In this document: piece after piece, positions 1-64,000 of the stretch
Layout: every line of letters begins with the position of its first letter
How positions within the stretch are numbered: position 1 is the first letter of the stretch
From: Pseudomonadota bacterium
GTDB taxonomy: Bacteria; Pseudomonadota; Alphaproteobacteria; Acetobacterales; Acetobacteraceae
Reading direction: 5' to 3'
DNA: 64,000 nt
Assembly (NCBI GenBank): GCA_021809435.1
Contig: JAKBAD010000001.1
Span: forward strand, 682,001-746,000
Made by a program: the position numbers and the translations under genes
The notes under the pieces: generated by a model
Seen by the model: the letters and a program-made list of their open reading frames with translations, nothing else
Database searches by the model: none
Told to the model about the DNA's origin: nothing

Positions 1-543
1 ACCCTCGCCCCCAGCTTCCGCCCAGACCAGATCACCCGCCCGCCGCGCTTCAACGCCTTCTACGATATTTCCCAGGCGCCCATCGTCTCGCCCGCCACCT
101 GGCGGCTGGCGCTGTCCGGCCAGATCGCCGACAAGCGCCCCTGGGGGCTCGATGAGCTGCTCGCCCTGCCGCAGGAAAGCCAGATCACCCAGCTCACCTG
201 CGTGGAGGGCTGGCGCACCATCGGGCAATGGAGCGGCGTGCGCCTGAGCGCGTTCCTGCGCCGCGTGGGGGCCGATCTCTCCTGCCGCTATGTCGGGTTT
301 CAATGCGCCGATGGCTATTACACCTCCATCGACATGGCCTCCGCCCTGCACCCGCAAACCATCCTGGCCCTCACCTTTCTGGGCGCGCCACTCACGCCCC
401 CCTTCGGCGCGCCGCTGCGGCTCAGAATTCCCACCAAGCTTGGCTTCAAAAACCCCAAGAGCGTGGTGGCGCTCTCGGTCACCAACCACTACCCGGGCGG
501 ATATTGGGAAGATCAGGGCTATAACTGGTTCTCCGGCTCTTGA
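1..543 (+). CDS. Molybdopterin-dependent oxidoreductase, sulfite oxidase family (5' truncated)
   Basis: The reading frame is open from the first base, so the gene begins outside the window; 180 residues are visible. They match the molybdopterin-binding domain of the sulfite oxidase/MsrP family. The sequence TCVEGW near visible residue 67 contains the cysteine that ligates molybdenum in this family, and the tail has the typical KLGFKNPKSV and GYWEDQGYNWFSG patterns. Such enzymes oxidise sulfite or reduce oxidised sulfur compounds and are usually exported by Tat, but the N-terminus is missing so location cannot be judged. A GT39 gene follows 31 bases downstream. Confidence 0.85.
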   Translation, partial: TLAPSFRPDQITRPPRFNAFYDISQAPIVSPATWRLALSGQIADKRPWGLDELLALPQESQITQLTCVEGWRTIGQWSGVRLSAFLRRVGADLSCRYVGFQCADGYYTSIDMASALHPQTILALTFLGAPLTPPFGAPLRLRIPTKLGFKNPKSVVALSVTNHYPGGYWEDQGYNWFSGS

Positions 544-574
544 TGATTGCCGTGAGCTGCGCCAAGCAACGGGC

Positions 575-2050
575 ATGAAAGCGACCCTCTGGCTCATTGC
601 CCTCGCCACCATCCTGCGCCTCATTTTTGCCGGCTATACCGGGCTGGGGGTCGATGAATCCTATATGGTGGCGGCGGCGCACAGCTTCGACGCCTCATAT
701 TTCGACCATCCGCTCGTCTCCTGGTGGCTTGAGCTGGGGGCCCGCGCGCTCACCGGCTCGGCCGCGCCGCTTGTGGTGCGCCTGCCATTCGTCAGTCTCG
801 CCGCCATCACCTCCTGGCTGCTCTTCTTCATCACCGCCCGGCTGTTCGATGAGCGGGCCGGCTTCTGGGCGGTGGTGGCCTACAGCGTCTCACCCGTGTT
901 TTCGCTGGCGGCCGGCTGCTGGGTGCTGCCCGACGGCCCCGTGGATCTCGCGCTCGCCGCCTTCATGCTGGCCACTCTGCGCGCGACAGGCTTCATCGAC
1001 GGCAAACCCACGCCCAATTGCTGGCTGGTCGCCGGGCTGTTCGCCGGATTGGCCATGATCTCGAAATACAACGCCGTCCTGGTCATTGCCGGGGTGGGCA
1101 TCGGCCTGCTGCTGGCGCCGCAATTGCGCGCCCAGTTCCGCCGCCCGCAGCTTTGGCTGGGCGTGCTCATCGCGCTTGGGCTAACGTCGCCGCTGCTATG
1201 GTGGAATGCCCATCATGGCTGGGTCAGCCTCCACTACCAGGGCGGGCGCGTGGATGGGGGGCATCTGCGCCCCTATATGCCCTTCTATGTCTGGGGCGGC
1301 GAGGCGCTGTTCGTGCTGCCCTGGCTGTGGCTTCCCATGATCTGGGCGCAAATCCGCGCCCTGCGCGCGGGGCCGGCCCAGGCCGCGCCCTGGCTGCTAG
1401 CCTGGGCCGGGTTGATTCCGGTGCTGCTGTTCGCGGTCATCAGCATCTGGTCATCGACCCATATCCTGTTCCACTGGGCGGCGCCGGGCGAGCTTTTGCT
1501 CTTTCCGCTGCTCGGCGCCTGGGCGCGCGGCATCTCTCCTCGCCTGCGCAACACGGTCGCCGTGGGTTCGGGGGCCTTGCTGGCGGGCGCCATGCTGTTC
1601 ATCGCCGCCGAGGTGCAATTCGCCTTTCTCCCGCATCTCGACAGGCTCTCCAAACCCGGCAGATCACCGCTCTTGCAGGCCATCGACTGGACCAGCATCG
1701 GCCCGCAAATTCCCCCGGGCATCGACGCCATCGCCGCTCAGCGCTGGTACGATGCCGGCAAGGTCGGCTACGCGCTGGCGCTTGACCATGTGAACATCCC
1801 CGTCACCGTGTTCGCGGGCGGGCCGCACCAATTCGCCTTCTCGGCGCCACCGGCCTCCTTCATCGGCAAAAACGTGCTGGTGCTCTCCATGCCCTGGACC
1901 ATGGAACAAACCGCCTCGTTCTGCGCCAGCTCCTTCCAGAGCTTCACCCCCGGCCCGGTGCTCACCGTCACCTTCCACGGCCATGTGCTGCTGGCCATGC
2001 CCACCTATATCGGCCACGACATGCAAGCCGTACCCGCGCCTAGAGCGTGA
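575..2050 (+). CDS. Glycosyltransferase family 39 (ArnT/PMT-like) membrane protein
   Basis: The 491-residue product has about ten hydrophobic helices and the GT39 signature: an early periplasmic loop with GLGVDESY, carrying the acidic residues these lipid-linked-sugar transferases use, followed by FDHPLVSWW. Family members move sugars from polyprenyl phosphates to lipid A, proteins or other lipids at the periplasmic face. ATG 575 is chosen because the hydrophobic N-terminal helix starts just after it; the frame stays open upstream but there it reads through the preceding gene. The last codons (AGA GCG TGA) lie inside the palindromic element that begins at 2041. The acceptor is unknown. Confidence 0.8.
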   Translation: MKATLWLIALATILRLIFAGYTGLGVDESYMVAAAHSFDASYFDHPLVSWWLELGARALTGSAAPLVVRLPFVSLAAITSWLLFFITARLFDERAGFWAVVAYSVSPVFSLAAGCWVLPDGPVDLALAAFMLATLRATGFIDGKPTPNCWLVAGLFAGLAMISKYNAVLVIAGVGIGLLLAPQLRAQFRRPQLWLGVLIALGLTSPLLWWNAHHGWVSLHYQGGRVDGGHLRPYMPFYVWGGEALFVLPWLWLPMIWAQIRALRAGPAQAAPWLLAWAGLIPVLLFAVISIWSSTHILFHWAAPGELLLFPLLGAWARGISPRLRNTVAVGSGALLAGAMLFIAAEVQFAFLPHLDRLSKPGRSPLLQAIDWTSIGPQIPPGIDAIAAQRWYDAGKVGYALALDHVNIPVTVFAGGPHQFAFSAPPASFIGKNVLVLSMPWTMEQTASFCASSFQSFTPGPVLTVTFHGHVLLAMPTYIGHDMQAVPAPRA

Positions 2051-2145
2051 TGACCGAAGGCGGAATCGCCGCAGGTCTGAATCACGCGATCAAACCAAAA
2101 GTTAGAGCGGGGTGAGTGAGCGAAAGCGAACTCATCACGCTCTAA
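2041..2145. repeat. TAGAGC...GCTCTA palindromic intergenic element, copy 1
   Basis: The element starts TAGAGCGTGATGA and ends TCATCACGCTCTA, a 13-base terminal inverted repeat. Its interior has CGCGATCAAAC and AGTTAGAGCG (2085-2109), a core shared with copy 2 at 3921-3945. It overlaps the 3' end of the GT39 gene and supplies its TGA stop. It resembles short palindromic mosaic elements known in many alphaproteobacterial intergenic regions. It lies between convergent genes. Confidence 0.75.
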
Positions 2146-2171
2146 ATCGGGCACGGGCACAGTGTCGGGGT

Positions 2172-2269
2172 CCTGAACGGCGCGTTCAGGCCGTGGCGCC
2201 ACCCGCAACGCAGGCGGCGCCACGATCATCGCGCCCTGGCGTGTTGTTCATTCAATGAAAAACACGCCA
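2172..2269. repeat. Three successive hairpins between GT39 and hsp20
   Basis: Three perfect inverted repeats follow each other: 2172-2179 with 2183-2190 (8 bp), 2193-2200 with 2216-2223 (GTGGCGCC/GGCGCCAC), and 2237-2245 with 2261-2269 (TGGCGTGTT/AACACGCCA). They lie between convergent genes, so a bidirectional terminator role is plausible. The rest of this 290-base gap shows no reading frame I would call a gene. Confidence 0.6.
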
Positions 2270-2338
2270 GCTTTGTTGGGACGAGCCGTTTCATGCGTTT
2301 ATCTAGCTGCCATCGCGTCAGCCCAAACGCCTATGGCC

Positions 2339-2815
2339 CTAAGCCGCGGCCGGCAATTCGCCCGCGACCTTGCCGGGCTCCAGCGTGGCGGGGCTGGTGC
2401 CGGCGGTGGTGATGGCGATTTTACGCGGACGCGCGCTGTCGGGGATCACCCGGCGCAGCTGCACATGCAACAACCCATTGGCCATCGCCGCGCCTTCCAC
2501 CACCATGTGGTCGGCGAGTAAAAAGCGGCGGCTGAAGGCGCGCGCCGCGATGCCGCGATGCAGGAACTCGCTCGTGGGCGGCGCGGCCTCGGCCACACGG
2601 CCGGAAACCAGCAAGGCATTGTCCTTCACCGTCACGTCCACCTCCTCGGGCGCGAAGCCTGCCACCGCCAGGGTCACGCGGTAGCTGTCCTCAGAGAGAC
2701 GCTCGATATTATAGGGCGGATAGGCCGCGACATCCTGAGGCAGCGTGTCAGCCAGCCGGGCGAGCCGGTCAAAGCCGATGGCGGTGCGAAACAGCGGCGC
2801 GAAGTCATAAGTCAT
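2339..2815 (-). CDS. Small heat shock protein, Hsp20/IbpA family
   Basis: The 158-residue protein has an alpha-crystallin domain: it begins near PPYNIERLSEDSYRVTLAVA, continues with GFAPEEVDV, and has FLHRGIAARAFSRRF, the IbpA-type match to the crystallin core. IbpA proteins bind unfolding proteins as an ATP-independent holdase. ATG 2815 is set by AGGAGG at 2822-2827, six bases away; a longer frame upstream would run through the regulatory leader. The leader carries a heat-shock promoter and a ROSE-like thermometer, so regulation is probably by both sigma32 and temperature-sensitive translation. Confidence 0.93.
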   Translation of the reverse strand: MTYDFAPLFRTAIGFDRLARLADTLPQDVAAYPPYNIERLSEDSYRVTLAVAGFAPEEVDVTVKDNALLVSGRVAEAAPPTSEFLHRGIAARAFSRRFLLADHMVVEGAAMANGLLHVQLRRVIPDSARPRKIAITTAGTSPATLEPGKVAGELPAAA

Positions 2816-2931
2816 GGTAAACCTCCTCGAATAAGCAAGGTTGCGTAAACAGAGTCTGTTGAATTCAGCCCCTTTCACCCCCATCATGGCGGGTGGACGA
2901 GGCGCCAGGACCCGCAGCGGCATCCCAGCGA
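2816..2931 (-). promoter_or_regulatory. ROSE-like RNA thermometer in the hsp20 5' leader
   Basis: Read on the minus strand, the last hairpin of the leader is CCTTGCT, a six-base loop TATTCG, then the Shine-Dalgarno AGGAGG (2840 down to 2822). CCUU(G)CU pairs with AGGAGG if the G is bulged. That is the UUGCU-opposite-SD arrangement that defines ROSE thermometers of alphaproteobacterial small heat shock genes. A second hairpin AACAG/CTGTT lies just upstream. The leader is about 115 bases, a normal ROSE length. The family assignment is from memory of the motif, not a covariance search. Confidence 0.7.
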
Positions 2932-2937
2932 ACACAG

Positions 2938-2966
2938 ATTATGGGATTCGCCCGCCCTGATTCAAG
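2938..2966 (-). promoter_or_regulatory. Sigma32 (RpoH)-type promoter of hsp20
   Basis: On the minus strand CTTGAA (2966-2961) is followed after 15 bases by CCCATAAT (2945-2938). This agrees with the heat-shock sigma factor consensus CTTGAA, about 11-16 bases, CCCCAT-T. Transcription would start near 2931 and produce the ROSE-like leader. Confidence 0.7.
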
Positions 2967-3005
2967 AAAAAACCGCCACTGGCGGCAAACCCGGCGCCAC
3001 CCTAA

Positions 3006-3812
3006 ATGCAGGCCATGAGCCTCGAGGATTTCATCAGCCGCCACCACCGCCTGTTCATTCTCACCGGAGCCGGGTGCAGCACGCCGTCCGGCATCCCCGA
3101 TTACCGCGATGAACAAGGCAACTGGAAGCGCAGCCCGCCAGTCACCTACCAGGCGTTTATGGGCGCGCAGGCCACCCGCCAGCGTTACTGGGCGCGCAGC
3201 CTGGTGGGCTGGCGCCGCTTTGGCCAGGCCCGGCCCAATGGCGCCCACCAGGCGCTGGCCGCGCTCGAAGCCCTGGGCAAAACCGAGCTGCTGGTGACCC
3301 AGAATGTCGACCGGCTGCACCAGGCCGCGGGCAGTTCACGGGTGGTCGATCTGCATGGCCGGCTCGATCTCGTGCGCTGCCTGGGTTGCGAGCGGCGCAC
3401 CCCGCGCGGGGCATTCCAGGCCGAGCTGGCCGGGCGCAACCCGCACTGGGCGGCGCTGGACGCTGACAACGCCCCCGATGGCGACGCTGACCTGGAGGCT
3501 GCCGATTTCTCCTCCTTCACCGTGCCGGGCTGCGTTGCCTGCGGCGGGCTGCTGAAGCCCGACGTGGTGTTTTTTGGCGAAAACGTGCCGCGTGAGCGGG
3601 TCGAGCGCGCCTATGAGCATCTGGCCCAGGCGGATGCCATGCTCATCATCGGCTCGTCGCTGATGGTCTATTCCGGCTATCGCTTCGCCCAGGCGGCCGC
3701 ACGCCAGGGCCTGCCCATCGCCGCCGTAAATCTCGGCCGCACCAGGGCCGATGAGCTTTTAACCCTCAAGCTCGCCCGTCCCTGCGCCGAGGCCTTGGCG
3801 TTTCTGCTCTAA
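3006..3812 (+). CDS. Sir2 family NAD-dependent protein deacylase (class II-like sirtuin)
   Basis: The 268-residue protein has the sirtuin motifs in order: TGAGCSTPSGIPDYRD (residues 20-34) for NAD binding, TQNVD (98-102), catalytic His117 in DLHG, zinc cysteines CLGC (125-128) and a later CVACGG, then GSSLMVYSGY. The GAGCST/PSGIPDYR form is closest to class II sirtuins. It removes acyl groups from lysines using NAD+, releasing nicotinamide and O-acyl-ADP-ribose. ATG 3006 is used; ATG 3015 would shorten it by three residues. It is divergent from hsp20. Confidence 0.92.
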   Translation: MQAMSLEDFISRHHRLFILTGAGCSTPSGIPDYRDEQGNWKRSPPVTYQAFMGAQATRQRYWARSLVGWRRFGQARPNGAHQALAALEALGKTELLVTQNVDRLHQAAGSSRVVDLHGRLDLVRCLGCERRTPRGAFQAELAGRNPHWAALDADNAPDGDADLEAADFSSFTVPGCVACGGLLKPDVVFFGENVPRERVERAYEHLAQADAMLIIGSSLMVYSGYRFAQAAARQGLPIAAVNLGRTRADELLTLKLARPCAEALAFLL

Positions 3813-3877
3813 ACCCGCAAGGCGTTGCCACTCCCGCGCGCCATTTTGCTCTGCCCCCGCCTTTGATGACTTGAAGC

Positions 3878-3980
3878 TAGAGCAACATCCACTCAGACGG
3901 CATCGGCTGAGTGGATGTTGCGCGCTCAAACAAAGAGTTGGAGCGATTTCTCTGAACCTGTGTGAATGGAAAACGCTCTA
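3878..3980. repeat. TAGAGC...GCTCTA palindromic element, copy 2
   Basis: It starts TAGAGCAACATCC and ends AACGCTCTA. A perfect 15-bp stem (GCAACATCCACTCAG and its complement) fills the left half, and the core CGCGCTCAAAC...AGTTGGAGCG (3921-3945) matches copy 1. The right edge CTA, read on the minus strand, is the TAG stop of cydC. It lies between the convergent sir2 and cydC genes. Confidence 0.75.
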
Positions 3981-5609
3981 GCCCGCCGCCGCCACCAGCG
4001 TGCCGGCGGTGAGCCGCCAGATACGGTCGAGCTGCTCGGCGCCGGTGAGCCGGTGCAGGATGAGCAGCACGGTCCGCCCCTCGGTGGCGGCGTTGAGCAC
4101 GCGGAAGAACTCCTGCTCGGTGGCCGAATCCAGCCCCGCGCAAGGCTCGTCGAGCAGCAAGATCGGCGCGTTCATCAGCAGCGTGCGGGCCAGCGCCAGC
4201 CGCCGCCCCTGCCCGCCCGAAAGCGTCGCCCCGCCTTCGCCCAGCCAGGCATCGAGCCCCTCGGGCAGCGCGCGCACCACATCGGCCACTTGGGCGGCCT
4301 CCAGCGCCGCCCACAGCGCGGCGTCATCGGCGGCGGGGTCGCCAATGAGCAAATTATGGCGGATGGTGTCGGCGAACAGATGCGTGGTCTGCCCCAGATA
4401 GGCGATGCGGTGGCGCACGGCCTCGGTGGGCAATTGCGCGATGTCGGTGCCCCCCAGCCGGACCTGCCCCTGTTCAGGCGCATGCAGCTTGAGCAACAAC
4501 GCCGCGATGGTTGATTTCCCCGCCCCCGACGGCCCCAAAATGGCCACCCGCGTGCCCTGTGCCACCTGCAGGGAGAGCTCCTCAAACACATAAGGCCGGT
4601 CGGGGGCATACCGAAACGCGACATGCTCGAACGCAATGGCATTGCGAGACGGCATGGGCGCGGGCGAGACCGGCTCAGACACAAGCGGCGCGCTCTCGGC
4701 CGCCTGTACCACGCGCGCGGCCGCCGCCTTGGCCTGGCCATAAAGCAGCCCGGCGCGCGGCAGGCCGAGCACGGCCTCGAACGCCACGCCCAGCACCAGC
4801 ACCGCCGCCACGGCTGGCACCTTGGCCCCCGTGAATCCCAGCATGATTGCCGCCAGCACCCCCGCCTGGGCGAGCAAAAACCCATAGGCGTTGAGCGCCG
4901 AGCCCTTGTGCGTCAACTCGCGCTGGGCGCTGAGCAGGGCGGCCTCGCGCGCCTGAATAACCGCCAGCATCCGCCCCTCGGCCTCAAAAATCTTCACTTC
5001 GCGCAGACCGTGCAGCATGTCGAGCACGCTGGTGCGCAAGCCGCTCATGGCCAGGCCGGCCTTGGCCGCGTTCTCCCCCGCCGCGCGCGCGGTCAGAACC
5101 GGCAAATAAAAGCCAATCACCACCAGCGCCAGCAACACAATCAGCGCCGCCGGCTGCTCGCGCCACAACACCGCCGCCACCACCGGCACCAACACCAGCG
5201 CGCCAAGCAGCGGCACCATCAGGCGCAAAAACAGCCCATCTAGCGTATCCACGTCATTCACCAGGCGCGAGAGCGCATCACCCGCACGGCGAAACCCCAG
5301 CCCGCCCGCGGCGCTGGCCGCCAGCCCCTCGAACATCCACACGCGCAAATTGGCGAGCGCGCGAAAAATCGCCTCATGCCCAACCACGCGCTCAAAATAG
5401 CGCAGCACCACGCGGGCCGTGCCCACCAAGGGCAGCAGCGCGGGCACGGCCAACATCATCCCCAGCAGGCCAAGCGCCAAAAACCGCCCCGAATAGAGCG
5501 AGAGCGTGACATTGGCCAGCAGCGCGGCCAGAGACAGCAGCACCGCCGCCATCAGCCAGCCCCAAAACCGGGTCCAGAGCGAAAAAATGCGCAGGATCGG
5601 GTTCATCAT
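3978..5609 (-). CDS. cydC: Thiol reductant ABC exporter subunit CydC
   Basis: The protein has an N-terminal six-helix ABC exporter domain and a C-terminal ATPase with Walker A GPSGAGKST, signature TLSGGQGRRLALAR and Walker B ILLLDEP. With CydD it exports cysteine/glutathione to the periplasm, which is needed to assemble cytochrome bd and c-type cytochromes. ATG 5609 is preferred because GGGAG lies five bases before it; a GTG at 5615 would give a GTGA overlap with cydD. The stop codon lies in a palindromic element. No cydAB is seen here. Confidence 0.88.
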   Translation of the reverse strand: MMNPILRIFSLWTRFWGWLMAAVLLSLAALLANVTLSLYSGRFLALGLLGMMLAVPALLPLVGTARVVLRYFERVVGHEAIFRALANLRVWMFEGLAASAAGGLGFRRAGDALSRLVNDVDTLDGLFLRLMVPLLGALVLVPVVAAVLWREQPAALIVLLALVVIGFYLPVLTARAAGENAAKAGLAMSGLRTSVLDMLHGLREVKIFEAEGRMLAVIQAREAALLSAQRELTHKGSALNAYGFLLAQAGVLAAIMLGFTGAKVPAVAAVLVLGVAFEAVLGLPRAGLLYGQAKAAAARVVQAAESAPLVSEPVSPAPMPSRNAIAFEHVAFRYAPDRPYVFEELSLQVAQGTRVAILGPSGAGKSTIAALLLKLHAPEQGQVRLGGTDIAQLPTEAVRHRIAYLGQTTHLFADTIRHNLLIGDPAADDAALWAALEAAQVADVVRALPEGLDAWLGEGGATLSGGQGRRLALARTLLMNAPILLLDEPCAGLDSATEQEFFRVLNAATEGRTVLLILHRLTGAEQLDRIWRLTAGTLVAAAG

Positions 5610-5611
5610 CT

Positions 5612-7288
5612 TCACTCCCGCCAGCTCGTGTAGCGCAGCGCGTCGAGATCGACCCGTCTGGCGCCTATGGTTTTGGCAAAATCCATGGCCATGCTGGAAT
5701 GCGTGGCCAGCACCACCGTGCGCCCCAGGGCCAGATGGCGCAGGCTTTCCAGCACATCGCGCTCAGTGGCGGGGTCGAGATGCGCGGTCGGCTCATCGAG
5801 CAGCAGCAGAGGGGCATTTTTCAAAAACGCCCGGGCAATGGCAATGCGCTGCGCCTGCCCGCCCGAGAGGCCAAACCCGCCCTCGCCCACCTGGGTTTGC
5901 AGCCCCTTGGGCAGGTTGTTCACCAGCTCTTGCAAATGCGCCCAGCGTACCGCGTCGGCGAGTTCGGTATCGGAGGCGGCGGGGTTGCCAAAGCGGATAT
6001 TCTCCTCGATCGTACCGGCGAAAATCACCGGCTTCTGGCCAATCCAGCCGATCATCTTGGCACGCGCCGCCGGCACCAGCGCCTCGAGCGAGGCGCCATT
6101 GACCGTGATCTTGCCCGCCTGGGGCTCCACAAACCCCAAAATCAAATCCATGATGGTGGATTTGCCAGCCCCCGAGGCGCCGGTCAGCAGCAAAATCTCC
6201 CCCTTGCCCACCCGGAAGGAGAGCTGGTCGAACACCGGCCTGGCCTCGTCCCAGCCATAGGAGACATGATCGAACGAGAGCAGCACGCCATGGGCGGCGA
6301 CCGAGCGGATTTCGGCGGGCTTGGCGGGCGGCGGCAGGGTGGGCAGGGCGGCGAACTCATCGGCCACCGCCTCGACGGCCATGCGGTCGGCGTAAACGGC
6401 CGAAAAGGCGCGCAGCGGCGCGAAAAACTCCGGCACCAGCAGCAGCATGAACAAGGCTATGGGGGCGAGCGCCTCATCCCCCCGCACCACGCCCAGAAAG
6501 CGCACCACAATCAAAATCATGGCCGCCGCCGCCGCCAGATCGAGCGCGGTGGAGGAGAGAAACGCCACCCTCAGCACGCGCATGGTGCGCACGCGCAACT
6601 CATCGGCGGCCTCGCGCAGCGACGCCGCCTCCTCCCGCGCGCGCCCGGCCAGCACAATGGTCGAGATGCCGCGAATGCGGTCGAGAAACCGCACCTGCAG
6701 CCGGGTCATGGCCAGAAATTGCCGCCGCGCCGCGAGCGCCGCGCCAATGCCCGCCACCGCCATGGCAAACGGCACGAACAGCCCGGCGACGATCAGCACC
6801 AGCCCTGCGCGCCAATCGGTGTGCAGCGCCACCAGCCCAATCAATCCCGGCCCAATCACCGCCAGCGCCGTGGCGGGAACCCAGCGGGCATGGAACCCGT
6901 CCATGGCCTCCACGCGGTCAATGGCGGTGGCGGCCAGCTCGCCCGAATGGCGCCCGCGCAAGCCCGCCGGCCCAAGCCCCAGCAGCGCCGCCAGCACCTG
7001 CCCGCGCAACCGCCGCCGCGCCGCCGCGCCCAGCTCGAAATTCTGCCGCTCGGCCAGCAACGCCAAATAAGCCCGCGCCAGCGCGGCGGCCACAAACCCG
7101 GCGCCCGCGGCGGCCAGCGCCGCGCCACCAGAAGCCAAATGCAGCACGCCCGCCAGCAGCCGCGCCGCCGCGGCAGCCTGCGCAATCGCGCACAACGTGC
7201 CCGCCGCCCCCAGCGCAATGGGCACTCTCGCCGCCCGAAACCCCAGTTTTTGCTCGGCCTTAACCCACGGCTTGCTATGCGTGCTCAT
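5612..7288 (-). CDS. cydD: Thiol reductant ABC exporter subunit CydD
   Basis: The 558-residue protein is a half ABC exporter: a membrane domain to about residue 310 with the RHSGELAATAIDRVEAMDGF segment typical of CydD, then an ATPase with GASGAGKST, FGLSGGQAQRIAIARAF and LLLLDEPTAHLD. It forms a heterodimer with CydC, whose gene follows at once. ATG 7288 starts the frame cleanly. It is divergent from panC, separated by about 120 bases that must hold both promoters. Confidence 0.9.
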   Translation of the reverse strand: MSTHSKPWVKAEQKLGFRAARVPIALGAAGTLCAIAQAAAAARLLAGVLHLASGGAALAAAGAGFVAAALARAYLALLAERQNFELGAAARRRLRGQVLAALLGLGPAGLRGRHSGELAATAIDRVEAMDGFHARWVPATALAVIGPGLIGLVALHTDWRAGLVLIVAGLFVPFAMAVAGIGAALAARRQFLAMTRLQVRFLDRIRGISTIVLAGRAREEAASLREAADELRVRTMRVLRVAFLSSTALDLAAAAAMILIVVRFLGVVRGDEALAPIALFMLLLVPEFFAPLRAFSAVYADRMAVEAVADEFAALPTLPPPAKPAEIRSVAAHGVLLSFDHVSYGWDEARPVFDQLSFRVGKGEILLLTGASGAGKSTIMDLILGFVEPQAGKITVNGASLEALVPAARAKMIGWIGQKPVIFAGTIEENIRFGNPAASDTELADAVRWAHLQELVNNLPKGLQTQVGEGGFGLSGGQAQRIAIARAFLKNAPLLLLDEPTAHLDPATERDVLESLRHLALGRTVVLATHSSMAMDFAKTIGARRVDLDALRYTSWRE

Positions 7289-7410
7289 GGTTCGCTTCTA
7301 GCCAGCCCAACGCCCCTTGCCCAGAGCCTACCCATCGCTTGCCCCAATTCTCAAAACCCCATCCCTCGGGGCTGGACGCCCACCCCGCAAAAGTTCAAAA
7401 CCCGGCCATC

Positions 7411-8244
7411 ATGATCATCGCCAGAACGCTCGAAGACCTTAAAATCGCCCGCGAGGCTCTCGGAGAGGTGAATTTCGTGCCCACCATGGGCGCGCTCCAC
7501 GAGGGCCACCTGACCCTGGTACGCGCCGCGCGCGAGGCCGGACGACCCGTGGCGGTGAGTATTTTCGTCAACCCCACCCAGTTCGGCCCCAAGGAAGACC
7601 TGTCTCGCTATCCGCGCGACGAAGCGGGCGACCTCGCCAAGCTCGAACAAGCCGGCTGCGCGCTGGTCTGGCTGCCGCGCGTTGACACCATGTATCCCCC
7701 CCACGCCTCAACCACCGTGCATGTCACCAACGTCACCGCCCGCTGGGAAGGCGCCACCCGCCCCGGCCATTTCGATGGCGTCGCCACCGTGGTGGCCAAG
7801 CTGTTTGGCCAAATCCGCCCCAAGGCGGCGTTTTTTGGCGAGAAGGACTGGCAGCAAGTGCAGGTGGTGCGCCGCATGGTGGCCGATTTGCATTTGCCGG
7901 TGGACATTGTGCCGGTGCCAACCGTGCGCGAAGCCGACGGGCTGGCCCGCTCATCGCGCAACGCCTATCTCTCGGAGGCCGAGCGCAAGGCCGCCCCCGC
8001 GCTTTATGCCGCGCTGACAGAAGCGGTGAAGGCCATTCTGGCCGGCAAAGAGGTCGCGGCCACCTTGCACAAGGTCCGCCAGGATCTGGCCGCCGCTGGC
8101 ATGACCCCCGATTACGTCGCCCTCGTGCACGCCCACAGCCTCGAGCCGCTGGCCGGCTTCAAGGCTCCGGCCCGCCTCATCGCCGCCGCCAAGCTGGGCA
8201 CCGTGCGCCTGCTCGATAATCTGGCCGTCTCGAGCCAACTCTAA
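7411..8244 (+). CDS. panC: Pantothenate synthetase
   Basis: The 277-residue enzyme joins pantoate and beta-alanine with ATP to make pantothenate, the coenzyme A precursor. PTMGALHEGHLTLVRAAR near residues 24-41 holds the HxGH nucleotide site, followed by SIFVNPTQFGPKEDLSRYPR and FFGEKDWQQ; RSSRNAYLS is near residue 175. Length fits the family. ATG 7411 places MIIARTLEDLK at the N-terminus as in homologues; the open frame upstream of it lacks family similarity. panB is not next to it. Confidence 0.95.
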   Translation: MIIARTLEDLKIAREALGEVNFVPTMGALHEGHLTLVRAAREAGRPVAVSIFVNPTQFGPKEDLSRYPRDEAGDLAKLEQAGCALVWLPRVDTMYPPHASTTVHVTNVTARWEGATRPGHFDGVATVVAKLFGQIRPKAAFFGEKDWQQVQVVRRMVADLHLPVDIVPVPTVREADGLARSSRNAYLSEAERKAAPALYAALTEAVKAILAGKEVAATLHKVRQDLAAAGMTPDYVALVHAHSLEPLAGFKAPARLIAAAKLGTVRLLDNLAVSSQL

Positions 8245-8292
8245 TCGGGCAGGCGCGTTCAGTTTAGCGCGATGGCTTTGAAAAGCTGAGTC

Positions 8293-8343
8293 TTGGGGGG
8301 CTTTTTAAAAAAAGCCCCCAAACCCCTCAAAAACTTTTTATAA
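8293..8343. terminator. Hairpin repeat / terminator after panC
   Basis: TTGGGGGGCTTTTT followed by AAAAAAAGCCCCCAA folds into a near-perfect hairpin (8293-8321), with the tail ACCCCTCAAAAACTTTTTATAA. The same layout recurs at 59771-59820 and, with changed stem sequence, at 12592-12692. It lies between the convergent panC and ABC permease genes, so it can terminate both. Confidence 0.7.
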
Positions 8344-8382
8344 CATTTGGTTGTTTATGGTTTCTGTTTTAGAGGATTAAGT

Positions 8383-9828
8383 TCAAAGCCCGTGGCGTAA
8401 CCAGGCCAGCGGGTTGGGCGCTGCCAGCAGCCACACGCCCAGCGCCCAAAAGCTCGACACCGATACCCCCAAAATCAGCCCCAGCACCGTGCCGCTTTGG
8501 CTCTTGCCCAGCCCCGGGCGCGGCAACGGCATGGGCAGGCGCTGCCCCAGCACCAAATTGCTCAGCAACACGCCCGCCAGCCCCAGCGCCAGCACACCCG
8601 CCAAGTCCGGCGCGCGCGCCACCACGCCCAGCACCGGCAGCACCAGCACCAGCAACGCGGCATGGGCGCTGGCGGCAAGTTCGGCGCGCCTCACCCACGC
8701 CCCCGCCACCGGGCTCGAAGCCACCAGATCCGGGATAAGGTCGTTCGCCCGCAGCACCGAGATGAAAAACAGCCCCAGCTGCCCGGCCAGAAACACCAGC
8801 AACGGCACTGTCACCACAAGGCCATCGGCAATGTTGAACCGCCCGGTCAAAATCAGCAGCACCGGCACCAGCGTGAGCGAGCGATATACCACCTGCGTCA
8901 CCATGCCTGGGTAGCGCGCCAACTGGCGCAAATCCTTGGCCAACAAAGCGCCGAACACGCTCCGCCTGAACCGCCCGCCCTGCGCGCCCGGGCGCCCGGG
9001 CGGGCGGTAGGCGGCGGCCGAAATCGCCCCGCGCGCGAACGGCCCCGCCAGCCCGCGCCACACGCCGCCAAACACCAAAGCCGCCAGCGCCAGGCTCAGC
9101 GCCAAATCACCCCCCCGGCCAACCAGCGCGCGGGCAAACACAAATCCGGCCCCACCCCCGCCTCGCGCCGGCAGCAATAGAGACCAGAACGCCGCCAGCT
9201 TGGCCTGGGCAACAAACCGCGGCGCCTGTCCGAGCACAAAAATTCCCAGCCCAACAAACAGCGAGAGCGTATGCCCCAGCCGCCGCGCGCGCGCCGGGCC
9301 CACACGCCCCACCAGCCCCACCACCAGCGTGAGCGAGGCCGCCGCCACCACCAGCCCCTCGGCCAGTACCACCGGATAAGCCGCCAACGCCCACACCTGC
9401 CCAAACGCCGCCAGCCCATTGGCCAGCACCCCCATCAGCAGCAGCCAGGGCGCGGCGATCGAAACCGCAATCCCCAACATGCGGCAGGCCAGCACATGGC
9501 CGGGGTCGAGCGGCGAGGCGAGCAGAAAATCGACATCCCCCCGGCCATACAGCACATCGATGGCCGCGGTGATGCCGCGCGAGAGCATCAGCAGCCCCAG
9601 CACGATCAGGTTGATATTGGCCGCCAGCAGCATCTGCGCCTCTGCCAGAGGGTGGCGGGTGATCCGCCAGGCCAGCAGCAGCGCCACCGCCTGAAATACC
9701 AGCCCCACCGCCACCACCGGAATGAGCACATGGCGGTGAGTCCGCACCAAAATCGAGCCGCGCCACAGCACGCGCAGCTCATGGCGCAGCAGCCACAAAA
9801 ACCCCGGTGGCGCCAGCAGCCCGCTCAT
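8383..9828 (-). CDS. ABC transporter permease (ABC-2-like, about 480 aa)
   Basis: The 481-residue protein has about a dozen hydrophobic helices with a polar stretch in the middle (around residues 280-320, PPGRPGAQGGRFRRSVFGALLAKDLRQLARYPG), a pattern seen in duplicated ABC-2 type permeases. It overlaps the upstream ATPase gene by four bases (ATGA), so the two form one transporter. The substrate is not evident. I cannot assign a closer family than ABC exporter permease. Confidence 0.75.
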   Translation of the reverse strand: MSGLLAPPGFLWLLRHELRVLWRGSILVRTHRHVLIPVVAVGLVFQAVALLLAWRITRHPLAEAQMLLAANINLIVLGLLMLSRGITAAIDVLYGRGDVDFLLASPLDPGHVLACRMLGIAVSIAAPWLLLMGVLANGLAAFGQVWALAAYPVVLAEGLVVAAASLTLVVGLVGRVGPARARRLGHTLSLFVGLGIFVLGQAPRFVAQAKLAAFWSLLLPARGGGGAGFVFARALVGRGGDLALSLALAALVFGGVWRGLAGPFARGAISAAAYRPPGRPGAQGGRFRRSVFGALLAKDLRQLARYPGMVTQVVYRSLTLVPVLLILTGRFNIADGLVVTVPLLVFLAGQLGLFFISVLRANDLIPDLVASSPVAGAWVRRAELAASAHAALLVLVLPVLGVVARAPDLAGVLALGLAGVLLSNLVLGQRLPMPLPRPGLGKSQSGTVLGLILGVSVSSFWALGVWLLAAPNPLAWLRHGL

Positions 9829-10559
9829 GCGGCGGTAAGGTTCAAAAACACATCTTCCAGCGAGCCATGCTCAAGCCCGGCCTCGGCGCGCAGAGCGGCC
9901 AAATCCCCCTCGGCCAGCAGCCGCCCACCGGCCAGAATGCCAATGCGCGTGGCCAGCCGCTCGGCCACTTCCAGAATATGGGTGGTCAGAATAATCGCCG
10001 CGCCCCGATCGGTTTGCTGCCTCAGCAGCGCCTTCACCAGCCGCGAGGCGGCGGCATCAAGCCCGGTCAACGGCTCATCAAGCAGCAAAAAGCGCGGCTC
10101 GTGGATGAGCGCGCCAGCCAGCACGGTTTTTTGTTTCATCCCGCGTGAAAACCCCTCGCAGCGCTCATGGCGATGCGCCCACAGGCCCAGAGTATCCAGC
10201 AGCCCCTCGGCCCGCGCGCGCGCCACCTTGGGCTCAACCCGCCATAACCCGGCGACAAATTCGAGATATTCCAACGGGCTCAGCCGGTCATAAAGCAGCG
10301 GCTCGTCGGGAATCCAGGCCATGATCTCCTTGGCCCGCAGCGGCGCGCGCACCACGTCGCGGCCAAACACGCTAATCTCACCGGCATCAGGCCGCATCAG
10401 CCCCGCGATCATGCGTAAACTGGTGGTTTTACCGGCACCGTTGGGGCCCAGCAGGGCATAAAACTCGCCAGGCGCAATCTCAAGCTCCAGCCCATCCACC
10501 GCCTTGCGGCCAAAGGCTTTCGTCAGCCCCCTCACGGTCAGCGCCATTTCCGCCGCCAT
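9825..10559 (-). CDS. ABC transporter ATP-binding protein (exporter type)
   Basis: The 244-residue ATPase has Walker A GPNGAGKTT, a signature variant EGFSRGMKQKTVLAGAL and Walker B FLLLDEPLTGLD. SRGMKQK in place of the classical SGGQ is common in ABC-2 drug, polysaccharide or gliding-type exporters. ATG 10559 is used, with a GGAGAGGG stretch upstream; an ATG at 10547 is possible. It overlaps the permease gene downstream and follows a 61-aa gene by 59 bases. Confidence 0.88.
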   Translation of the reverse strand: MAAEMALTVRGLTKAFGRKAVDGLELEIAPGEFYALLGPNGAGKTTSLRMIAGLMRPDAGEISVFGRDVVRAPLRAKEIMAWIPDEPLLYDRLSPLEYLEFVAGLWRVEPKVARARAEGLLDTLGLWAHRHERCEGFSRGMKQKTVLAGALIHEPRFLLLDEPLTGLDAAASRLVKALLRQQTDRGAAIILTTHILEVAERLATRIGILAGGRLLAEGDLAALRAEAGLEHGSLEDVFLNLTAA

Positions 10560-10618
10560 CCCCCACCCTCTCCCGCTTACCCAGGCAAGGGTAAGGGCTC
10601 AAGCGGCGCTTGGCCAGA

Positions 10619-10804
10619 TCAGTGCTCCCCCTCTCCTTCGGGCTTGCGTGCCGCGCTCAGCCGGTCCGGCACGGGCGGCAGGGTGTAGCTTGCCCATGTC
10701 TCCTCGGCGCGCGCGCGGTTGGGCGGCGTTTCATCGGCTGGCAAAAACCCCCTGCCCGCCATCATCATGGTCATCAGCCCCACATGGCTCAAATCAATCC
10801 GCAT
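10619..10804 (-). CDS. Hypothetical small protein (61 aa) upstream of the ABC exporter
   Basis: I do not recognise this protein. It begins MRIDLSHVGLMTMMMAG and is otherwise polar and proline-rich. ATG 10804 is supported by GGAGGAGG six bases upstream; a longer frame to 10861 lacks such a site. Its position 59 bases before the ABC genes on the same strand suggests one operon. It has no clear membrane segment and no cysteine. Confidence 0.55.
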   Translation of the reverse strand: MRIDLSHVGLMTMMMAGRGFLPADETPPNRARAEETWASYTLPPVPDRLSAARKPEGEGEH

Positions 10805-10905
10805 GGCCGCCTCCTCCCGCGTCCAGCATGGTGCAAACCGGGGGCCATTCTGCGCCTTCACCGGTTAATGAAGCCTATATGGTGCGCGCGCGCCCCCGCA
10901 ACAAT

Positions 10906-10938
10906 AAATGCCGCTCCGGCGGAGCCGGAGCAGCATTT
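10906..10938 (-). terminator. Terminator of guaB
   Basis: GCTCCGGC, GGA, GCCGGAGC form an 8-bp stem flanked by AAATGC/GCATTT that extends it. On the minus strand it is followed by TTTATTG, 38 bases after the guaB stop. Confidence 0.6.
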
Positions 10939-10975
10939 AAAAAAGTTAACAAGCCGCTGATTCTAAAAAACGTCC

Positions 10976-12472
10976 TCAGCCTTCCTGGCGGTAATTCGGC
11001 GCCTCGCGGGTAATCGCCACATCATGCACATGGCTCTCGCGCAAGCCCGCGCCAGTGATGCGGCGGAAGATGGTGTTGGTCTGCAACGCCTTGATGTCAG
11101 CCGAGCCGGTATAGCCCATGCCAGCCTTCAGCCCGCCCACCAGCTGGTGCACCACGGCGGCCATTGGCCCCTTATAGCCCACCCGGCCTTCAATACCCTC
11201 GGGCACCAGCTTCAGCTGATCCTTGATTTCCTGCTGGAAATAGCGGTCGGCCGAGCCGCGCGCCATGGCGCCCAGACTGCCCATGCCGCGGTAAGATTTG
11301 TAAGAGCGCCCCTGATAGAGAAACACCTCGCCCGGCGCCTCATCGGTGCCGGCCAGCATCGAGCCGACCATCACCGCGTCGCCCCCCGCCGCCAGCGCCT
11401 TCACCAAATCGCCCGAGGCGCGGATGCCGCCATCGGCGATCGCGGGCACGCCGTGCTTGTGGCACTCATTGGCGGTTTCCATCACCGCCGAGAATTGCGG
11501 CACGCCCACGCCCGCCACCACCCGGGTGGTGCAAATCGAGCCCGGCCCAATGCCGATCTTCACGCCATCCACCCCGGCATCGATGAGCGCGCGCGCGCCA
11601 TCGGGGGTGGCGACATTGCCACCAATCACCTGCACGGCGTTGGAAGCCGCCTTGATCCGCGCCACCGCCTTCAGCACGCCATCCGAATGGCCATGAGCGG
11701 TATCGACCACCACCACATCAACGCCCGCCTCCACCAGCGCCTGGGCGCGCTCCATGCCATCTGCGCCAACGCCGGTGGCGGCGGCCACGCGCAGCCGGCC
11801 CAGCTCGTCCTTGTTGGCCAGCGGGTGGGCCTCGGCCTTGTCCATATCCTTCACGGTCAACAGCCCGATGCAGCGATACTGGTCATCAACCACCAGCAGC
11901 CGCTCCAGCCGGCGCTTGTGCAAAATCGCGCGCGCCTCTTCCATAGAAATGCCGGGCCGCACGGTGGCCAGATTTTCGCGGGTCATCAGCTCATAAATCT
12001 TGGCATTATCATCGGTCGCGAAGCGCACATCGCGGTGGGTGAGAATGCCCACCAGCTTGCCGTCGCGCTCAACCACCGGAAAGCCCGAGATATTGTGCCC
12101 ACTCATCAGCGCCCGGGCGTCGGCCAGCGTCTGGTCGGGATAGATGGTCAGCGGGTTGACCACCATGCCGCTCTCGAATTTCTTCACCCGGCGCACCTCG
12201 GCAGCCTGCTGCTCGATGGTGAAATTCTTGTGAATCACACCAATACCACCCTGCTGAGCCATGGCGATGGCCATGGCGGCTTCCGTCACCGTGTCCATGG
12301 CGGCCGAGACGAGCGGGATATTGAGCGAGATTTCACGGGTCAGGCGGGTGGCGGTGTTCACGCCCGCCGGCAGCACCTGGGAGTAGGCCGGCACCAGCAG
12401 CACGTCGTCAAACGCGAGTGCCTCGCGGATACGGCTGGAGGGATCGAAGCTGTTCGGGAGATCGGATGCCAT
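10976..12472 (-). CDS. guaB: IMP dehydrogenase
   Basis: The 498-residue enzyme oxidises IMP to XMP with NAD+, the committed step to GMP. Visible parts are the barrel start with [19 protein letters not shown], two CBS domains at about residues 100-215 ([20 protein letters not shown] and [18 protein letters not shown]), the catalytic loop GPGSICTTR with its cysteine near residue 310, and [14 protein letters not shown] 12472 fits family length. The partner gene guaA is also in this window (36761-38311) but not adjacent. Confidence 0.97.
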
Positions 12473-12591
12473 GGCGCCACTTTCAGATGAAAACCTTGGC
12501 GCCTCCCCATAAACGCCGCAACCACCCCACGCAAGCGCGTTTATATGACAGCACGCTCAGGGCAGGGTTCCGATTCTGCGTGGGAACAGGG

Positions 12592-12692
12592 ATTAAAAGT
12601 TTTTGGGGGTGTGGCCCCTTTTTCCAAAAAGGGGCCACGAAAGACGCCGCCTTTTTTATAAAAAAGGCGGCACCCAAAAAATTTTTATAACC
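12592..12692. repeat. Composite hairpin element between guaB and rlmE
   Basis: Two perfect hairpins lie side by side: GTGGCCCCTTTTT/AAAAAGGGGCCAC (12611-12638) and GCCGCCTTTTTT/AAAAAAGGCGGC (12646-12671). They sit between outer arms AAAAGTTTTTGGGGGTG (12596-12612) and CACCCAAAAAATTTTT, which can pair to give a three-way junction. The outer arms match the tails of the repeats at 8293 and 59771. It can terminate rlmE, which is transcribed toward it. Confidence 0.7.
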
Positions 12693-12703
12693 TATTCATA
12701 AAC

Positions 12704-13375
12704 TTACTCAGGCCTGAACCCCGTGGCCACCACATACATCTCCTTCGAGTCCTTGCGGCTGGCGGGGGGTTTGGCGTGGCGCACCTGCTTGAAGCGAGCC
12801 TTGAGGGTGTTGAGCATCTCGCGCTCCGCCCCGCCCTGAAACAGCTTGGCCACGAACGCGCCATTGGGCGCCAGAATATCGCAGGCAAACGCCAAGGCCG
12901 TCTCGGCCAGGGCCATGATGCGCAAATGGTCGGTCGCCACATGGCCAGACGTGTTGGGCGCCATGTCGGTCAATACCAGATCGGCCTTGCCGCCCAGCAT
13001 CTCGATCAGCCGCGCCTCCATCCCCTCTTCGAGAAAATCCCCCTGAATGAACTCCGCCCCCGCCAGAGGCTGAATTTCGAGCAGGTCGATGCCAATCACC
13101 TTGGCGGCGCCGCGCTCCAGCGCCACCTGGCTCCAGCCGCCCGGCGCCGCGCCCAGGTCAACCACCCGCGCGCCCTGTTCGATCAGCTTATATTTGTCAT
13201 CGAGCTCCATGAGCTTGAAGGCCGCGCGCGAGCGCAGCCCCCGGGCCTTGGCGGCCGCCACATAGGGGTCGTTCAGCTGCCGCTGCAGCCAACGCTGCGA
13301 CGAGGTGGAAAGCTTACGCGCGTTTTTAAGCCGCACCGCCTCGCGGCGCGGCGGCAGGTTCGATGGTGACGTCAT
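12704..13375 (-). CDS. rlmE: 23S rRNA 2'-O-ribose U2552 methyltransferase RlmE (FtsJ/RrmJ)
   Basis: The 223-residue enzyme methylates the A-loop of 23S rRNA with SAM. It has a basic N-terminus, SRAAFKLMELDDKY, the SAM site VVDLGAAPGGWSQVA, LVLTDMAPNTSGH, VAKLFQGG and SKEMYVVATG, so the K-D-K-E catalytic set is present. ATG 13375 overlaps the ppx stop by four bases (ATGA), indicating translational coupling; a longer frame would start inside ppx. Confidence 0.95.
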   Translation of the reverse strand: MTSPSNLPPRREAVRLKNARKLSTSSQRWLQRQLNDPYVAAAKARGLRSRAAFKLMELDDKYKLIEQGARVVDLGAAPGGWSQVALERGAAKVIGIDLLEIQPLAGAEFIQGDFLEEGMEARLIEMLGGKADLVLTDMAPNTSGHVATDHLRIMALAETALAFACDILAPNGAFVAKLFQGGAEREMLNTLKARFKQVRHAKPPASRKDSKEMYVVATGFRPE

Positions 13376-14436
13376 GAATGATAACCGTGATGGCGTTTCT
13401 GGGGAGAATTGGCCGCGCGGATGAGCCGCATCAGCAGCCCCTCGCGCAGGCCCCGGTCGGCGACAAGCAGGTTGGGCACCTGCCAAAGCTCATGAATGGC
13501 GGCGAAAATGGCACATCCCGGCAGCACGAAATCCACCCGTTCGCCGCCAATGCAGGGATGGCGGCTCAAGCCCTCGCGGCCCAGCGCGCGGGCTTCCATC
13601 AGCGCGGCATCCACCGCCCGGCGGGTGAGCGACACGCCATCCACCAGCCCACGGCGATAACGGTCGAGCTTAAGCGACACGCCAGCCAGCGTGGTCACCG
13701 TGCCCGAGGTTCCCACCATCAACACGCCGCCGCGCCTGATCTCCTCGCCAATGCGGTGCACGGCCTCAAAGGGGCGCAACATGCTCACAATATCACCGAC
13801 CAGCCGCGTGAAGCCCGAATCCGAGTAGCAAATATCGGCGCACCGCTCAGAGAGCGTCACCACCCCCACCGGCAGCGACAAATAGCCAATCAGCTCCGGC
13901 ACGCCGCCATTCACCCGCACCCAGGCCACCTCGGTCGAGCCGCCGCCAATATCGAACAGCACCGCCCGCCGCCCGCCGCCCGCCAGTAGCGGCGCACAGC
14001 TTTCCACGGCCAGCTCAGCCTCCTCGCGCGGGTTGATGATCTCGAGCGGCAGCCCGGTGGCGTCGCGCGCACGGCGGATGAACTCAGCCCCATTCTCGGC
14101 TTGGCGGCAGGCCTCGGTGGCAATGGCGCGCAGCCTGAGCGGCCCACACTCGCCACCGCCCGCCCAACGGTGGGCGCGCTCGGCGCAAATGCTGAGCGAG
14201 GCAATCGCCCGGTCCATGGCCACGGGCGAGAGCCGCCCGGTCTCATAAAGTCCTTCGCCCAACCGTACGACGCGGGAAAAACTGTCAAGCACCTGGAATC
14301 CGCGCCCCGAGGGCGTGCCCACCAGCATGCGGCAATTATTGGTGCCCAGATCGATGCCGCCAAACACCGGCCGCCGCCCCGCCCTGCGCGAGTCGGCTCC
14401 CTTATGCTGCGGAATCTGGGAAACCTGGCTGCCCAT
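13372..14436 (-). CDS. ppx: Exopolyphosphatase / Ppx-GppA family phosphatase
   Basis: The 354-residue protein has the ASKHA fold signatures of Ppx/GppA: FGGIDLGTNNCRMLV at about residue 24, AIATEACRQAENG, VLFDIGGGSTE near 150, and GTSGTVTTLAG. These enzymes release phosphate from polyphosphate or pppGpp. At about 350 residues it is the short form common in alphaproteobacteria, paired with rlmE as here. ATG 14436 is used; the frame extends upstream only by reading antisense through the tRNA-Gln gene. Confidence 0.9.
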   Translation of the reverse strand: MGSQVSQIPQHKGADSRRAGRRPVFGGIDLGTNNCRMLVGTPSGRGFQVLDSFSRVVRLGEGLYETGRLSPVAMDRAIASLSICAERAHRWAGGGECGPLRLRAIATEACRQAENGAEFIRRARDATGLPLEIINPREEAELAVESCAPLLAGGGRRAVLFDIGGGSTEVAWVRVNGGVPELIGYLSLPVGVVTLSERCADICYSDSGFTRLVGDIVSMLRPFEAVHRIGEEIRRGGVLMVGTSGTVTTLAGVSLKLDRYRRGLVDGVSLTRRAVDAALMEARALGREGLSRHPCIGGERVDFVLPGCAIFAAIHELWQVPNLLVADRGLREGLLMRLIRAANSPQKRHHGYHS

Positions 14437-14583
14437 GACCTTATATATTCGCCCTTTGCGCCCCCGGGGCAAGCGGGAAACACCACGAACACCTGACCGC
14501 CGGACTAATTTTCTGTTGGAACAGAGTGCGTCCCACACTTGCTCTTCCCGAACGGGGATGCTAGGAGGCCCCCACCCATCGCT

Positions 14584-14657
14584 TGGGGGATAGTTTAGCG
14601 GTAGAACTCCCGGCTCTGACCCGGGCAGCCTTGGTTCGAATCCAGGTCCCCCAGCCA
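14584..14657 (+). tRNA. tRNA-Gln (anticodon CTG)
   Basis: The cloverleaf is complete: acceptor TGGGGGA with TCCCCCA, D arm GTTT...GAAC, anticodon arm CCCGG-CTCTGAC-CCGGG giving anticodon CTG, and T arm with GGTTCGAATCC. The U1-A72 pair and G73 are the known identity elements of tRNA-Gln, and CCA is encoded (14655-14657). It reads Gln CAG codons. Confidence 0.97.
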
Positions 14658-14751
14658 AATTTTCCAAAAAATCAAATCATTACCACATAGCCACCTTGCC
14701 TGGGCGCGGGGCGTTTACCTGGCGCTTGGTGTTTACGCGCGGCGCTGGTAA

Positions 14752-14779
14752 GCGGGCGCTCATGAGCCCGAGCGCCCGC
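14752..14779 (+). promoter_or_regulatory. Hairpin ending two bases before the corA start
   Basis: GCGGGCGCT (14752-14760) pairs perfectly with AGCGCCCGC (14771-14779), and the corA ATG is at 14782. An out-of-frame ATG at 14762 in the loop opens an eight-codon frame ending at 14788, across the corA start. No clear Shine-Dalgarno is visible. Either could modulate translation; this is inference. Confidence 0.4.
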
Positions 14780-14781
14780 AT

Positions 14782-15744
14782 ATGCTGACCGCCTATCTCG
14801 CCGCCGGCGGGCATTTGCGCGCCGCCGCCGCCGCGCCCGAGGCCGTATGGTTCGATCTCGAATCCCCCACGCCCGAGGAAACCGCCTTGGTGGCGCGCGA
14901 GACCGGGCTGCCCCTGCCCTCGCAGGCCAATCTCTCCGAAATCGAGACCTCCTCGCGCCTCTCGGTGACAGGTGACACGCTCACCCTGTCCCTGCCCACC
15001 GTCTCGCGCCAGGAGACCATCCTCCACCCCACGGTTACCGGCTTCGTGCTCTCGCCCACCCGGCTGGTCACGTTGCGTTTTGCCCCCTCGCCGCTATTTG
15101 CCCAGTTCACCGCCGCGCCCCGCCCCCTTGGCGACAGCCCGGCCGCGCAACTTCTCACCGAGCTGATGGAAGCCATCGTCGATCGCCAGGCCGATTCCCT
15201 CGAAGCTCTGCGCGCCGAGCTCGATGCCCTCTCGCGCCGCATCTTTCATCACGGCACCGACCACCACCCCGCCGCCCAGCGCCGCACCGCCGAGCGCGAA
15301 TTGCAAGCGGCGCTGGGCACGCTCGGGCGCGGCTATGACAGCCTCTCCGTACTGCGCGACAGCCAGCTCGGCGTGGCGCGGCTGGTGCCCTATGTGCTGG
15401 CCAACGCCCCCTGGCTGCCCGCGCCGCTCCAGGCCCGGCTTGCCTCGGTGGCCAAGGATGTCGCCTCCCTCAACGAATTCAGCACCCACCTCACCGACAA
15501 GGTGCAGTTTCTGCAAGACGCCACGCTCGGCCTCATCAACATCGCCCAGAACACCCTCATCAAGGTGCTCACCATCGTCTCCATCATGGGCATCCCGCCC
15601 ACGCTCATCGCCGGCATTTACGGCATGAATTTCCACATCATCCCCGAGCTGAGCTGGACCTACGGCTACGCCTATGCCTGGGGGCTGATGATTCTCTCCG
15701 CCGTGGCGCCGCTCGCCTGGTTTCGCAAGAAAGGCTGGATATGA
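14782..15744 (+). CDS. corA: CorA-family divalent metal ion transporter
   Basis: The 320-residue protein has a soluble N-terminal domain, a long helical region and two C-terminal membrane helices joined by the loop GMN (in IAGIYGMNFH, about residue 280), the CorA signature. The C-terminus is positively charged (RKKGWI). CorA pentamers carry Mg2+, Co2+ or Ni2+ down the electrochemical gradient; ZntB relatives carry zinc. The stop overlaps the start of sufE by four bases. The ZntB alternative cannot be excluded. Confidence 0.88.
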   Translation: MLTAYLAAGGHLRAAAAAPEAVWFDLESPTPEETALVARETGLPLPSQANLSEIETSSRLSVTGDTLTLSLPTVSRQETILHPTVTGFVLSPTRLVTLRFAPSPLFAQFTAAPRPLGDSPAAQLLTELMEAIVDRQADSLEALRAELDALSRRIFHHGTDHHPAAQRRTAERELQAALGTLGRGYDSLSVLRDSQLGVARLVPYVLANAPWLPAPLQARLASVAKDVASLNEFSTHLTDKVQFLQDATLGLINIAQNTLIKVLTIVSIMGIPPTLIAGIYGMNFHIIPELSWTYGYAYAWGLMILSAVAPLAWFRKKGWI

Positions 15745-16175
15745 CCGATTTCTACATCCCCGAAGAGTCCTCCCCCGCCGAGGCAATCGCCGCCATTGGC
15801 GAGGATCTGGCGCTGTTCGACGATTGGATGGACCGCTACGAATTCATCATCGAGCTGGGCCGCAAACTGCCCGCCTACCCCACCGAATGGCAAGATGAAT
15901 CCCACCTTGTGCGCGGCTGCCAGAGCCAGGTCTGGCTGGCGCACAAGGCCGAGGGCGAGCGGCTTTATTTCACCGGCGCGTCGGATGCCGCCATCGTCTC
16001 AGGCCTGGTGGCGCTGGTGCTGCGGGTGTTTTCGGGCCGCACAAGGGCCGAAATCCTCTCCACCTCGGCGCAATTCCTCAAGGATCTGGGGCTGATCGGC
16101 GCGCTCTCCACCAACCGCGGCAATGGCGTCGCGGCCATGGTCGAGCGCATCCACGCCCTCACGGCCGGCGCGTAA
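15741..16175 (+). CDS. sufE: SufE-like cysteine desulfuration protein
   Basis: The 144-residue protein has the SufE fold, with the sulfur-accepting Cys60 in LVRGCQSQVWL. SufE takes persulfide from the desulfurase SufS and passes it to SufB for iron-sulfur cluster assembly. Other suf genes are not in the window, as is common for stand-alone sufE in alphaproteobacteria. It is translationally coupled to corA. Its last 17 bases overlap the 3' end of the convergent gene at 16159. Confidence 0.92.
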   Translation: MTDFYIPEESSPAEAIAAIGEDLALFDDWMDRYEFIIELGRKLPAYPTEWQDESHLVRGCQSQVWLAHKAEGERLYFTGASDAAIVSGLVALVLRVFSGRTRAEILSTSAQFLKDLGLIGALSTNRGNGVAAMVERIHALTAGA

Positions 16176-16527
16176 GGCGCGGCAGCTCCGGCGCGGTCAG
16201 CGCCGGGGCACCGCTCGGCGCCTCATCGAACGCGCGCGCCTGGGCGCGCACCTCCTTGCGCCAGATCTGAATAATCTCGAGCATCGCCCGGTCGGGCCGG
16301 CCCGCCCACACATGCCGCCAGGCGGCACGCAGCATTTCCCCCGCCTGCTCACCGCGCGCATAAGCGCTGAACGGGTTCTCCGGCGCGCTCAAAGGCTCCG
16401 CACGCCCAAAGGCACGCAGCCGCGCCAGCACCAGCGCCTGCATCTCCACGCCCAACGCCAAGCTCTGGGCCACCAGGTTTGAAACACTCACAACCGGGGT
16501 CACAAACGCAGATTTCACGCGTTCCAT
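16159..16527 (-). CDS. Hypothetical protein (122 aa), helical, possibly phasin-like
   Basis: I do not recognise this protein with confidence. It is predicted mostly helical, with an amphipathic start (SVSNLVAQSLALGVEMQALV), and has NPFSAYARGEQAGEML and IIQIWRKEVRAQARAF. Length and amphipathic helices recall phasins, but the match is weak. ATG 16527 is supported by AAGGAG seven bases upstream. It converges with sufE and the two coding regions overlap tail to tail by 17 bases. Confidence 0.6.
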   Translation of the reverse strand: MERVKSAFVTPVVSVSNLVAQSLALGVEMQALVLARLRAFGRAEPLSAPENPFSAYARGEQAGEMLRAAWRHVWAGRPDRAMLEIIQIWRKEVRAQARAFDEAPSGAPALTAPELPRLTRRP

Positions 16528-16635
16528 GGCTGATCTCCTTCAGCCGCCGGGCAGCAGACCCATATCCGCGCACCGGGCACGGCTCGAAACATCATGTGAA
16601 ACTATATGAACCCGGCCCGCCGCGCCGCAAGGAGA

Positions 16636-16658
16636 AATTTGCTGCGTTGCAGCAAATT
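16636..16658 (-). terminator. Terminator hairpin after parC
   Basis: AATTTGCTGC, GTT, GCAGCAAATT is a perfect 10-bp stem-loop eight bases beyond the parC stop. On the minus strand it is followed by TCTCCTT, so the U-run is weak. Confidence 0.5.
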
Positions 16659-16665
16659 CACATCC

Positions 16666-18891
16666 CTACTCATCCACCCCAAACCGGTTGGAGCGCGGAA
16701 ACCCATTGGGCGGCAGCCGCCCGGCGGCGGCGCGCGCGCCCAGCCATTCGGCCAGCTTCGTCTCCACGCGCAATTTATCGCCAATCCGCCAGGTCAGCCC
16801 GGCCGAGAGCGCGAAGGTCTTCACGTCCGAAAGCCCGCCATCCTTATATTTTTGCAGCTGCACGCCGGTGCCGCGCGGCATCTCGGGCAGTTGCTCGAGC
16901 GGGAACACCAGCAACTTGCGGTTCTGACCGATCACCGCCACATGGTCGCCCTTCACCGGCTCGCAGGCCGCCCATTCCTCTCCCGGCTTGAGCACCAAAA
17001 TAATCTTGCCCGCCCGCCGCTCTGAGGCCAGCTCCGCGCCCGGCAGAATAAACCCGCGCCCGGCGCTGGACACCACGATATATTTCTGCCCCGGATCAGG
17101 GAGGAACAGCTTCAGCACCCCGTCCTCATTGGTCATCTCGGCCATCAGCCGAATGGCCTGGCCATCGCCGCGCCCGCGCGGCACATCGGCAGCCTTGAGG
17201 GTATAAACGCGGCCATTGGTCGAGAGCAGGGCGATCTTGTCGGTCGATTCGCAGCGCAAAATCTGGGCGAGCTTATCGCCCTCCTTGAATTTCAACTCCG
17301 TCCCCTCGGCCAGATGCCCCTTCTGCGCCCTGATCCAGCCTTTCTCCGACAAGATCACCGTAATCGGCTCACGCTCGATCAGCGCCTCGGCGACAATCTC
17401 GACCACCGGCGCGGCCGAGGAGATGCGCGTGCGCCGCGCGCCCAGCGCGCCCTGCCCAAACGTCTCCTCAACCTCCAGAATTTCCTCGGCAATCCGCGCC
17501 CAGCGCTTGGGCTCCGAGGCCAGCAGCCCCTGCAAGCCCTTCTGCTCGGCCGAGAGCTTCTTGTGCTCGGTCTTGATCTCCATCTCCTCGAGCTTACGCA
17601 AGGAGCGCAGCCGCATGTTCAAGATGGCATCCGCCTGCACCTCGGTGAGCGTGAAAGCGCCAATAAGCGCCGCCCGCGGCTCATCCTCATGGCGGATGAT
17701 GCGGATCACCTCATCGAGGTTCAGGAACACCTTGATGAAGCCGTCCAAAATTTCCAGCCGCTTGGCGATCGCCGCCAAACGGTGCTCGCTGCGCCGCACC
17801 AGCACCTCGTGGCGGTGGTCGATCCAGCCTTTGAGCAAATCGCGCAGCCCCATCACGCGCGGCTGGCGCCCGGCATCGAGCACATTCATGTTGAGCGCGA
17901 AGCGGCTCTCCAGCTGGGTGGCCCGGAACAGCGACGCCATGAGCATCTCGGGATCCACCGCGCGGGTCTTGGGTTCGAGCACCAGGCGGATGGTCTCGGC
18001 GCTTTCATCGCGAATATCGCCCAGCAGCGGCAATTTCTTCTCGGTCAGCAGCAGCGCGATCTGCTCGACCAGCCGGGATTTCTGCACATTATAGGGAATT
18101 TCGGTCACCACGATGACCCAGGTGCCGTGCTTGCCCTCTTCCCTGGCCCATTTCGCGCGGGTGCGCAGGCTGCCGCGCCCGGTTTCATAAGCGGCCAGAA
18201 TCGTCGCCTCATCCTCCACCAGCTCGCCGCCGGTGGGAAAATCCGGCCCCTTCATGAAGGCCAGCAGCTCGGCGGTGGGCGCTTGCGGGTGGGCGATCAA
18301 ATGCCGCGCCGCGCGGCACACCTCACCGGCATTATGGGGCGGAATATTGGTCGCCATGCCGACCGCGATGCCCGTGGCGCCATTGGCCAGCAAATTGGGG
18401 AAGGCACCTGGCAGCACCACCGGCTCGGCATCCTCGCCGTCATAGGTGGGGCGGAAATCCACCGCGTTCTCGTCGATCCCGCGCAACAAATACTCAGCCA
18501 CCTCGGTCAGGCGGCTCTCGGTGTAGCGCATGGCGGCGGCGTTATCGCCGTCGATATTACCAAAATTCCCCTGCCCCTCGATCAGCGGGTAACGGGCGGC
18601 GAAATCCTGCGCCAGCCGCACCAGCGCCTCATAAACGGCCGAATCACCATGGGGGTGATATTTACCAATCACATCGCCCACCACGCGCGCGCATTTTTTA
18701 AACCCCGAGCGCGGGTCCAGTTTAAGCTGGTGCATGGCGAAAATCAGCCGCCGGTGCACGGGCTTCAGCCCATCGCGCACATCGGGCAGCGAGCGCGACA
18801 TGATGGTCGAGAGCGCATAGGCCAGATACCGCTCCGAGAGCGCGTCCTTCAGCGCCAGATCCTCGATCTGGCCACTCATATCAACCGGCAT
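16666..18891 (-). CDS. parC: DNA topoisomerase IV subunit A
   Basis: The 741-residue protein cleaves and rejoins DNA to unlink daughter chromosomes. It has the type IIA A-subunit core: [46 protein letters not shown], the catalytic tyrosine in MRYTESRL, and FPTGG, followed by a C-terminal beta-pinwheel. At about 740 residues and with a ParC-style N-terminus it is ParC rather than GyrA. ATG 18891 has GAGGG five bases upstream; ATG 18903 is possible but overlaps recO further. parE is not seen. Confidence 0.94.
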
Positions 18892-19615
18892 ATTCACCCT
18901 CATTCAGCCTGCGCGCCAAAAGCTCATAAAGATCCGCCCGCGCCGGTGGAAGGGGCTTATGGCGGGCGCCGAACACATCGCGGGCGAGAAAATGCCCGGT
19001 GAGCTTGAGCGCCTGCACCTGCTCGGCCAGGCTGGCGGGCGCCTCACCAGTTAAAAAATCGGGCAACACCAGCAGCCGCGCCACCCAGTCCCCGGCTTCC
19101 GAGAGCGTCACCGCCCGGCCGGTGCGCGGCGAGACATAAGCCAGCCGGTCATTGCCCCCGGCGGAGGAGGAAAAATCCAGCCCAAACCCCAGCTCGCGCA
19201 GCAGCACCAGCTCCCAGCGGCAAAGCGCCGTCAGCCCCAGCCCGGCAATGTCGATCCCGGCCAGCAGCCGCACCAGCCCCTCGAAACTCCCGGGCAGGGC
19301 CTCGCGCTCGGGCGCGGCCTGGGCGGTGAGCGCGCAGGCGGCATTGAGCACGGCCAGCGCCTCGGCGTCATGCATGGCCAGCGCCGCCGCCGGGCGCACC
19401 AGCTCGGCGCTCACCGCGCCCAGCTGGCCCTCGGTGCGTGCCACCCAGCGCGCCGCCAGAATATTACCCCGCTGCCAAATCGCCGCCTGCCGGCGCGATG
19501 CCCCGCCCTTGGCCAAGCCCCGCCACAAGCCGCGCGCCGTGAACAGCCCCGCCACCACATCGCCCTCGCCATAAGGCCGGGCATCCACCAAAATGGCCGG
19601 GCCCTCCCACTCCAT
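18881..19615 (-). CDS. recO: DNA repair protein RecO
   Basis: The 244-residue protein has an N-terminal OB-fold ([22 protein letters not shown]) and the helical RecO domain, with [17 protein letters not shown] near residue 137. RecO works with RecF and RecR to load RecA on SSB-coated gaps. The zinc cysteines of some RecO proteins are not evident. Its end overlaps the parC start, and the M20 peptidase gene ends four bases upstream, so the three genes are likely cotranscribed. Confidence 0.9.
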
Positions 19616-19618
19616 GGC

Positions 19619-20752
19619 TCAGGCCAGCGCGGCCTTGGCCACCGCCACATAATAGCTGGCCGCCACGGGCAAAATCTCGTCATTATAATCATAGGCCGGG
19701 TTGTGCAGGGGCGCCGACCCGCCATTGCCAATCCAGGCATAAGCCCCGGGAATTTCCGCCAGAAACCGGCCAAAATCCTCGGCCGCCATGCTGGGCGGCA
19801 CATCGCGGCGCACATGTAGCCCGGCCTGCTTGGCCGCGCGCGCGGCCAGCGCCGCCTCGGGCCCATGGTTGATGGTAGGCTCAAGCGCGCTGAACAACGC
19901 CACCGCCGCCTCCAGCCCGTTGGCCGCCGCCACCCCTTCGGCCAGCGCCACCACGCGGCGCCTTAGCAGCGCCATCACCTCGGGGGTTAGCGCGCGCATG
20001 GTGCCGCCCATCGCGGCGCTTTGCGGCACCTGGTTGCGCGCCTCGCCGGCCTTGAGCGTGCACACTGAAATCACCCCCGCCGCCAGCGGATCGAGATTGC
20101 GCGCCACCACGCCGTTCAGCGCCAAAATCAGCTGCGCCAAGCCCTGCACGGGGTCGGCCGAGAGGTGGGGCATGGCGGCATGGGCGGCCCGGCCGGTAAG
20201 CGCGATCTCAAAATTCACCGCCCCCGCCATGCACGGCCCCTCATGCAGCACCACCTCACCGGCGTTGAGTCCTGGCCAATTATGGTAGCCAAATATCCGC
20301 TCCATGGGAAAACGCGTCAGCAGCCCATCTCGAAGCATCGCCTCGGCGCCGCCAAACCCTTCCTCGGCGGGCTGAAACACCAGCACCACCCGGCCGCGCC
20401 AGCCCTCATCTGCCAGCAGCGCCCGCGCCGCCCCCAGCAGCGAGGCCGTGTGCCCATCATGCCCGCAAGCATGCATCACGCCCTGATGGCGCGAGGCATG
20501 ACCCAGCCCCGTGGTCTCCAAAATCGGCAGCGCATCCATATCCGCGCGCAACCCCACCGCGCGCCCGCCGGAGCCGCGTTCAATCACCCCCACCACGCCA
20601 TGGCCGCCAACGCCCCCCCAATGCGGCACGCCCAAAGCGCCCAGCTGCGCGCACACATAGGCCGCCGTCGCCGCCTCATGGCACGAAAGCTCGGGGTGGG
20701 CGTGCAAATGGTGGCGCCAGGCCCGCATGGCAAAGCTCAAATCATTCGGCAT
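19619..20752 (-). CDS. M20 family amidohydrolase (hippurate hydrolase-like)
   Basis: The 377-residue enzyme has the M20D amidohydrolase motifs: ADMDALPILET, HACGHDGHTASLLGAA with metal ligands, FQPAEEGFGGAEAML with the catalytic glutamates, and SMAAEDFGRFL near the end. Relatives hydrolyse N-acyl amino acids such as hippurate, N-acetyl-diaminopimelate or indole-acetyl amino acids; the exact substrate cannot be read from sequence. It lies just upstream of recO on the same strand. Confidence 0.88.
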   Translation of the reverse strand: MPNDLSFAMRAWRHHLHAHPELSCHEAATAAYVCAQLGALGVPHWGGVGGHGVVGVIERGSGGRAVGLRADMDALPILETTGLGHASRHQGVMHACGHDGHTASLLGAARALLADEGWRGRVVLVFQPAEEGFGGAEAMLRDGLLTRFPMERIFGYHNWPGLNAGEVVLHEGPCMAGAVNFEIALTGRAAHAAMPHLSADPVQGLAQLILALNGVVARNLDPLAAGVISVCTLKAGEARNQVPQSAAMGGTMRALTPEVMALLRRRVVALAEGVAAANGLEAAVALFSALEPTINHGPEAALAARAAKQAGLHVRRDVPPSMAAEDFGRFLAEIPGAYAWIGNGGSAPLHNPAYDYNDEILPVAASYYVAVAKAALA

Positions 20753-20843
20753 ACCCCAACTGTGGCCCTCACCGCCCGCCCAATCAAGATGAATTCATCC
20801 GCCGTTCATTGAACCGCCAGCCGCGCTCAGGCACCAAGCCCCC

Positions 20844-21386
20844 ATGACCCAAACCGACACGCCCCAAACCTACACCCCCCCCGCCCGCGCGCTGCACTGG
20901 CTTATTGCTGGTCTGGTACTGGCCCTCATCCCCGTCGGCTTCGCGCTGAAATTCGATCTCGTGCCCGAGAGCACCCACCGCGCCATCGCCGCGCTTCACA
21001 TCAGCGTCGGCCTCACCGTGCTGGCGCTCATGGCGGCCCGGCTCATCGCGCGCGCCAGCGCCCCACCGCCCACCCTGCCCGCGGCGCTCTCGGCGCGCGA
21101 CCAGCTCATCGCCCGCCTCGGCCATGCCGGGCTTTATCTGTTGCTGCTGGTCATGCCGGTCTCGGGCATCCTCTTCATCGCCGCCCATGGCCACGCCATT
21201 TCCTGGTTCGGGCTGGTGCGGCTCCCGGCGCTGTTCTCAACCCCGCATCAGCGCCTCGGCGAGATTTTCGCGCTCTGTCATCTCCTCGGCGGCATCGCGC
21301 TCACCCTGCTGGTCGGCGCGCATCTCTACGCGCTGCACAAACATGCCCGCCAGGGCGTGCCCCTGCTGGGGCGCATGTGGCGCTGA
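20844..21386 (+). CDS. Cytochrome b561 family protein
   Basis: The 180-residue protein has four membrane helices with histidines placed for two b hemes: H18 in ARALHWLIAG, H53 in ALHISVG, and later histidines in LCHLLGG and LVGAHLYALHKHA. It resembles YceJ/CybB di-heme cytochromes that oxidise membrane quinol. A palindromic element begins just after its stop and separates it from the convergent ubiG. Confidence 0.88.
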   Translation: MTQTDTPQTYTPPARALHWLIAGLVLALIPVGFALKFDLVPESTHRAIAALHISVGLTVLALMAARLIARASAPPPTLPAALSARDQLIARLGHAGLYLLLLVMPVSGILFIAAHGHAISWFGLVRLPALFSTPHQRLGEIFALCHLLGGIALTLLVGAHLYALHKHARQGVPLLGRMWR

Positions 21387-21390
21387 GTGG

Positions 21391-21451
21391 AGTGCGATAA
21401 CATCAGATTGCCCGGCCTCGCGGGGCGATCTGATGTCTCACTCGCACTCTA
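21391..21451. repeat. TAGAG(C/T)-edged palindromic element, copy 3 (short form)
   Basis: Nested inverted repeats AGTGCGA/TCGCACT (21391-21397 with 21442-21448) and ACATCAGAT/ATCTGATGT (21400-21408 with 21428-21436) enclose a GC-rich loop. On the minus strand the element starts TAGAGTGCGAG, and that TAG is the ubiG stop codon. It lacks the CAAAC core of copies 1 and 2, so it is a shorter relative or a separate subfamily. Confidence 0.65.
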
Positions 21452-22156
21452 AACCGCCACCGCCATCGCCAGATAATTGATCGACAGATCCCGGCTGACC
21501 GAGAACCCCCGCGCGAGCGGCGAATAGCTGAGCCCGGCCGTATCGGTCAGCCGCAGCCCGGCCGCGCGGGCATGGCGCGCCAGCTCCTCGGGTTTTATAA
21601 ACTTGCCCCAATCATGGGTGCCCTTGGGCAGCAATTTCAGCACATATTCAGCCCCCAGCTTGGCCACCGCGAACGAGGCGGGCGTGCGGTTGAGGGTTGA
21701 GAGAAACAACACCCCCTGAGGCGCCAACAGCGCCCGCAAAGCGCGCAAAAACTCAACCGGATCAGCCACATGCTCGATGATCTCGAGCGCGGTGATCACC
21801 GGAAACCGCACGCCTTCGGTCACCAGCGCCTCGGCGGTGGTGTTTTGATACTCGATCCCGAGCCCAGCCTCGGCGGCATGGGCGCGCGCCACCGCCACCA
21901 CCTCGGCGCCGGCATCCACGCCGGTCACCGCAAAGCCTTCCTTCGCCATGGCTTCCGAGAGCAACCCGGCCCCGCAGCCGACATCGAGCAGCCGCGCCCC
22001 CGCCCCCGCGAGTCGCCGGGCGCGTTCGGCAATCCAGGCCGCGCGCGGCCCATTCATCTGGTGCAGCGGGCGCATCGGGCCGTTGGGGTCCCACCACTCG
22101 GCGGCCAGCGCGTTGAAATGTGCGATTTCCGCCTCTACCACCGAACCGTTCTGCAT
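21449..22156 (-). CDS. ubiG: Ubiquinone biosynthesis O-methyltransferase UbiG
   Basis: The 235-residue SAM methyltransferase carries out the two O-methylations in ubiquinone synthesis. It has AAEWWDPNGPMRPLHQMN near the N-terminus, typical for UbiG, the SAM motif LLDVGCGAGLLSEAMA, ALEIIEHVADP, and THDWGKFIKPEEL. ATG 22156 fits family length. It is divergent from lysC; its TAG stop comes from the palindromic element. Confidence 0.95.
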   Translation of the reverse strand: MQNGSVVEAEIAHFNALAAEWWDPNGPMRPLHQMNGPRAAWIAERARRLAGAGARLLDVGCGAGLLSEAMAKEGFAVTGVDAGAEVVAVARAHAAEAGLGIEYQNTTAEALVTEGVRFPVITALEIIEHVADPVEFLRALRALLAPQGVLFLSTLNRTPASFAVAKLGAEYVLKLLPKGTHDWGKFIKPEELARHARAAGLRLTDTAGLSYSPLARGFSVSRDLSINYLAMAVAV

Positions 22157-22217
22157 TGCCCAAACCTTTCCTGGGGGCTATGTGACGCCGCCAGCGTTTT
22201 TCCACAAGGGTTTCTAA

Positions 22218-23432
22218 ATGGCGCGTATCGTTATGAAGTTCGGCGGCACCTCGGTCGCCGACCTCGACCGGATCAGGAACGTCGCCCGGCGGGTCAAGGC
22301 CGAGGTCGATGCCGGCAATGAAGTCGCCGTGGTCGTCTCGGCCATGGCCGGGGTCACCAACCAGCTCGTCGGCTATTGCCAGTCGCTCTCGCCGCTGTTC
22401 GATGCGCGCGAGTACGACGCCGTGGTCGCCACTGGCGAGCAGGTCACCGCCGGCCTCACCGCCATCGCGCTCCAGGAGCTGGGCCAGGATGCCCGTTCCT
22501 GGCAGGGCTGGCAAATCGCCATCGAGACCGACGGCCAGCACGGCAAGGCGCGCATCGAGGGCATCGAGGGCGAGGAGCTGATCGAGCGCATGAAGATCGG
22601 CCAGGTGCCGGTCATCGCCGGGTTCCAGGGCATCGGGCCCGATAACCGCGTCACCACGCTGGGCCGTGGCGGATCGGACACCTCGGCCGTGGCCGTCGCC
22701 GCCGCCATCAAGGCTGATCGCTGCGATATTTATACCGATGTCGATGGCGTCTACACCACCGACCCGCGCATCGTGCCCGCGGCCCGCAAATTGTCCAAGA
22801 TCGCCTATGAGGAAATGCTCGAGCTGGCCTCGGTGGGCGCGAAAGTGCTGCAAACCCGTTCGGTCGAGCTGGCCATGAAGGAGCGCGTGCGCGTGCAGGT
22901 GCTCTCCAGCTTCTCTGACGAGCCCGGTACCCTAGTTGTTGATGAGGAAGAAGTCGTGGAACAGGAAATCGTCGCCGGCATCGCCTATTCGCGCGATGAA
23001 GCCAAGCTCACCGTCCGCCGCGTGCCCGATCGCCCCGGCATCGCCGCGGCCGTGTTCGGCCCGCTCTCGGACGCGCATATCAACGTCGACATGATCGTGC
23101 AGAACGTCTCGGCCGACGGCACCACCGACATGACCTTCACGGTCGGTAAAACCGAGTTCGCCCGCGCCAAACAGGTGCTGGAAAACGCCCGCGCCGAAAT
23201 CGGCTATGCCGAAATCACCGCCGACCAGAACGTCGCCAAAATCTCGGTGGTGGGCGTGGGCATGCGCTCGCACGCGGGCGTGGCGGGCACCATGTTCAAA
23301 ACCCTGGCCGAACGCGGCATCAACATCCAGGTCATCACCACCTCCGAGATCAAGGTGAGCGTGCTGGTCGCCGCCGAATATACCGAGCTCGCGGTGCGCG
23401 CCCTGCACACGGCCTATAAGCTCGATGCGTGA
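22218..23432 (+). CDS. lysC: Aspartate kinase
   Basis: The 404-residue enzyme phosphorylates aspartate, the first step to lysine, threonine and methionine. The kinase domain starts MARIVMKFGGTSVADLDRI, has TLGRGGSDTSAVAVA, and is followed by two ACT domains (from about residue 260; DRPGIAAAVFGPLSDAHINVDMI), where end products such as lysine or threonine inhibit. AAGGG precedes ATG 22218 by seven bases. The next gene overlaps it by eight bases. Confidence 0.96.
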   Translation: MARIVMKFGGTSVADLDRIRNVARRVKAEVDAGNEVAVVVSAMAGVTNQLVGYCQSLSPLFDAREYDAVVATGEQVTAGLTAIALQELGQDARSWQGWQIAIETDGQHGKARIEGIEGEELIERMKIGQVPVIAGFQGIGPDNRVTTLGRGGSDTSAVAVAAAIKADRCDIYTDVDGVYTTDPRIVPAARKLSKIAYEEMLELASVGAKVLQTRSVELAMKERVRVQVLSSFSDEPGTLVVDEEEVVEQEIVAGIAYSRDEAKLTVRRVPDRPGIAAAVFGPLSDAHINVDMIVQNVSADGTTDMTFTVGKTEFARAKQVLENARAEIGYAEITADQNVAKISVVGVGMRSHAGVAGTMFKTLAERGINIQVITTSEIKVSVLVAAEYTELAVRALHTAYKLDA

Positions 23433-24459
23433 GCACGTGAGCGCCGCCGCGCGCGAATATGACGCGCTGACCCGCCGCGGCCGGGAGTTCCTGGGCACCG
23501 AACATGCCATCATGTGCGGCGCCATGAGCTGGGTGAGCGAGCGCCATCTGGTCTCGGCCATCTCGAATGCCGGCGGGTTTGGCGTCATCGCCTGCGGCGC
23601 CATGCCGCCCGAGCTGCTGGCCAAAGAGATCGACGCCACCTTCGCCCTCACCCAAAAGCCGTTTGGCGTCAATCTCATCACCATGCATCCCAAGCTCGAT
23701 GAGCTGATCGAGCTGTGCGTGGCCAAGCGCGTCAGCCACATCGTGTTCGCGGGCGGTATCCCATCCAGCGCCAACATCAAGGCCGCCAAGGCTTCGGGGG
23801 CCAAAATCATCGCCTTCGCGCCCGCGCTGGTGCTGGCCAAGCGGCTGATCAAATCGGGCGCCGACGCGCTGGTCATCGAAGGCTCGGAAGCCGGCGGCCA
23901 TATCGGCCCCGTATCCCTCACCGTGCTGGCGCAAGAGATTTTGCCCCATGTCACCGAAGTGCCGGTGTTCGTGGCCGGCGGGCTGGCGCGCGGCGAGGCG
24001 ATTTTGGGCTATCTCGAAATGGGCGCCGCGGGGGCGCAGCTGGGCACGCTGTTCGCCGCCTCCACCGAGAGCATCGCCCACGAGAATTTCAAGAAAGCCT
24101 TCATCCGCGCCGCCGCGCGCGACGCCACGCCGAGCGTCCAGCTCGATGAGCGCTTTCCCGTCATCCCCGTGCGCGGGCTCGTCAACGAGGGCACCAAGCG
24201 CTTCATGCGCCACCAGGCCGAGGTGGTGGCCAAATTCCAATCCGGTGAACTCGACAAAACCGCCGCCCAGCTCGAAATCGAGCATTTCTGGGCCGGGGCG
24301 CTGCGCCGCGCGGTCATCGAGGGCGATGTCGAAAACGGCTCGGTGATGGCCGGACAATCGGTCGGCATGGTCACGGCGGTGCAGCCGGTGGCCGACATTC
24401 TGGCGGCGCTCAAGGCCCAGGCCCTGGCCGCGCTCGAAGCCCGTGGCGCAAGAGGCTGA
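23425..24459 (+). CDS. Nitronate monooxygenase / FabK-like flavin enzyme
   Basis: The 344-residue protein is a TIM-barrel flavoenzyme of the 2-nitropropane dioxygenase family: MCGAMSWVSERHLVSAISNAGGFGVIA near residue 30, the flavin-phosphate site SEAGGHIG, VPVFVAGGLARGEAI, and GAAGAQLGTLFAAS. Members oxidise propionate-3-nitronate and similar toxic nitronates or act as enoyl-ACP reductases. ATG 23425 overlaps the end of lysC by eight bases. A second, longer relative is at 51862-53277. Confidence 0.87.
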   Translation: MREHVSAAAREYDALTRRGREFLGTEHAIMCGAMSWVSERHLVSAISNAGGFGVIACGAMPPELLAKEIDATFALTQKPFGVNLITMHPKLDELIELCVAKRVSHIVFAGGIPSSANIKAAKASGAKIIAFAPALVLAKRLIKSGADALVIEGSEAGGHIGPVSLTVLAQEILPHVTEVPVFVAGGLARGEAILGYLEMGAAGAQLGTLFAASTESIAHENFKKAFIRAAARDATPSVQLDERFPVIPVRGLVNEGTKRFMRHQAEVVAKFQSGELDKTAAQLEIEHFWAGALRRAVIEGDVENGSVMAGQSVGMVTAVQPVADILAALKAQALAALEARGARG

Positions 24460-26719
24460 TCCACCGCCCCCGCCGCCAAAGCGGCGCCGGCGCAAGCCGA
24501 AACTGGGCGATACGCGCCAGCTTTTCGCGCGCCTGCGCGAGCAGCTGGCGGCCGGCACCGCCAGCCTCGCCGACCTCGCCAAGCTGGTGGCCGAGGGGCT
24601 GGAGGTCGATGCCTCGGTCATCTACGTCACCCGCCCTGGCGAGCTGCTTGAACTTGCCGCCACCTGGGGGCTGAACATCGGGGCCGTCGGCCATACCCGC
24701 CTGCGCCTGGGCGAGGGCATCATCGGCATCACCGCCTCCTCGGGCGATATCATGAATCTCGCGGATGCCCAGAATCATCCGCGCTATGTCTATCGGGCCG
24801 AAACGGGCGAGGAGGCGATGGCCTCGATGCTGGCGGTGCCGGTCAAGCGCGCCGGGCGCACGCTGGGCGTGATTGGCGTTATGTCCAAGGAGGCCCGCAC
24901 CTACACCACGGTCGAGGTCGAATCGCTCGCCACCGTCGCCATGCTGCTGGCCGAAATTCTCGCCAAAGCCGGCGCCATCGATGTCAGCGACGAGGGCTTC
25001 TCCGAAACCCTGCCGCGCCGTTATGGCGGGCATGTGCTCTCGGGCGGCATCGCGCGCGGCAAAATCCTGCCCTATGGCGCCGCCGCCCCCATCGCCCGCC
25101 TGCTCACCGACGACCCCGAAACCGAGCTCAAGCGCCTTGATGAAGCGGTCGAGACCGCCAACAAACATCTCGACGGGCTGATCGCCGCCAACACCCCCGG
25201 CGGCTCCGCCTCGCGCGATGTGCTCGAAGCCTACCGCATGCTCGCGCAATCCTCGGGCTGGCTCTCCCAGGTGCGCGAGGCGATCAATGACGGCCTGACC
25301 GCCGAAACCGCCGTTGACAAGGTGGCGCGCAGCCTGCGCGAGCGCATGCGCCGCATCACCGACCCCTATCTCCGCGAGCGCCTGGCCGATATCGAAGACA
25401 TGATCGGCCGGCTGATGGTGGCATTGGGCGGCATGGCACCCAAGCCCGAGCGGGCCGACGGCATGATCCTGCTGGTGCGGCGCTTAGGCCCCGCCGACCT
25501 GCTCGACTGGCACACACGCGGCATCGCCGGCGTCGCCATCGAGGAAGCCAGCCAGTCCGGCCACGCCGCCATCATGGCCCGCGCGCTCGGCCTGCCGGCC
25601 CTGCAAGTCGATCGCGGGGCGGTCGAGAACGCCCAGGAGGATGACGACGCCCTGCTCGATGCCGAGGGCGCGACACTCATTTTACACCCCGAGCCCGAGG
25701 TCATCGCGGTCTATGACCGCGCGCTCGAAGCCCGCTCCCAGCGCGCCGCCACCCTCGCCTCCTACCGCGACCGGCCCGCCATCACCAAGGACGGCACCGA
25801 GCTCAAGCTCATGCTCAATGTCGGACTGGCCCTCGAGCTCGACCAGCTCGAGCGCACCGGCGCCGACGGCATCGGCCTCTACCGCACCGAAATCGCCGCC
25901 CTGGCGGCTGGCGGCATCCCCGACATCGCCGGTCAGGCCGCCGAATATGGCCGCGTGCTCGACCGCGCCAATGGCCGCCCCGTGCAGTTCCGCACGCTCG
26001 ATCTGGGCGCCGACAAGCTGCTGCCCGGCGAACCAGCCCCCACCGAGGAAAACCCCGCCATGGGCTGGCGGAGCCTCCGCGTGGCGCTCGACCGCCCGGC
26101 CATCCTGCGCCGCCAGCTGCGCGCCCTGCTGCTGGGCGCGCAGGGCCGGCCGCTCTCCATCATGTTCCCCATGGTCGCCACGGTCGAGGAATTCCGTACC
26201 GCGCGCGATTTGCTCGAAGCCGAGGCCGCGCGCATCCGCCCCGCGCCCGAGCGGCTGGATGCCGGCACCATGCTCGAGGTTCCAGCCCTGCTGTTCCAGC
26301 TTCCCGGTCTGCTGGCCGAGGCCGATTTCATCTCGGTCGGCACCAACGATCTGCTGCAATTCCTGTTCGCCGCCGACCGCGGCACGCCAGAACTCGCCGA
26401 CCGCTACGACACGCTCTCCGCCCCGGTGCTCGAACTGCTCGAAAAACTGGTCACCTATTGCCAGGAGGCGGGCGTGCCGCTCTCCATCTGCGGCGAGGCG
26501 GCGGGCCGCCCGCTCGATGCCCTGGCCTTCGCGGCACTGGGCGTCACCACGCTCTCAATGTCAGGCAATGCGATATTGCCAGTCAAATCCGTACTGGTCG
26601 AAGCCGACCTCACCGCACTCCGCCCCGTGCTGCGCGAACTACGCCGCGCGGGCGCGGCGGGCGGCTCCATCCGTGAGCCGCTGGCCGTGTGGGCGCGCGA
26701 ACATAATCTGCCGATTTAA
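24443..26719 (+). CDS. ptsP: Phosphoenolpyruvate-protein phosphotransferase of the nitrogen PTS (EI-Ntr)
   Basis: The 758-residue protein has an N-terminal GAF domain (about 25-180) and PTS enzyme I domains: the phosphohistidine segment EEASQSGHAAIMARALGLPA, ADGIGLYRTEI, FRTLDLGADK, and the PEP-binding tail SVGTNDLLQF and SICGEAAGRP. EI-Ntr passes phosphate from PEP to NPr, linking nitrogen state to regulation. The start is GTG 24443, overlapping the previous gene by 17 bases. Position after lysC is usual in alphaproteobacteria. NPr and EIIA-Ntr genes are not here. Confidence 0.93.
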   Translation: MAQEADPPPPPPKRRRRKPKLGDTRQLFARLREQLAAGTASLADLAKLVAEGLEVDASVIYVTRPGELLELAATWGLNIGAVGHTRLRLGEGIIGITASSGDIMNLADAQNHPRYVYRAETGEEAMASMLAVPVKRAGRTLGVIGVMSKEARTYTTVEVESLATVAMLLAEILAKAGAIDVSDEGFSETLPRRYGGHVLSGGIARGKILPYGAAAPIARLLTDDPETELKRLDEAVETANKHLDGLIAANTPGGSASRDVLEAYRMLAQSSGWLSQVREAINDGLTAETAVDKVARSLRERMRRITDPYLRERLADIEDMIGRLMVALGGMAPKPERADGMILLVRRLGPADLLDWHTRGIAGVAIEEASQSGHAAIMARALGLPALQVDRGAVENAQEDDDALLDAEGATLILHPEPEVIAVYDRALEARSQRAATLASYRDRPAITKDGTELKLMLNVGLALELDQLERTGADGIGLYRTEIAALAAGGIPDIAGQAAEYGRVLDRANGRPVQFRTLDLGADKLLPGEPAPTEENPAMGWRSLRVALDRPAILRRQLRALLLGAQGRPLSIMFPMVATVEEFRTARDLLEAEAARIRPAPERLDAGTMLEVPALLFQLPGLLAEADFISVGTNDLLQFLFAADRGTPELADRYDTLSAPVLELLEKLVTYCQEAGVPLSICGEAAGRPLDALAFAALGVTTLSMSGNAILPVKSVLVEADLTALRPVLRELRRAGAAGGSIREPLAVWAREHNLPI

Positions 26720-26769
26720 CGCCTGGCCCATATTTAAGGTCAGGAGATAAAGGTATAGAAGCGCCCGCA

Positions 26770-27861
26770 ATGCCCGACGATTCAAGCGGAATTGAGCTCA
26801 TGGACGATAGCGCGAATACGGCAATCATACGTGCGGGCGCGGGCCTGCGCGAGGTGCGCGAGCGGCTGGGCTGGAAATTGCCCGATGTCGCGGCGGCCCT
26901 GCGCATCAAGCTCGAATATCTCACCGCCATCGAGGCGGGGGATCTGAGCCCCCTGCCCGGTCAAGCCTACCGCATGGGCTTCATCCGCTCCTATGCCCGG
27001 CTGCTGGGCCTCGACCCCGAGGAAATCCTCAGCCGCTTCCGCGATGCCGGCGCGCTCAACGACGGCACCGAAATCCCCATGACCTACCTCGCCCCGGTGC
27101 CCGACCGCGCGGTACCCCGCGGCGCGCTGGTGCTCATCGGGCTGGTCCTGCTGCTGGGCATTTACGGCGTGTGGTACAGCCACAGCGCCTCGCGCGACCA
27201 TCTGGCCCAATCCGTGCCCGCCGTCTCGGCCGAGCTCACCCCGCTCGCGCCCCAGGTCACCACCCCCGTTACCGCCGCGGCCACGCCGCCAGCCCCCCCG
27301 CCCGCCGCCGGCCAGGCCACAACCCAGCCGCCCGCCGCGCCACCCGTGCCGCCCGGCGCCGCCGTACCCGCCGCGCTCGATGTCGCCACCCTGCCCACCC
27401 CGCCCGGCACCAAACCCGCCACCCCGCCAGCTTCCCAGCCCGCCCCGGCACCGCCCGCCGCCGCCGCGCCCACCACCACCCCGCCCGCGCTCGCCATTCA
27501 AGCCACCGCCGATGCCTGGGTCGAGGTCAATGACGCCGCGGGCAACATCTTGTTCAGCAAGATACTGCATGCCGGCGAATCCTGGCCCGTGCCGCAAGAG
27601 CCGGGGCTCACCCTCACCACCGGCAATGCCGGCGGCACCATCATCCTCGCCAACGGCAAGCCCGGCGCGCCGCTCGGCGCGCCGAGCGCGGTGTTGCATA
27701 ATTATCAGCTCACCCCCCCCGCCGCCGCCGGCGCCCAAAACCCGCCGCCCGCGCTCAGCCCCGTGCCCGCCGCCCCCTTGGCACCGGCAGCCCAAGCTCC
27801 CATCTCCGAGGCACCGGCCGGTCAGGCCGCCCCGCCCCAGCCCAAGACCGGCTCGAACTGA
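26770..27861 (+). CDS. RodZ-like helix-turn-helix membrane protein (DUF4115)
   Basis: The 363-residue protein has a cytoplasmic HTH domain (about 21-95, LREVRERLGWKLPDVAAALR), one membrane helix (about 118-137, ALVLIGLVLLLGIYGVW), a long Pro/Ala-rich linker, and a C-terminal DUF4115 domain (ADAWVEVNDAAGNILFSKIL). This matches RodZ, which anchors MreB and supports cell shape. The proline-rich linker is of low complexity. It sits ten bases before ispG, a common alphaproteobacterial pairing. Confidence 0.87.
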   Translation: MPDDSSGIELMDDSANTAIIRAGAGLREVRERLGWKLPDVAAALRIKLEYLTAIEAGDLSPLPGQAYRMGFIRSYARLLGLDPEEILSRFRDAGALNDGTEIPMTYLAPVPDRAVPRGALVLIGLVLLLGIYGVWYSHSASRDHLAQSVPAVSAELTPLAPQVTTPVTAAATPPAPPPAAGQATTQPPAAPPVPPGAAVPAALDVATLPTPPGTKPATPPASQPAPAPPAAAAPTTTPPALAIQATADAWVEVNDAAGNILFSKILHAGESWPVPQEPGLTLTTGNAGGTIILANGKPGAPLGAPSAVLHNYQLTPPAAAGAQNPPPALSPVPAAPLAPAAQAPISEAPAGQAAPPQPKTGSN

Positions 27862-27870
27862 GGACCACGC

Positions 27871-28995
27871 ATGAACTACCGCGAATACCAGCAGATCACC
27901 CGCCGCAAATCGCGCCAGATCAGCGTCGGCGCCGTGAAAGTGGGCGGCGACGCGCCGATTTCGGTGCAGACCATGACCAACACGCTGACCACCGACATCG
28001 AGGGCACGGTCGCGCAAATTCTGCGCGCCGAGGCCGCGGGCGTCGATATCGTGCGCGTCTCCTGCCCGGATGAAGAGTCAACCGCCGCGCTCAAACACAT
28101 CATCAAGCGCGTCAACGTGCCGGTGGTGGCCGACATTCATTTCCACTACAAGCGCGGTATCGAGGCCGCCGAGGCCGGCGCCGCCTGCCTGCGCATCAAC
28201 CCTGGCAACATTGGCTCGCCCGAGCGCGTGCGCGAGGTCATCAAGGCCGCGCGCGACCATAATTGCTCCATGCGCATCGGCGTCAATGCCGGCTCGCTCG
28301 AGAAGCACCTGCTCGAGAAATACGGCGAGCCCAACCCCGACGCGCTGGTCGAATCCGCCCTCGAACACGCCAAAATCCTGCAAGACCACGATTTCCACGA
28401 ATTCAAGATCTCGGTCAAAGCCTCCGACGTGTTCATGGCCGTCGCCGCCTATCAGCAACTGGCCGAGGCCTGCGACCACCCGCTCCATATCGGCATCACC
28501 GAGGCCGGCGGCAAACGCGCGGGCACGGTCAAATCCTCCATCGGGCTGGGCTCGCTGTTATGGGCCGGCATCGGCGACACCATGCGCGTCTCGCTCTCGG
28601 CCGAACCCGAGGAAGAGGTGCATGTCGGCTGGGACATTCTCAAATCGCTGGGCCTGCGCCATCGCGGGGTGCGCATCATCTCCTGCCCCTCCTGCGCGCG
28701 CCAGGGCTTCAACGTCATCAAAACCGTCGAGACGCTGGAATCCCGCCTCGCCCATATCCAAACCCCCATCACGCTCTCCATCATCGGCTGCGTGGTCAAC
28801 GGCCCCGGCGAGGCACTGATGACCGATATCGGGCTGACGGGCGGCGGCGGCGGGCGCCACATGGTTTATGCCGCGGGCAAGACCGACCATACCATCTCGG
28901 AAGAGCAGATGATCGAACATCTGGTCGAGCTGGTCGAGACCAAAGCCGCGCGGATCGAGGCTGAGAAGGAAGCCGCCAAAGCCGCGGCTGAATAG
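27871..28995 (+). CDS. ispG: 4-hydroxy-3-methylbut-2-en-1-yl diphosphate synthase
   Basis: The 374-residue iron-sulfur enzyme converts methylerythritol cyclodiphosphate to HMBPP in the MEP isoprenoid pathway. It has [25 protein letters not shown], and the cluster ligands [11 protein letters not shown] and [15 protein letters not shown] 27871 follows the rodZ-like gene at once. The electron donor for bacterial enzymes of this type is flavodoxin or ferredoxin. Confidence 0.97.
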
Positions 28996-29019
28996 TCACG
29001 TTTCTGGCGTTATATGGCT

Positions 29020-29051
29020 CCGGGGCGTCCGCGCCCCGGATTTTTATTTTG
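29020..29051 (+). terminator. Rho-independent terminator after ispG
   Basis: CCGGGGCG, TCCG, CGCCCCGG (29020-29039) is a perfect 8-bp hairpin followed by ATTTTTATTTT. It lies 24 bases after the ispG stop and only 14 bases before hisS, so hisS may be read through or have its own start. Confidence 0.8.
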
Positions 29052-29064
29052 AGAGGATGACGAA

Positions 29065-30288
29065 ATGGCCCCGCCCCTGCAACCCGTCCGTGGCACGCGC
29101 GACCTGATCGGCGAAGACGCCGCGCGCCATTTCCATGTCATCGACACCGCCCGGCGCATCACTGGCCTTTACGGCTTCTCCGAGTGGCAAACCCCCATCT
29201 TCGAAGACACCAAGGTGTTCTCCCGCACGCTGGGCGAAACCTCCGATGTGGTGACCAAGGAAATGTACACCTTCGAGGACCGTGGCGGCGACTCGGTCAC
29301 GCTCCGCCCCGAGGGCACGGCCGGCGTCGCCCGCGCGCTCATCACCAACGGCCTCACCCAAACCCTGCCGCAAAAGGTTTTTTATGCCGGGCCGATGTTT
29401 CGCTATGAGCGCCCGCAAAAAGGCCGCTACCGGCAATTCCACCAAATCGGCGTCGAGCTGCTCGGCCCCGCCACCCCGCTGGCCGATGCCGAGGTGATCT
29501 CGGCCGGCTGGCGCATCTTGCAAGAGCTGGGCATCGCCGGGCAGGTGGTGCTCCACATCAACACGCTGGGCGACACTGAGAGCCGCGCTGCCTACCGGGC
29601 CGAATTGGTCGCCTATTTCAGCCGCTACACCGCCGACCTCTCGCCCGAGAGCCGCCTGCGGCTCGAGAAAAACCCGCTCCGCATCCTCGATTCCAAGGAT
29701 GAGGGCGACCAGAAGCTGGCCGCCGCCGCGCCCCAGATGCAAGACTGCATGACCGACGAGGCCAAGGCCTTCTACGACTCCCTGCTCAATTACCTCACGG
29801 CCTTCGGCGTGCCCCACCAGCACAACCCCCACATCGTCCGCGGACTCGATTATTACAACCACACCGCCTTCGAGTTCGTCACCACCGCACTCGGCGCCCA
29901 GGGCACGGTGCTGGCCGGCGGGCGCTATGATGGTCTGGTCGAGCAAATGGGTGGCCCGGCCGTGCCGGGTGTCGGCTGGGCGGCGGGCATCGAGCGCCTC
30001 TCCATGCTCATCGCGCCCCCCAAACCCGCCGCTCTGCCGGTGGTGGTCATCCCCATGACCCCCGAGGCCGAACCCGCCGCGCTGGCCACCCTCAGCGCCC
30101 TGCGCGCCGCCAACATCGCCGCCGAGACCGGCTATACGGGCAACGCCAAAAAGCGCCTCGAGCGCGCCAACAAATCCGGCGCCGCCTTCGCCGTGCTGGT
30201 GGGCAGCGAGTGTAAGCTCAAAAACCTGACCGACGGCACCCAGACCGACGTGACGCCAGACCAGCTCATCGCCATTTTGAGCGCATGA
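29065..30288 (+). CDS. hisS: Histidyl-tRNA synthetase
   Basis: The 407-residue class II synthetase charges tRNA-His. Motif 1 and 2 regions include [26 protein letters not shown] and [20 protein letters not shown]; the histidine-specific motifs are [14 protein letters not shown] and [10 protein letters not shown], and motif 3 is GWAAGIERL. The anticodon-binding domain follows. GAGAGG precedes ATG 29065. The stop overlaps prfA by four bases. Confidence 0.97.
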
Positions 30289-31349
30289 CCCCGGCGCTGG
30301 AGCAAAAACTCGACCGCATTTTGGCCCGCGCGGAAGAGCTGCGCTTTCATCTCGGCCAAGGCGGTCTCTCGGGCGAGGCATTCGTGAAAGCCTCCAAGGA
30401 GCTGTCCGAGCTGGAACCCGTGGAAGCCCAGGTTACCGCGTTGCGCCAGGCCGAGACATCGCTGGCCGACGCCCAAGCCCTGCTGCTCGACCCCGAGATG
30501 AAAGACCTCGCCGAAGCCGAGATCGCCGAGCTGCGCGCCCACCTGCCCGCGCTCGAGCACGAGGTCCGCCTCGCCCTGCTGCCCAGGGACGAAGCCGATG
30601 CGCGCGCCGGCATCCTCGAAATCCGCCCGGCCGCGGGCGGCGACGAGGCCGGCCTGTTCGCCGCCGAGCTGTTCGCCGCCTACCAGAAATATGCCGCCCT
30701 CCAGGGCTGGCGCTTCGAGGTGCTGGAATATGATGAGAGCGAGCTTGGCGGCATCAAGGGCGCCATGGCCGAAATCACCGGCCGCTCGGTGTTCGCCAAG
30801 CTCAAATTCGAATCCGGCGTGCACCGCGTGCAGCGCGTGCCCGCCACCGAAACCCAGGGCCGCATCCACACCTCCACCATCACCGTGGCCGTGCTGCCCG
30901 AGGCCGAGGAGGTCGATGTCGCCATCAACGACTCGGATCTGCGCATCGATGTCTACCGCGCCTCGGGGGCGGGCGGCCAGCATGTCAACAAAACCGAGTC
31001 GGCGGTGCGCATCACCCACATCCCGTCCGGCATCGTGGTGGCCATGCAAGAAGAGCGCAGCCAGCACAAAAACCGCGCCAAGGCCATGAAAATCCTGCGC
31101 TCCCGGCTCTACGACGCCCAGCGCCACGCCGCCTCCTCCACCCGCGCCGCCGACCGCAAATCCCAGGTCGGCACGGGCGACCGCTCCGAGCGCATCCGCA
31201 CCTACAACTTCCCCCAGGGCCGCGTCACCGATCACCGCATCAACCTGACGCTCTATAAAATCGACCGGGTGATGCAAGGCGAGATGGATGAGATCATCGA
31301 CGCCCTGATCGCCGAGGATCAGGCCGCCCGCCTGGCCGAGGCCGAGTGA
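30285..31349 (+). CDS. prfA: Peptide chain release factor 1
   Basis: The 354-residue protein ends translation at UAA and UAG. The catalytic GGQ lies in [20 protein letters not shown] at about residue 225, and [12 protein letters not shown] opens domain 2. It is translationally coupled to hisS (ATGA) and to prmC (GTGA), whose product methylates the glutamine of this GGQ motif. Confidence 0.97.
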
Positions 31350-32170
31350 TCCCGATCCCCCAAGCCCTGGCCGAAATCACCGCCCGGCTCACGGCGGCGG
31401 GCATCGAGGCCCCGCGCCGCGAAGCCCGCCTGCTGCTGATGCACGCGCTCTCCTGCACCCAGGCCGGGCTGATCGCGCATGATGAGGTTGACCAAGCCCG
31501 CTACGCCCCCCTGCTCGCGCGCCGCGAAACCCACGAGCCTCTGGCCTATATCACCGGCCATAAGGAGTTCTGGGGGCTCGATTTCCTGGTCTCCCCCGCG
31601 ACCCTCATCCCCCGGCCCGATACCGAAACCCTCATCGAGGCCGTGCTGGACTCCGGGCTTGAACCCGCCACCATGCTCGATTTGGGCACCGGCACTGGTT
31701 GCCTGCTGCTCGCCATGCTGCATGAACGCCCGCACGCCTTCGGGGTGGGCATCGACCTCAACCCCAAAGCCGCCGCGCTGGCCGCCCAAAACGCCGCCCG
31801 TCTGGGCCTGGGCGCGCGCGCCGCTTTTCTCGCCGGCTCCTGGGCAGATGCCCTCGATGCCCGCTTCGACCTCATCCTCTCCAACCCGCCTTACATCGAG
31901 CATGCCACCATCCCCAGCCTGATGCCCGATGTCGCTGGCTTCGAGCCCGTCCTGGCGCTCGATGGCGGGGCCGACGGGCTCACCGCCTACCGGGCCATCC
32001 TCAAGGCCCTGCCCCGGCTTTTGGCCCCCGCGGGGCTATGCGTGCTCGAGCTGGGGGCGGGGCAATATCCAGCTCTGGCCGCCCTGGCGGCGGCGGCGGG
32101 CTTCGCCACCACCGTCAAACCCGATCTTTCCGGCATAGACCGCGCGGCTTTGGTAAGATTTCGCAAATAA
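31346..32170 (+). CDS. prmC: Release factor glutamine methyltransferase
   Basis: The 274-residue enzyme methylates the GGQ glutamine of RF1 and RF2 with SAM. It has the N-terminal helical domain, then [20 protein letters not shown], the SAM site [16 protein letters not shown] and the catalytic NPPY in [11 protein letters not shown]. The start is GTG 31346, overlapping the prfA stop (GTGA). Target and modifier genes in one operon agree with the function. Confidence 0.96.
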
Positions 32171-32320
32171 GGAATTGGCAGAACCGCATTATGCCGCTAA
32201 TCACGACTGGCGCGGGCGATTTCTGCCGCGAGTCCCGGGGTACAACCCGAATCTCGACAGGCCCAGTGGCACGATCAGCGTCACGACCGCGTACGTCATC
32301 ATTCGAGGTTAGACGAGCAC

Positions 32321-33229
32321 ATGAACATGAAGCGCATGCGTGGCCGCAACCATCGCCCCTCTGGCGGTGGCGGGGGTGGGTTCCGCAATCAGCAGAACGG
32401 CATCCCCCTCAACCGCAACCACGTCTTCGACAGCTCAGGGCCCGAGATGCGCGTACGCGGCACCGCCCAGCAATTGTTCGACAAATACACCCAGCTCGCG
32501 CGTGATGCCGCCTCCGCGGGCGACCGCATCCTGTGCGAAGCCTATTACCAGCACGCCGAGCATTATTTCCGCATCCTGGCCGCCATCAACGCCGCCCAGG
32601 GTCTGCCGCCGCCCGGCCAGCAGGCTCAACAAGCCGAAGCCCGCCAGGGTGAACCCGCCGAACCCGGCGCCGAGCAGCCGCGCGTCGAGGGTCAGCCCCG
32701 CGAATTCCGCCAGGAGGGCAACCGCGACCAACGCGAATTCCGCCAAGATGGCAACCGCGACAATCGCGAGTTCCGCCAGGACGGCAACCGCGACAATCGT
32801 GAAAATCGCCGCTTCGATAACCGCCAGCAGCGCCCGGATTTCCAGCGCCGCGACCGTGACGAGCGCGGCGAGCGCCCCGAGCGCCGTGACCGCGAAGAGC
32901 GCCGTGACCGTGAGGAGCGCCGCGAGCCGCGTGAATTCCGCCCCACCCCGGCGCCCATCGCCGATGCCCCGATCGACATTTCCTCCGCCCTAGAGGCCGA
33001 GCTTGCCGCGGCCACCGGCCTCGCCCCCACCTTCTCGCCCGCGCCCGCGCCGGTGGAAACCGCGCCCGAGCCGCGCGCGATTCCCATCGCCGCCGAGGCG
33101 CCGCCCGCGCCCTGCCTGTTCCCCGAACCGGCCGCACCCGCCGCCGAAGCGCCCGCCGAACCCGCGCCCGCGCCCCGCCGCCGCGGCCGCCCGCGCACGG
33201 TCAAGCCCGCCGAGAGCGCCAGCGAGTAA
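32321..33229 (+). CDS. DUF4167 domain protein, putative RNA-binding, with arginine-rich repeats
   Basis: The 302-residue protein has a basic N-terminus (MKRMRGRNHRPSGGGGGGF), the DUF4167 helical domain (about 35-90, GTAQQLFDKYTQLARDAASAGD and YYQHAEHYFRIL), then tandem REFRQDGNRDN repeats and RRDREERR runs, and a Pro/Ala tail ending in RRRGRPRTVK. The N-terminal tetratricopeptide-like region plus RGR/AT-hook-like ends suggests nucleic-acid binding, but no function is established to my knowledge. It regularly follows prmC in alphaproteobacteria. Confidence 0.85.
   Translation: MNMKRMRGRNHRPSGGGGGGFRNQQNGIPLNRNHVFDSSGPEMRVRGTAQQLFDKYTQLARDAASAGDRILCEAYYQHAEHYFRILAAINAAQGLPPPGQQAQQAEARQGEPAEPGAEQPRVEGQPREFRQEGNRDQREFRQDGNRDNREFRQDGNRDNRENRRFDNRQQRPDFQRRDRDERGERPERRDREERRDREERREPREFRPTPAPIADAPIDISSALEAELAAATGLAPTFSPAPAPVETAPEPRAIPIAAEAPPAPCLFPEPAAPAAEAPAEPAPAPRRRGRPRTVKPAESASE
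32699..32797 (+). repeat. Three tandem 33-base units inside the DUF4167 gene
   Basis: Units 32699-32731, 32732-32764 and 32765-32797 encode REFRQ(E/D)GNRD(Q/N). They differ mainly at third codon positions (CAG/CAA, GAG/GAT/GAC), which points to selection for the peptide after duplication. A degenerate fourth start (REN) follows. Confidence 0.85.
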
Positions 33230-33233
33230 ACAC

Positions 33234-33265
33234 AAAAAAAGCCGGGCAAATCGCCCGGCTTTTTT
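33234..33265. terminator. Bidirectional terminator between DUF4167 gene and infC
   Basis: AAAAAAAGCCGGGC, AAATC, GCCCGGCTTTTTT forms a strong hairpin with A and T runs on the two sides. It lies five bases after the plus-strand gene and about 20 bases after the infC stop on the other strand, so it can end both transcripts. Confidence 0.9.
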
Positions 33266-33285
33266 AACTTTGAAGGTCCAGCGCC

Positions 33286-33825
33286 TTATTTCGGCGCCAG
33301 CACCATCACCATCTGGCGGTTTTCCATCTTGGGCATTTGCTCGACCTTGGTATCGGTCTCCATATCGCCCCTGATTCGCTCCAGCACCTTCACGCCCAAC
33401 TCCTGGTGGGCCATTTCGCGGCCACGGAAGCGCAGCGTCACCTTCACCTTGTCGCCTTCGCCAATAAAGCTCTTCATGGCGCGCAGCTTCACCTGGTAGT
33501 CGTTCTCGTCGATATTGGGGCGAACCTTCACCTCCTTCAACTCGACAATCTTCTGCTTCTTGCGCGCCTCGTTACGCTTCTTCTGCTGTTCGTACTTGAA
33601 CTTGCCGTAGTCGAGGATCTTGGCGACAGGCGGTTCGGCGTTCGGGCTGATCTCGACCAGGTCGAGCCCGACGGCATAAGCGCGGGCGATGGCATCGCGG
33701 GTGCTCAGCACCCCGATCATTTCACCATCCTGGTCGATCAGACGGACCTGCGGAATTCTGATTTCTTCGTTGACCCGGGGCCCCTCGCGCGAGGGCGGGG
33801 CGGGTGGCGCTGGCGGTCTGGCTAT
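33286..33825 (-). CDS. infC: Translation initiation factor IF-3 (ATA start)
   Basis: The 179-residue factor keeps 30S subunits apart from 50S and checks start codon pairing. It has [46 protein letters not shown], and the C-domain [19 protein letters not shown]. The first ATG (33720) would remove 35 residues of the N-domain. The natural N-terminus starts at ATA 33825, with AGGAG (33838-33834) eight bases upstream. Rare start codons in infC allow IF-3 to repress its own translation. thrS, rpmI and rplT are not adjacent. Confidence 0.93.
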
Positions 33826-33930
33826 TGGAAAGTCTCCTGTAACGGTTGCAGAAAATCGTCCTAGGGCATTTTGGCGCCCAAATGCAATGCGCCGAGCCTA
33901 GAGAGCAGAAAAAATCGCCCCCTGTGGCCT

Positions 33931-34884
33931 TCAGAACAAAAACTCCCGCTTGGCGTTCCAGGCCTCCACCAGCCCCTTGGCCTGGGGCACTTCATCGGCC
34001 AACCGGCCATGGGCACGGGCCAGCCGTTCGGCAAACTGCAAAAACCCCTGCAGCGCCTTCATCTCGGGCCTGGAGGGCTGCCAATATTGCAAGCTGCCGC
34101 CCAAATAAGCCAGCGGCGCTTCCACCCCGTCGCGCCGCTCAAGGTCGCAGGCCAGATAGCGCCCCTCAAACAGCTCCCAGGGCTTGTCGCGCAGCGTCTC
34201 GAACGGCGAGGCGTAATGGCGCGAATGGACCTCGCCCTGCATGCCCGCCGCCAGCGCCTTCAGCCGCCCGGCGGCGATTTTCTGCAACACCTGCCAGCCA
34301 TTGCGGCGCGGATAATGGGCCAGAAACACCCCCTCCAGCCGCGGCGCCGCCAGCTTCGCGCCAGCCTGATAAACGCCATGATTTCCGGCTTCCATCACCA
34401 CCCCCGGCAGGCCGCCGCGCAGCATCACCTTGCCCACCTCGTTCTGGGCGGCAAAGCGCCAGCGCATGCGCCACGGCACCACCGGCTCGCGCTCATCATC
34501 CTCGGGCGTCTGGCCGTAATTCACCAAAGGCAGACAGGCGGCCACCTGCCCCTCGGGCAGCTGCGTCACCAGCGGCACGGCGTGCGGGGTGGCAATGAAT
34601 TCGTCGGCGTCCAGAAACACCACCCAGTCCGCGCCCAAAATCTGCGAGGCCATCTGATACGCCCAGATATTGGCGCCGATCTGGTCAAAACTGGCCGAGG
34701 CGCTCTGAAACACGGTCAACCGGAATCCCTCATCCTGAAGGGCTTTCAAAATCTCCAGCGTGCGGTCGCAACTACCATTATCAAGAAACAACATATGGTC
34801 GACATGCGCCGCGTGATGGCGCACAAACGCCTCGACAATGTCATCCTCATTCAAAATCCGCGTGACAGCGACGATCCTGGTCAA
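33931..34884 (-). CDS. Glycosyltransferase family 2 protein
   Basis: The 317-residue protein starts TRIVAVTRILNEDDIVEAFV and has DHMLFLDNGSCDRTLEIL and the metal-binding triad in WVVFLDADEFI, as in the GT2 subfamily that includes DUF23-type transferases. Such enzymes add sugars to cell-surface polymers; the acceptor is unknown. The start is TTG 34884 with GGAG eight bases upstream. No sugar-nucleotide or polysaccharide genes surround it apart from the gene at 35454. Confidence 0.8.
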   Translation of the reverse strand: MTRIVAVTRILNEDDIVEAFVRHHAAHVDHMLFLDNGSCDRTLEILKALQDEGFRLTVFQSASASFDQIGANIWAYQMASQILGADWVVFLDADEFIATPHAVPLVTQLPEGQVAACLPLVNYGQTPEDDEREPVVPWRMRWRFAAQNEVGKVMLRGGLPGVVMEAGNHGVYQAGAKLAAPRLEGVFLAHYPRRNGWQVLQKIAAGRLKALAAGMQGEVHSRHYASPFETLRDKPWELFEGRYLACDLERRDGVEAPLAYLGGSLQYWQPSRPEMKALQGFLQFAERLARAHGRLADEVPQAKGLVEAWNAKREFLF

Positions 34885-34953
34885 ATCCCCGGCTCCGGCT
34901 CAAGCTGAAACGATTTATGCCCCCAGCCCCCTGTCCCGTCCAGAGCGCGCCCC

Positions 34954-35436
34954 ATGATCATCCGCCCCGCCCACCCAACCGACACCCCCGCCCTCTGGGC
35001 GATCATCGGCCCCGTGATCCGCGCCGGTGAAACCTACGCCCTGCCCCGCGACATGGGCGAACAAGCCGCCCTCGCTTATTGGCTGGGCCCAGACCGCGAA
35101 ACCTTCGTGGCCGAAGACCAGAGCGAAATTCTGGGCACTTATTACCTGCGCGCCAATCAGCAGGGCGGCGGCGCCCATGTCGCCAATTGCGGCTACATCA
35201 CCGCCACCGCCGCCCAAGGCAAGGGCGTGGCGCGCGCCATGTGCGCGCACTCGCTTGCCACCGCCCGCGCGCGCGGCTTTCGGGCCATGCAGTTCAACCT
35301 GGTCATCGCCACCAACGAGCGCGCGGTCAGGCTCTGGCAGGATATGGGCTTTACCCCCCTCTGCCGCCTGCCCCAGGCCTTCAATCACCCCAGCCTCGGC
35401 CTTGTCGATGCGCTGGTGATGCACCAGACGCTCTAA
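34954..35436 (+). CDS. GNAT family N-acetyltransferase
   Basis: The 160-residue protein has the acetyl-CoA fold: IRPAHPTDTPALWAII at the start, EILGTYYLRANQ, the CoA-binding stretch YITATAAQGKGVARAM (about 80-95), and ATNERAVRLWQDMGF. Relatives include phosphinothricin-type and other small-molecule acetyltransferases; the substrate is unknown. It is divergent from the GT2 gene, and the next gene follows 17 bases downstream. Confidence 0.85.
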   Translation: MIIRPAHPTDTPALWAIIGPVIRAGETYALPRDMGEQAALAYWLGPDRETFVAEDQSEILGTYYLRANQQGGGAHVANCGYITATAAQGKGVARAMCAHSLATARARGFRAMQFNLVIATNERAVRLWQDMGFTPLCRLPQAFNHPSLGLVDALVMHQTL

Positions 35437-35453
35437 CCCACAAGGACGCTCTC

Positions 35454-36659
35454 ATGCGGCTCATCCGCGCCCACCACCCCCAATGGACCGGCCACCTCCT
35501 GATCTCGACCACCGACGACCAGGTGCACCACCAGGAACATGGCGACAAAGGCCGCTACACCCTCCGCCAAGACCGGCTGACCGTATACTGGGAAACCTAC
35601 GCCCCGGAAGTCTTCGTCCGGCGCGCGGAAGATGACAGCTTCGTGTTCGCCGAGCGGCTCGCCGCCGCGCCCACCACCCCCCAGGCGGTCACGCTCGACA
35701 GCAACGCCCCACCGCTCGATTATCTGGTGCTCACCACCCAAACCCCTCTCAACGCCCTCGTCCGCCTCCAGTCTCAGCCTTTGCTCCAGGGTTTGGCCAG
35801 CCTCGGCTGGCGCACACGCTTTCATCATTATCCCCACGGCACCCCCGTCACGGTCCCGCCGGCCAGCGCCATCATCGTGCATTATTTAGACCCAGACGCC
35901 CTCACCCGCGCCGCCGCCCTCAAGGCGCTTTGCGGGGCCCGCTTATACTGCCTCTCCTCCGACATTTACGACATCGACACCTACACGCGCATCGCCCCGC
36001 TCGCCGACGCGTTTTTCGCCCCCACCCCGCTCCACGCCGAGCTGCTGCGCGCCGCCCAGACCAAGCCGGTCTTCGTTCTCCCCGAAGCCATCGACCCCAT
36101 CGCCCAGCCCACGGACGGCACCATCCTGCCCCCCGCCGCCACCGACCGCCTCTGCTGGTTCGGCTACCCTGAATCCTTCGCCAAATCCTGCCGCCACCTG
36201 CTCCCCCACGCGCTCGATGACGCGGAGTTTCCAGCGGAAAAACTGGCGCTGATCACCGCTCCCAACGTCTCTCTACTCGCCGGCGCCGAGCATATCCCCT
36301 TCTCGCCCGAGCGTTTCTACACCGCCACCGCGCCCTTCCGTTACGCCCTGCTCAGCCATTTCGTGTTCGACAACCACATCAACACCTTCATCAAATCCCC
36401 AAATAAACTGGTCACCGCCCTGGCGCGCGGGCTGGCGCCCGTGGCGTCAAACACAATCCATTACCGGCCGCTGATGCGTGAATACGGGCTCGAGAACTGG
36501 ATGTTCTCCTCCCCTCATGAACTCGCCACCTTGCTGCGCAAAATCAAAACCGGCGCCGCCCCCGACCCGCGCCTGCTGCGCCTGGCCGCCGAGGATCTGC
36601 GCGCCCAACTCGCCCCCGAACGCCTGGCCCGGCAATTTCTGGCAGCCACCCTCGACTAA
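35454..36659 (+). CDS. Glycosyltransferase-like protein (GT-B C-terminal features)
   Basis: The 401-residue protein is not one I recognise firmly. The first third (MRLIRAHHPQWTGHLLIS) has no clear family. The second half has DAFFAPTPLHAELL, and near residue 320 FIKSPNKLVTALARGLAPVAS with a following YRPLMREYGL, which resembles the donor-binding end of GT-B glycosyltransferases. ATG 35454 is set by AAGGA seven bases upstream. Coupling to the GNAT suggests the two act together, perhaps on a surface sugar. Confidence 0.65.
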   Translation: MRLIRAHHPQWTGHLLISTTDDQVHHQEHGDKGRYTLRQDRLTVYWETYAPEVFVRRAEDDSFVFAERLAAAPTTPQAVTLDSNAPPLDYLVLTTQTPLNALVRLQSQPLLQGLASLGWRTRFHHYPHGTPVTVPPASAIIVHYLDPDALTRAAALKALCGARLYCLSSDIYDIDTYTRIAPLADAFFAPTPLHAELLRAAQTKPVFVLPEAIDPIAQPTDGTILPPAATDRLCWFGYPESFAKSCRHLLPHALDDAEFPAEKLALITAPNVSLLAGAEHIPFSPERFYTATAPFRYALLSHFVFDNHINTFIKSPNKLVTALARGLAPVASNTIHYRPLMREYGLENWMFSSPHELATLLRKIKTGAAPDPRLLRLAAEDLRAQLAPERLARQFLAATLD

Positions 36660-36676
36660 ACGCGTCCAAACGAAAT

Positions 36677-36704
36677 TCGGGGAGCTTTCGAAAAAGCTCC
36701 CCGA
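36677..36704. terminator. Hairpin terminator between 35454 gene and guaA
   Basis: TCGGGGAGCTTT, CGAA, AAAGCTCCCCGA is a perfect 12-bp stem-loop between convergent genes. The tail CTAAAAACTT downstream recalls the other hairpin repeats in this window. Confidence 0.75.
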
Positions 36705-36760
36705 TCCCGGCTAAAAACTTCACAAATTCACGTCTATCGCGTCAGCAGCCGCGCACCAAA

Positions 36761-38311
36761 TCATTCCCACTCAATCGTTCCGGGCGGCTTGCTGGTAATG
36801 TCATAGGTCACGCGGTTAATGCCGCGCACCTCGTTCACAATCCGCCCCGCCACGCGGGTCAGAAATCCCACGTCATAGGGGTAGACATCGGCGGTCATAC
36901 CATCCGTGCTGGTCACGGCGCGCAGCGCGCACACGCTGTCATAGGTGCGGCCATCGCCCATCACCCCCACGCTCTTCACCGGCAACAGCACGGCGAAAGC
37001 CTGCCAGATGGCATCATAAAGCCCGGCCGCGCGAATCTCCTCGAGATAAATGGCGTCGGCCTTCTGCAGCACCGCCACGCGCTCGCGCGTCACCTCGCCC
37101 AGCACCCGAATGGCCAAACCCGGCCCCGGGAACGGATGGCGCCCAACAATGGTCTCGGGCAGGCCCAGCTCACGGCCCAGCGCGCGCACCTCGTCCTTGA
37201 ACAATTCGCGCAGCGGCTCAACCAGCTTCAGCTTCATATAAGCCGGCAGCCCGCCCACATTATGGTGCGATTTAATGGTCACGCTCGGCCCGCCAATGGC
37301 CGAAACGCTCTCAATCACATCGGGGTAGAGCGTGCCCTGGGCCAAAAACTCGGCGCCGCCCAGCTTGGTGGCTTCCTCATCGAACACGTCGATGAACAGC
37401 TTGCCAATAATCTTGCGCTTGGCCTCCGGGTCGGTCACCCCCGCCAGCTCGCCCAAAAACAAATCCGAGGCATCGCGGTGGATGAGCGGAATATTGAACT
37501 GGTCGCGGAACACCCGCACCACTTCCTCCGCCTCGCCCGCGCGCAGCAACCCGTGATCGACGAAAATACAGGTCAACTGGTCGCCAATGGCCTCATGAAT
37601 CAGCGCCGCCGCCACGGAGGAATCCACCCCGCCCGAGAGCCCGCAAATCACCCGCCCCGTGCCCACCTGGGCGCGGATCTTGGCAATCTCGGCCTGGCGG
37701 AAGCCAGCCATGGTCCAGGTGCCCGAAAGCCCGCACACTTTATGCGTGAAATTCCTGATCAGCTGCGCGCCATGGGGGGTGTGCACCACTTCGGGGTGGA
37801 ACATGGCGCCATAAAAGCGCCGCGCATCATCGGCGATCAGCGCATAAGGCGCGCCTTCCGAAACCGCCACGGTCTTGAAGCCCGGGGGCGGCGCCGAGAT
37901 ATGGTCGCCATGGCTCATCCACACTTTCTCGTGGGCGCCCACCTCCCACATGCCGTCCAGCAGCGCGCACTCGGCCACCACATCCACATAAGCCGCGCCG
38001 AATTCCCTGATTTCCGCGCCCTTGGCCTCGCCGCCCAGCTGCACGCACATGGTCATCTGCCCATAGCAAATACCCATCACCGGCACCCCGGCCTCAAACA
38101 CCCATTGGGGCGCGCGCGGGCTGCCCTCATCGGCCACGCTGGCCGGCCCGCCCGAGAGAATGATGCCCTTGGCACCAAACCCCTGAATCCGCTCAAGCTG
38201 GGCGTTATAAGGAAGAATCTCGCAATACACGCCGCTCTCGCGCACACGGCGGGCGATCAGCTGCGTCACCTGGCTGCCAAAGTCCAGGATCAGAATTTTT
38301 TCATCGGACAT
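36761..38311 (-). CDS. guaA: GMP synthase (glutamine-hydrolysing)
   Basis: The 516-residue enzyme aminates XMP to GMP. The glutaminase domain has Cys82 in GICYGQ and FHPEVVHT; the synthase domain has the PP-loop [16 protein letters not shown] and ends PPGTIEWE as in the family. ATG 38311 with GGGGAG just upstream is preferred over an in-frame ATG at 38338. guaB, the previous step, is at 10976-12472. Confidence 0.97.
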
Positions 38312-38386
38312 GCGCTCCCCTAGTCCAATCCGCGCCAAGATAGAATAGCCATAAGCGCCGCCCGCGCATGAAATTCGTCAGCCCGG

Positions 38387-38920
38387 TCAGGCATTCACAT
38401 CCAGCAGCGTGCCAATCGGGTCCCACGCGAAGGCGCTCTGGCCAATCGCCTCGCCGCCCACGCTGGTGCTGCCCTCGGCCACGCACCGCCCGCCCATGCG
38501 CGCATAAAAAAACCGCGCCGGATTATCGCGCAGCACCCAGGCATGCATGGATCGGCAGCCCATCTGCGCCAAATGCCGCGCCGAAGCCCGCAGCAACTCG
38601 CCGCCCAAGCCCCGGTCGCGATAATCATCGAGCACATAGAGCGTCTCGACCTCGCCTTCCGCCAGCCCCGGGTCGCGGCTGCGCCCGCTCGAGGCAAACC
38701 CCAAAACACCGGGCGCGCCGCGCTCGCCATAGCTCGCCGCCACAAACAGCCCCGCCCCCAGCCGCAGCTGGTGCTCATAAAACGCCTTCAACCGGCGCAC
38801 GGAAAGATTGGCCAAAAATCCATCGGGCAGCAGCCCGGCATAGGTGCTGCGCCAGCTGGCGACATGCACGGCGGCAATGCCGGGCGCGTCGCTCAGCCTG
38901 GCGCGGCGAATAACGATCAC
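38387..38920 (-). CDS. GNAT family N-acetyltransferase
   Basis: The 177-residue protein begins MIVIRRARLSDAPGIAAVHV and has HVASWRSTYAGLLP, then VETLYVLDDYRDRGLGGELL for CoA binding and WVLRDNPARFFYARMGGR, a common GNAT pattern. The start is GTG 38920, overlapping the rsmB stop by four bases, so it is coupled to the rRNA methyltransferase gene. The substrate is unknown; ribosomal protein acetylation is only a guess from context. Confidence 0.85.
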   Translation of the reverse strand: MIVIRRARLSDAPGIAAVHVASWRSTYAGLLPDGFLANLSVRRLKAFYEHQLRLGAGLFVAASYGERGAPGVLGFASSGRSRDPGLAEGEVETLYVLDDYRDRGLGGELLRASARHLAQMGCRSMHAWVLRDNPARFFYARMGGRCVAEGSTSVGGEAIGQSAFAWDPIGTLLDVNA

Positions 38921-40194
38921 GTGGCCCGCGCCAGCTTGGCGGCAAAGAACCCATCCGTGCCAAAGCCCCGGGGCGAGAGGCGCAAAACCACCTGCCCGGC
39001 CAGCGCTGCCGGCTGGCTCAGAGGTTCGAGCGAGAATTCCGGGTGCCGCGACAAAAACGCCTCCACCTGTGCCTCGTTCTCATCATTCAACACCGAGCAG
39101 GTGGCGTAAACAAGTTTTCCGCCGGGCCGCACCAATTTCTGGGCGATATCGAGAATCCCGGCCTGCTTGGCGGTCAGCTCGGCCAAATCGGTCTCGGTCA
39201 GGTTCAGCCTGGCATCGGGGTTGCGTCGCCAGGTGCCGGTGCCCGAGCAGGGCGCGTCCACCAGCACGCGGTCAAATTTCCCGGCCTGGCGCTTGGCCCA
39301 TTTATCGCCGGGCTCGAGCAAATGGCGTTCGGCATTATGCACCCCCGCCCGCCGCAACCGCTTGATCGCGCCATCGAGCCGCGGCTCCGAAACATCGCAC
39401 GCCACGATATGGCCCTTATTCTGCATGCACATGGCCATGGTGAGCGTCTTGCCCCCCGCGCCCGCGCAATAATCGGCCACGCGCATACCGGGCTCGGCCC
39501 CCACCACCAGCGCGATCAACTGGCTGCCCTCGTCCTGAATCTCCACCAGCCCGTCCTGAAACGCCTTGCCCTGGGTCACCGCCTGGCGCCCGGCCAGCCG
39601 CAACCCCCAAGGCGAGAGCCGGGTCGGCTCGGCCCTCAGCCCCTCGCGGGCCAGCGCCGCCATCGCCTCCTCGCGCGTGCCCTTCAGCAGGTTCACGCGC
39701 AAATCCAGCGGCGCGGGCTCGTTCATGGCCGCCATCTCGGCCTCCAGCCCAGGCCCAAACTGCGCGGCCAGCTTGGGCAAAATCCAGTCCGGCACCTCAT
39801 AGCGCACGGCATCGGGCTGGGCGGGGTGGTGCAGCGTGTGGCCCGCCAGCTTCTCGGCCAGCATTTCCTCCTCGCGTGAGAGCGGCGACGGCCCGTAGCG
39901 CCCGGCCACAAAGGCCTGGGCAATCTTGCCGGGGGTCTGGCCCGAGAACATCGCCTGCGCGATCAGCAGCGCGCGCGGCGTGGCGGGCGCGTCCAGCTTC
40001 TCCAGCCACCAGCCCAAATGCCGGCGCGCGCGCAGCACCCCCCACACCAGCGCCGAAACCGCCCGCCGGTCACCCCCGCCAATAAAGCGGCGGTTGCGGA
40101 AAAACTGGTTGGCAATGGCATCGGCCGGGCGCGGGCTGGCCTCGATCTCGGCCAGCAAATCAATGGCGGCGGCCAGTTGTCCGGCGGGGGTCAT
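38917..40194 (-). CDS. RsmB/NOP family RNA m5C methyltransferase
   Basis: The 425-residue protein has an N-terminal NusB-like helical part and a SAM methyltransferase domain with VADYCAGAGGKTL, the first cysteine in VDAPCSGTGTWRRNPD, and the catalytic cysteine in VYATCSVLNDENE. This is the RsmB type that makes m5C967 in 16S rRNA. ATG 40194 gives the usual length. It sits upstream of guaA, as in several alphaproteobacteria. Confidence 0.9.
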   Translation of the reverse strand: MTPAGQLAAAIDLLAEIEASPRPADAIANQFFRNRRFIGGGDRRAVSALVWGVLRARRHLGWWLEKLDAPATPRALLIAQAMFSGQTPGKIAQAFVAGRYGPSPLSREEEMLAEKLAGHTLHHPAQPDAVRYEVPDWILPKLAAQFGPGLEAEMAAMNEPAPLDLRVNLLKGTREEAMAALAREGLRAEPTRLSPWGLRLAGRQAVTQGKAFQDGLVEIQDEGSQLIALVVGAEPGMRVADYCAGAGGKTLTMAMCMQNKGHIVACDVSEPRLDGAIKRLRRAGVHNAERHLLEPGDKWAKRQAGKFDRVLVDAPCSGTGTWRRNPDARLNLTETDLAELTAKQAGILDIAQKLVRPGGKLVYATCSVLNDENEAQVEAFLSRHPEFSLEPLSQPAALAGQVVLRLSPRGFGTDGFFAAKLARAT

Positions 40195-40271
40195 GGGGTG
40201 GGGCTTTCAAACATCATGCAGCGGCTATAGAGCCGCCAGCCCACCCCCCACAACCGCAAAAGCAAATCAGC

Positions 40272-40778
40272 CTATTGCGCCATCATCCCCTCGGCCATCT
40301 CCTGCACATGCGCCTCTGGCATCAGCGCCGGAATCGAGACAATGGAGATGATCCGGTTATCGAACATGATCAGCCCCTCGATATAGGTTCCCGGCGTGGT
40401 ATCGCCGGTCTCGGGGGTTTTCTGGCGCATATCGTCGGTGACGGTGATGATATCGCACACCGCATCCACCAGCAGCCCCGCCACGCGCGCGCCATCTTCC
40501 ACCACCACCACCACCGAGGCGGCATTGGGCTCGGCGGGCGGCAAGCCCAGCCGCTCGGCCAGATCAATCACCACCAGCACCGTGCCGCGCAAATTGATCA
40601 TGCCCTTAATGAAAGACGGCGCATGGGCCAGATGCGTCGAGGCGATCCAGCCGCGTATTTCGCGGATGGAGCGTATATCCATGGCGAATTCCTGCGCGCC
40701 AATCCGCACCGAGAGCAATTCCATGCTCCGCTCTCCTTGCGCTAAACTCCGTGTCTGCATCATGTTTGTTTGCGTCAT
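40272..40778 (-). CDS. cheW: Chemotaxis adaptor CheW (second copy, operon end)
   Basis: The 168-residue protein has the CheW fold: LLSVRIGAQEFAMDIRSIREIRGW, SFIKGMINLRGTVLVVIDLAERLGLP, and VAGLLVDAVCDIITV. CheW couples receptors to CheA. ATG 40778 has AGGAGG five bases upstream; an ATG at 40799 overlaps the preceding gene. It is the last gene of the chemotaxis operon, 24 bases after the CheZ-like gene. A different CheW is encoded at 43731. Confidence 0.92.
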   Translation of the reverse strand: MTQTNMMQTRSLAQGERSMELLSVRIGAQEFAMDIRSIREIRGWIASTHLAHAPSFIKGMINLRGTVLVVIDLAERLGLPPAEPNAASVVVVVEDGARVAGLLVDAVCDIITVTDDMRQKTPETGDTTPGTYIEGLIMFDNRIISIVSIPALMPEAHVQEMAEGMMAQ

Positions 40779-40802
40779 GCGCCCCTCCTCACACCGCATC
40801 GC

Positions 40803-41180
40803 TCAAAACAGCTCCAATTCACCCGACTGATGCCCCTTCTCCTGCGGTTCCGGCGCGCCCTTGAGCCGATATTGCAAATCCGACAACGTAATGTTGTTCA
40901 ACGCATGCTGCGAATTCACCGCCCAGTCATCGGGCAACAGCTTGCCAATGGTGAGCACATATTTCGACAAGGCCGCCAGTCTCTGCGCCAACAAATCAAG
41001 CGACTGCACATCCCGGTGGCAGGCCGAATCCTTCGCCACCTGCATCAGTGCCGGGCTGAGCGTGGTCTGGAACTGTTCGGTAAACCGGCCAAGCTCGTGA
41101 AACTCCTCGCCCAAAGCTTCGAGAATCGAATTGAGCGAGGCATGGTGGCGCTCATCCTCACACCCCCGGACTGCAATCAT
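40803..41180 (-). CDS. Small helical chemotaxis protein, candidate CheZ/CheT-like CheY-P phosphatase
   Basis: The 125-residue protein is almost entirely helical by composition. I do not recognise a named family, but residues 57-68 (DVQSLDLLAQRL) hold D62-x-x-x-Q66, the arrangement of the catalytic Asp and Gln of CheZ (DLTGQ). The C-terminus SGELELF is acidic-hydrophobic, as are CheY-binding tails of CheZ. ATG 41180 has GGAG seven bases upstream. It lies between cheD and cheW. The operon lacks cheZ, cheC and fliY, so a phosphatase is expected. Function is inference. Confidence 0.6.
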   Translation of the reverse strand: MIAVRGCEDERHHASLNSILEALGEEFHELGRFTEQFQTTLSPALMQVAKDSACHRDVQSLDLLAQRLAALSKYVLTIGKLLPDDWAVNSQHALNNITLSDLQYRLKGAPEPQEKGHQSGELELF

Positions 41181-41264
41181 ATCGCCTCTCCACTCACCCT
41201 GGCCCCCGCGCATTCCGCCGCGCCCGCCAAATATCGCGCCCGATACTTAATGTTTTCCCAAGCC

Positions 41265-41828
41265 TCAAAACAATTCCACCGCCCCCGAAGGCACCGGCGC
41301 CGGCCGCGCGCGCTCGGCGTGCAAAATCTGCTCGGTTTCCTTGGCCAGCAGCACCTGGCGCGCCCGCCCCGAAACCGGCCAAAACTGAATCCGCCGCCCC
41401 TGCTCACCGCGCAGCGAGCCGCCGACCAGCAAAATTCCCTCCTCGCGCAAAAACTTCTCCGCGAAATTGGCATTCAACTCGCCAATATCGGTCAGGCCCT
41501 TAATCATCCGCGCGCCGCCAAACAGCTTGGCGCGCATGCGGCTTTTCACCGCCCCCCGGCGCAGCAGCCCGTTCACCAGCAGCTCCATGGCATGCACGCC
41601 AAAACGCATGGCATCACCGCCCGGCTGGCGGTGCCGTCCGTCTCCTGGCAGCAAAAAATGGTTCATCCCGCCCACGCCCGCCACGCCATCCCATATGCAA
41701 GCGGCAATACACGAGCCCAAAATGGTGGTCAGCACAGTGTTGGGGTCGTCATCCACATAATGCTCCCCCTGCACGATGTTAATTTTCTTCTCATGCGGCG
41801 CCAGCCCCGCGCCCACCCCCGCGCTCAC
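41265..41828 (-). CDS. cheD: Chemoreceptor glutamine deamidase CheD
   Basis: The 187-residue protein deamidates glutamines in chemoreceptors, adjusting their methylation sites. The catalytic set fits: T34, C40 in TTILGSC, and H57 in GGMNHFLLP, with the spacing known for CheD. The start is GTG 41828, overlapping the cheB stop (GTGA). The protein ends PSGAVELF; the next gene's product ends SGELELF, an unusual similarity. Confidence 0.93.
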
Positions 41829-42862
41829 AACACATGCTCCTTGAGCTGCGCGTTGGTGATCCCCAGCACCCGCTCGGCGATCCGCTCCAGCGGCAATTGC
41901 CGCGCCACCGCCCCCAGCTCAAACGCCGCGCGCGGCATGCCATATACCACGCAGCTCGCCTCATCCTGGCCAATGGTCTCGGCGCCCGCCTCGCGCATGG
42001 CCAGCAGCCCCGCCGCCCCATCGCGCCCCAGCCCGGTCAGAATAATTCCCACCGCGCGCGCGCCAAAAGCTTTGGCAACCGCGTGAAACATCACATCCAC
42101 ACTCGGCCGGTGGCCATTCACGCGCTCACCCTCATTCAGCCGCAGCACGGCATTCACCGCCCCGCTCACCTCAATATGCGCGTTACCCGGCGCCAGATAA
42201 ATCCGCCCCGCCGCCAGCCTGTCGCCCTCCACCGCCTCGCTCACCTGGGCGGCGCATAATTTATCCAGCCGGGCGGCGAAGCTTTTGGTAAAGGTCGCCG
42301 GCATGTGCTGGCTGATGATGGTGGGCGGGCAGTTGGCGGGAAATTTCGAAAGAATGGTGATCAGCGCCTCCACCCCGCCGGTCGAGGAGCCAATCGCCAC
42401 CACCCGGCCATCGGGCGCATATTGGCCGCCACTTCCCGCGCGAGCCGGCGCGGGCCGGGCTGGGGCATGGCGCACCCGTCCCATCGCCGCCGCCTTCACG
42501 GTCGCCGCCAGGCTGGCAAAACTATCGGGGTTGAATGAAGACGGCTTGGCCACGCAATCAAACGCCCCCAGCTCCAGGGCGCGCAAATTCACATCCGCGC
42601 CTTTTTGCGTCAGAGTCGAGACCATCACCACCGGCATCGGCCGCAGCCGCATGATTTTTTCCAAAAACTCCAGCCCGTTCATATTGGGCATCTCGATATC
42701 AAGGGTCACCACATCCGGCGACAGCGCCTTAATCATCGCCCGCGCCTCCAGCGGCTCGGCCGCCTGCCCCACCACCTCAATCCCGGGCTCAGCCCTCAGC
42801 GCCGCGGCAATCACCGCGCGCATGGTCGCCGAATCATCCACAATCACCACCCGCACGGTCAT
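41825..42862 (-). CDS. cheB: Chemotaxis methylesterase/response regulator CheB
   Basis: The 345-residue protein has a receiver domain with phospho-acceptor D55 in [13 protein letters not shown], a linker, and a methylesterase domain with catalytic serine in [11 protein letters not shown], the histidine in SQHMP and the aspartate in GLGRDGAAG. It removes receptor methyl groups when phosphorylated by CheA. It overlaps cheR and cheD by four bases each. Confidence 0.96.
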
Positions 42863-43734
42863 GCCCGGCCTCCCGCGCTTTGTTTCCGATAAATGGTAAT
42901 GCCATCGTTCTGAAATTGCGGCTCGGCCGCCCCCGTCACGCGCTCCGAATGGCCGATATAGAGCGCACCGCCCTCATCGAGCAGCGGCAAAAACCGCGAC
43001 CACACCATCTCCTGTGTCTGGCCATCAAAATAAATCACCACATTGCGGCAAAAAATCGCCTGAAACTTCGCCTTCATCGGCCAGTTGCCAATCAAATTGA
43101 GCCGCTTGAAGCTCACCAGCCGCCGCGCCTCGTCGCTCACCCGCCAGCGCCCATCTGGCATCCGGGCAAAATGGGCCTTGCGCATGGCGGCCGGCACGGC
43201 GTCGAGCAAACTCTCCTCATAAATTCCCGCCTCACCCTCGCGCAGCATGTTGGGGTCAATGTCGGTGGCCAGAATCTTCACATCAAACCGCGCCGCATCG
43301 GGCATCACCTCCAGCAGGGTCAGCGCCATCGAATAAGCCTCCTGCCCCGAGGAACATGCCGCCGACCACAACCGCACCCGCCCGCCGCCGCGCGCGAATT
43401 GCGCCATGCCCGGCAACATCCTGGCTTTCAAATGCTCAAAATGATGCGGCTCACGAAAAAACCGCGTGACATTGGTGGTCAGCGCCGCCAGCATCTCCAT
43501 GCGCTCGCCCTCACCATCGGGGCTTTGAATCAACCGGCAATATTGCTCAAAATTTTCCAATCCCAGCTTGCGCAGCCGCTTGGCCAGCCGCGAATACACC
43601 AAATTCGCCTTGGCCCCCGTCAGGCTCACCCCCGTCTCGCGGCGCATGATCTCGGTGATCACCTCCAGGTCGCGCGCGGTGAACACAAACTCCGAATTCT
43701 CAACAATGCTGCGCTCAGCAAGGTGTTGGCTCAT
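42859..43734 (-). CDS. cheR: Chemotaxis protein methyltransferase CheR
   Basis: The 291-residue enzyme methylates receptor glutamates with SAM. It has the N-terminal helical domain ([25 protein letters not shown]), then [27 protein letters not shown] for SAM binding, and [16 protein letters not shown] 43734 overlaps the upstream cheW stop. The beta-subdomain that binds receptor pentapeptides in some CheR proteins cannot be judged by eye. Confidence 0.96.
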
Positions 43735-44207
43735 GCCACCTCCAACTCCGCCGCCGGCAACACGTTATCGAGCGTAATCAGGCTGATCATCCGCCCATCC
43801 ACCGGCAGCAGCCCCTTCACGAAACTCTTGACGAGATCGGAACAAACATCCGGCGAGGGCTGAATATTCCCATCCGACGCGGTCAAAATATCCGAAACCG
43901 CATCCACCAACAGCCCCACCTGCTTCTGCGCCACCTGCACCACAATAATCACATTGCGCGCGGTGGGCTCGCTGCCCGGCAGCCCCAGCCGCACGGCCAA
44001 ATCCACAATCGGCAGCACGGCGCCGCGCAAATTAATCACGCCCTTCACATAGCGCGGCGCGCGCGGCAGCGCGGTGGCCGCCGTCCAGCCGCGAATTTCG
44101 CGCACCATCATCACATTAATGCAGAATTCCTGCTTCCCGACCCGAAACGCGATCAACTCGCGGTTGCCCTTGTCGCTGGGCTTTTCCGTTTGCGCCGAAC
44201 TCTCCAT
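43731..44207 (-). CDS. cheW: Chemotaxis adaptor CheW
   Basis: The 158-residue protein has [52 protein letters not shown] and [14 protein letters not shown], the CheW beta-barrel pattern. ATG 44207 is chosen since the earlier ATG at 44231 lies inside the end of cheA. It is the canonical CheW next to cheA and differs clearly from the copy at 40272. Confidence 0.94.
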
Positions 44208-44220
44208 GGCCCACCGCCTC

Positions 44221-46425
<2,205 letters not shown>

Positions 46426-46439
46426 GCGCCCCTCCTGTC

Positions 46440-46805
46440 TCAGGCCGCCACGCGGCGTATGGCCTCAACCAGCTTCACCGGGTCAAAAGGCTTCACAATC
46501 CAGCCTGTTGCCCCGGCCGCCCTGGCGCGGTTTTTCTTCTCGGCGTCCACCTCCGTGGTCAGCACCAGCACGGGCGTGGCGCGCCTGGCCTCATCGGCGC
46601 GCACGGCCTCGATAAACCCAAACCCATCCATGCGCGGCATATTAATGTCAGTAACAATAACGTCCGGCGTCTCGGTCTCCAGCACTTCAAGCCCGTGCAG
46701 CCCATCCTCGGCCTGAATAACCCTAAACCCCGCCGCCAGCAGCGAGTGGCGCAGCATGTCGCGCATCGCCCGCGAATCATCAACGGTGAGTACCGTGGTG
46801 GTCAT
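46440..46805 (-). CDS. cheY: Chemotaxis response regulator CheY
   Basis: The 121-residue single receiver domain has the acidic pocket VDDSRAMR (D9, D10), phospho-acceptor D53 in VIVTDINMPRMDG, LTTEVDAEKK and the conserved lysine in WIVKPFDP. Phosphorylated CheY binds the flagellar switch. ATG 46805 overlaps the STAS gene stop (ATGA). It lies 14 bases upstream of cheA. Confidence 0.94.
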   Translation of the reverse strand: MTTTVLTVDDSRAMRDMLRHSLLAAGFRVIQAEDGLHGLEVLETETPDVIVTDINMPRMDGFGFIEAVRADEARRATPVLVLTTEVDAEKKNRARAAGATGWIVKPFDPVKLVEAIRRVAA

Positions 46806-47101
46806 TCCCCAAACTCCTTGCCAGCCAGGGGGGCACGGTGCGCCAAATCGGCGGCACACACCCCCATCAATTCCAAATTCGCGGCAAACTCCTCCGAGGG
46901 CGCCGCCACCGCGAACGGCACATCATCGGCCGCCCAGGCCCGGCTCGCGGCCAGCAGCACCTGCAAACATTGCCCCCCCAGCCGCTGCACGCTGGCGCCG
47001 TTCACCACCAGCGCCTGGCCCCTGCGGCCAGTAAAAGCCTCCAGCAGCCCCGGCGCCGCCACCAAATCCAATATCGCCGGCAATTCCAACCCTTCCGTCA
47101 T
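46802..47101 (-). CDS. STAS-domain protein at the head of the che operon
   Basis: The 99-residue protein fits a STAS fold: LDLVAAPGLLEAFTGRRGQALVVNGASVQRLGGQCLQVLLAA resembles the pattern where the phosphorylatable residue follows a beta strand (here NGASVQRLG). STAS proteins in che operons are seen in several alphaproteobacteria, with unclear roles. ATG 47101 is used; an upstream TTG lacks a better ribosome site. It couples to cheY by ATGA. Confidence 0.75.
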   Translation of the reverse strand: MTEGLELPAILDLVAAPGLLEAFTGRRGQALVVNGASVQRLGGQCLQVLLAASRAWAADDVPFAVAAPSEEFAANLELMGVCAADLAHRAPLAGKEFGE

Positions 47102-47151
47102 CGGTCTCAACTTTCGGGGCTAATGAATAAAATTCCGCTAAGAGGCGCGGC

Positions 47152-49137
47152 TTAAAACTCGTCCCAATCCTCAGCCCCGGCCGGGCTCTTGGGCAGGCTC
47201 ACAAACTTACCCACCGGCGCCGAGGGCGCGGCCAAACTCGCCATCCGCGCCGCCGGTTTTGTCGTGGCGGCGGGCATTGCGCCGCGCCCGCTCCTGGTGG
47301 CGGTGGCCTTGGCCTTGCGCGCGGGGCTGGCTGGCGCCTCCCCCCCCTGGCCAATTCTAAACTGCCCAACCAGCCGCCCCAGCTCATCCGCCTCGCTGGC
47401 CAGCGCATGGCTGGCCGCCGTGCTTTCCTCCACCATGGCGGCGTTTTGCTGGGTCACCTGGTCCATCTGGTTCACGGCCGAGTTCACCTCCGCCAGCCCG
47501 GTCGCCTGCTCACCCGCCGAGGCCGCAATATCGGCGATCAGCGTATTCAGCTGGTTCACCTGCTCAACAATGCGCGTCAGCGCCTCGCCGGTTTCGTTCA
47601 CCAGCCGCACGCCCGTCTCCACCTGCGCGCCCGAGGTCGAAATCAGCGCCTTAATCTCCTTGGCCGCATCGGCCGAACGCTGGGCTAGCGCGCGCACTTC
47701 GGTCGCCACCACCGCGAATCCGCGCCCGGCATCGCCCGCCCGCGCCGCCTCCACGCCCGCGTTCAGCGCCAACAAATTGGTCTGAAAGGCAATCTCGTCG
47801 ATCACCCCAATGATGTTGGAAATCTGGCGAGAAGACGCCTCGATCCCGCTCATCGCCGTCACCGTGTCGCTCACCACGCCGCCCGACCGCTCGGCATCCT
47901 CGCGCGCCCGGCTCACCACCTCACGGGCCTGGTGCGCGCCCTCGGCGCTCTTGCGCACGGTGGCGGTAATCTGGTCGAGCGCTGCGGCGGTTTCTTCCAG
48001 GCTGGCGGCCTGCTGCTCGGTCCGTCGCGAGAGATCATCCGAGCTCTGGGTAATCTCCGCGGCCGACGCCCTCACCCCCTGGGTATTGGCGGCAATCGCC
48101 TGCATGGTCTGCTGCAGCGTATCCTGCGCCTTGTTAAAATCCCCGCGCAGCTTCTCATATTCGGGCGCAAAGGCCGCCTGGAGCCTAAACATCAAATCCC
48201 CGCCCGAGAGCCGCTCCAGCCCATCCGCCACGCCATCCACCACCTGCGAGAGCTGGGCGCGCGCGGCCTCGCGCTCGGCCGCCGCCGCCTCGCGGGCACG
48301 GGCCTCGGCCTCGGCGGCGCGCTGCGCTTCGGCCTCCAGCGCCCGCTTTTCCTCGGCGGCTTCCTTAAAGCTCTGCACCGTGCGCGCCATCTGGCCAATC
48401 TCATCGCGCCGCCCGGTCTCCACCCGCGCCCCCAAATCCCCCCGGGCAATCCGCCCCATCACCTCACGCAAACCATTAAGTGGCGCCACCACCCACAGCT
48501 TGAGCATCATGAACGCCGCCCCCAGCACGGCCAGAAACACCAGCGCCATCACCCCCAGCGTCACCGTCACGGTTTGGTTGGCATTCACCGCCTGGGCCTG
48601 CAAATCCCGGCTCAGTTCGGCCCGAAGGTTGCGCGCCTCCCCCTGAATCATCGGCGTCAGCTGATCGATCTGCGGCCGGCAATTGGCCAGATATTCCTGC
48701 TGCCCGGCCTCGTTCTCCGCCACCGAGGTGGCGGCCTCCGCCATCTGCACGGTCTTGGCGCACGCGGTCCCAAACACCTCGTCGCCCTGCTGCTTAATCC
48801 CCATCAGCGCCGAGGCCTCGTCCGGCAAGGCCTGGGCGGCGTCGCTCAGCGCGTTGTCAAACACGTTCAGGCTGGCGCGGATTTCATTGCCCGCCGCCAG
48901 ATTATCGCTATCGCTGGTGGTGATCAGATCAAAGCTGATCGCCGCCCGCTCCTGCTGCGCGGCCCGGTTGGCCTCCGCCGCATCACGCGCCGCCCTGCCG
49001 ACGCTGCTATTGAGCGCGATCGCCTCCTGGCTGATCGCATGCATCTGCATGCCCGAAAATACCGAAGCCCCGAGCGCCGCGACCCCGGCCACCCCTAAAA
49101 TGAGCAGAAACTTGACAATGATCGGCAGATTTTTCAC
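47152..49137 (-). CDS. Methyl-accepting chemotaxis protein with CheR/CheB-type C-terminal pentapeptide
   Basis: The 661-residue receptor has a membrane helix (about 6-27), a periplasmic four-helix-type sensor (28-185) with two cysteines (126 and 153), a second helix (190-213), HAMP, a coiled coil, and the signalling tip [20 protein letters not shown]. The C-terminus is DWDEF after a flexible Ala/Pro/Lys linker; W-x-x-F matches NWETF, the docking site for CheR and CheB. The start is GTG 49137 with GGAAG five bases upstream. The ligand is unknown. Confidence 0.93.
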
Positions 49138-49185
49138 GGCGCGCTTCCAACAAAAGCCACCCCCTATCGGGGCACACAGCTCCTG

Positions 49186-49212
49186 TTATCGCGGCCTATA
49201 TTTAATTTTTGA
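49186..49212 (-). promoter_or_regulatory. Sigma28 (FliA)-like promoter of the chemotaxis operon
   Basis: On the minus strand TCAA (49212-49209), 15 bases, then CGCGATAA (49193-49186) compare with TAAA-N15-GCCGATAA. The -10 matches at six of eight positions and spacing is exact. Transcription would start near 49179, about 40 bases before the MCP start codon. Confidence 0.5.
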
Positions 49213-49236
49213 TTGAACCCGCCCGCTTATCCAGCG

Positions 49237-49992
49237 TTATTCCGTCATCATCGCCTCTCTGGTGGCGGCCCGCACCGTCTCGGGCCCCAGCGCCTCGCCC
49301 AGCAGCAGCAGCACCGGGCCCAACGGCTTGGCCTCGCGCAGGCGCCGCGGCAAGGTCGCCAGCGTGCCGGCAATCTCGCGCGCCTCTGCCCGCCCGGCAT
49401 TTTCCACCGCCAAGGCCGGCAATCCCGGCGCCATCCCCGCCTCAATCAAATGCGCGGCCAGCCCGGCCAGCGTATGCCCGCCCATATAAACCGCAATCGT
49501 GCCGCCCGCGCGCACCAGCGCGCCCCAATCATGGGCGGGCAGCCCGCCCTCGGCGCCATGGCCGGTCAAAAAATGCAGGCTGCGCGCCACCCCCCGGCGG
49601 GTGAGCGACATCCGCGCCCCCGCCGCCGCCGCGCAGGCGGCGGTCACGCCGGGCACCACCTCAAACTCAAACCCGGCTGCCGTCAGCGCCTCCATTTCCT
49701 CGGTGGCGCGGCCAAAAATCATCGGGTCGCCGCCTTTCAGCCGCACCACCAGCTTGCCGGTGCGCGCCGCCGCCACCAGCTTGCGGCAAATCTCGGCCTG
49801 CGCCATGGCCTTGCCGGCAAAGCGCTTGCCCACATCCACCAGCTCGGCCGCCGGGTTGGCAAGCTGCAAAATCCCCTCGCCCACCAGCGCGTCATGCAAC
49901 ACAATCTCGGCCTGCCCCAGCAGCCGCGCCGCCCGCAGGGTGAGCAGGTCCGGGTCGCCCGGCCCCGCGCCAATCAGAAAGGTTTTTGCCAA
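49237..49992 (-). CDS. cobA: Uroporphyrinogen-III C-methyltransferase
   Basis: The 251-residue enzyme methylates uroporphyrinogen III to precorrin-2, the branch to siroheme and cobalamin. It has FLIGAGPGDPDLLTLRAARLL, VVRLKGGDPMIFGR, VVPGVTAACAAAA and GTIAVYMGG. Start TTG 49992 has GGAG six bases upstream and gives the family length; the open frame continues to 50103 without family similarity. It is the single-domain form, without a CysG-type oxidase/chelatase. No other cobalamin genes are nearby. Confidence 0.92.
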   Translation of the reverse strand: MAKTFLIGAGPGDPDLLTLRAARLLGQAEIVLHDALVGEGILQLANPAAELVDVGKRFAGKAMAQAEICRKLVAAARTGKLVVRLKGGDPMIFGRATEEMEALTAAGFEFEVVPGVTAACAAAAGARMSLTRRGVARSLHFLTGHGAEGGLPAHDWGALVRAGGTIAVYMGGHTLAGLAAHLIEAGMAPGLPALAVENAGRAEAREIAGTLATLPRRLREAKPLGPVLLLLGEALGPETVRAATREAMMTE

Positions 49993-50151
49993 AACACACT
50001 CCAAAACCGCTGTTCTGGAGCAGAAGAAACAACAACATTGGCTAATTTCAAGGGTTAAGTAGAATTTTTCCCTCTTTCCCCTTGGCGCGCCAAACGCCTC
50101 CATTGGCTGCCCCGGGGGCAGAAAATTCCCCGCCCCGCCAAGCCACCCGGC

Positions 50152-51021
50152 TCAGGCCACCTGCGCGGCGTCGCCCGCTTGGGCGTGCGGCTGGCGCGCG
50201 GGGGGCAGCTTAATCGCCTTCATCAGCGCCCGCACCTCATTGCGCGCCGCCACATGCGAAAGCCCCAGCGGAATCCCGACATTGGCTTCCTTCACATCCA
50301 TCAGCGTCAACCCCTGAAGGTAGAGTTCGCGGAAAATCACCCGCTCGCCAAACCCCTTCACGGTACGAAACCCAATGCGCTTGGCCAGCAGATCGAGCGT
50401 CTCGCCCACATCGCGCTTATTGCGCGCCTCCACGGCGGCGAGCCGGTTGCGCATCACAATCCAGTCAATCTTGCCACGGTCGCGCATATAACGCTGCTTG
50501 CGCGCCTCCCACACCATGTCCGAATAGACGCTGGGGTCGATGATGTCGTGGTTATCCGCATCCACCTTGGCCAGCACCGAAAAATCCACGAAACTGTCAT
50601 TGATCGGCGTGATCAACGTATCCGCGTAGGAATGCGCGTAGCGCGAGAGGTAATTATCCGAGCCCGGACAATCCATCACAATCACCTCGGCGCCCTGCAG
50701 GCTCAGCATATTCACCGCCGCCTCGAAATTGGCGCGGTCCTCAGCCTCGGCCTCTGGGCGGTGGTCCTTCTGCGAGCGATAAACCAGCGCGAAATGGGGC
50801 ATTGGCAGCTCAATGCCGCGCGCCTCCATAAAAGCGCAGCGCGCATCGAGCGTGCCGCCCAGCGTGCCCTGCCGGGCATCGAGGTCGAGCGCGCCCACCC
50901 GGTAGCCCTCGCGCAACAGCGACACGATGACATGAATACAAGTGGTCGATTTGCCCGACCCGCCCTTCTCATTGCCCAGCACAATGAAATATGGCCGCCG
51001 CAGGGCGCTGATCGTCGCCAA
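50152..51021 (-). CDS. mipZ: MipZ-like division plane positioning ATPase
   Basis: The 289-residue ParA-family ATPase has the deviant Walker A EKGGSGKST (18-26), LDLDARQGTL, and VIVMDCPGSDN. The line LTTPINDS-like segment ITPINDSFVDFSVL and VMRNRLAAVEARNKR match MipZ, which forms a bipolar gradient with ParB and blocks FtsZ away from midcell. The start is TTG 51021 with GGAG seven bases upstream. An alternative is another ParA-like partition protein, but no parB is adjacent, as for MipZ. Confidence 0.88.
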   Translation of the reverse strand: MATISALRRPYFIVLGNEKGGSGKSTTCIHVIVSLLREGYRVGALDLDARQGTLGGTLDARCAFMEARGIELPMPHFALVYRSQKDHRPEAEAEDRANFEAAVNMLSLQGAEVIVMDCPGSDNYLSRYAHSYADTLITPINDSFVDFSVLAKVDADNHDIIDPSVYSDMVWEARKQRYMRDRGKIDWIVMRNRLAAVEARNKRDVGETLDLLAKRIGFRTVKGFGERVIFRELYLQGLTLMDVKEANVGIPLGLSHVAARNEVRALMKAIKLPPARQPHAQAGDAAQVA

Positions 51022-51048
51022 ATCGTCTCTCCATCAAGCCTGAATTGC

Positions 51049-51053
51049 GACTC
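51049..51053. promoter_or_regulatory. GANTC (CcrM/GcrA) site upstream of mipZ
   Basis: GACTC lies 28 bases upstream of the mipZ start codon. In Caulobacter, mipZ is activated through CcrM methylation of GANTC and GcrA, and a GcrA gene is present at 54894. A five-base site can occur by chance. Confidence 0.4.
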
Positions 51054-51177
51054 CGACTTTACCCGATCGGCGCGATTCGCACCCGCCGCCTGTCATGGTT
51101 TGGTTCCAAAATCCCAAGCCGGCACCGGCAGGGTTGCCAAACACCACAGAAAAACCAAGCAACAGCCTGTTTTTAAA

Positions 51178-51726
51178 TCATTCCCCAATTTTCACCCGGG
51201 CCGCAAACGTCATAAACGTCGCCAGCGCCGCGCTCACAAACTCGCGCGTGGGCGCGTCGGTCAGCTGGCCATCGGTAAATTTCTGTCCCGCCCCGGCAAT
51301 AAACACTTCCGGCTGGCCCATCAGCTGCACATTCAGCACCCCCAGCGTCTGGCGCAGCGGATATTGCGCGCGCGCCGTGCCCAACACCCCGGGCGAGGCG
51401 CCCATGATCATCACGGGTTTGCCCGCCAGGGTGTTGCTGGGGCGCGACGCCCAATCGATGGCGTTTTTGAGCGGCGCGGGAATGGAAGCATTATATTCAG
51501 GCGTGGCGAGCAGCAGCGCGTCGGCCGCCAAAATCTCCGCCCGCAACCGCTCCACCGGCGCCGGAAACCGCCCCTCCAGTTCCAAATCGGTATTGATCAA
51601 CGGCAAATCGCCAATCTCGGCGACCGTCATCTCATGCCCGGCCGCCAACACCCCGCCGGCCATGCGCAACAGCGCGCTGTTCCACGAACCTTGGCGCAAA
51701 CTGCCTGAAATTCCCAGTATTTTCAT
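51178..51726 (-). CDS. NADPH-dependent FMN reductase
   Basis: The 182-residue flavodoxin-fold enzyme starts MKILGISGSLRQGSWNSALL, which binds FMN phosphate, and has LLLATPEYNASIPAPLKNAIDWASR, the family signature, and PVMIMGASPGVLGTARAQ. Relatives reduce quinones, azo dyes or chromate with NADPH. ATG 51726 with GGGGAG five bases upstream defines the start. Confidence 0.9.
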   Translation of the reverse strand: MKILGISGSLRQGSWNSALLRMAGGVLAAGHEMTVAEIGDLPLINTDLELEGRFPAPVERLRAEILAADALLLATPEYNASIPAPLKNAIDWASRPSNTLAGKPVMIMGASPGVLGTARAQYPLRQTLGVLNVQLMGQPEVFIAGAGQKFTDGQLTDAPTREFVSAALATFMTFAARVKIGE

Positions 51727-51773
51727 GACCACTCCCCTCTCAGGGCTGCAGCCTATCAGAACTTCCCGGCCTC

Positions 51774-51834
51774 GTGGGGCGTTTTTCGCACGCCCACAAA
51801 AATATGGCCCCTGTTTCGCCAAAAGGGGCCATAT
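51774..51834. repeat. Double-hairpin element between NMO-like gene and FMN reductase
   Basis: The first hairpin is GTGGGGCG paired with CGCCCAC (51774-51797, one mismatch). The second is a perfect 11-bp stem ATATGGCCCCT/AGGGGCCATAT (51802-51812 with 51824-51834). It lies 28 bases after the stop of the minus-strand gene at 51862, so it can act as its terminator. Confidence 0.6.
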
Positions 51835-51861
51835 CCGCAAAAACCCTCGACAACTCCGGGC

Positions 51862-53277
51862 TTATTTGCCGGTCATCAGCCGGTCCACCAACTCCTTCAC
51901 GGTCGGGATGAAGCCGTTCGAATAAAACGGGTCGGTCCCGAACCGGTAGGCATTATGGCCAGCGAACATCAAATTATCATCCATCGCCGCCTCATCACCC
52001 GGCACCGCATGGGCGATGTTTTGCAGCGATTTCTGAATGCAGAAGCTGCGCGGATCGGCCTTCTTGCCATTGTCGAAATCCGGCCCCATCTGGCTCCAGT
52101 TGGAAAACCGGCATTGCGACAGACAGCCCATGCAGTTCACCTGGTCTTCATGAATCTGCTCAGCTTCCTTGGGGGTCTCGAACACCAGCGTCGAATCGGG
52201 CGTGCGCAGCGCCTCTGTATAGCCCTGCGCCTCCCAGCCGCGCACATGCTCCAAATCGGCCGGGGTCAGGTAAACCTTGCGCTTGCGCACCCCCACGCCA
52301 TACTCGGCCACATGCTCGCCCACCGGCTCGGGCGAAAACGCCACCTGCCGCTCCGAGCGGTCGCGCAAGCTCTGCAAAAACCGGTTATTCACCGCCGAGG
52401 AATAAAACCCCGTGGGGCTGAAGCGGTTCAAAAACACATCGCCCGGCTTGAGCTTGAGCAGCCGGTCCTTCCAGGCCTGCGGAATCGGGCTTTCCTTGGT
52501 CAGCAGCGGGCGGGTGCCAAACTGAAAGGCGATCGGCCCGATATCGGGATTATCGATATAATCCTCCCATTCCTCCAGCGCCCACACGCCGCCCGCCATG
52601 ATGATCGGGGTATTGGCGAGCCCGAACTCGCGCATCACCTTACGCAGCGCCACCAGCCGCGGAAACGGGCTCTCGGGCACGTTCGGATCTTCCGAGTTCG
52701 ACAGCCCGTTATGCCCACCGGCCAGCCAGGGGTCTTCATAAACCACCCCACCCAGCAGCTCGGCCGCCTTGTGGTAAGCGCGCTTCCAAAGCGCCGAGAA
52801 GGCCCGCGCCGAGGATACGATGGGATAGTAATGCACATTAAAATGCTGGGCGATCTCGGAGAGCTTGTAAGGCATGCCGGCGCCGCAGGTAATGCCGTTC
52901 ACCAGCCCCTTGGTGCGCTCCAAAATCCCGTTAATCACGCGCTCGGCGCCGCCCATCTCCCACAGCACATTCACATGCAGCCGGCCCTTGCCGCCCGAGA
53001 TGTCCCACGCCCGCTGCACCTGCGCCACGCCGCCCTCGATGCCATAAGCCACCAGCTCCTCGTGGCGGTCCCGGCGCGTGCGGCCACGGTAAATCTGCGG
53101 GATGATCTTGCCGTCCTGATCATAGGAATCGGCATTGACGCCCGAAATGGTCCCCGCCCCGCCCGCCAGCGCCCAATGCCCGGCTGAAATACCATTGGTG
53201 GCGGCCACACCCTTGCCACCCTCGACGAGAGGAAGAATCTCGGCACCACCCATGCGGATGGCATTCAGAACTTTCAT
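51862..53277 (-). CDS. Long nitronate-monooxygenase-like flavoprotein with C-terminal cysteine cluster
   Basis: The 471-residue protein has a 2-nitropropane dioxygenase-type TIM barrel: GGAEILPLVEGGKGVAATNG, GITCGAGMPYKLSEIA, HYYPIVSSARAF, EDPWLAGGHNG and IIMAGGVWALEEWEDY. It is about 120 residues longer than classical members. The extra C-terminal part has NCMGCLSQCRF plus a later SFCIQKSL, a C-x2-C-x3-C arrangement that could bind iron-sulfur or zinc. ATG 53277 is used. Substrate unknown. Confidence 0.78.
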   Translation of the reverse strand: MKVLNAIRMGGAEILPLVEGGKGVAATNGISAGHWALAGGAGTISGVNADSYDQDGKIIPQIYRGRTRRDRHEELVAYGIEGGVAQVQRAWDISGGKGRLHVNVLWEMGGAERVINGILERTKGLVNGITCGAGMPYKLSEIAQHFNVHYYPIVSSARAFSALWKRAYHKAAELLGGVVYEDPWLAGGHNGLSNSEDPNVPESPFPRLVALRKVMREFGLANTPIIMAGGVWALEEWEDYIDNPDIGPIAFQFGTRPLLTKESPIPQAWKDRLLKLKPGDVFLNRFSPTGFYSSAVNNRFLQSLRDRSERQVAFSPEPVGEHVAEYGVGVRKRKVYLTPADLEHVRGWEAQGYTEALRTPDSTLVFETPKEAEQIHEDQVNCMGCLSQCRFSNWSQMGPDFDNGKKADPRSFCIQKSLQNIAHAVPGDEAAMDDNLMFAGHNAYRFGTDPFYSNGFIPTVKELVDRLMTGK

Positions 53278-53419
53278 ATAAGACGACCTCAACCCGACGC
53301 CGCCCCTGGATTGGGACACCGCCTCGGGGCCGCTTCTATTACAATTCATCCCCCCCCGTGAAGCTTTTATTCACCCCCAGCTTTGCACGCGCGCCAACTC
53401 TTGCCTAAATGCCGGCCTC

Positions 53420-54175
53420 ATGGAGCTGTCATTCACCGAAGACGAAATCCAGCGTTATTCGCGGCATATCTTGTTGCGCGAGCTGGGGGGCATTGGCCAG
53501 GCCAAATTGCGCGCGGGGCGTGTGCTCATCATTGGCGCGGGCGGGCTCGGCTCGCCGCTGGCGCTCTATCTGGCCGCCGCCGGGGTCGGCACGCTCGGCC
53601 TGGTCGATGACGATGTGGTCGAGCTGTCCAACCTCCAGCGCCAGGTGCTGCACAGCACCGCCCGGCTTGGCCAGCCCAAGGTCGCCTCCGCCGCGCACAT
53701 GCTCTCCGCGCTCAACCCGCTGGTCACCGTGCAGTGCCACCAAACCCGCCTCACGGCCCAAAATGTCCAAGCCCTCATCGCCGGGTACGACATCATCGCC
53801 GACGGGTCGGATAATTTCGCCACCCGCCATCTGGTGGCCGATGCCTGTGTGGCGGCCAAAAAAATCCTGGTCAGCGCCGCCGTGCTGCGCTTTGAAGGCC
53901 AGCTCGCCACCTTCAAGCCCCATAGTGGCGGCCCCTGCTATCGCTGCCTGGTCCCCGAGCCCCCGCCCGACGACGACACCCCCACCTGCGCCCAGGCTGG
54001 CGTGCTGGGCGCGGTCACCGGCGTCATGGGCACGCTCCAGGCCACCGAGGTGCTGAAAGAGCTGGCTGGCATCGGCCAATCGCTCGCGGGTCATCTGCTG
54101 CTCTGGAATGCGCTCGATATGCAATTCCGCAAGGTCAAACTGCCCAAGGACCCCGCATGCCCCGTCTGTGGCTGA
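53420..54175 (+). CDS. moeB: MoeB/ThiF-type adenylyltransferase (E1-like)
   Basis: The 251-residue protein activates the C-terminus of a small sulfur carrier (MoaD or ThiS) with ATP. It has RYSRHILLRELGGIGQAKL, the nucleotide loop GAGGLGSP (39-46), ADGSDNFATRHL, the cysteine C190 in TCAQAGVLG, and zinc pairs CYRC (173-176) and CPVC (247-250). No rhodanese domain is present. Choosing MoeB over ThiF is based on overall pattern. The next gene overlaps it by 19 bases. Confidence 0.88.
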   Translation: MELSFTEDEIQRYSRHILLRELGGIGQAKLRAGRVLIIGAGGLGSPLALYLAAAGVGTLGLVDDDVVELSNLQRQVLHSTARLGQPKVASAAHMLSALNPLVTVQCHQTRLTAQNVQALIAGYDIIADGSDNFATRHLVADACVAAKKILVSAAVLRFEGQLATFKPHSGGPCYRCLVPEPPPDDDTPTCAQAGVLGAVTGVMGTLQATEVLKELAGIGQSLAGHLLLWNALDMQFRKVKLPKDPACPVCG

Positions 54176-54720
54176 CCCTCCTGCCTCTGTGCCTTCTGCT
54201 CACCGCCCAGGCCTCGCCCTCGCCAACGCCGCCCGCCGCGCCCATGGCAGCCGCGCCCAATCCCGGCTCCGGCCCCGGTCCCGGTGTCGGCAGCGTCACC
54301 AAACTGCCCATACCCCGCTTCGTCTCGCTACGCTCCGACCAGGTCAATTTCCGCGCCGGGCCAGGGTTCCAGTACCCCGTCACCTGGGTCTATCAGCGCG
54401 CCGGCCTGCCGGTCGAAATCATCGGCGAGTTCGATGTCTGGCGCCAGGTCGTGGCCCCCGATGGCGGCACCGGCTGGGTGCACGAAGCCACCATCCGCGC
54501 GCGGCGCACCTTCTACGTCACCGCCCCGCGCGCCGTGCTGCGCAGCGCCCCCAGCGCCAGCGCCAGCCCCGTCGCCTATCTCGACGCGGGCGTCTCCGGC
54601 GACCTGCTCCGCTGCGACAAGGGCAGTGATTTCTGCAAGGCCGCCGCCGGCCACGACACCGGCTACCTGGCCCGCGCCGACATCTGGGGCCTGTTCGCGG
54701 GCGAGACCATCTCGCCCTGA
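54157..54720 (+). CDS. Exported SH3-domain protein
   Basis: The 187-residue protein has a signal peptide (RLWLTLLPLCLLLTAQA), a Pro/Ala/Gly linker, and two bacterial SH3-like modules: FVSLRSDQVNFRAGPGFQYP with WVYQRAGLPVEIIGEFDVWR, then APRAVLRSAPSASASPVAYL. Such domains bind peptidoglycan or proteins in the periplasm. It overlaps the end of moeB by 19 bases in another frame. The neighbouring function gives no hint about its role. Confidence 0.82.
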   Translation: MPRLWLTLLPLCLLLTAQASPSPTPPAAPMAAAPNPGSGPGPGVGSVTKLPIPRFVSLRSDQVNFRAGPGFQYPVTWVYQRAGLPVEIIGEFDVWRQVVAPDGGTGWVHEATIRARRTFYVTAPRAVLRSAPSASASPVAYLDAGVSGDLLRCDKGSDFCKAAAGHDTGYLARADIWGLFAGETISP

Positions 54721-54809
54721 CCACGCGGCTCGCCCCGCCAGTAAACAAAAAGTAAATTTCCCACCCCCGCCAGCGGAATTTTACAAAAATTAGGTTTTCC
54801 ACAGAAAAG

Positions 54810-54814
54810 GACTC
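54810..54814. promoter_or_regulatory. GANTC site upstream of gcrA
   Basis: GACTC lies 80 bases before the gcrA start, beside a small CGGG/CCCG hairpin. It could be a CcrM methylation site acting on the gene for the GANTC-reading regulator itself. Chance occurrence is possible. Confidence 0.3.
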
Positions 54815-54893
54815 GGGAAAGCCCGGTTATACATTGCCCCCAAGCCTCGGTGTCTCTACTGTATTTGGTAGTCGAATTTAGGGGACCCACAAC

Positions 54894-55340
54894 ATGGAGT
54901 GGACAGACGAAACCATCGCAAAGCTGCGCGCGCTTTGGGCCGAAGGTTTGTCTACGGCTGAGATTGGCCGGCGCTTGAACATTTCCAAAAACGCCGTGGT
55001 CGGCAAGGCGCATCGGCTCAACCTGCCGGCCCGCCCCTCGCCCATCCGCCGCACCGAAGGCGAGGCCGCGCCCAAGCCCGTGCCGCCCAAGCGCACCCAG
55101 GGCCCCACCCTGCCGCCCCTGGCCGCCTCCATCGCCACCCCCGTGGCGCCGGTGCGCGCGCTCATGGCCGCGCCCAAGCCGGTCCAGCGCGCCACGCCCT
55201 GCTGCTGGCCCATCGGCGAGCCGGGTAAGCCGAGCTTCCATTTCTGCACCGCCGCCGCCACGCCCGGCAAACCTTACTGCGAGGAACACGCCGCCATCGC
55301 CTATGTGCGCGTGCGCGACAAGCGCGAGGACGCGGCCTGA
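54894..55340 (+). CDS. gcrA: GcrA cell cycle regulator
   Basis: The 148-residue protein has the N-terminal HTH MEWTDETIAKLRALWAEGLS with TAEIGRRLNISKNAVVGKAHRL, which in GcrA reads methylated GANTC sites and contacts sigma70. A Pro/Ala linker leads to the C-terminal CCWPIGEPG and FHFC...YCEEHA segment. It drives S-phase and division genes in alphaproteobacteria. AGGGGA precedes ATG 54894. Confidence 0.96.
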   Translation: MEWTDETIAKLRALWAEGLSTAEIGRRLNISKNAVVGKAHRLNLPARPSPIRRTEGEAAPKPVPPKRTQGPTLPPLAASIATPVAPVRALMAAPKPVQRATPCCWPIGEPGKPSFHFCTAAATPGKPYCEEHAAIAYVRVRDKREDAA

Positions 55341-55371
55341 GCCGCACCCGCGCCCCTCACCAGCCTTTTCC

Positions 55372-55400
55372 CGGGCGGGCCGCAAGGTCCGCCCGTTTTT
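55372..55400 (+). terminator. Rho-independent terminator after gcrA
   Basis: CGGGCGG and CCGCCCG form a 7-bp stem around a ten-base loop, followed by TTTTTC. It lies 31 bases beyond the gcrA stop. Confidence 0.8.
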
Positions 55401-55511
55401 CATGGCGTCACACCCGCGTACTCATTACGATAATTTTATAAACTTCACGCTGACAGTCGCGTCAAGGCCGGTTTTCCAACCCTCGCACCGCAGCGCAGCA
55501 CATGTTTCCCG

Positions 55512-55541
55512 TTGATAAACAGGCGCATGGGCGCTTAAAAT
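55512..55541 (+). promoter_or_regulatory. Sigma70-type promoter of the cold-shock gene
   Basis: TTGATA (55512-55517), 18 bases, TAAAAT (55536-55541) is a good housekeeping promoter. The leader of about 68 bases includes the hairpin CCCGGG-ACAA-CCCGGG (55583-55598) just before the Shine-Dalgarno GAGAGG, which might be melted or refolded at low temperature. Confidence 0.5.
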
Positions 55542-55615
55542 ACCAAGGTCGGTCACCAAGGCCGCCAATAAAACGACCCGCACCCGGGACAACCCGGGGC
55601 CTGAGAGGTAACGAC

Positions 55616-55864
55616 ATGGAAACGATTCAAGACGACCAAGCCCGTCACGAAGGCGCCATTCTCACCGGCGTTGTCAAATGGTTCAATCCCGGCAAGGGCT
55701 ACGGCTTCATCGCCCCCGACACGGGCGGCAACGATATTTTCGTCCATATCAGCGCCGTGCAGCATGCGGGTCTGCGTAAACTCAACGAGGGCGAGCGCGT
55801 CCGCTTCTCGCTGCAAAACCGCGAGGGCCGCTTCGCCGCCATCGGCATCGAGCGCGTGCACTAA
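55616..55864 (+). CDS. Cold shock domain protein (CspA family)
   Basis: The 82-residue protein is a single cold shock domain with RNP1 KGYGFIAPD, VVKWFNPG and DIFVHISAV (RNP2), preceded by a 17-residue polar extension. It binds single-stranded RNA and DNA. ATG 55616 follows GAGAGG at seven bases; a longer frame from 55502 crosses the promoter. Whether expression is cold-induced cannot be told. Confidence 0.95.
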   Translation: METIQDDQARHEGAILTGVVKWFNPGKGYGFIAPDTGGNDIFVHISAVQHAGLRKLNEGERVRFSLQNREGRFAAIGIERVH

Positions 55865-56011
55865 CCCCCCCTGGCCGGCGCCCGCGCGCCGGCCAGCCCC
55901 CAGCCTGCAACCGCCAGTAATGGCCACATATCTTAATCTGTAACTTCCGCACCGTTGCGTCATCGGCGGGTCCGACCAATATAAGCCCCATCAGCCGGAG
56001 CAGATGACCGC

Positions 56012-57409
56012 ATGACCGAAGCACGCGCAGGCCTCGCCCCCGAGGAGGCCCAAACCCTCCCCCTTCATGGCGTGCGCCCCGATGGGCTGGCCGCCCTGCT
56101 CGCCACCCTGCCCCCGCCCGCCAGCACGCTCGCCCGCCTGCATGGCTTCACCGGCGAGGCCGGCAAACTCCTCCTGCTCCCCGACTCAACCGGCACCGCT
56201 CTCAGCGGCGCGCTGCTTGGGCTTGGCCAGTTGCCCGCCCTGCACGGCTTTGGCGCCGCCCCCGCGGCTCTGCCGCCCGCCACCGCCTGGCACATCCCGC
56301 CGGGCGATTTCTCCCCCGACGATGCCACCCTCGGCTTCCTGCTCGGCGCCTACAGGTTCACAAATTACAAAACCAAATCGAATCCGATCGCGCAATTATC
56401 TCCTCACAACCTATCGAAACGAACCCTGGCGCTGGCCGACGCCATCTGCCTCGCCCGCACCCTCATCAACACCCCCGCCAACGATCTCGGCCCGGCCGAG
56501 CTCGCCCAGGTGGCCCTCGGCATCGCCAAAACCCATGGCGCATCCACCGAACTTATCGAGGGCGCGGCATTGGCGGCGCGTTACCCCACCATCGCGCTGG
56601 TGGGCGCCGGCTCGGCGCGCGCCCCGCGTGTGGTTGTGCTGCGCTGGCAAGGCTCAACCGCCACGCCCGATGCCCCGCTCATCTCGCTTTGCGGCAAGGG
56701 CGTGTGCTTCGACACGGGCGGCTACGACCTCAAACCCAGCGCCGCCATGCTGCGCATGAAAAAAGACATGGCCGGCGCGGCCATTCTCCTGGCCCTCACC
56801 CAGGCCGCCCTGCGCCTCGACCTGCCGCTCCGCCTCGAGCTGCGCCTTGGGCTGGTCGAGAACAGCGTCTCCGGCACCGCCATGCGCCCGGGTGACATCG
56901 TGCGCACGCGCGCCGGCAAAACCGTTGAAATCGGCAATACCGACGCCGAAGGCCGGCTGGTTCTGTGTGACCTGCTGAGTGAAGCCGCCGAAGCCGCGCC
57001 CACCTGGCTGCTCGATGCCGCCACCCTCACCGGCGCGGCGCGCGTGGCCCTCGGCCCCGATTTGCCAGCCTTGTTCTGCACGCATGACAGCCTGGCCCAA
57101 ACCTTGCTGCGCTGCGCTCAAGCCGCCCACGAACCATTCTGGCGCCTGCCGCTGCATGCGGGCTACCAATCCTGGCTCGACTCTCCCGTGGCCGATTTGT
57201 GCAATGTTTCCAGCAAGCCGCATGCCGGCGCCATCACCGCGGCGCTGTTCCTGCAACAATTCGTGCCCGCCACAATTCCCTGGGCTCATCTCGATGTTTA
57301 TGGCTGGAACGACAATGCCCGTCCCGGTCGCCCCGAAGGCGGCGAAGCCCAGGGGCTGCGCGCCCTGCTGGGCGCCCTTGAGGTGCACGCATATGGCGAG
57401 TCACCTTGA
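56012..57409 (+). CDS. Leucyl aminopeptidase family protein (M17)
   Basis: The 465-residue peptidase has the M17 metal-site motifs KGVCFDTGGYDLKPSAAMLRMKKDM and NTDAEGRLVLCDLL with catalytic Arg and metal ligands, and WAHLDVYGWND near the end. It removes N-terminal residues from peptides. The stretch 56351-56425, encoding YRFTNYKTKSNPIAQLSPHN, is much richer in A and T than the rest of the gene. Two ATGs (56004, 56012) are close; only 56012 is in frame. Confidence 0.9.
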   Translation: MTEARAGLAPEEAQTLPLHGVRPDGLAALLATLPPPASTLARLHGFTGEAGKLLLLPDSTGTALSGALLGLGQLPALHGFGAAPAALPPATAWHIPPGDFSPDDATLGFLLGAYRFTNYKTKSNPIAQLSPHNLSKRTLALADAICLARTLINTPANDLGPAELAQVALGIAKTHGASTELIEGAALAARYPTIALVGAGSARAPRVVVLRWQGSTATPDAPLISLCGKGVCFDTGGYDLKPSAAMLRMKKDMAGAAILLALTQAALRLDLPLRLELRLGLVENSVSGTAMRPGDIVRTRAGKTVEIGNTDAEGRLVLCDLLSEAAEAAPTWLLDAATLTGAARVALGPDLPALFCTHDSLAQTLLRCAQAAHEPFWRLPLHAGYQSWLDSPVADLCNVSSKPHAGAITAALFLQQFVPATIPWAHLDVYGWNDNARPGRPEGGEAQGLRALLGALEVHAYGESP

Positions 57410-57723
57410 AACGACACATGTTTTTCCCGTCAGCGTTTGCAGTGAAACAATTTTAACACAGATATATATTGCATCTTTACGCTCCCATCCCCATAACTTC
57501 GGCAATGTTTTGAAGGTGTGCCAAAATCATTTGGTACACGCGGCGTCCAATCCATCCCGCCCCCCCCCCTGACAGAGCAGCCTCTGCCAGATATGGCTGG
57601 AAATTGAGTGTCGCGCGCTCTGGAAAACGCTGATCAGATCGCGTACTGATCATTTCCGGGCCGCCCTGTTTTTGCTGCACCTGCGAAACATCGACCCGTG
57701 ATTGAACGTTTAAGGATCAAAAA
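57410..57723. other. 314-base intergenic region upstream of the MarR gene
   Basis: No reading frame is convincing. It holds an imperfect palindrome GTGCCAAAATCATTTGGTACAC (split CCAAA/TTTGG, 57521-57534), a run of ten C at 57560-57569, and two TGATCA sites (57631-57636 and 57647-57652) 16 bases apart. Palindromes near a MarR gene are operator candidates, but none is proven. Confidence 0.4.
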
Positions 57724-58110
57724 ATGGCAGCTGCCCCTCTCTCCTCCGACCAGCTGGTCGGTATCCTGCGCGATACCATCGTCTCGCTCGTGCGACGTGA
57801 CGGTGTGGATTTGTCGGCCCGTCAGCTGGCCGTTTTCCTCACCTGCTACCTCACCGATGGTGGCCACACCGTGCGCGGCCTCGCCCAAGACCTCAACGTC
57901 TCCAAGCCCGCGATCACCCGCGCGCTCGACCGGCTGACCGAGCTTGATTATGTCCGCCGCAAGGTCGACCCCTCCGACCGCCGCTCCGTGCTGGTGCAGC
58001 GCACCGTCAAGGGGGCTGCATTCCTGCGCGAAACGCGCCATATTATGGCCGATGCTCTCGCCAACAACAAAGAAGCCCCAGCCAGCGGCGGCCGCCGCTC
58101 TGCGGGCTAA
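57724..58110 (+). CDS. MarR family transcriptional regulator
   Basis: The 128-residue protein has a winged helix: LSARQLAVFLTCYLTDGGHTV, the recognition helix in VRGLAQDLNVSKPAITRALDRL, and the wing YVRRKVDPSDRRSVLVQRT. The long dimer helices of MarR proteins are short here. A ligand or target gene cannot be stated. The lolA start lies inside its last 59 bases. Confidence 0.88.
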   Translation: MAAAPLSSDQLVGILRDTIVSLVRRDGVDLSARQLAVFLTCYLTDGGHTVRGLAQDLNVSKPAITRALDRLTELDYVRRKVDPSDRRSVLVQRTVKGAAFLRETRHIMADALANNKEAPASGGRRSAG

Positions 58111-58756
58111 CCCCCTGACCCGCCGCGCATTTGCCGCGGCGCTCAGCCTGTTTTGCGTGTCTGCGCCTGCCCTGGCGCAGACCACCCCCCTGGCCCTCAC
58201 CCCCGATGATCAAACCCTGATCTCTCAGGTCGAGACCTATCTCAACGCCGAAAAAGGCCTGACCGCCAATTTCCTGCAAGTGGCCGATGACGGCTCCACC
58301 CGCACCGGCAAGGCGTGGCTCGAGCGGCCCGGCAAAATGCGCTTCGAATACGACCCGCCCGACCCGCAATTGCTGGTCGCGGGCTTTGGCGAGCTCACCT
58401 ATTACGACCCCCAGCTCGGCCAAACCAGCAACATCCCGCTCAGCTCCACGCCGCTCGGCATCCTGCTCGCCAAACATGTCGACCTGACCTCCGCCGGCGT
58501 CGCCGTCACCGCCATCACCCGCGCGCCTGGCGAGGATGACATCACCCTCGTCCGCAAGGGCAAGGAAGCAGAGGGCACGCTGACCCTGGTGTTCGCCACC
58601 GACCCGCTGGAGCTGCGCCAATGGGTGGTGACCGACGCCCAAGGCCACCAAACCCGTGTCAGCCTCTACGATGTCGCGCCCGGCGGCCCCTACCCCGACT
58701 CGCTGTTCCAGTTCACAGCTCCCGGCAATAATTCCAACTTCAATCCCGGCGGCTGA
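58052..58756 (+). CDS. lolA: Outer membrane lipoprotein carrier protein LolA
   Basis: LolA carries lipoproteins across the periplasm from LolCDE to the outer membrane. The mature part has VETYLNAEKGLTANFLQ, GKAWLERPGKMRFEYDPP and ITLVRKGKEAEGTLTLVFA, the LolA pattern. The signal peptide NPLTRRAFAAALSLFCVSA has two arginines and could be Sec or Tat. ATG 58052 overlaps marR by 59 bases; no closer start codon exists before the signal peptide. Confidence 0.88.
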   Translation: MLSPTTKKPQPAAAAALRANPLTRRAFAAALSLFCVSAPALAQTTPLALTPDDQTLISQVETYLNAEKGLTANFLQVADDGSTRTGKAWLERPGKMRFEYDPPDPQLLVAGFGELTYYDPQLGQTSNIPLSSTPLGILLAKHVDLTSAGVAVTAITRAPGEDDITLVRKGKEAEGTLTLVFATDPLELRQWVVTDAQGHQTRVSLYDVAPGGPYPDSLFQFTAPGNNSNFNPGG

Positions 58757-58758
58757 CC

Positions 58759-59559
58759 ATGTCCCTCACCATCGCGACCTGGAACATCAATTCCGTGCGC
58801 CTGCGCCAAACTCTGCTGGCCGAGCTGCAAACCGCCCTGGCGCCCGACATCATCTGCCTCCAGGAAACCAAAGTCCCCGACGAGCTGTTCCCCGAGCATC
58901 TCGCCGAACAGCTGGGCATGCCCCACCTGCTCAAGCGCGGCCAGAAAAGTTACAATGGCGTCGCGATTTTATCGCGCCTGCCCCTCACCCTCGCCGAAGA
59001 CACGCCCGACTGGTGCCATAAATCCGATTGCCGCCACCTCTGCGCCCATGTCGCGCTGCCCGGCGGGCCCCTCACGCTGCATAATTTCTACGTTCCCGCC
59101 GGCGGCGATATCCCCGATCGTACCCAGAACGAAAAATTCGCCCATAAGCTGGATTTCCTGGCCGAGGTCACCGCCCATTTCGCAACCCGCCCGCCCGCGC
59201 GCGCCGTGCTGGTCGGCGATCTCAACATCGCCCCGCTCGAGCATGATGTCTGGAGCCACAAGCAACTGCTCGATGTGGTCAGCCACACCCCCCTCGAGGT
59301 CGAAGCCCTGAACACCTGGCAGCATACTGGCTGGGTCGATGCCGTGCGCCATTTCGTGCCCCACCACCAAAAGCTCTATAGCTGGTGGTCATATCGCAAC
59401 CGCGATTGGGCCGCCTCCGACCGTGGCCGCCGCCTCGACCATATCTGGGTCACGCCCGATCTCGTACCCGCCCTGCAAGCCCACCACATCCTGCGCCCCG
59501 CCCGCGCCTGGCCCCAACCTTCCGACCACGTGCCCGTCTCGGTAACGCTCGCACTGTAG
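58759..59559 (+). CDS. xth: Exodeoxyribonuclease III
   Basis: The 266-residue enzyme cleaves DNA at abasic sites and degrades 3' ends. It has IATWNINSVRLR, IICLQETKVPDE, GVAILSRLP, LVGDLNIAPLEHDVW and SDHVPVSVTL, the AP endonuclease set. ATG 58759 follows lolA by two bases. Its TAG stop lies inside the left arm of the hairpin at 59554. Confidence 0.96.
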   Translation: MSLTIATWNINSVRLRQTLLAELQTALAPDIICLQETKVPDELFPEHLAEQLGMPHLLKRGQKSYNGVAILSRLPLTLAEDTPDWCHKSDCRHLCAHVALPGGPLTLHNFYVPAGGDIPDRTQNEKFAHKLDFLAEVTAHFATRPPARAVLVGDLNIAPLEHDVWSHKQLLDVVSHTPLEVEALNTWQHTGWVDAVRHFVPHHQKLYSWWSYRNRDWAASDRGRRLDHIWVTPDLVPALQAHHILRPARAWPQPSDHVPVSVTLAL

Positions 59560-59583
59560 TGCCATTCCTGCATGGCACTACAG
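59554..59583 (+). terminator. 12-bp hairpin overlapping the xth stop
   Basis: CTGTAGTGCCAT pairs perfectly with ATGGCACTACAG around a six-base loop. The TAG stop of xth is inside the stem. There is no T-run, so it may act in 3' end protection or as a repeat. Confidence 0.5.
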
Positions 59584-59647
59584 CCAAATCTTCACGTGCA
59601 CCGGCTCATGCTGCACCGCATATAAACGAGAGATCGGAGTGTAGCTG

Positions 59648-59728
59648 ATGAAGTCGTCCCTGCCTAAACCCGCCCTTATCGGCTTGGCCTTCCTGGCCGG
59701 CATGGTGCTCGCCGCCCTCACCGGCTGA
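59648..59728 (+). CDS. Putative 26-residue single-pass membrane peptide
   Basis: ATG 59648 opens a 26-codon frame ending in TGA. The peptide starts MKSSLPKPALIGLAFLAG and is hydrophobic from residue 8 onward, like a short membrane helix with a positive N-terminus. GGAG lies eight bases upstream. It sits between xth and a hairpin repeat that could terminate it. I know no family for it. Confidence 0.5.
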   Translation: MKSSLPKPALIGLAFLAGMVLAALTG

Positions 59729-59770
59729 CCGCATGGCCTCAAGGGGCGGGAGGTTTTCAGGTGAAATATT

Positions 59771-59820
59771 TGGGGGCGCTTTTTGTAAAAAGCGCCCCCA
59801 AACCCCCGCAAAAACTTTTA
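59771..59820. repeat. Hairpin repeat with AAAAACTTTT tail
   Basis: TGGGGGCGCTTTTT and AAAAAGCGCCCCCA form a perfect 14-bp stem with a two-base loop, followed by AACCCCCGCAAAAACTTTTA. It matches the element at 8293-8343. It lies between the 26-aa frame and the convergent phosphatase gene. Confidence 0.8.
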
Positions 59821-59826
59821 ATTGCT

Positions 59827-60384
59827 TTACAGTTCCGGCGCCGCGCTCACCAGCCAACCGCTCTCGCCGGGCTCGCACAACATCGGCACGGCATTGGCGG
59901 TCAGCCCCTCCTTGGGCAACCCCATCAAATCGCGCAGCGCCCGAAACACCCCGCCATGCGCCACCACCAGCAGCGGCCCCGGTAGCGCCAGCACCCGCGC
60001 CATCGCCGCCTCCACACGCATGGTCAGCGCGGCAAAACTCTCGGCGCCCTCGGGCGTGTAGCGCCCCTCCAGCCACTCCGGAAACCACGGATTGAGCGGC
60101 TTGCCTTCCATGCCGCCAAACACCACTTCCCGCAGCTCAGCCTCATAAGAGACCTCAAGCCCCAGAAATTCATTCACGATGTCGGCGGTCTCGCGCGCGC
60201 GGATCATTGGCGACGCCACAATCCGCGCAATTCCCCGTCCCGCCAAACGCGGCCCGGCCCCGCCCGCCTGGGCGCGGCCGGTGGCGTTGAGCGGAATATC
60301 CAGCGCGCCCTGGCTCAGGCCCGCGGCGTTATAATCCGTCTCGCCATGGCGCAAAAACCAGAACGGAACCGGTGCCAGCGCCAA
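59827..60384 (-). CDS. Histidine phosphatase family protein
   Basis: The 185-residue protein has the phosphohistidine motif LRHGETDYN near the N-terminus, SPMIRARETADI, and the second histidine in VVAHGGVFRAL. Family members act on phosphosugars, nucleotides or cofactors; the substrate is not evident. The start is TTG 60384, directly after the TGA of the GST gene upstream (TGATTG), so translation is coupled. Confidence 0.85.
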   Translation of the reverse strand: MALAPVPFWFLRHGETDYNAAGLSQGALDIPLNATGRAQAGGAGPRLAGRGIARIVASPMIRARETADIVNEFLGLEVSYEAELREVVFGGMEGKPLNPWFPEWLEGRYTPEGAESFAALTMRVEAAMARVLALPGPLLVVAHGGVFRALRDLMGLPKEGLTANAVPMLCEPGESGWLVSAAPEL

Positions 60385-61002
60385 TCAGGCGAGTCCTTCG
60401 CCGGCCAGCGCGCGGGCCACCGCCGGGCGCGCCTTCATACGCTCGAAATGCGCGGCCAAATTCTCCGGCAGCTTCACCTGTGCCCGGCCCAGAGACCAGA
60501 ACTCGAGGCAAAACAACATGGCATCGGCAATCGAGTAATCGCCCAGCAAATAAGGCTTGGCGCCCAGCGTATGGCTGAGCGCTTTCAGCCCATCGGCGGC
60601 AACATCGCGCCCGGTCTGCACAATCGCGGGCTCATCGGCCTTGGTGGGGGTAAAGCGCGCCGGGCCAAAAATACGAGAGAAGCCGCGCATATGCACGGTC
60701 GCCACCATATAATCCAGCACTTCGAGCAACCGCGCCTCGGCCTCCGCGCCGTCAGGAATCAACCCCAGCTCGGGGTGGGTCTTGGCCAGCCACCAGCTAA
60801 TGGCGGGCAACTCGGTCAGCAGCGAGCCATCGTCGCGCAGCAAAGCCGGCACCTTGGCCTTGGGGTTTACCGAGGTAAATTCCCCCTTGAACTGCTCGCC
60901 CTTGGCGAGGTCCACCTTCACCCGCTCAAACGGCTTGCCAATCTCCTCGAGAATGACATCAACCGCCAGCGAGCACGCGCCCGGAAAATAGAACAGCTTC
61001 AT
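60385..61002 (-). CDS. Glutathione S-transferase
   Basis: The 205-residue protein has the thioredoxin-like domain MKLFYFPGACSLAVDVILEE with the catalytic Cys10 and Ser11 typical of beta-class enzymes, SVNPKAKVPALL and LTELPAISWWLA, then the helical domain with YLLGDYSIADAML. It conjugates glutathione to electrophiles. ATG 61002 is clear. Confidence 0.92.
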   Translation of the reverse strand: MKLFYFPGACSLAVDVILEEIGKPFERVKVDLAKGEQFKGEFTSVNPKAKVPALLRDDGSLLTELPAISWWLAKTHPELGLIPDGAEAEARLLEVLDYMVATVHMRGFSRIFGPARFTPTKADEPAIVQTGRDVAADGLKALSHTLGAKPYLLGDYSIADAMLFCLEFWSLGRAQVKLPENLAAHFERMKARPAVARALAGEGLA

Positions 61003-61026
61003 GCAGGCTCCCCCAGAAATGCCGGG

Positions 61027-61959
61027 TCAGTCGAACAGCGAGCTGACCGAGCTTTCGGTTGAGATACGGCGCATGGCCTCGGCCAACAAGGGGGCGATGG
61101 AAAGCTGGCGGATATTATGCGCGAGCCGCACGGCCTCGGTGGCCATGATCGAGTCGGTAATGGTCATCATGCCAATGGGCGAGGCCGCGATACGCGCCAC
61201 CGCGCCGCCCGAGAGCACGCCATGCGAGACATAAACCTCCACCGACTTGGCGCCATTGGCCAGCAACGCCTCGGCGGCATTGCACAGCGTGCCGCCCGAA
61301 TCGACGATATCGTCGATCAGAATGCAGTCGCGCCCTTCCACATCGCCAATAATATTCATCACCTCCGAAACCCCCGCCCGCTCGCGGCGTTTATCGATGA
61401 TGGCGAGGTCCGTGTTCAACCGCCGGGCAATGATGCGCGCGCGCAGCACACCGCCCACATCAGGCGACACGATCATCGGATTCTTATGCGCGAACCGCTC
61501 CTCGATATCGCGCGCGAACAGCGGCGCGGCCGGCAGATTATCGACCGGAATATCGAAAAACCCTTGAATCTGCCCGGCATGCAAATCCATGGTCAGCACG
61601 CGGTTGGCGCCCGCCTCGGTGATGATATTGGCCACCAGCTTGGCCGAAATCGGCGTGCGCGGGCCCGATTTCCGGTCCTGGCGGGCATAGCCGAAATAGG
61701 GAATGACCGCCGTGATGCGGCGCGCCGAGCCGCGGCGCAGCGCGTCGAGCGTGATCAGCAGCTCCATCAGATTGTCATTGGTCGGGTACGAGGTCGACTG
61801 CACCACGAACACATCCTCGCCGCGCACATTCTCATGCACCTCGACGAACACTTCCATATCCGCGAAGCGGCGGACGGAAGCCTTCGCCAGCGGCAAGTTC
61901 AACCCCGCGGCGACAGCCTCGGCCAGCGGACGGTTGCTATTGCAGGCGACAATCTTCAT
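61027..61959 (-). CDS. prs: Ribose-phosphate pyrophosphokinase
   Basis: The 310-residue enzyme makes PRPP from ribose 5-phosphate and ATP. It has [61 protein letters not shown] and the PRPP loop [17 protein letters not shown] 61959 with GGGGA upstream is preferred over an in-frame TTG at 61965. Confidence 0.97.
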
Positions 61960-62015
61960 GCTCAAGTTCCCCGTGAGTTCGCGCGGGGTTTAGCAATCGC
62001 CGCCCCCCAAGTAAA

Positions 62016-62819
62016 TCAACCAGAGAGCGCGTGTGACCGTTCTGTGGCAGCCTTCATGGCGTCCAGAAAGTTTTTCGGCCAGGCGTCATCCGCGCGCAAC
62101 ACTTTCAGCGCCTCGGCGGTGGTGCCGCCGGGCGAGGTCACGGCCACCCGCAGGGCCTCTGGCGTCTCGCTCGAAGCCGCCATCAGCGCCGCCGAGCCAA
62201 TCACCGTCTGGCGGGCCATCATTTTGGCCAGCTCTCCGGGCAGGCCCAGCGCCAGCCCGGCCTGTTCCATCAGCTCGGTGAGCAAAAACACATAAGCCGG
62301 CCCACCGCCCGAAATCGCGGTCACCGGGTCGAGCAATGCTTCCTCCTCAACCCAGGCCACGGCCCCGGTGGCGCCCAGCAGCGTCTCCGCCAGCCCGCGC
62401 TGGGCCGCGCTCACGCCCTCCCCGGCATAAGCCACCGTCACGCCCTGGCGCACGGCGGCGGGGGTGTTGGGCATGGCGCGCACAATCGCGCCGCCGCCAA
62501 GCAAGGCACCAATGCCCGCCACGGTCTTGCCCGCCATAATCGAAATAAACACCGCCCGCCCGCCAAAGCGGCCATAAGCGGGCAGCACCGCACCCGCGTT
62601 TTGCGGCTTCACCGCCAGCACCACGGCCGCGGGCGCAAATCCGGCCGGAATCTCATCGGCGCTGGCCACCACCGTCACGCCGTCGCCGGCCAGCGCCCTG
62701 GCCGCCTCCGAAGGGTCAACCACCACGGCCTGCGAGAGTCCCTGCTCGCGCCATCCGGCGAGCAGGGCGCTGCCCATGCGGCCACCGCCGACGAGCAGAA
62801 GATTGGGAAGAGCGATCAT
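62016..62819 (-). CDS. proC: Pyrroline-5-carboxylate reductase
   Basis: The 267-residue enzyme makes the last step of proline synthesis. It has the NAD(P)H site LLVGGGRMGSALLAGW, VVLAVKPQNAGAVLP, RAMPNTPAAVRQGVTV, and the catalytic region DPVTAISGGGPAYVFLL, then SPGGTTAEALKVL. The next gene upstream is a YbjN-like gene 12 bases away on the same strand, suggesting an operon. Confidence 0.96.
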   Translation of the reverse strand: MIALPNLLLVGGGRMGSALLAGWREQGLSQAVVVDPSEAARALAGDGVTVVASADEIPAGFAPAAVVLAVKPQNAGAVLPAYGRFGGRAVFISIMAGKTVAGIGALLGGGAIVRAMPNTPAAVRQGVTVAYAGEGVSAAQRGLAETLLGATGAVAWVEEEALLDPVTAISGGGPAYVFLLTELMEQAGLALGLPGELAKMMARQTVIGSAALMAASSETPEALRVAVTSPGGTTAEALKVLRADDAWPKNFLDAMKAATERSHALSG

Positions 62820-62831
62820 GCCCGGCTTATG

Positions 62832-63341
62832 TCACGCTTCGCCGGCGCACTCCAGCATGGCGGCCTCCAGCGCCTCATCGGCGCCCTTACCGCCCCAGAT
62901 GACAAACTGAAACGCCGGAAAAAACCGCTCACATTCGCAAATGGCGATATCGATCAAATCCTCCACCGACTCCGCCGAAGCCCCGGCCTGCCCGCGCAGC
63001 AGCGCGGCATGGCGATAAACCGGCATGCCGGTCTCCTCATCGAGCCCAAAATGCCCAATCCATAAGCGTTCATTGGCCTTGGCCAGCAGCTCATACACCG
63101 CCGCCTTGGGCCGGTGCGGGGCCTTCAGGTCAAACGTCACCGACATATGCAGCGCCGAAATCTCATCGGACCAGCAAAAAAACAGACCATAATCCGCCCA
63201 TTTGCCCTGCGCCTCGGCGGCCAGCTCATGCTCCGCGCGGCGGTCGAACATCCATTCATTGGCCGCCACCACCTGCTCGACAATATCAAGCGGGTTGGCA
63301 ACGGCGGCGCTGTCATCTTCACGAAGAGCGAGGCTGGTCAT
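62832..63341 (-). CDS. YbjN domain-containing protein
   Basis: The 169-residue protein has the YbjN/DUF1790 fold of secretion-chaperone type: NPLDIVEQVVAANEWMFDR, YGLFFCWSDEISALHMSVTFD, RLWIGHFGLDEETGMPVYRHAALL. Such proteins often lie upstream of proC in alphaproteobacteria; their role is unknown. ATG 63341 (AGGAG nine bases upstream) is preferred; a GTG at 63347 lies only three bases from the site. Confidence 0.85.
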   Translation of the reverse strand: MTSLALREDDSAAVANPLDIVEQVVAANEWMFDRRAEHELAAEAQGKWADYGLFFCWSDEISALHMSVTFDLKAPHRPKAAVYELLAKANERLWIGHFGLDEETGMPVYRHAALLRGQAGASAESVEDLIDIAICECERFFPAFQFVIWGGKGADEALEAAMLECAGEA

Positions 63342-63577
63342 GGGCACAGTCTCCTGAGCTTAATCGCACCGGGTGAGACAATGCTGGGGGCATAGCCACA
63401 GTGTTTCTCCCCACGACTCCAATTCTATCCAGATTCCCGAACCCCCTTCAATCAAAGAGTTCTTCGCCGCCCGAGTCGCAGGTCATTTTTTTCCGGGCCC
63501 GCTCATGACCAAGCCTTCACCTTTCCGTCATGCCTCCGGCCTTCATCCCGCCGCAAATTTCCCCCACATTGCGGTTC

Positions 63578-64000
63578 ATGAAACGTTTTTCCCTCCCCGC
63601 CCTCGCGCTCACCGCCACGCTCGGTTTGGGCGCGCTCGCTCACGCTCAAACCCCGCGTGACATTCAGGCCCAAATCGCCGCGGGCCAATCCGCCCAGGCC
63701 ATCACCGAGCTGAACAGCGTGCTCGCCGCCCACCCCTCCAGCGGCGTGGCCTGGTACCTGCTGGCCGAGGCGCAAGACGCCCAAGGCAACGAAGCCGCCG
63801 CCGGCACCGCGCTGGCCAAGGCTCAGTCGCTCAACCCCGCCATGAGCTTCGCCAACCCGCAAGATGTCGCGGCCCTGCAAGCCCATATCAACGGCGCCGC
63901 GCCCGCGCCGCTGGCCCCAGCCCGCCATTCCAGCGGTCACATCGGCCTGCTGGTGGTGGGCGGGCTCATCCTGCTGTTCCTGGCCCTGCGCGCCTTTGGC
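63578..64000 (+). CDS. Exported tetratricopeptide-like membrane protein (3' truncated)
   Basis: The frame runs off the window after 141 codons. It starts MKRFSLPALALTATLGLG with a signal peptide cleaved near AHAQ, followed by a TPR-like stretch (DIQAQIAAGQSAQAITELN to AKAQSLNPAMSF) and a membrane helix near residue 127 (HIGLLVVGGLILLFLAL). Function is unknown. The 235 bases between this gene and the divergent YbjN-like gene show no other frame. Confidence 0.75.
   Translation, partial: MKRFSLPALALTATLGLGALAHAQTPRDIQAQIAAGQSAQAITELNSVLAAHPSSGVAWYLLAEAQDAQGNEAAAGTALAKAQSLNPAMSFANPQDVAALQAHINGAAPAPLAPARHSSGHIGLLVVGGLILLFLALRAFG

Follow-up and report, generated by a model that had tools for sequence, protein, structure and literature searches.

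A divergent CheT homologue with an invariant DxxxQ pair in an Acetobacteraceae chemotaxis operon: a candidate CheY1-P phosphatase

The window analysed here, a stretch of 64,000 nucleotides from an Acetobacteraceae bacterium, carries a chemotaxis operon on its minus strand in which the genes follow the order MCP, STAS protein, cheY, cheA, cheW, cheR, cheB, cheD, cheT and cheW. The first gene (47152-49137, family match and translation) encodes a chemoreceptor ending in DWDEF and is followed by a cheS homologue with a STAS domain (46802-47110; family match, and 38% to S. meliloti CheS by BLASTP) and by cheY (46440-46805), whose product, on BLASTP comparison, is the orthologue of CheY1 (71% to S. 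meliloti CheY1 and 36% to CheY2). Family matches likewise identify cheA (44221-46425), cheW (43731-44231), cheR (42859-43734, of which residues 26-282 match 1bc5), cheB (41825-42862) and a second cheW (40272-40799), while cheD (41265-41828; Pfam CheD, 1e-23) encodes a protein that ends in GAVELF, a tail of the same kind as that of CheT. The genome also encodes FliM, which makes a flagellar motor probable, and the relatives found for this locus indicate Acidocella as the genus.

The ninth gene, at 40803-41180 on the minus strand (coordinates including the stop codon), had been picked out in the sequence-only reading as a 125-residue protein lying between cheD and the last cheW, with a D62-L-L-A-Q66 motif and the C-terminus ELELF, and the open reading frame, its position and both sequence features are all as described there. 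The codons of the motif occupy 40983-40997 and those of the tail, which resembles a receptor pentapeptide, occupy 40806-40820, both on the minus strand; the plus-strand reading of the same interval is unrelated to the cheT protein. A good ribosome-binding site (GGAGAGG) lies 4 bases before the ATG at 41180, and a longer ATG is available at 41213, a place at which no start codon exists in a relative of 93% identity.

No Pfam family was found for the 125-residue protein at E-values up to 1, and its one NCBIfam match was to the CheT model NF047973 (E = 4.3e-7, residues 12-108), at 30 bits against a curated cut-off of 200 that S. meliloti CheT exceeds with 225.5 bits. This model is narrow: in two samples of alphaproteobacterial genomes, 0 of 385 and 0 of 195 exceeded its cut-off. 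In a ten-protein BLASTP set, the protein is 25% identical to S. meliloti CheT over 121 columns, with the DxxxQ motifs in register (QSLDLLAQ on QGIDLAVQ, which places D62 and Q66 on D57 and Q61) and with SGELELF aligned to AGDFEAF, so that both proteins end in G-[DE]-hydrophobic-E-x-F; CheD is 51% identical to its S. meliloti counterpart in the same set. The window gene and CheT of S. meliloti and Agrobacterium, the closest known system, also agree in following cheD, in length (125 and 124 residues) and in the company of CheS and CheY1. Gene order in the S. meliloti record (L023) is that of the window with one addition, cheY2 between cheB and cheD, giving a common order of MCP, cheS, cheY1, cheA, cheW, cheR, cheB, (cheY2), cheD and cheT; the window differs in having no CheY2 in the operon and a CheT that falls far below the family cut-off. 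These profile and pairwise alignments place the protein in the known CheT family as a divergent member, and the resemblance to rhizobial CheT put forward in the sequence-only reading was correct. In the available part of a review, CheT is described as having a DXXXQ motif and a predicted resemblance to CheZ, as speeding the dephosphorylation of only one of two CheYs and as forming a complex with CheR, and homologues are named in S. medicae, R. leguminosarum, C. crescentus and Hoeflea (PMC12654446). The suggestion that the protein is a phosphatase of this lineage does not hold in that form, as the family also occurs in Rhizobiaceae, in Acetobacter and in two other sampled orders and is listed for C. 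crescentus (PMC12654446), and is therefore not peculiar to the lineage.

The operon had further been thought to lack a CheY-P phosphatase of a known type, and across the whole genome neither CheZ (PF04344) nor the CheC family (PF04509) was matched, while CheZ was matched in 109 of 289 genomes of the class. CheT shares with CheZ a DxxxQ on a helix and, presumably, the chemistry on CheY-P, but identity with CheZ was rejected. PF04344 was not matched, and hhalign against a profile of 30 alphaproteobacterial CheZ gave a probability of 2.4% (E = 0.019) with the motifs out of register. The available text of one source gives AxxFQ before the DxxxQ of CheZ (PMC7750401), whereas the window protein has HRDVQSL before D62, and it is 125 residues long against 214 in E. 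coli CheZ. The proposed likeness of its tail to the CheY-binding tail of CheZ was not upheld: the pattern Q-x(1-2)-[IVL]-D-x-[ILF], chosen after CheZ tails were seen, occurs in the last 20 residues of 30/30 alphaproteobacterial CheZ and 0/78 CheT, and the CheT tail is more like a receptor pentapeptide. With the CheC, CheX and FliY phosphatases, CheT would share the role only, the families being different.

Two further CheY-like receivers stand alone in the same genome, and next to each comes a different small DxxxQ protein, so that CheT need not be the only receiver phosphatase. One of these receivers, R2 (G000:C6:403542-403883), precedes a 149-residue protein with a D...Q motif (locus L032, G000:C6:398000-409000, the pair at 5063-5890; relatives in L141-L154). 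This R2 partner, in which most relatives carry the motif RQDFARQIADC, was found in 15 of 41 sampled genomes, the genome itself included, with D and Q kept in 16/16 aligned sequences, a paralogue included. It has no family at Pfam or NCBIfam cut-offs and its hhalign probability against CheZ is 0.3%; perhaps it is another receiver phosphatase. The paralogous pair (locus L030, G000:C3:27000-38000, at 4893-5683) consists of a receiver and a 133-residue protein with LQAQQLDMARQ, which matches the R2 partner at E = 3e-8 by BLASTP in a four-protein set.

When the window CheT was shuffled 20,000 times, 41% of the copies contained a DxxxQ motif, and the motif alone is therefore not evidence. Its conservation was assessed in 78 aligned sequences, comprising the window, 25 loci of the Acidocella group (12 of them named Acidocella, including A. 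aquatica, A. facilis and A. aminolytica), 48 order-level loci, two class-search loci, S. meliloti and Shinella. The 48 came from two order-level searches in which 20/195 and 53/200 genomes matched, the remaining matches staying outside the set, while class-wide searches matched only 3 of 385 genomes each, the genome itself included. The set shrinks to 67 sequences when clustered at 90% identity, to 46 at 60% and to 38 at 40%. D62 is D and Q66 is Q in 78/78, a count possibly somewhat biased as the gathering profiles contained DxxxQ, and these are the only fully invariant columns; Q59 follows with 77/78 and E26 with 72/78. The columns M1, A49, L61, L102 and G108, invariant in the seed, fall below 75% in the wide set, while D62 and Q66 do not. 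Both residues are thus kept in all homologues compared, one of the points on which the sequence-only reading had staked its proposal, and DxxxQ is more than a chance occurrence. Among 24 sampled relatives of the same genus, 18 encode cheT, all with D and Q, and the six without a match come from assemblies of 77-93% completeness. The motif also appeared where genes were chosen by position: in two Acetobacter plasmids, the ORFs picked solely by their place after cheD contain LQ..D...Q in both cases (LQGMDVGTQ and LQKLDSATQ), and they then match the CheT profile at 9.9e-12 and 4e-8 among 2948 ORFs.

The description of the protein as helical was borne out by an AlphaFold2 monomer model (26 sequences, the window and 25 loci), which forms a helical hairpin of H16-48 and H52-81 with a disordered tail, at moderate confidence (pLDDT 69.5 for the best model and 45.2 for the worst of five). 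D62 and Q66 lie in the second predicted helix and, being four residues apart, should share one face of it on general helix geometry. Foldseek returned 0 PDB matches at E <= 0.001, the best (E = 0.75) being generic helical hairpins and histidine-kinase helices, and CheZ was absent from the best 50 of 140 matches; in a profile search of PDB sequences the best match was a designed coiled-coil barrel (E = 0.0018).

S. meliloti CheT reportedly acts on CheY1-P and not on CheY2-P, and the genomic company of cheT bears on which regulator would be its target here. No CheY2 orthologue was found in the genome, where the best matches to CheY2 are the window CheY (36%) and a 37% receiver that matches CheY1 better (47%). 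Across the Acidocella group, cheD follows cheB without cheY2 in 24 of 25 loci, and the remaining locus (L060) has a broken CheY1-like stretch between the two genes. Of 50 loci sampled outside this group, in other genera, 48 have a CheY2-type receiver near cheT (within 1.5-kb flanks), all but L065 and L089, in the arrangements cheB-cheY2-cheD-cheT or cheR-cheY2-cheT, which could point to CheY2 as the partner. The two plasmids of Acetobacter, which belongs to the family of Acidocella, carry CheS-like, CheY1, CheY2, CheD and CheT-like genes. Where CheY2 is missing, in the Acidocella group, CheT stays with CheS and CheY1, and the simplest reading of these gene neighbourhoods is that CheY2 was lost and CheT kept with CheY1, which agrees with CheY1 as the CheT substrate. 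As a separate observation, in 15 of these 50 loci the gene immediately after cheT encodes a further CheY-like receiver, only distantly related to the CheY queries (24-37%) (L090, L092, L093, L096-L099, L101-L104 and L106-L109).

Taken on sequence comparisons, the most likely role of the window CheT is that of a phosphatase for CheY1-P, perhaps held close to the adaptation enzymes, and the probability that it is a divergent CheT orthologue acting on the CheY1-P of its operon, in a CheZ-like manner without being CheZ, is put at roughly 0.75. In the proposed mechanism, the small helical hairpin would dimerise into a four-helix bundle, D62 and Q66 would be presented from the second helix to the phosphorylated D53 of a CheY1-type regulator, and loss of phosphate from CheY1-P would be sped up in the manner of CheZ.

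The tails of CheT and CheD suggest a further layer. In the receptor pentapeptide consensus, as given in the available text of one source, positions 2 and 5 are W and F and the remaining positions are acidic (PMC7390727). Like NWETF-type receptor pentapeptides, CheT and CheD present a hydrophobic residue, an acidic residue, any residue and F at the C-terminus, but they differ in having mostly V, L, F, C or I for the usual W, and ELELF accordingly has the F at position 5 and L in place of Trp at position 2. In the fetched loci, C-terminal hydrophobic-[DE]-x-F, a pattern chosen after the tails were seen and counted over many related loci, occurs in 54/78 CheT, 52/57 CheD and 18/27 receptors, compared with 0/339 CheS, CheY, CheA, CheW, CheR and CheB proteins, of which 1/339 ends in F. 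Counted by distinct last-eight residues, the figures are 36/60, 37/42 and 16/25 for CheT, CheD and receptors, and with one CheT per 60% cluster the pattern is found in 24/46 and a final F in 34/46; only 1/30 CheZ matches. S. meliloti CheT ends in DFEAF. CheD carries such a tail also in records with no recognised CheT (GDVELF in Novosphingobium and DDVELF in Vibrio), while an Aeromonas CheD is without it.

These tails underlie the most probable of the rival explanations, itself judged somewhat unlikely: that CheT is mainly an adaptation-side scaffold whose tail docks to CheR and/or CheB, as that of CheD would, with phosphatase activity secondary. The tail counts and the complex of S. meliloti CheT with CheR described in the available part of the review (PMC12654446) favour it, but the fully invariant residues are the DxxxQ pair only and not the tail, and a final F is lacking in 13 of 78 CheT and in the CheT-like ORFs from two Sphingomonadaceae records. 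The CheR beta-loop may also count against docking, as it is short in the window (12 residues versus 15 in S. meliloti, and 12-14 in 23 CheR of the Acidocella group), and short loops are associated with organisms lacking pentapeptide receptors in the part of the source available (PMC3062574); the operon's own receptor nevertheless ends in DWDEF. A tentative extension, which is rather less probable than not, is that the CheT and CheD tails mimic the receptor docking pentapeptide, so that phosphatase, deamidase and receptors would compete for, or be gathered by, CheR and/or CheB, with Acidocella, having CheY1, CheS and CheT without CheY2, as a minimal form. No published statement of this pentapeptide-like tail was found in a literature search that lacked most subscription papers.

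It is improbable that CheT is a CheY-binding modulator that has kept the fold without the catalysis, with D62 and Q66 structural and CheY1-P sequestered. The effect of CheT on CheY-P decay is reportedly modest, about twofold, which would suit such a role, but a D and a Q that never vary at a spacing of four residues, amid drift elsewhere, fit catalysis better than packing. The prospect that CheT serves another receiver, for example R2, in place of the operon CheY is similarly slim: 13 of 14 fetched loci keep R2 at 88-98%, and an R2-like receiver (recognised by eye, with sequences for L057 and L061) precedes the operon MCP in L057-L059 and cheS in L061, but in those 13 loci a DxxxQ protein of its own adjoins R2, and CheT is encoded with CheY1 and CheS. 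That the protein is helical but unrelated to CheT, and its DxxxQ a product of chance, is hardly credible, given the homology to CheT and the invariance of both residues, even though so many shuffled copies contain it.

CheT-like or weakly similar proteins were also observed in or near che operons of plasmids. In the two Acetobacter plasmids (L155, 2153-2356 and 8565-8945; L156, 2222-2488 and 8621-9007), genes labelled 'hypothetical' or 'cheX' resemble those for CheS, with its STAS domain, and CheT. ORFs near che genes in Sphingomonadaceae plasmids (L160, 6327-6641; L028, 8230-8811) contain LQAIDLIGQ and LQAFDLIVQ, match the CheT profile at E = 2.7e-6 and 2.1e-5 among 2948 ORFs and do not end in F. 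A Vibrio sp. plasmid (L159, 6566-7762) encodes, right after cheD and cheB, a receptor-like protein with LQFTDIIVQ and the ending GEVELF, whose last 127 residues match the CheT profile weakly (domain E = 0.016 among 2948 ORFs) and which may represent the fusion of a receptor with a CheT-like module; proteins of this type occur in only three Vibrio plasmids of the plasmid collection, and in the L159 record cheD ends in DDVELF and another receptor in DEWEEF. A 153-residue che-operon protein of a Comamonadaceae plasmid (L157, 582-1043), with LQSEDALVQ and the ending AGSIDLF, reaches only E = 0.65 on the CheT profile and has no other record in the plasmid collection.

In the literature available, work on CheT concerns S. 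meliloti, and the review names homologues in only a few further species (PMC12654446). The present comparisons suggest that its proposed catalytic pair is the signature of a diverse alphaproteobacterial family mostly missed by the curated model, and they add the occurrence of CheT with a CheY1 orthologue in a genome where no CheY2 was found, as well as the pentapeptide-like tails of CheT and CheD. A genus in which CheT and CheY1 occur and CheY2 cannot be recognised lends itself to a natural test of the CheT target, and through the tail common to CheT and CheD the way in which CheT might meet CheR can be tested specifically and cheaply. If the proposed mimicry is real, it would explain the reported binding of CheT to CheR and would physically link signal termination to adaptation.
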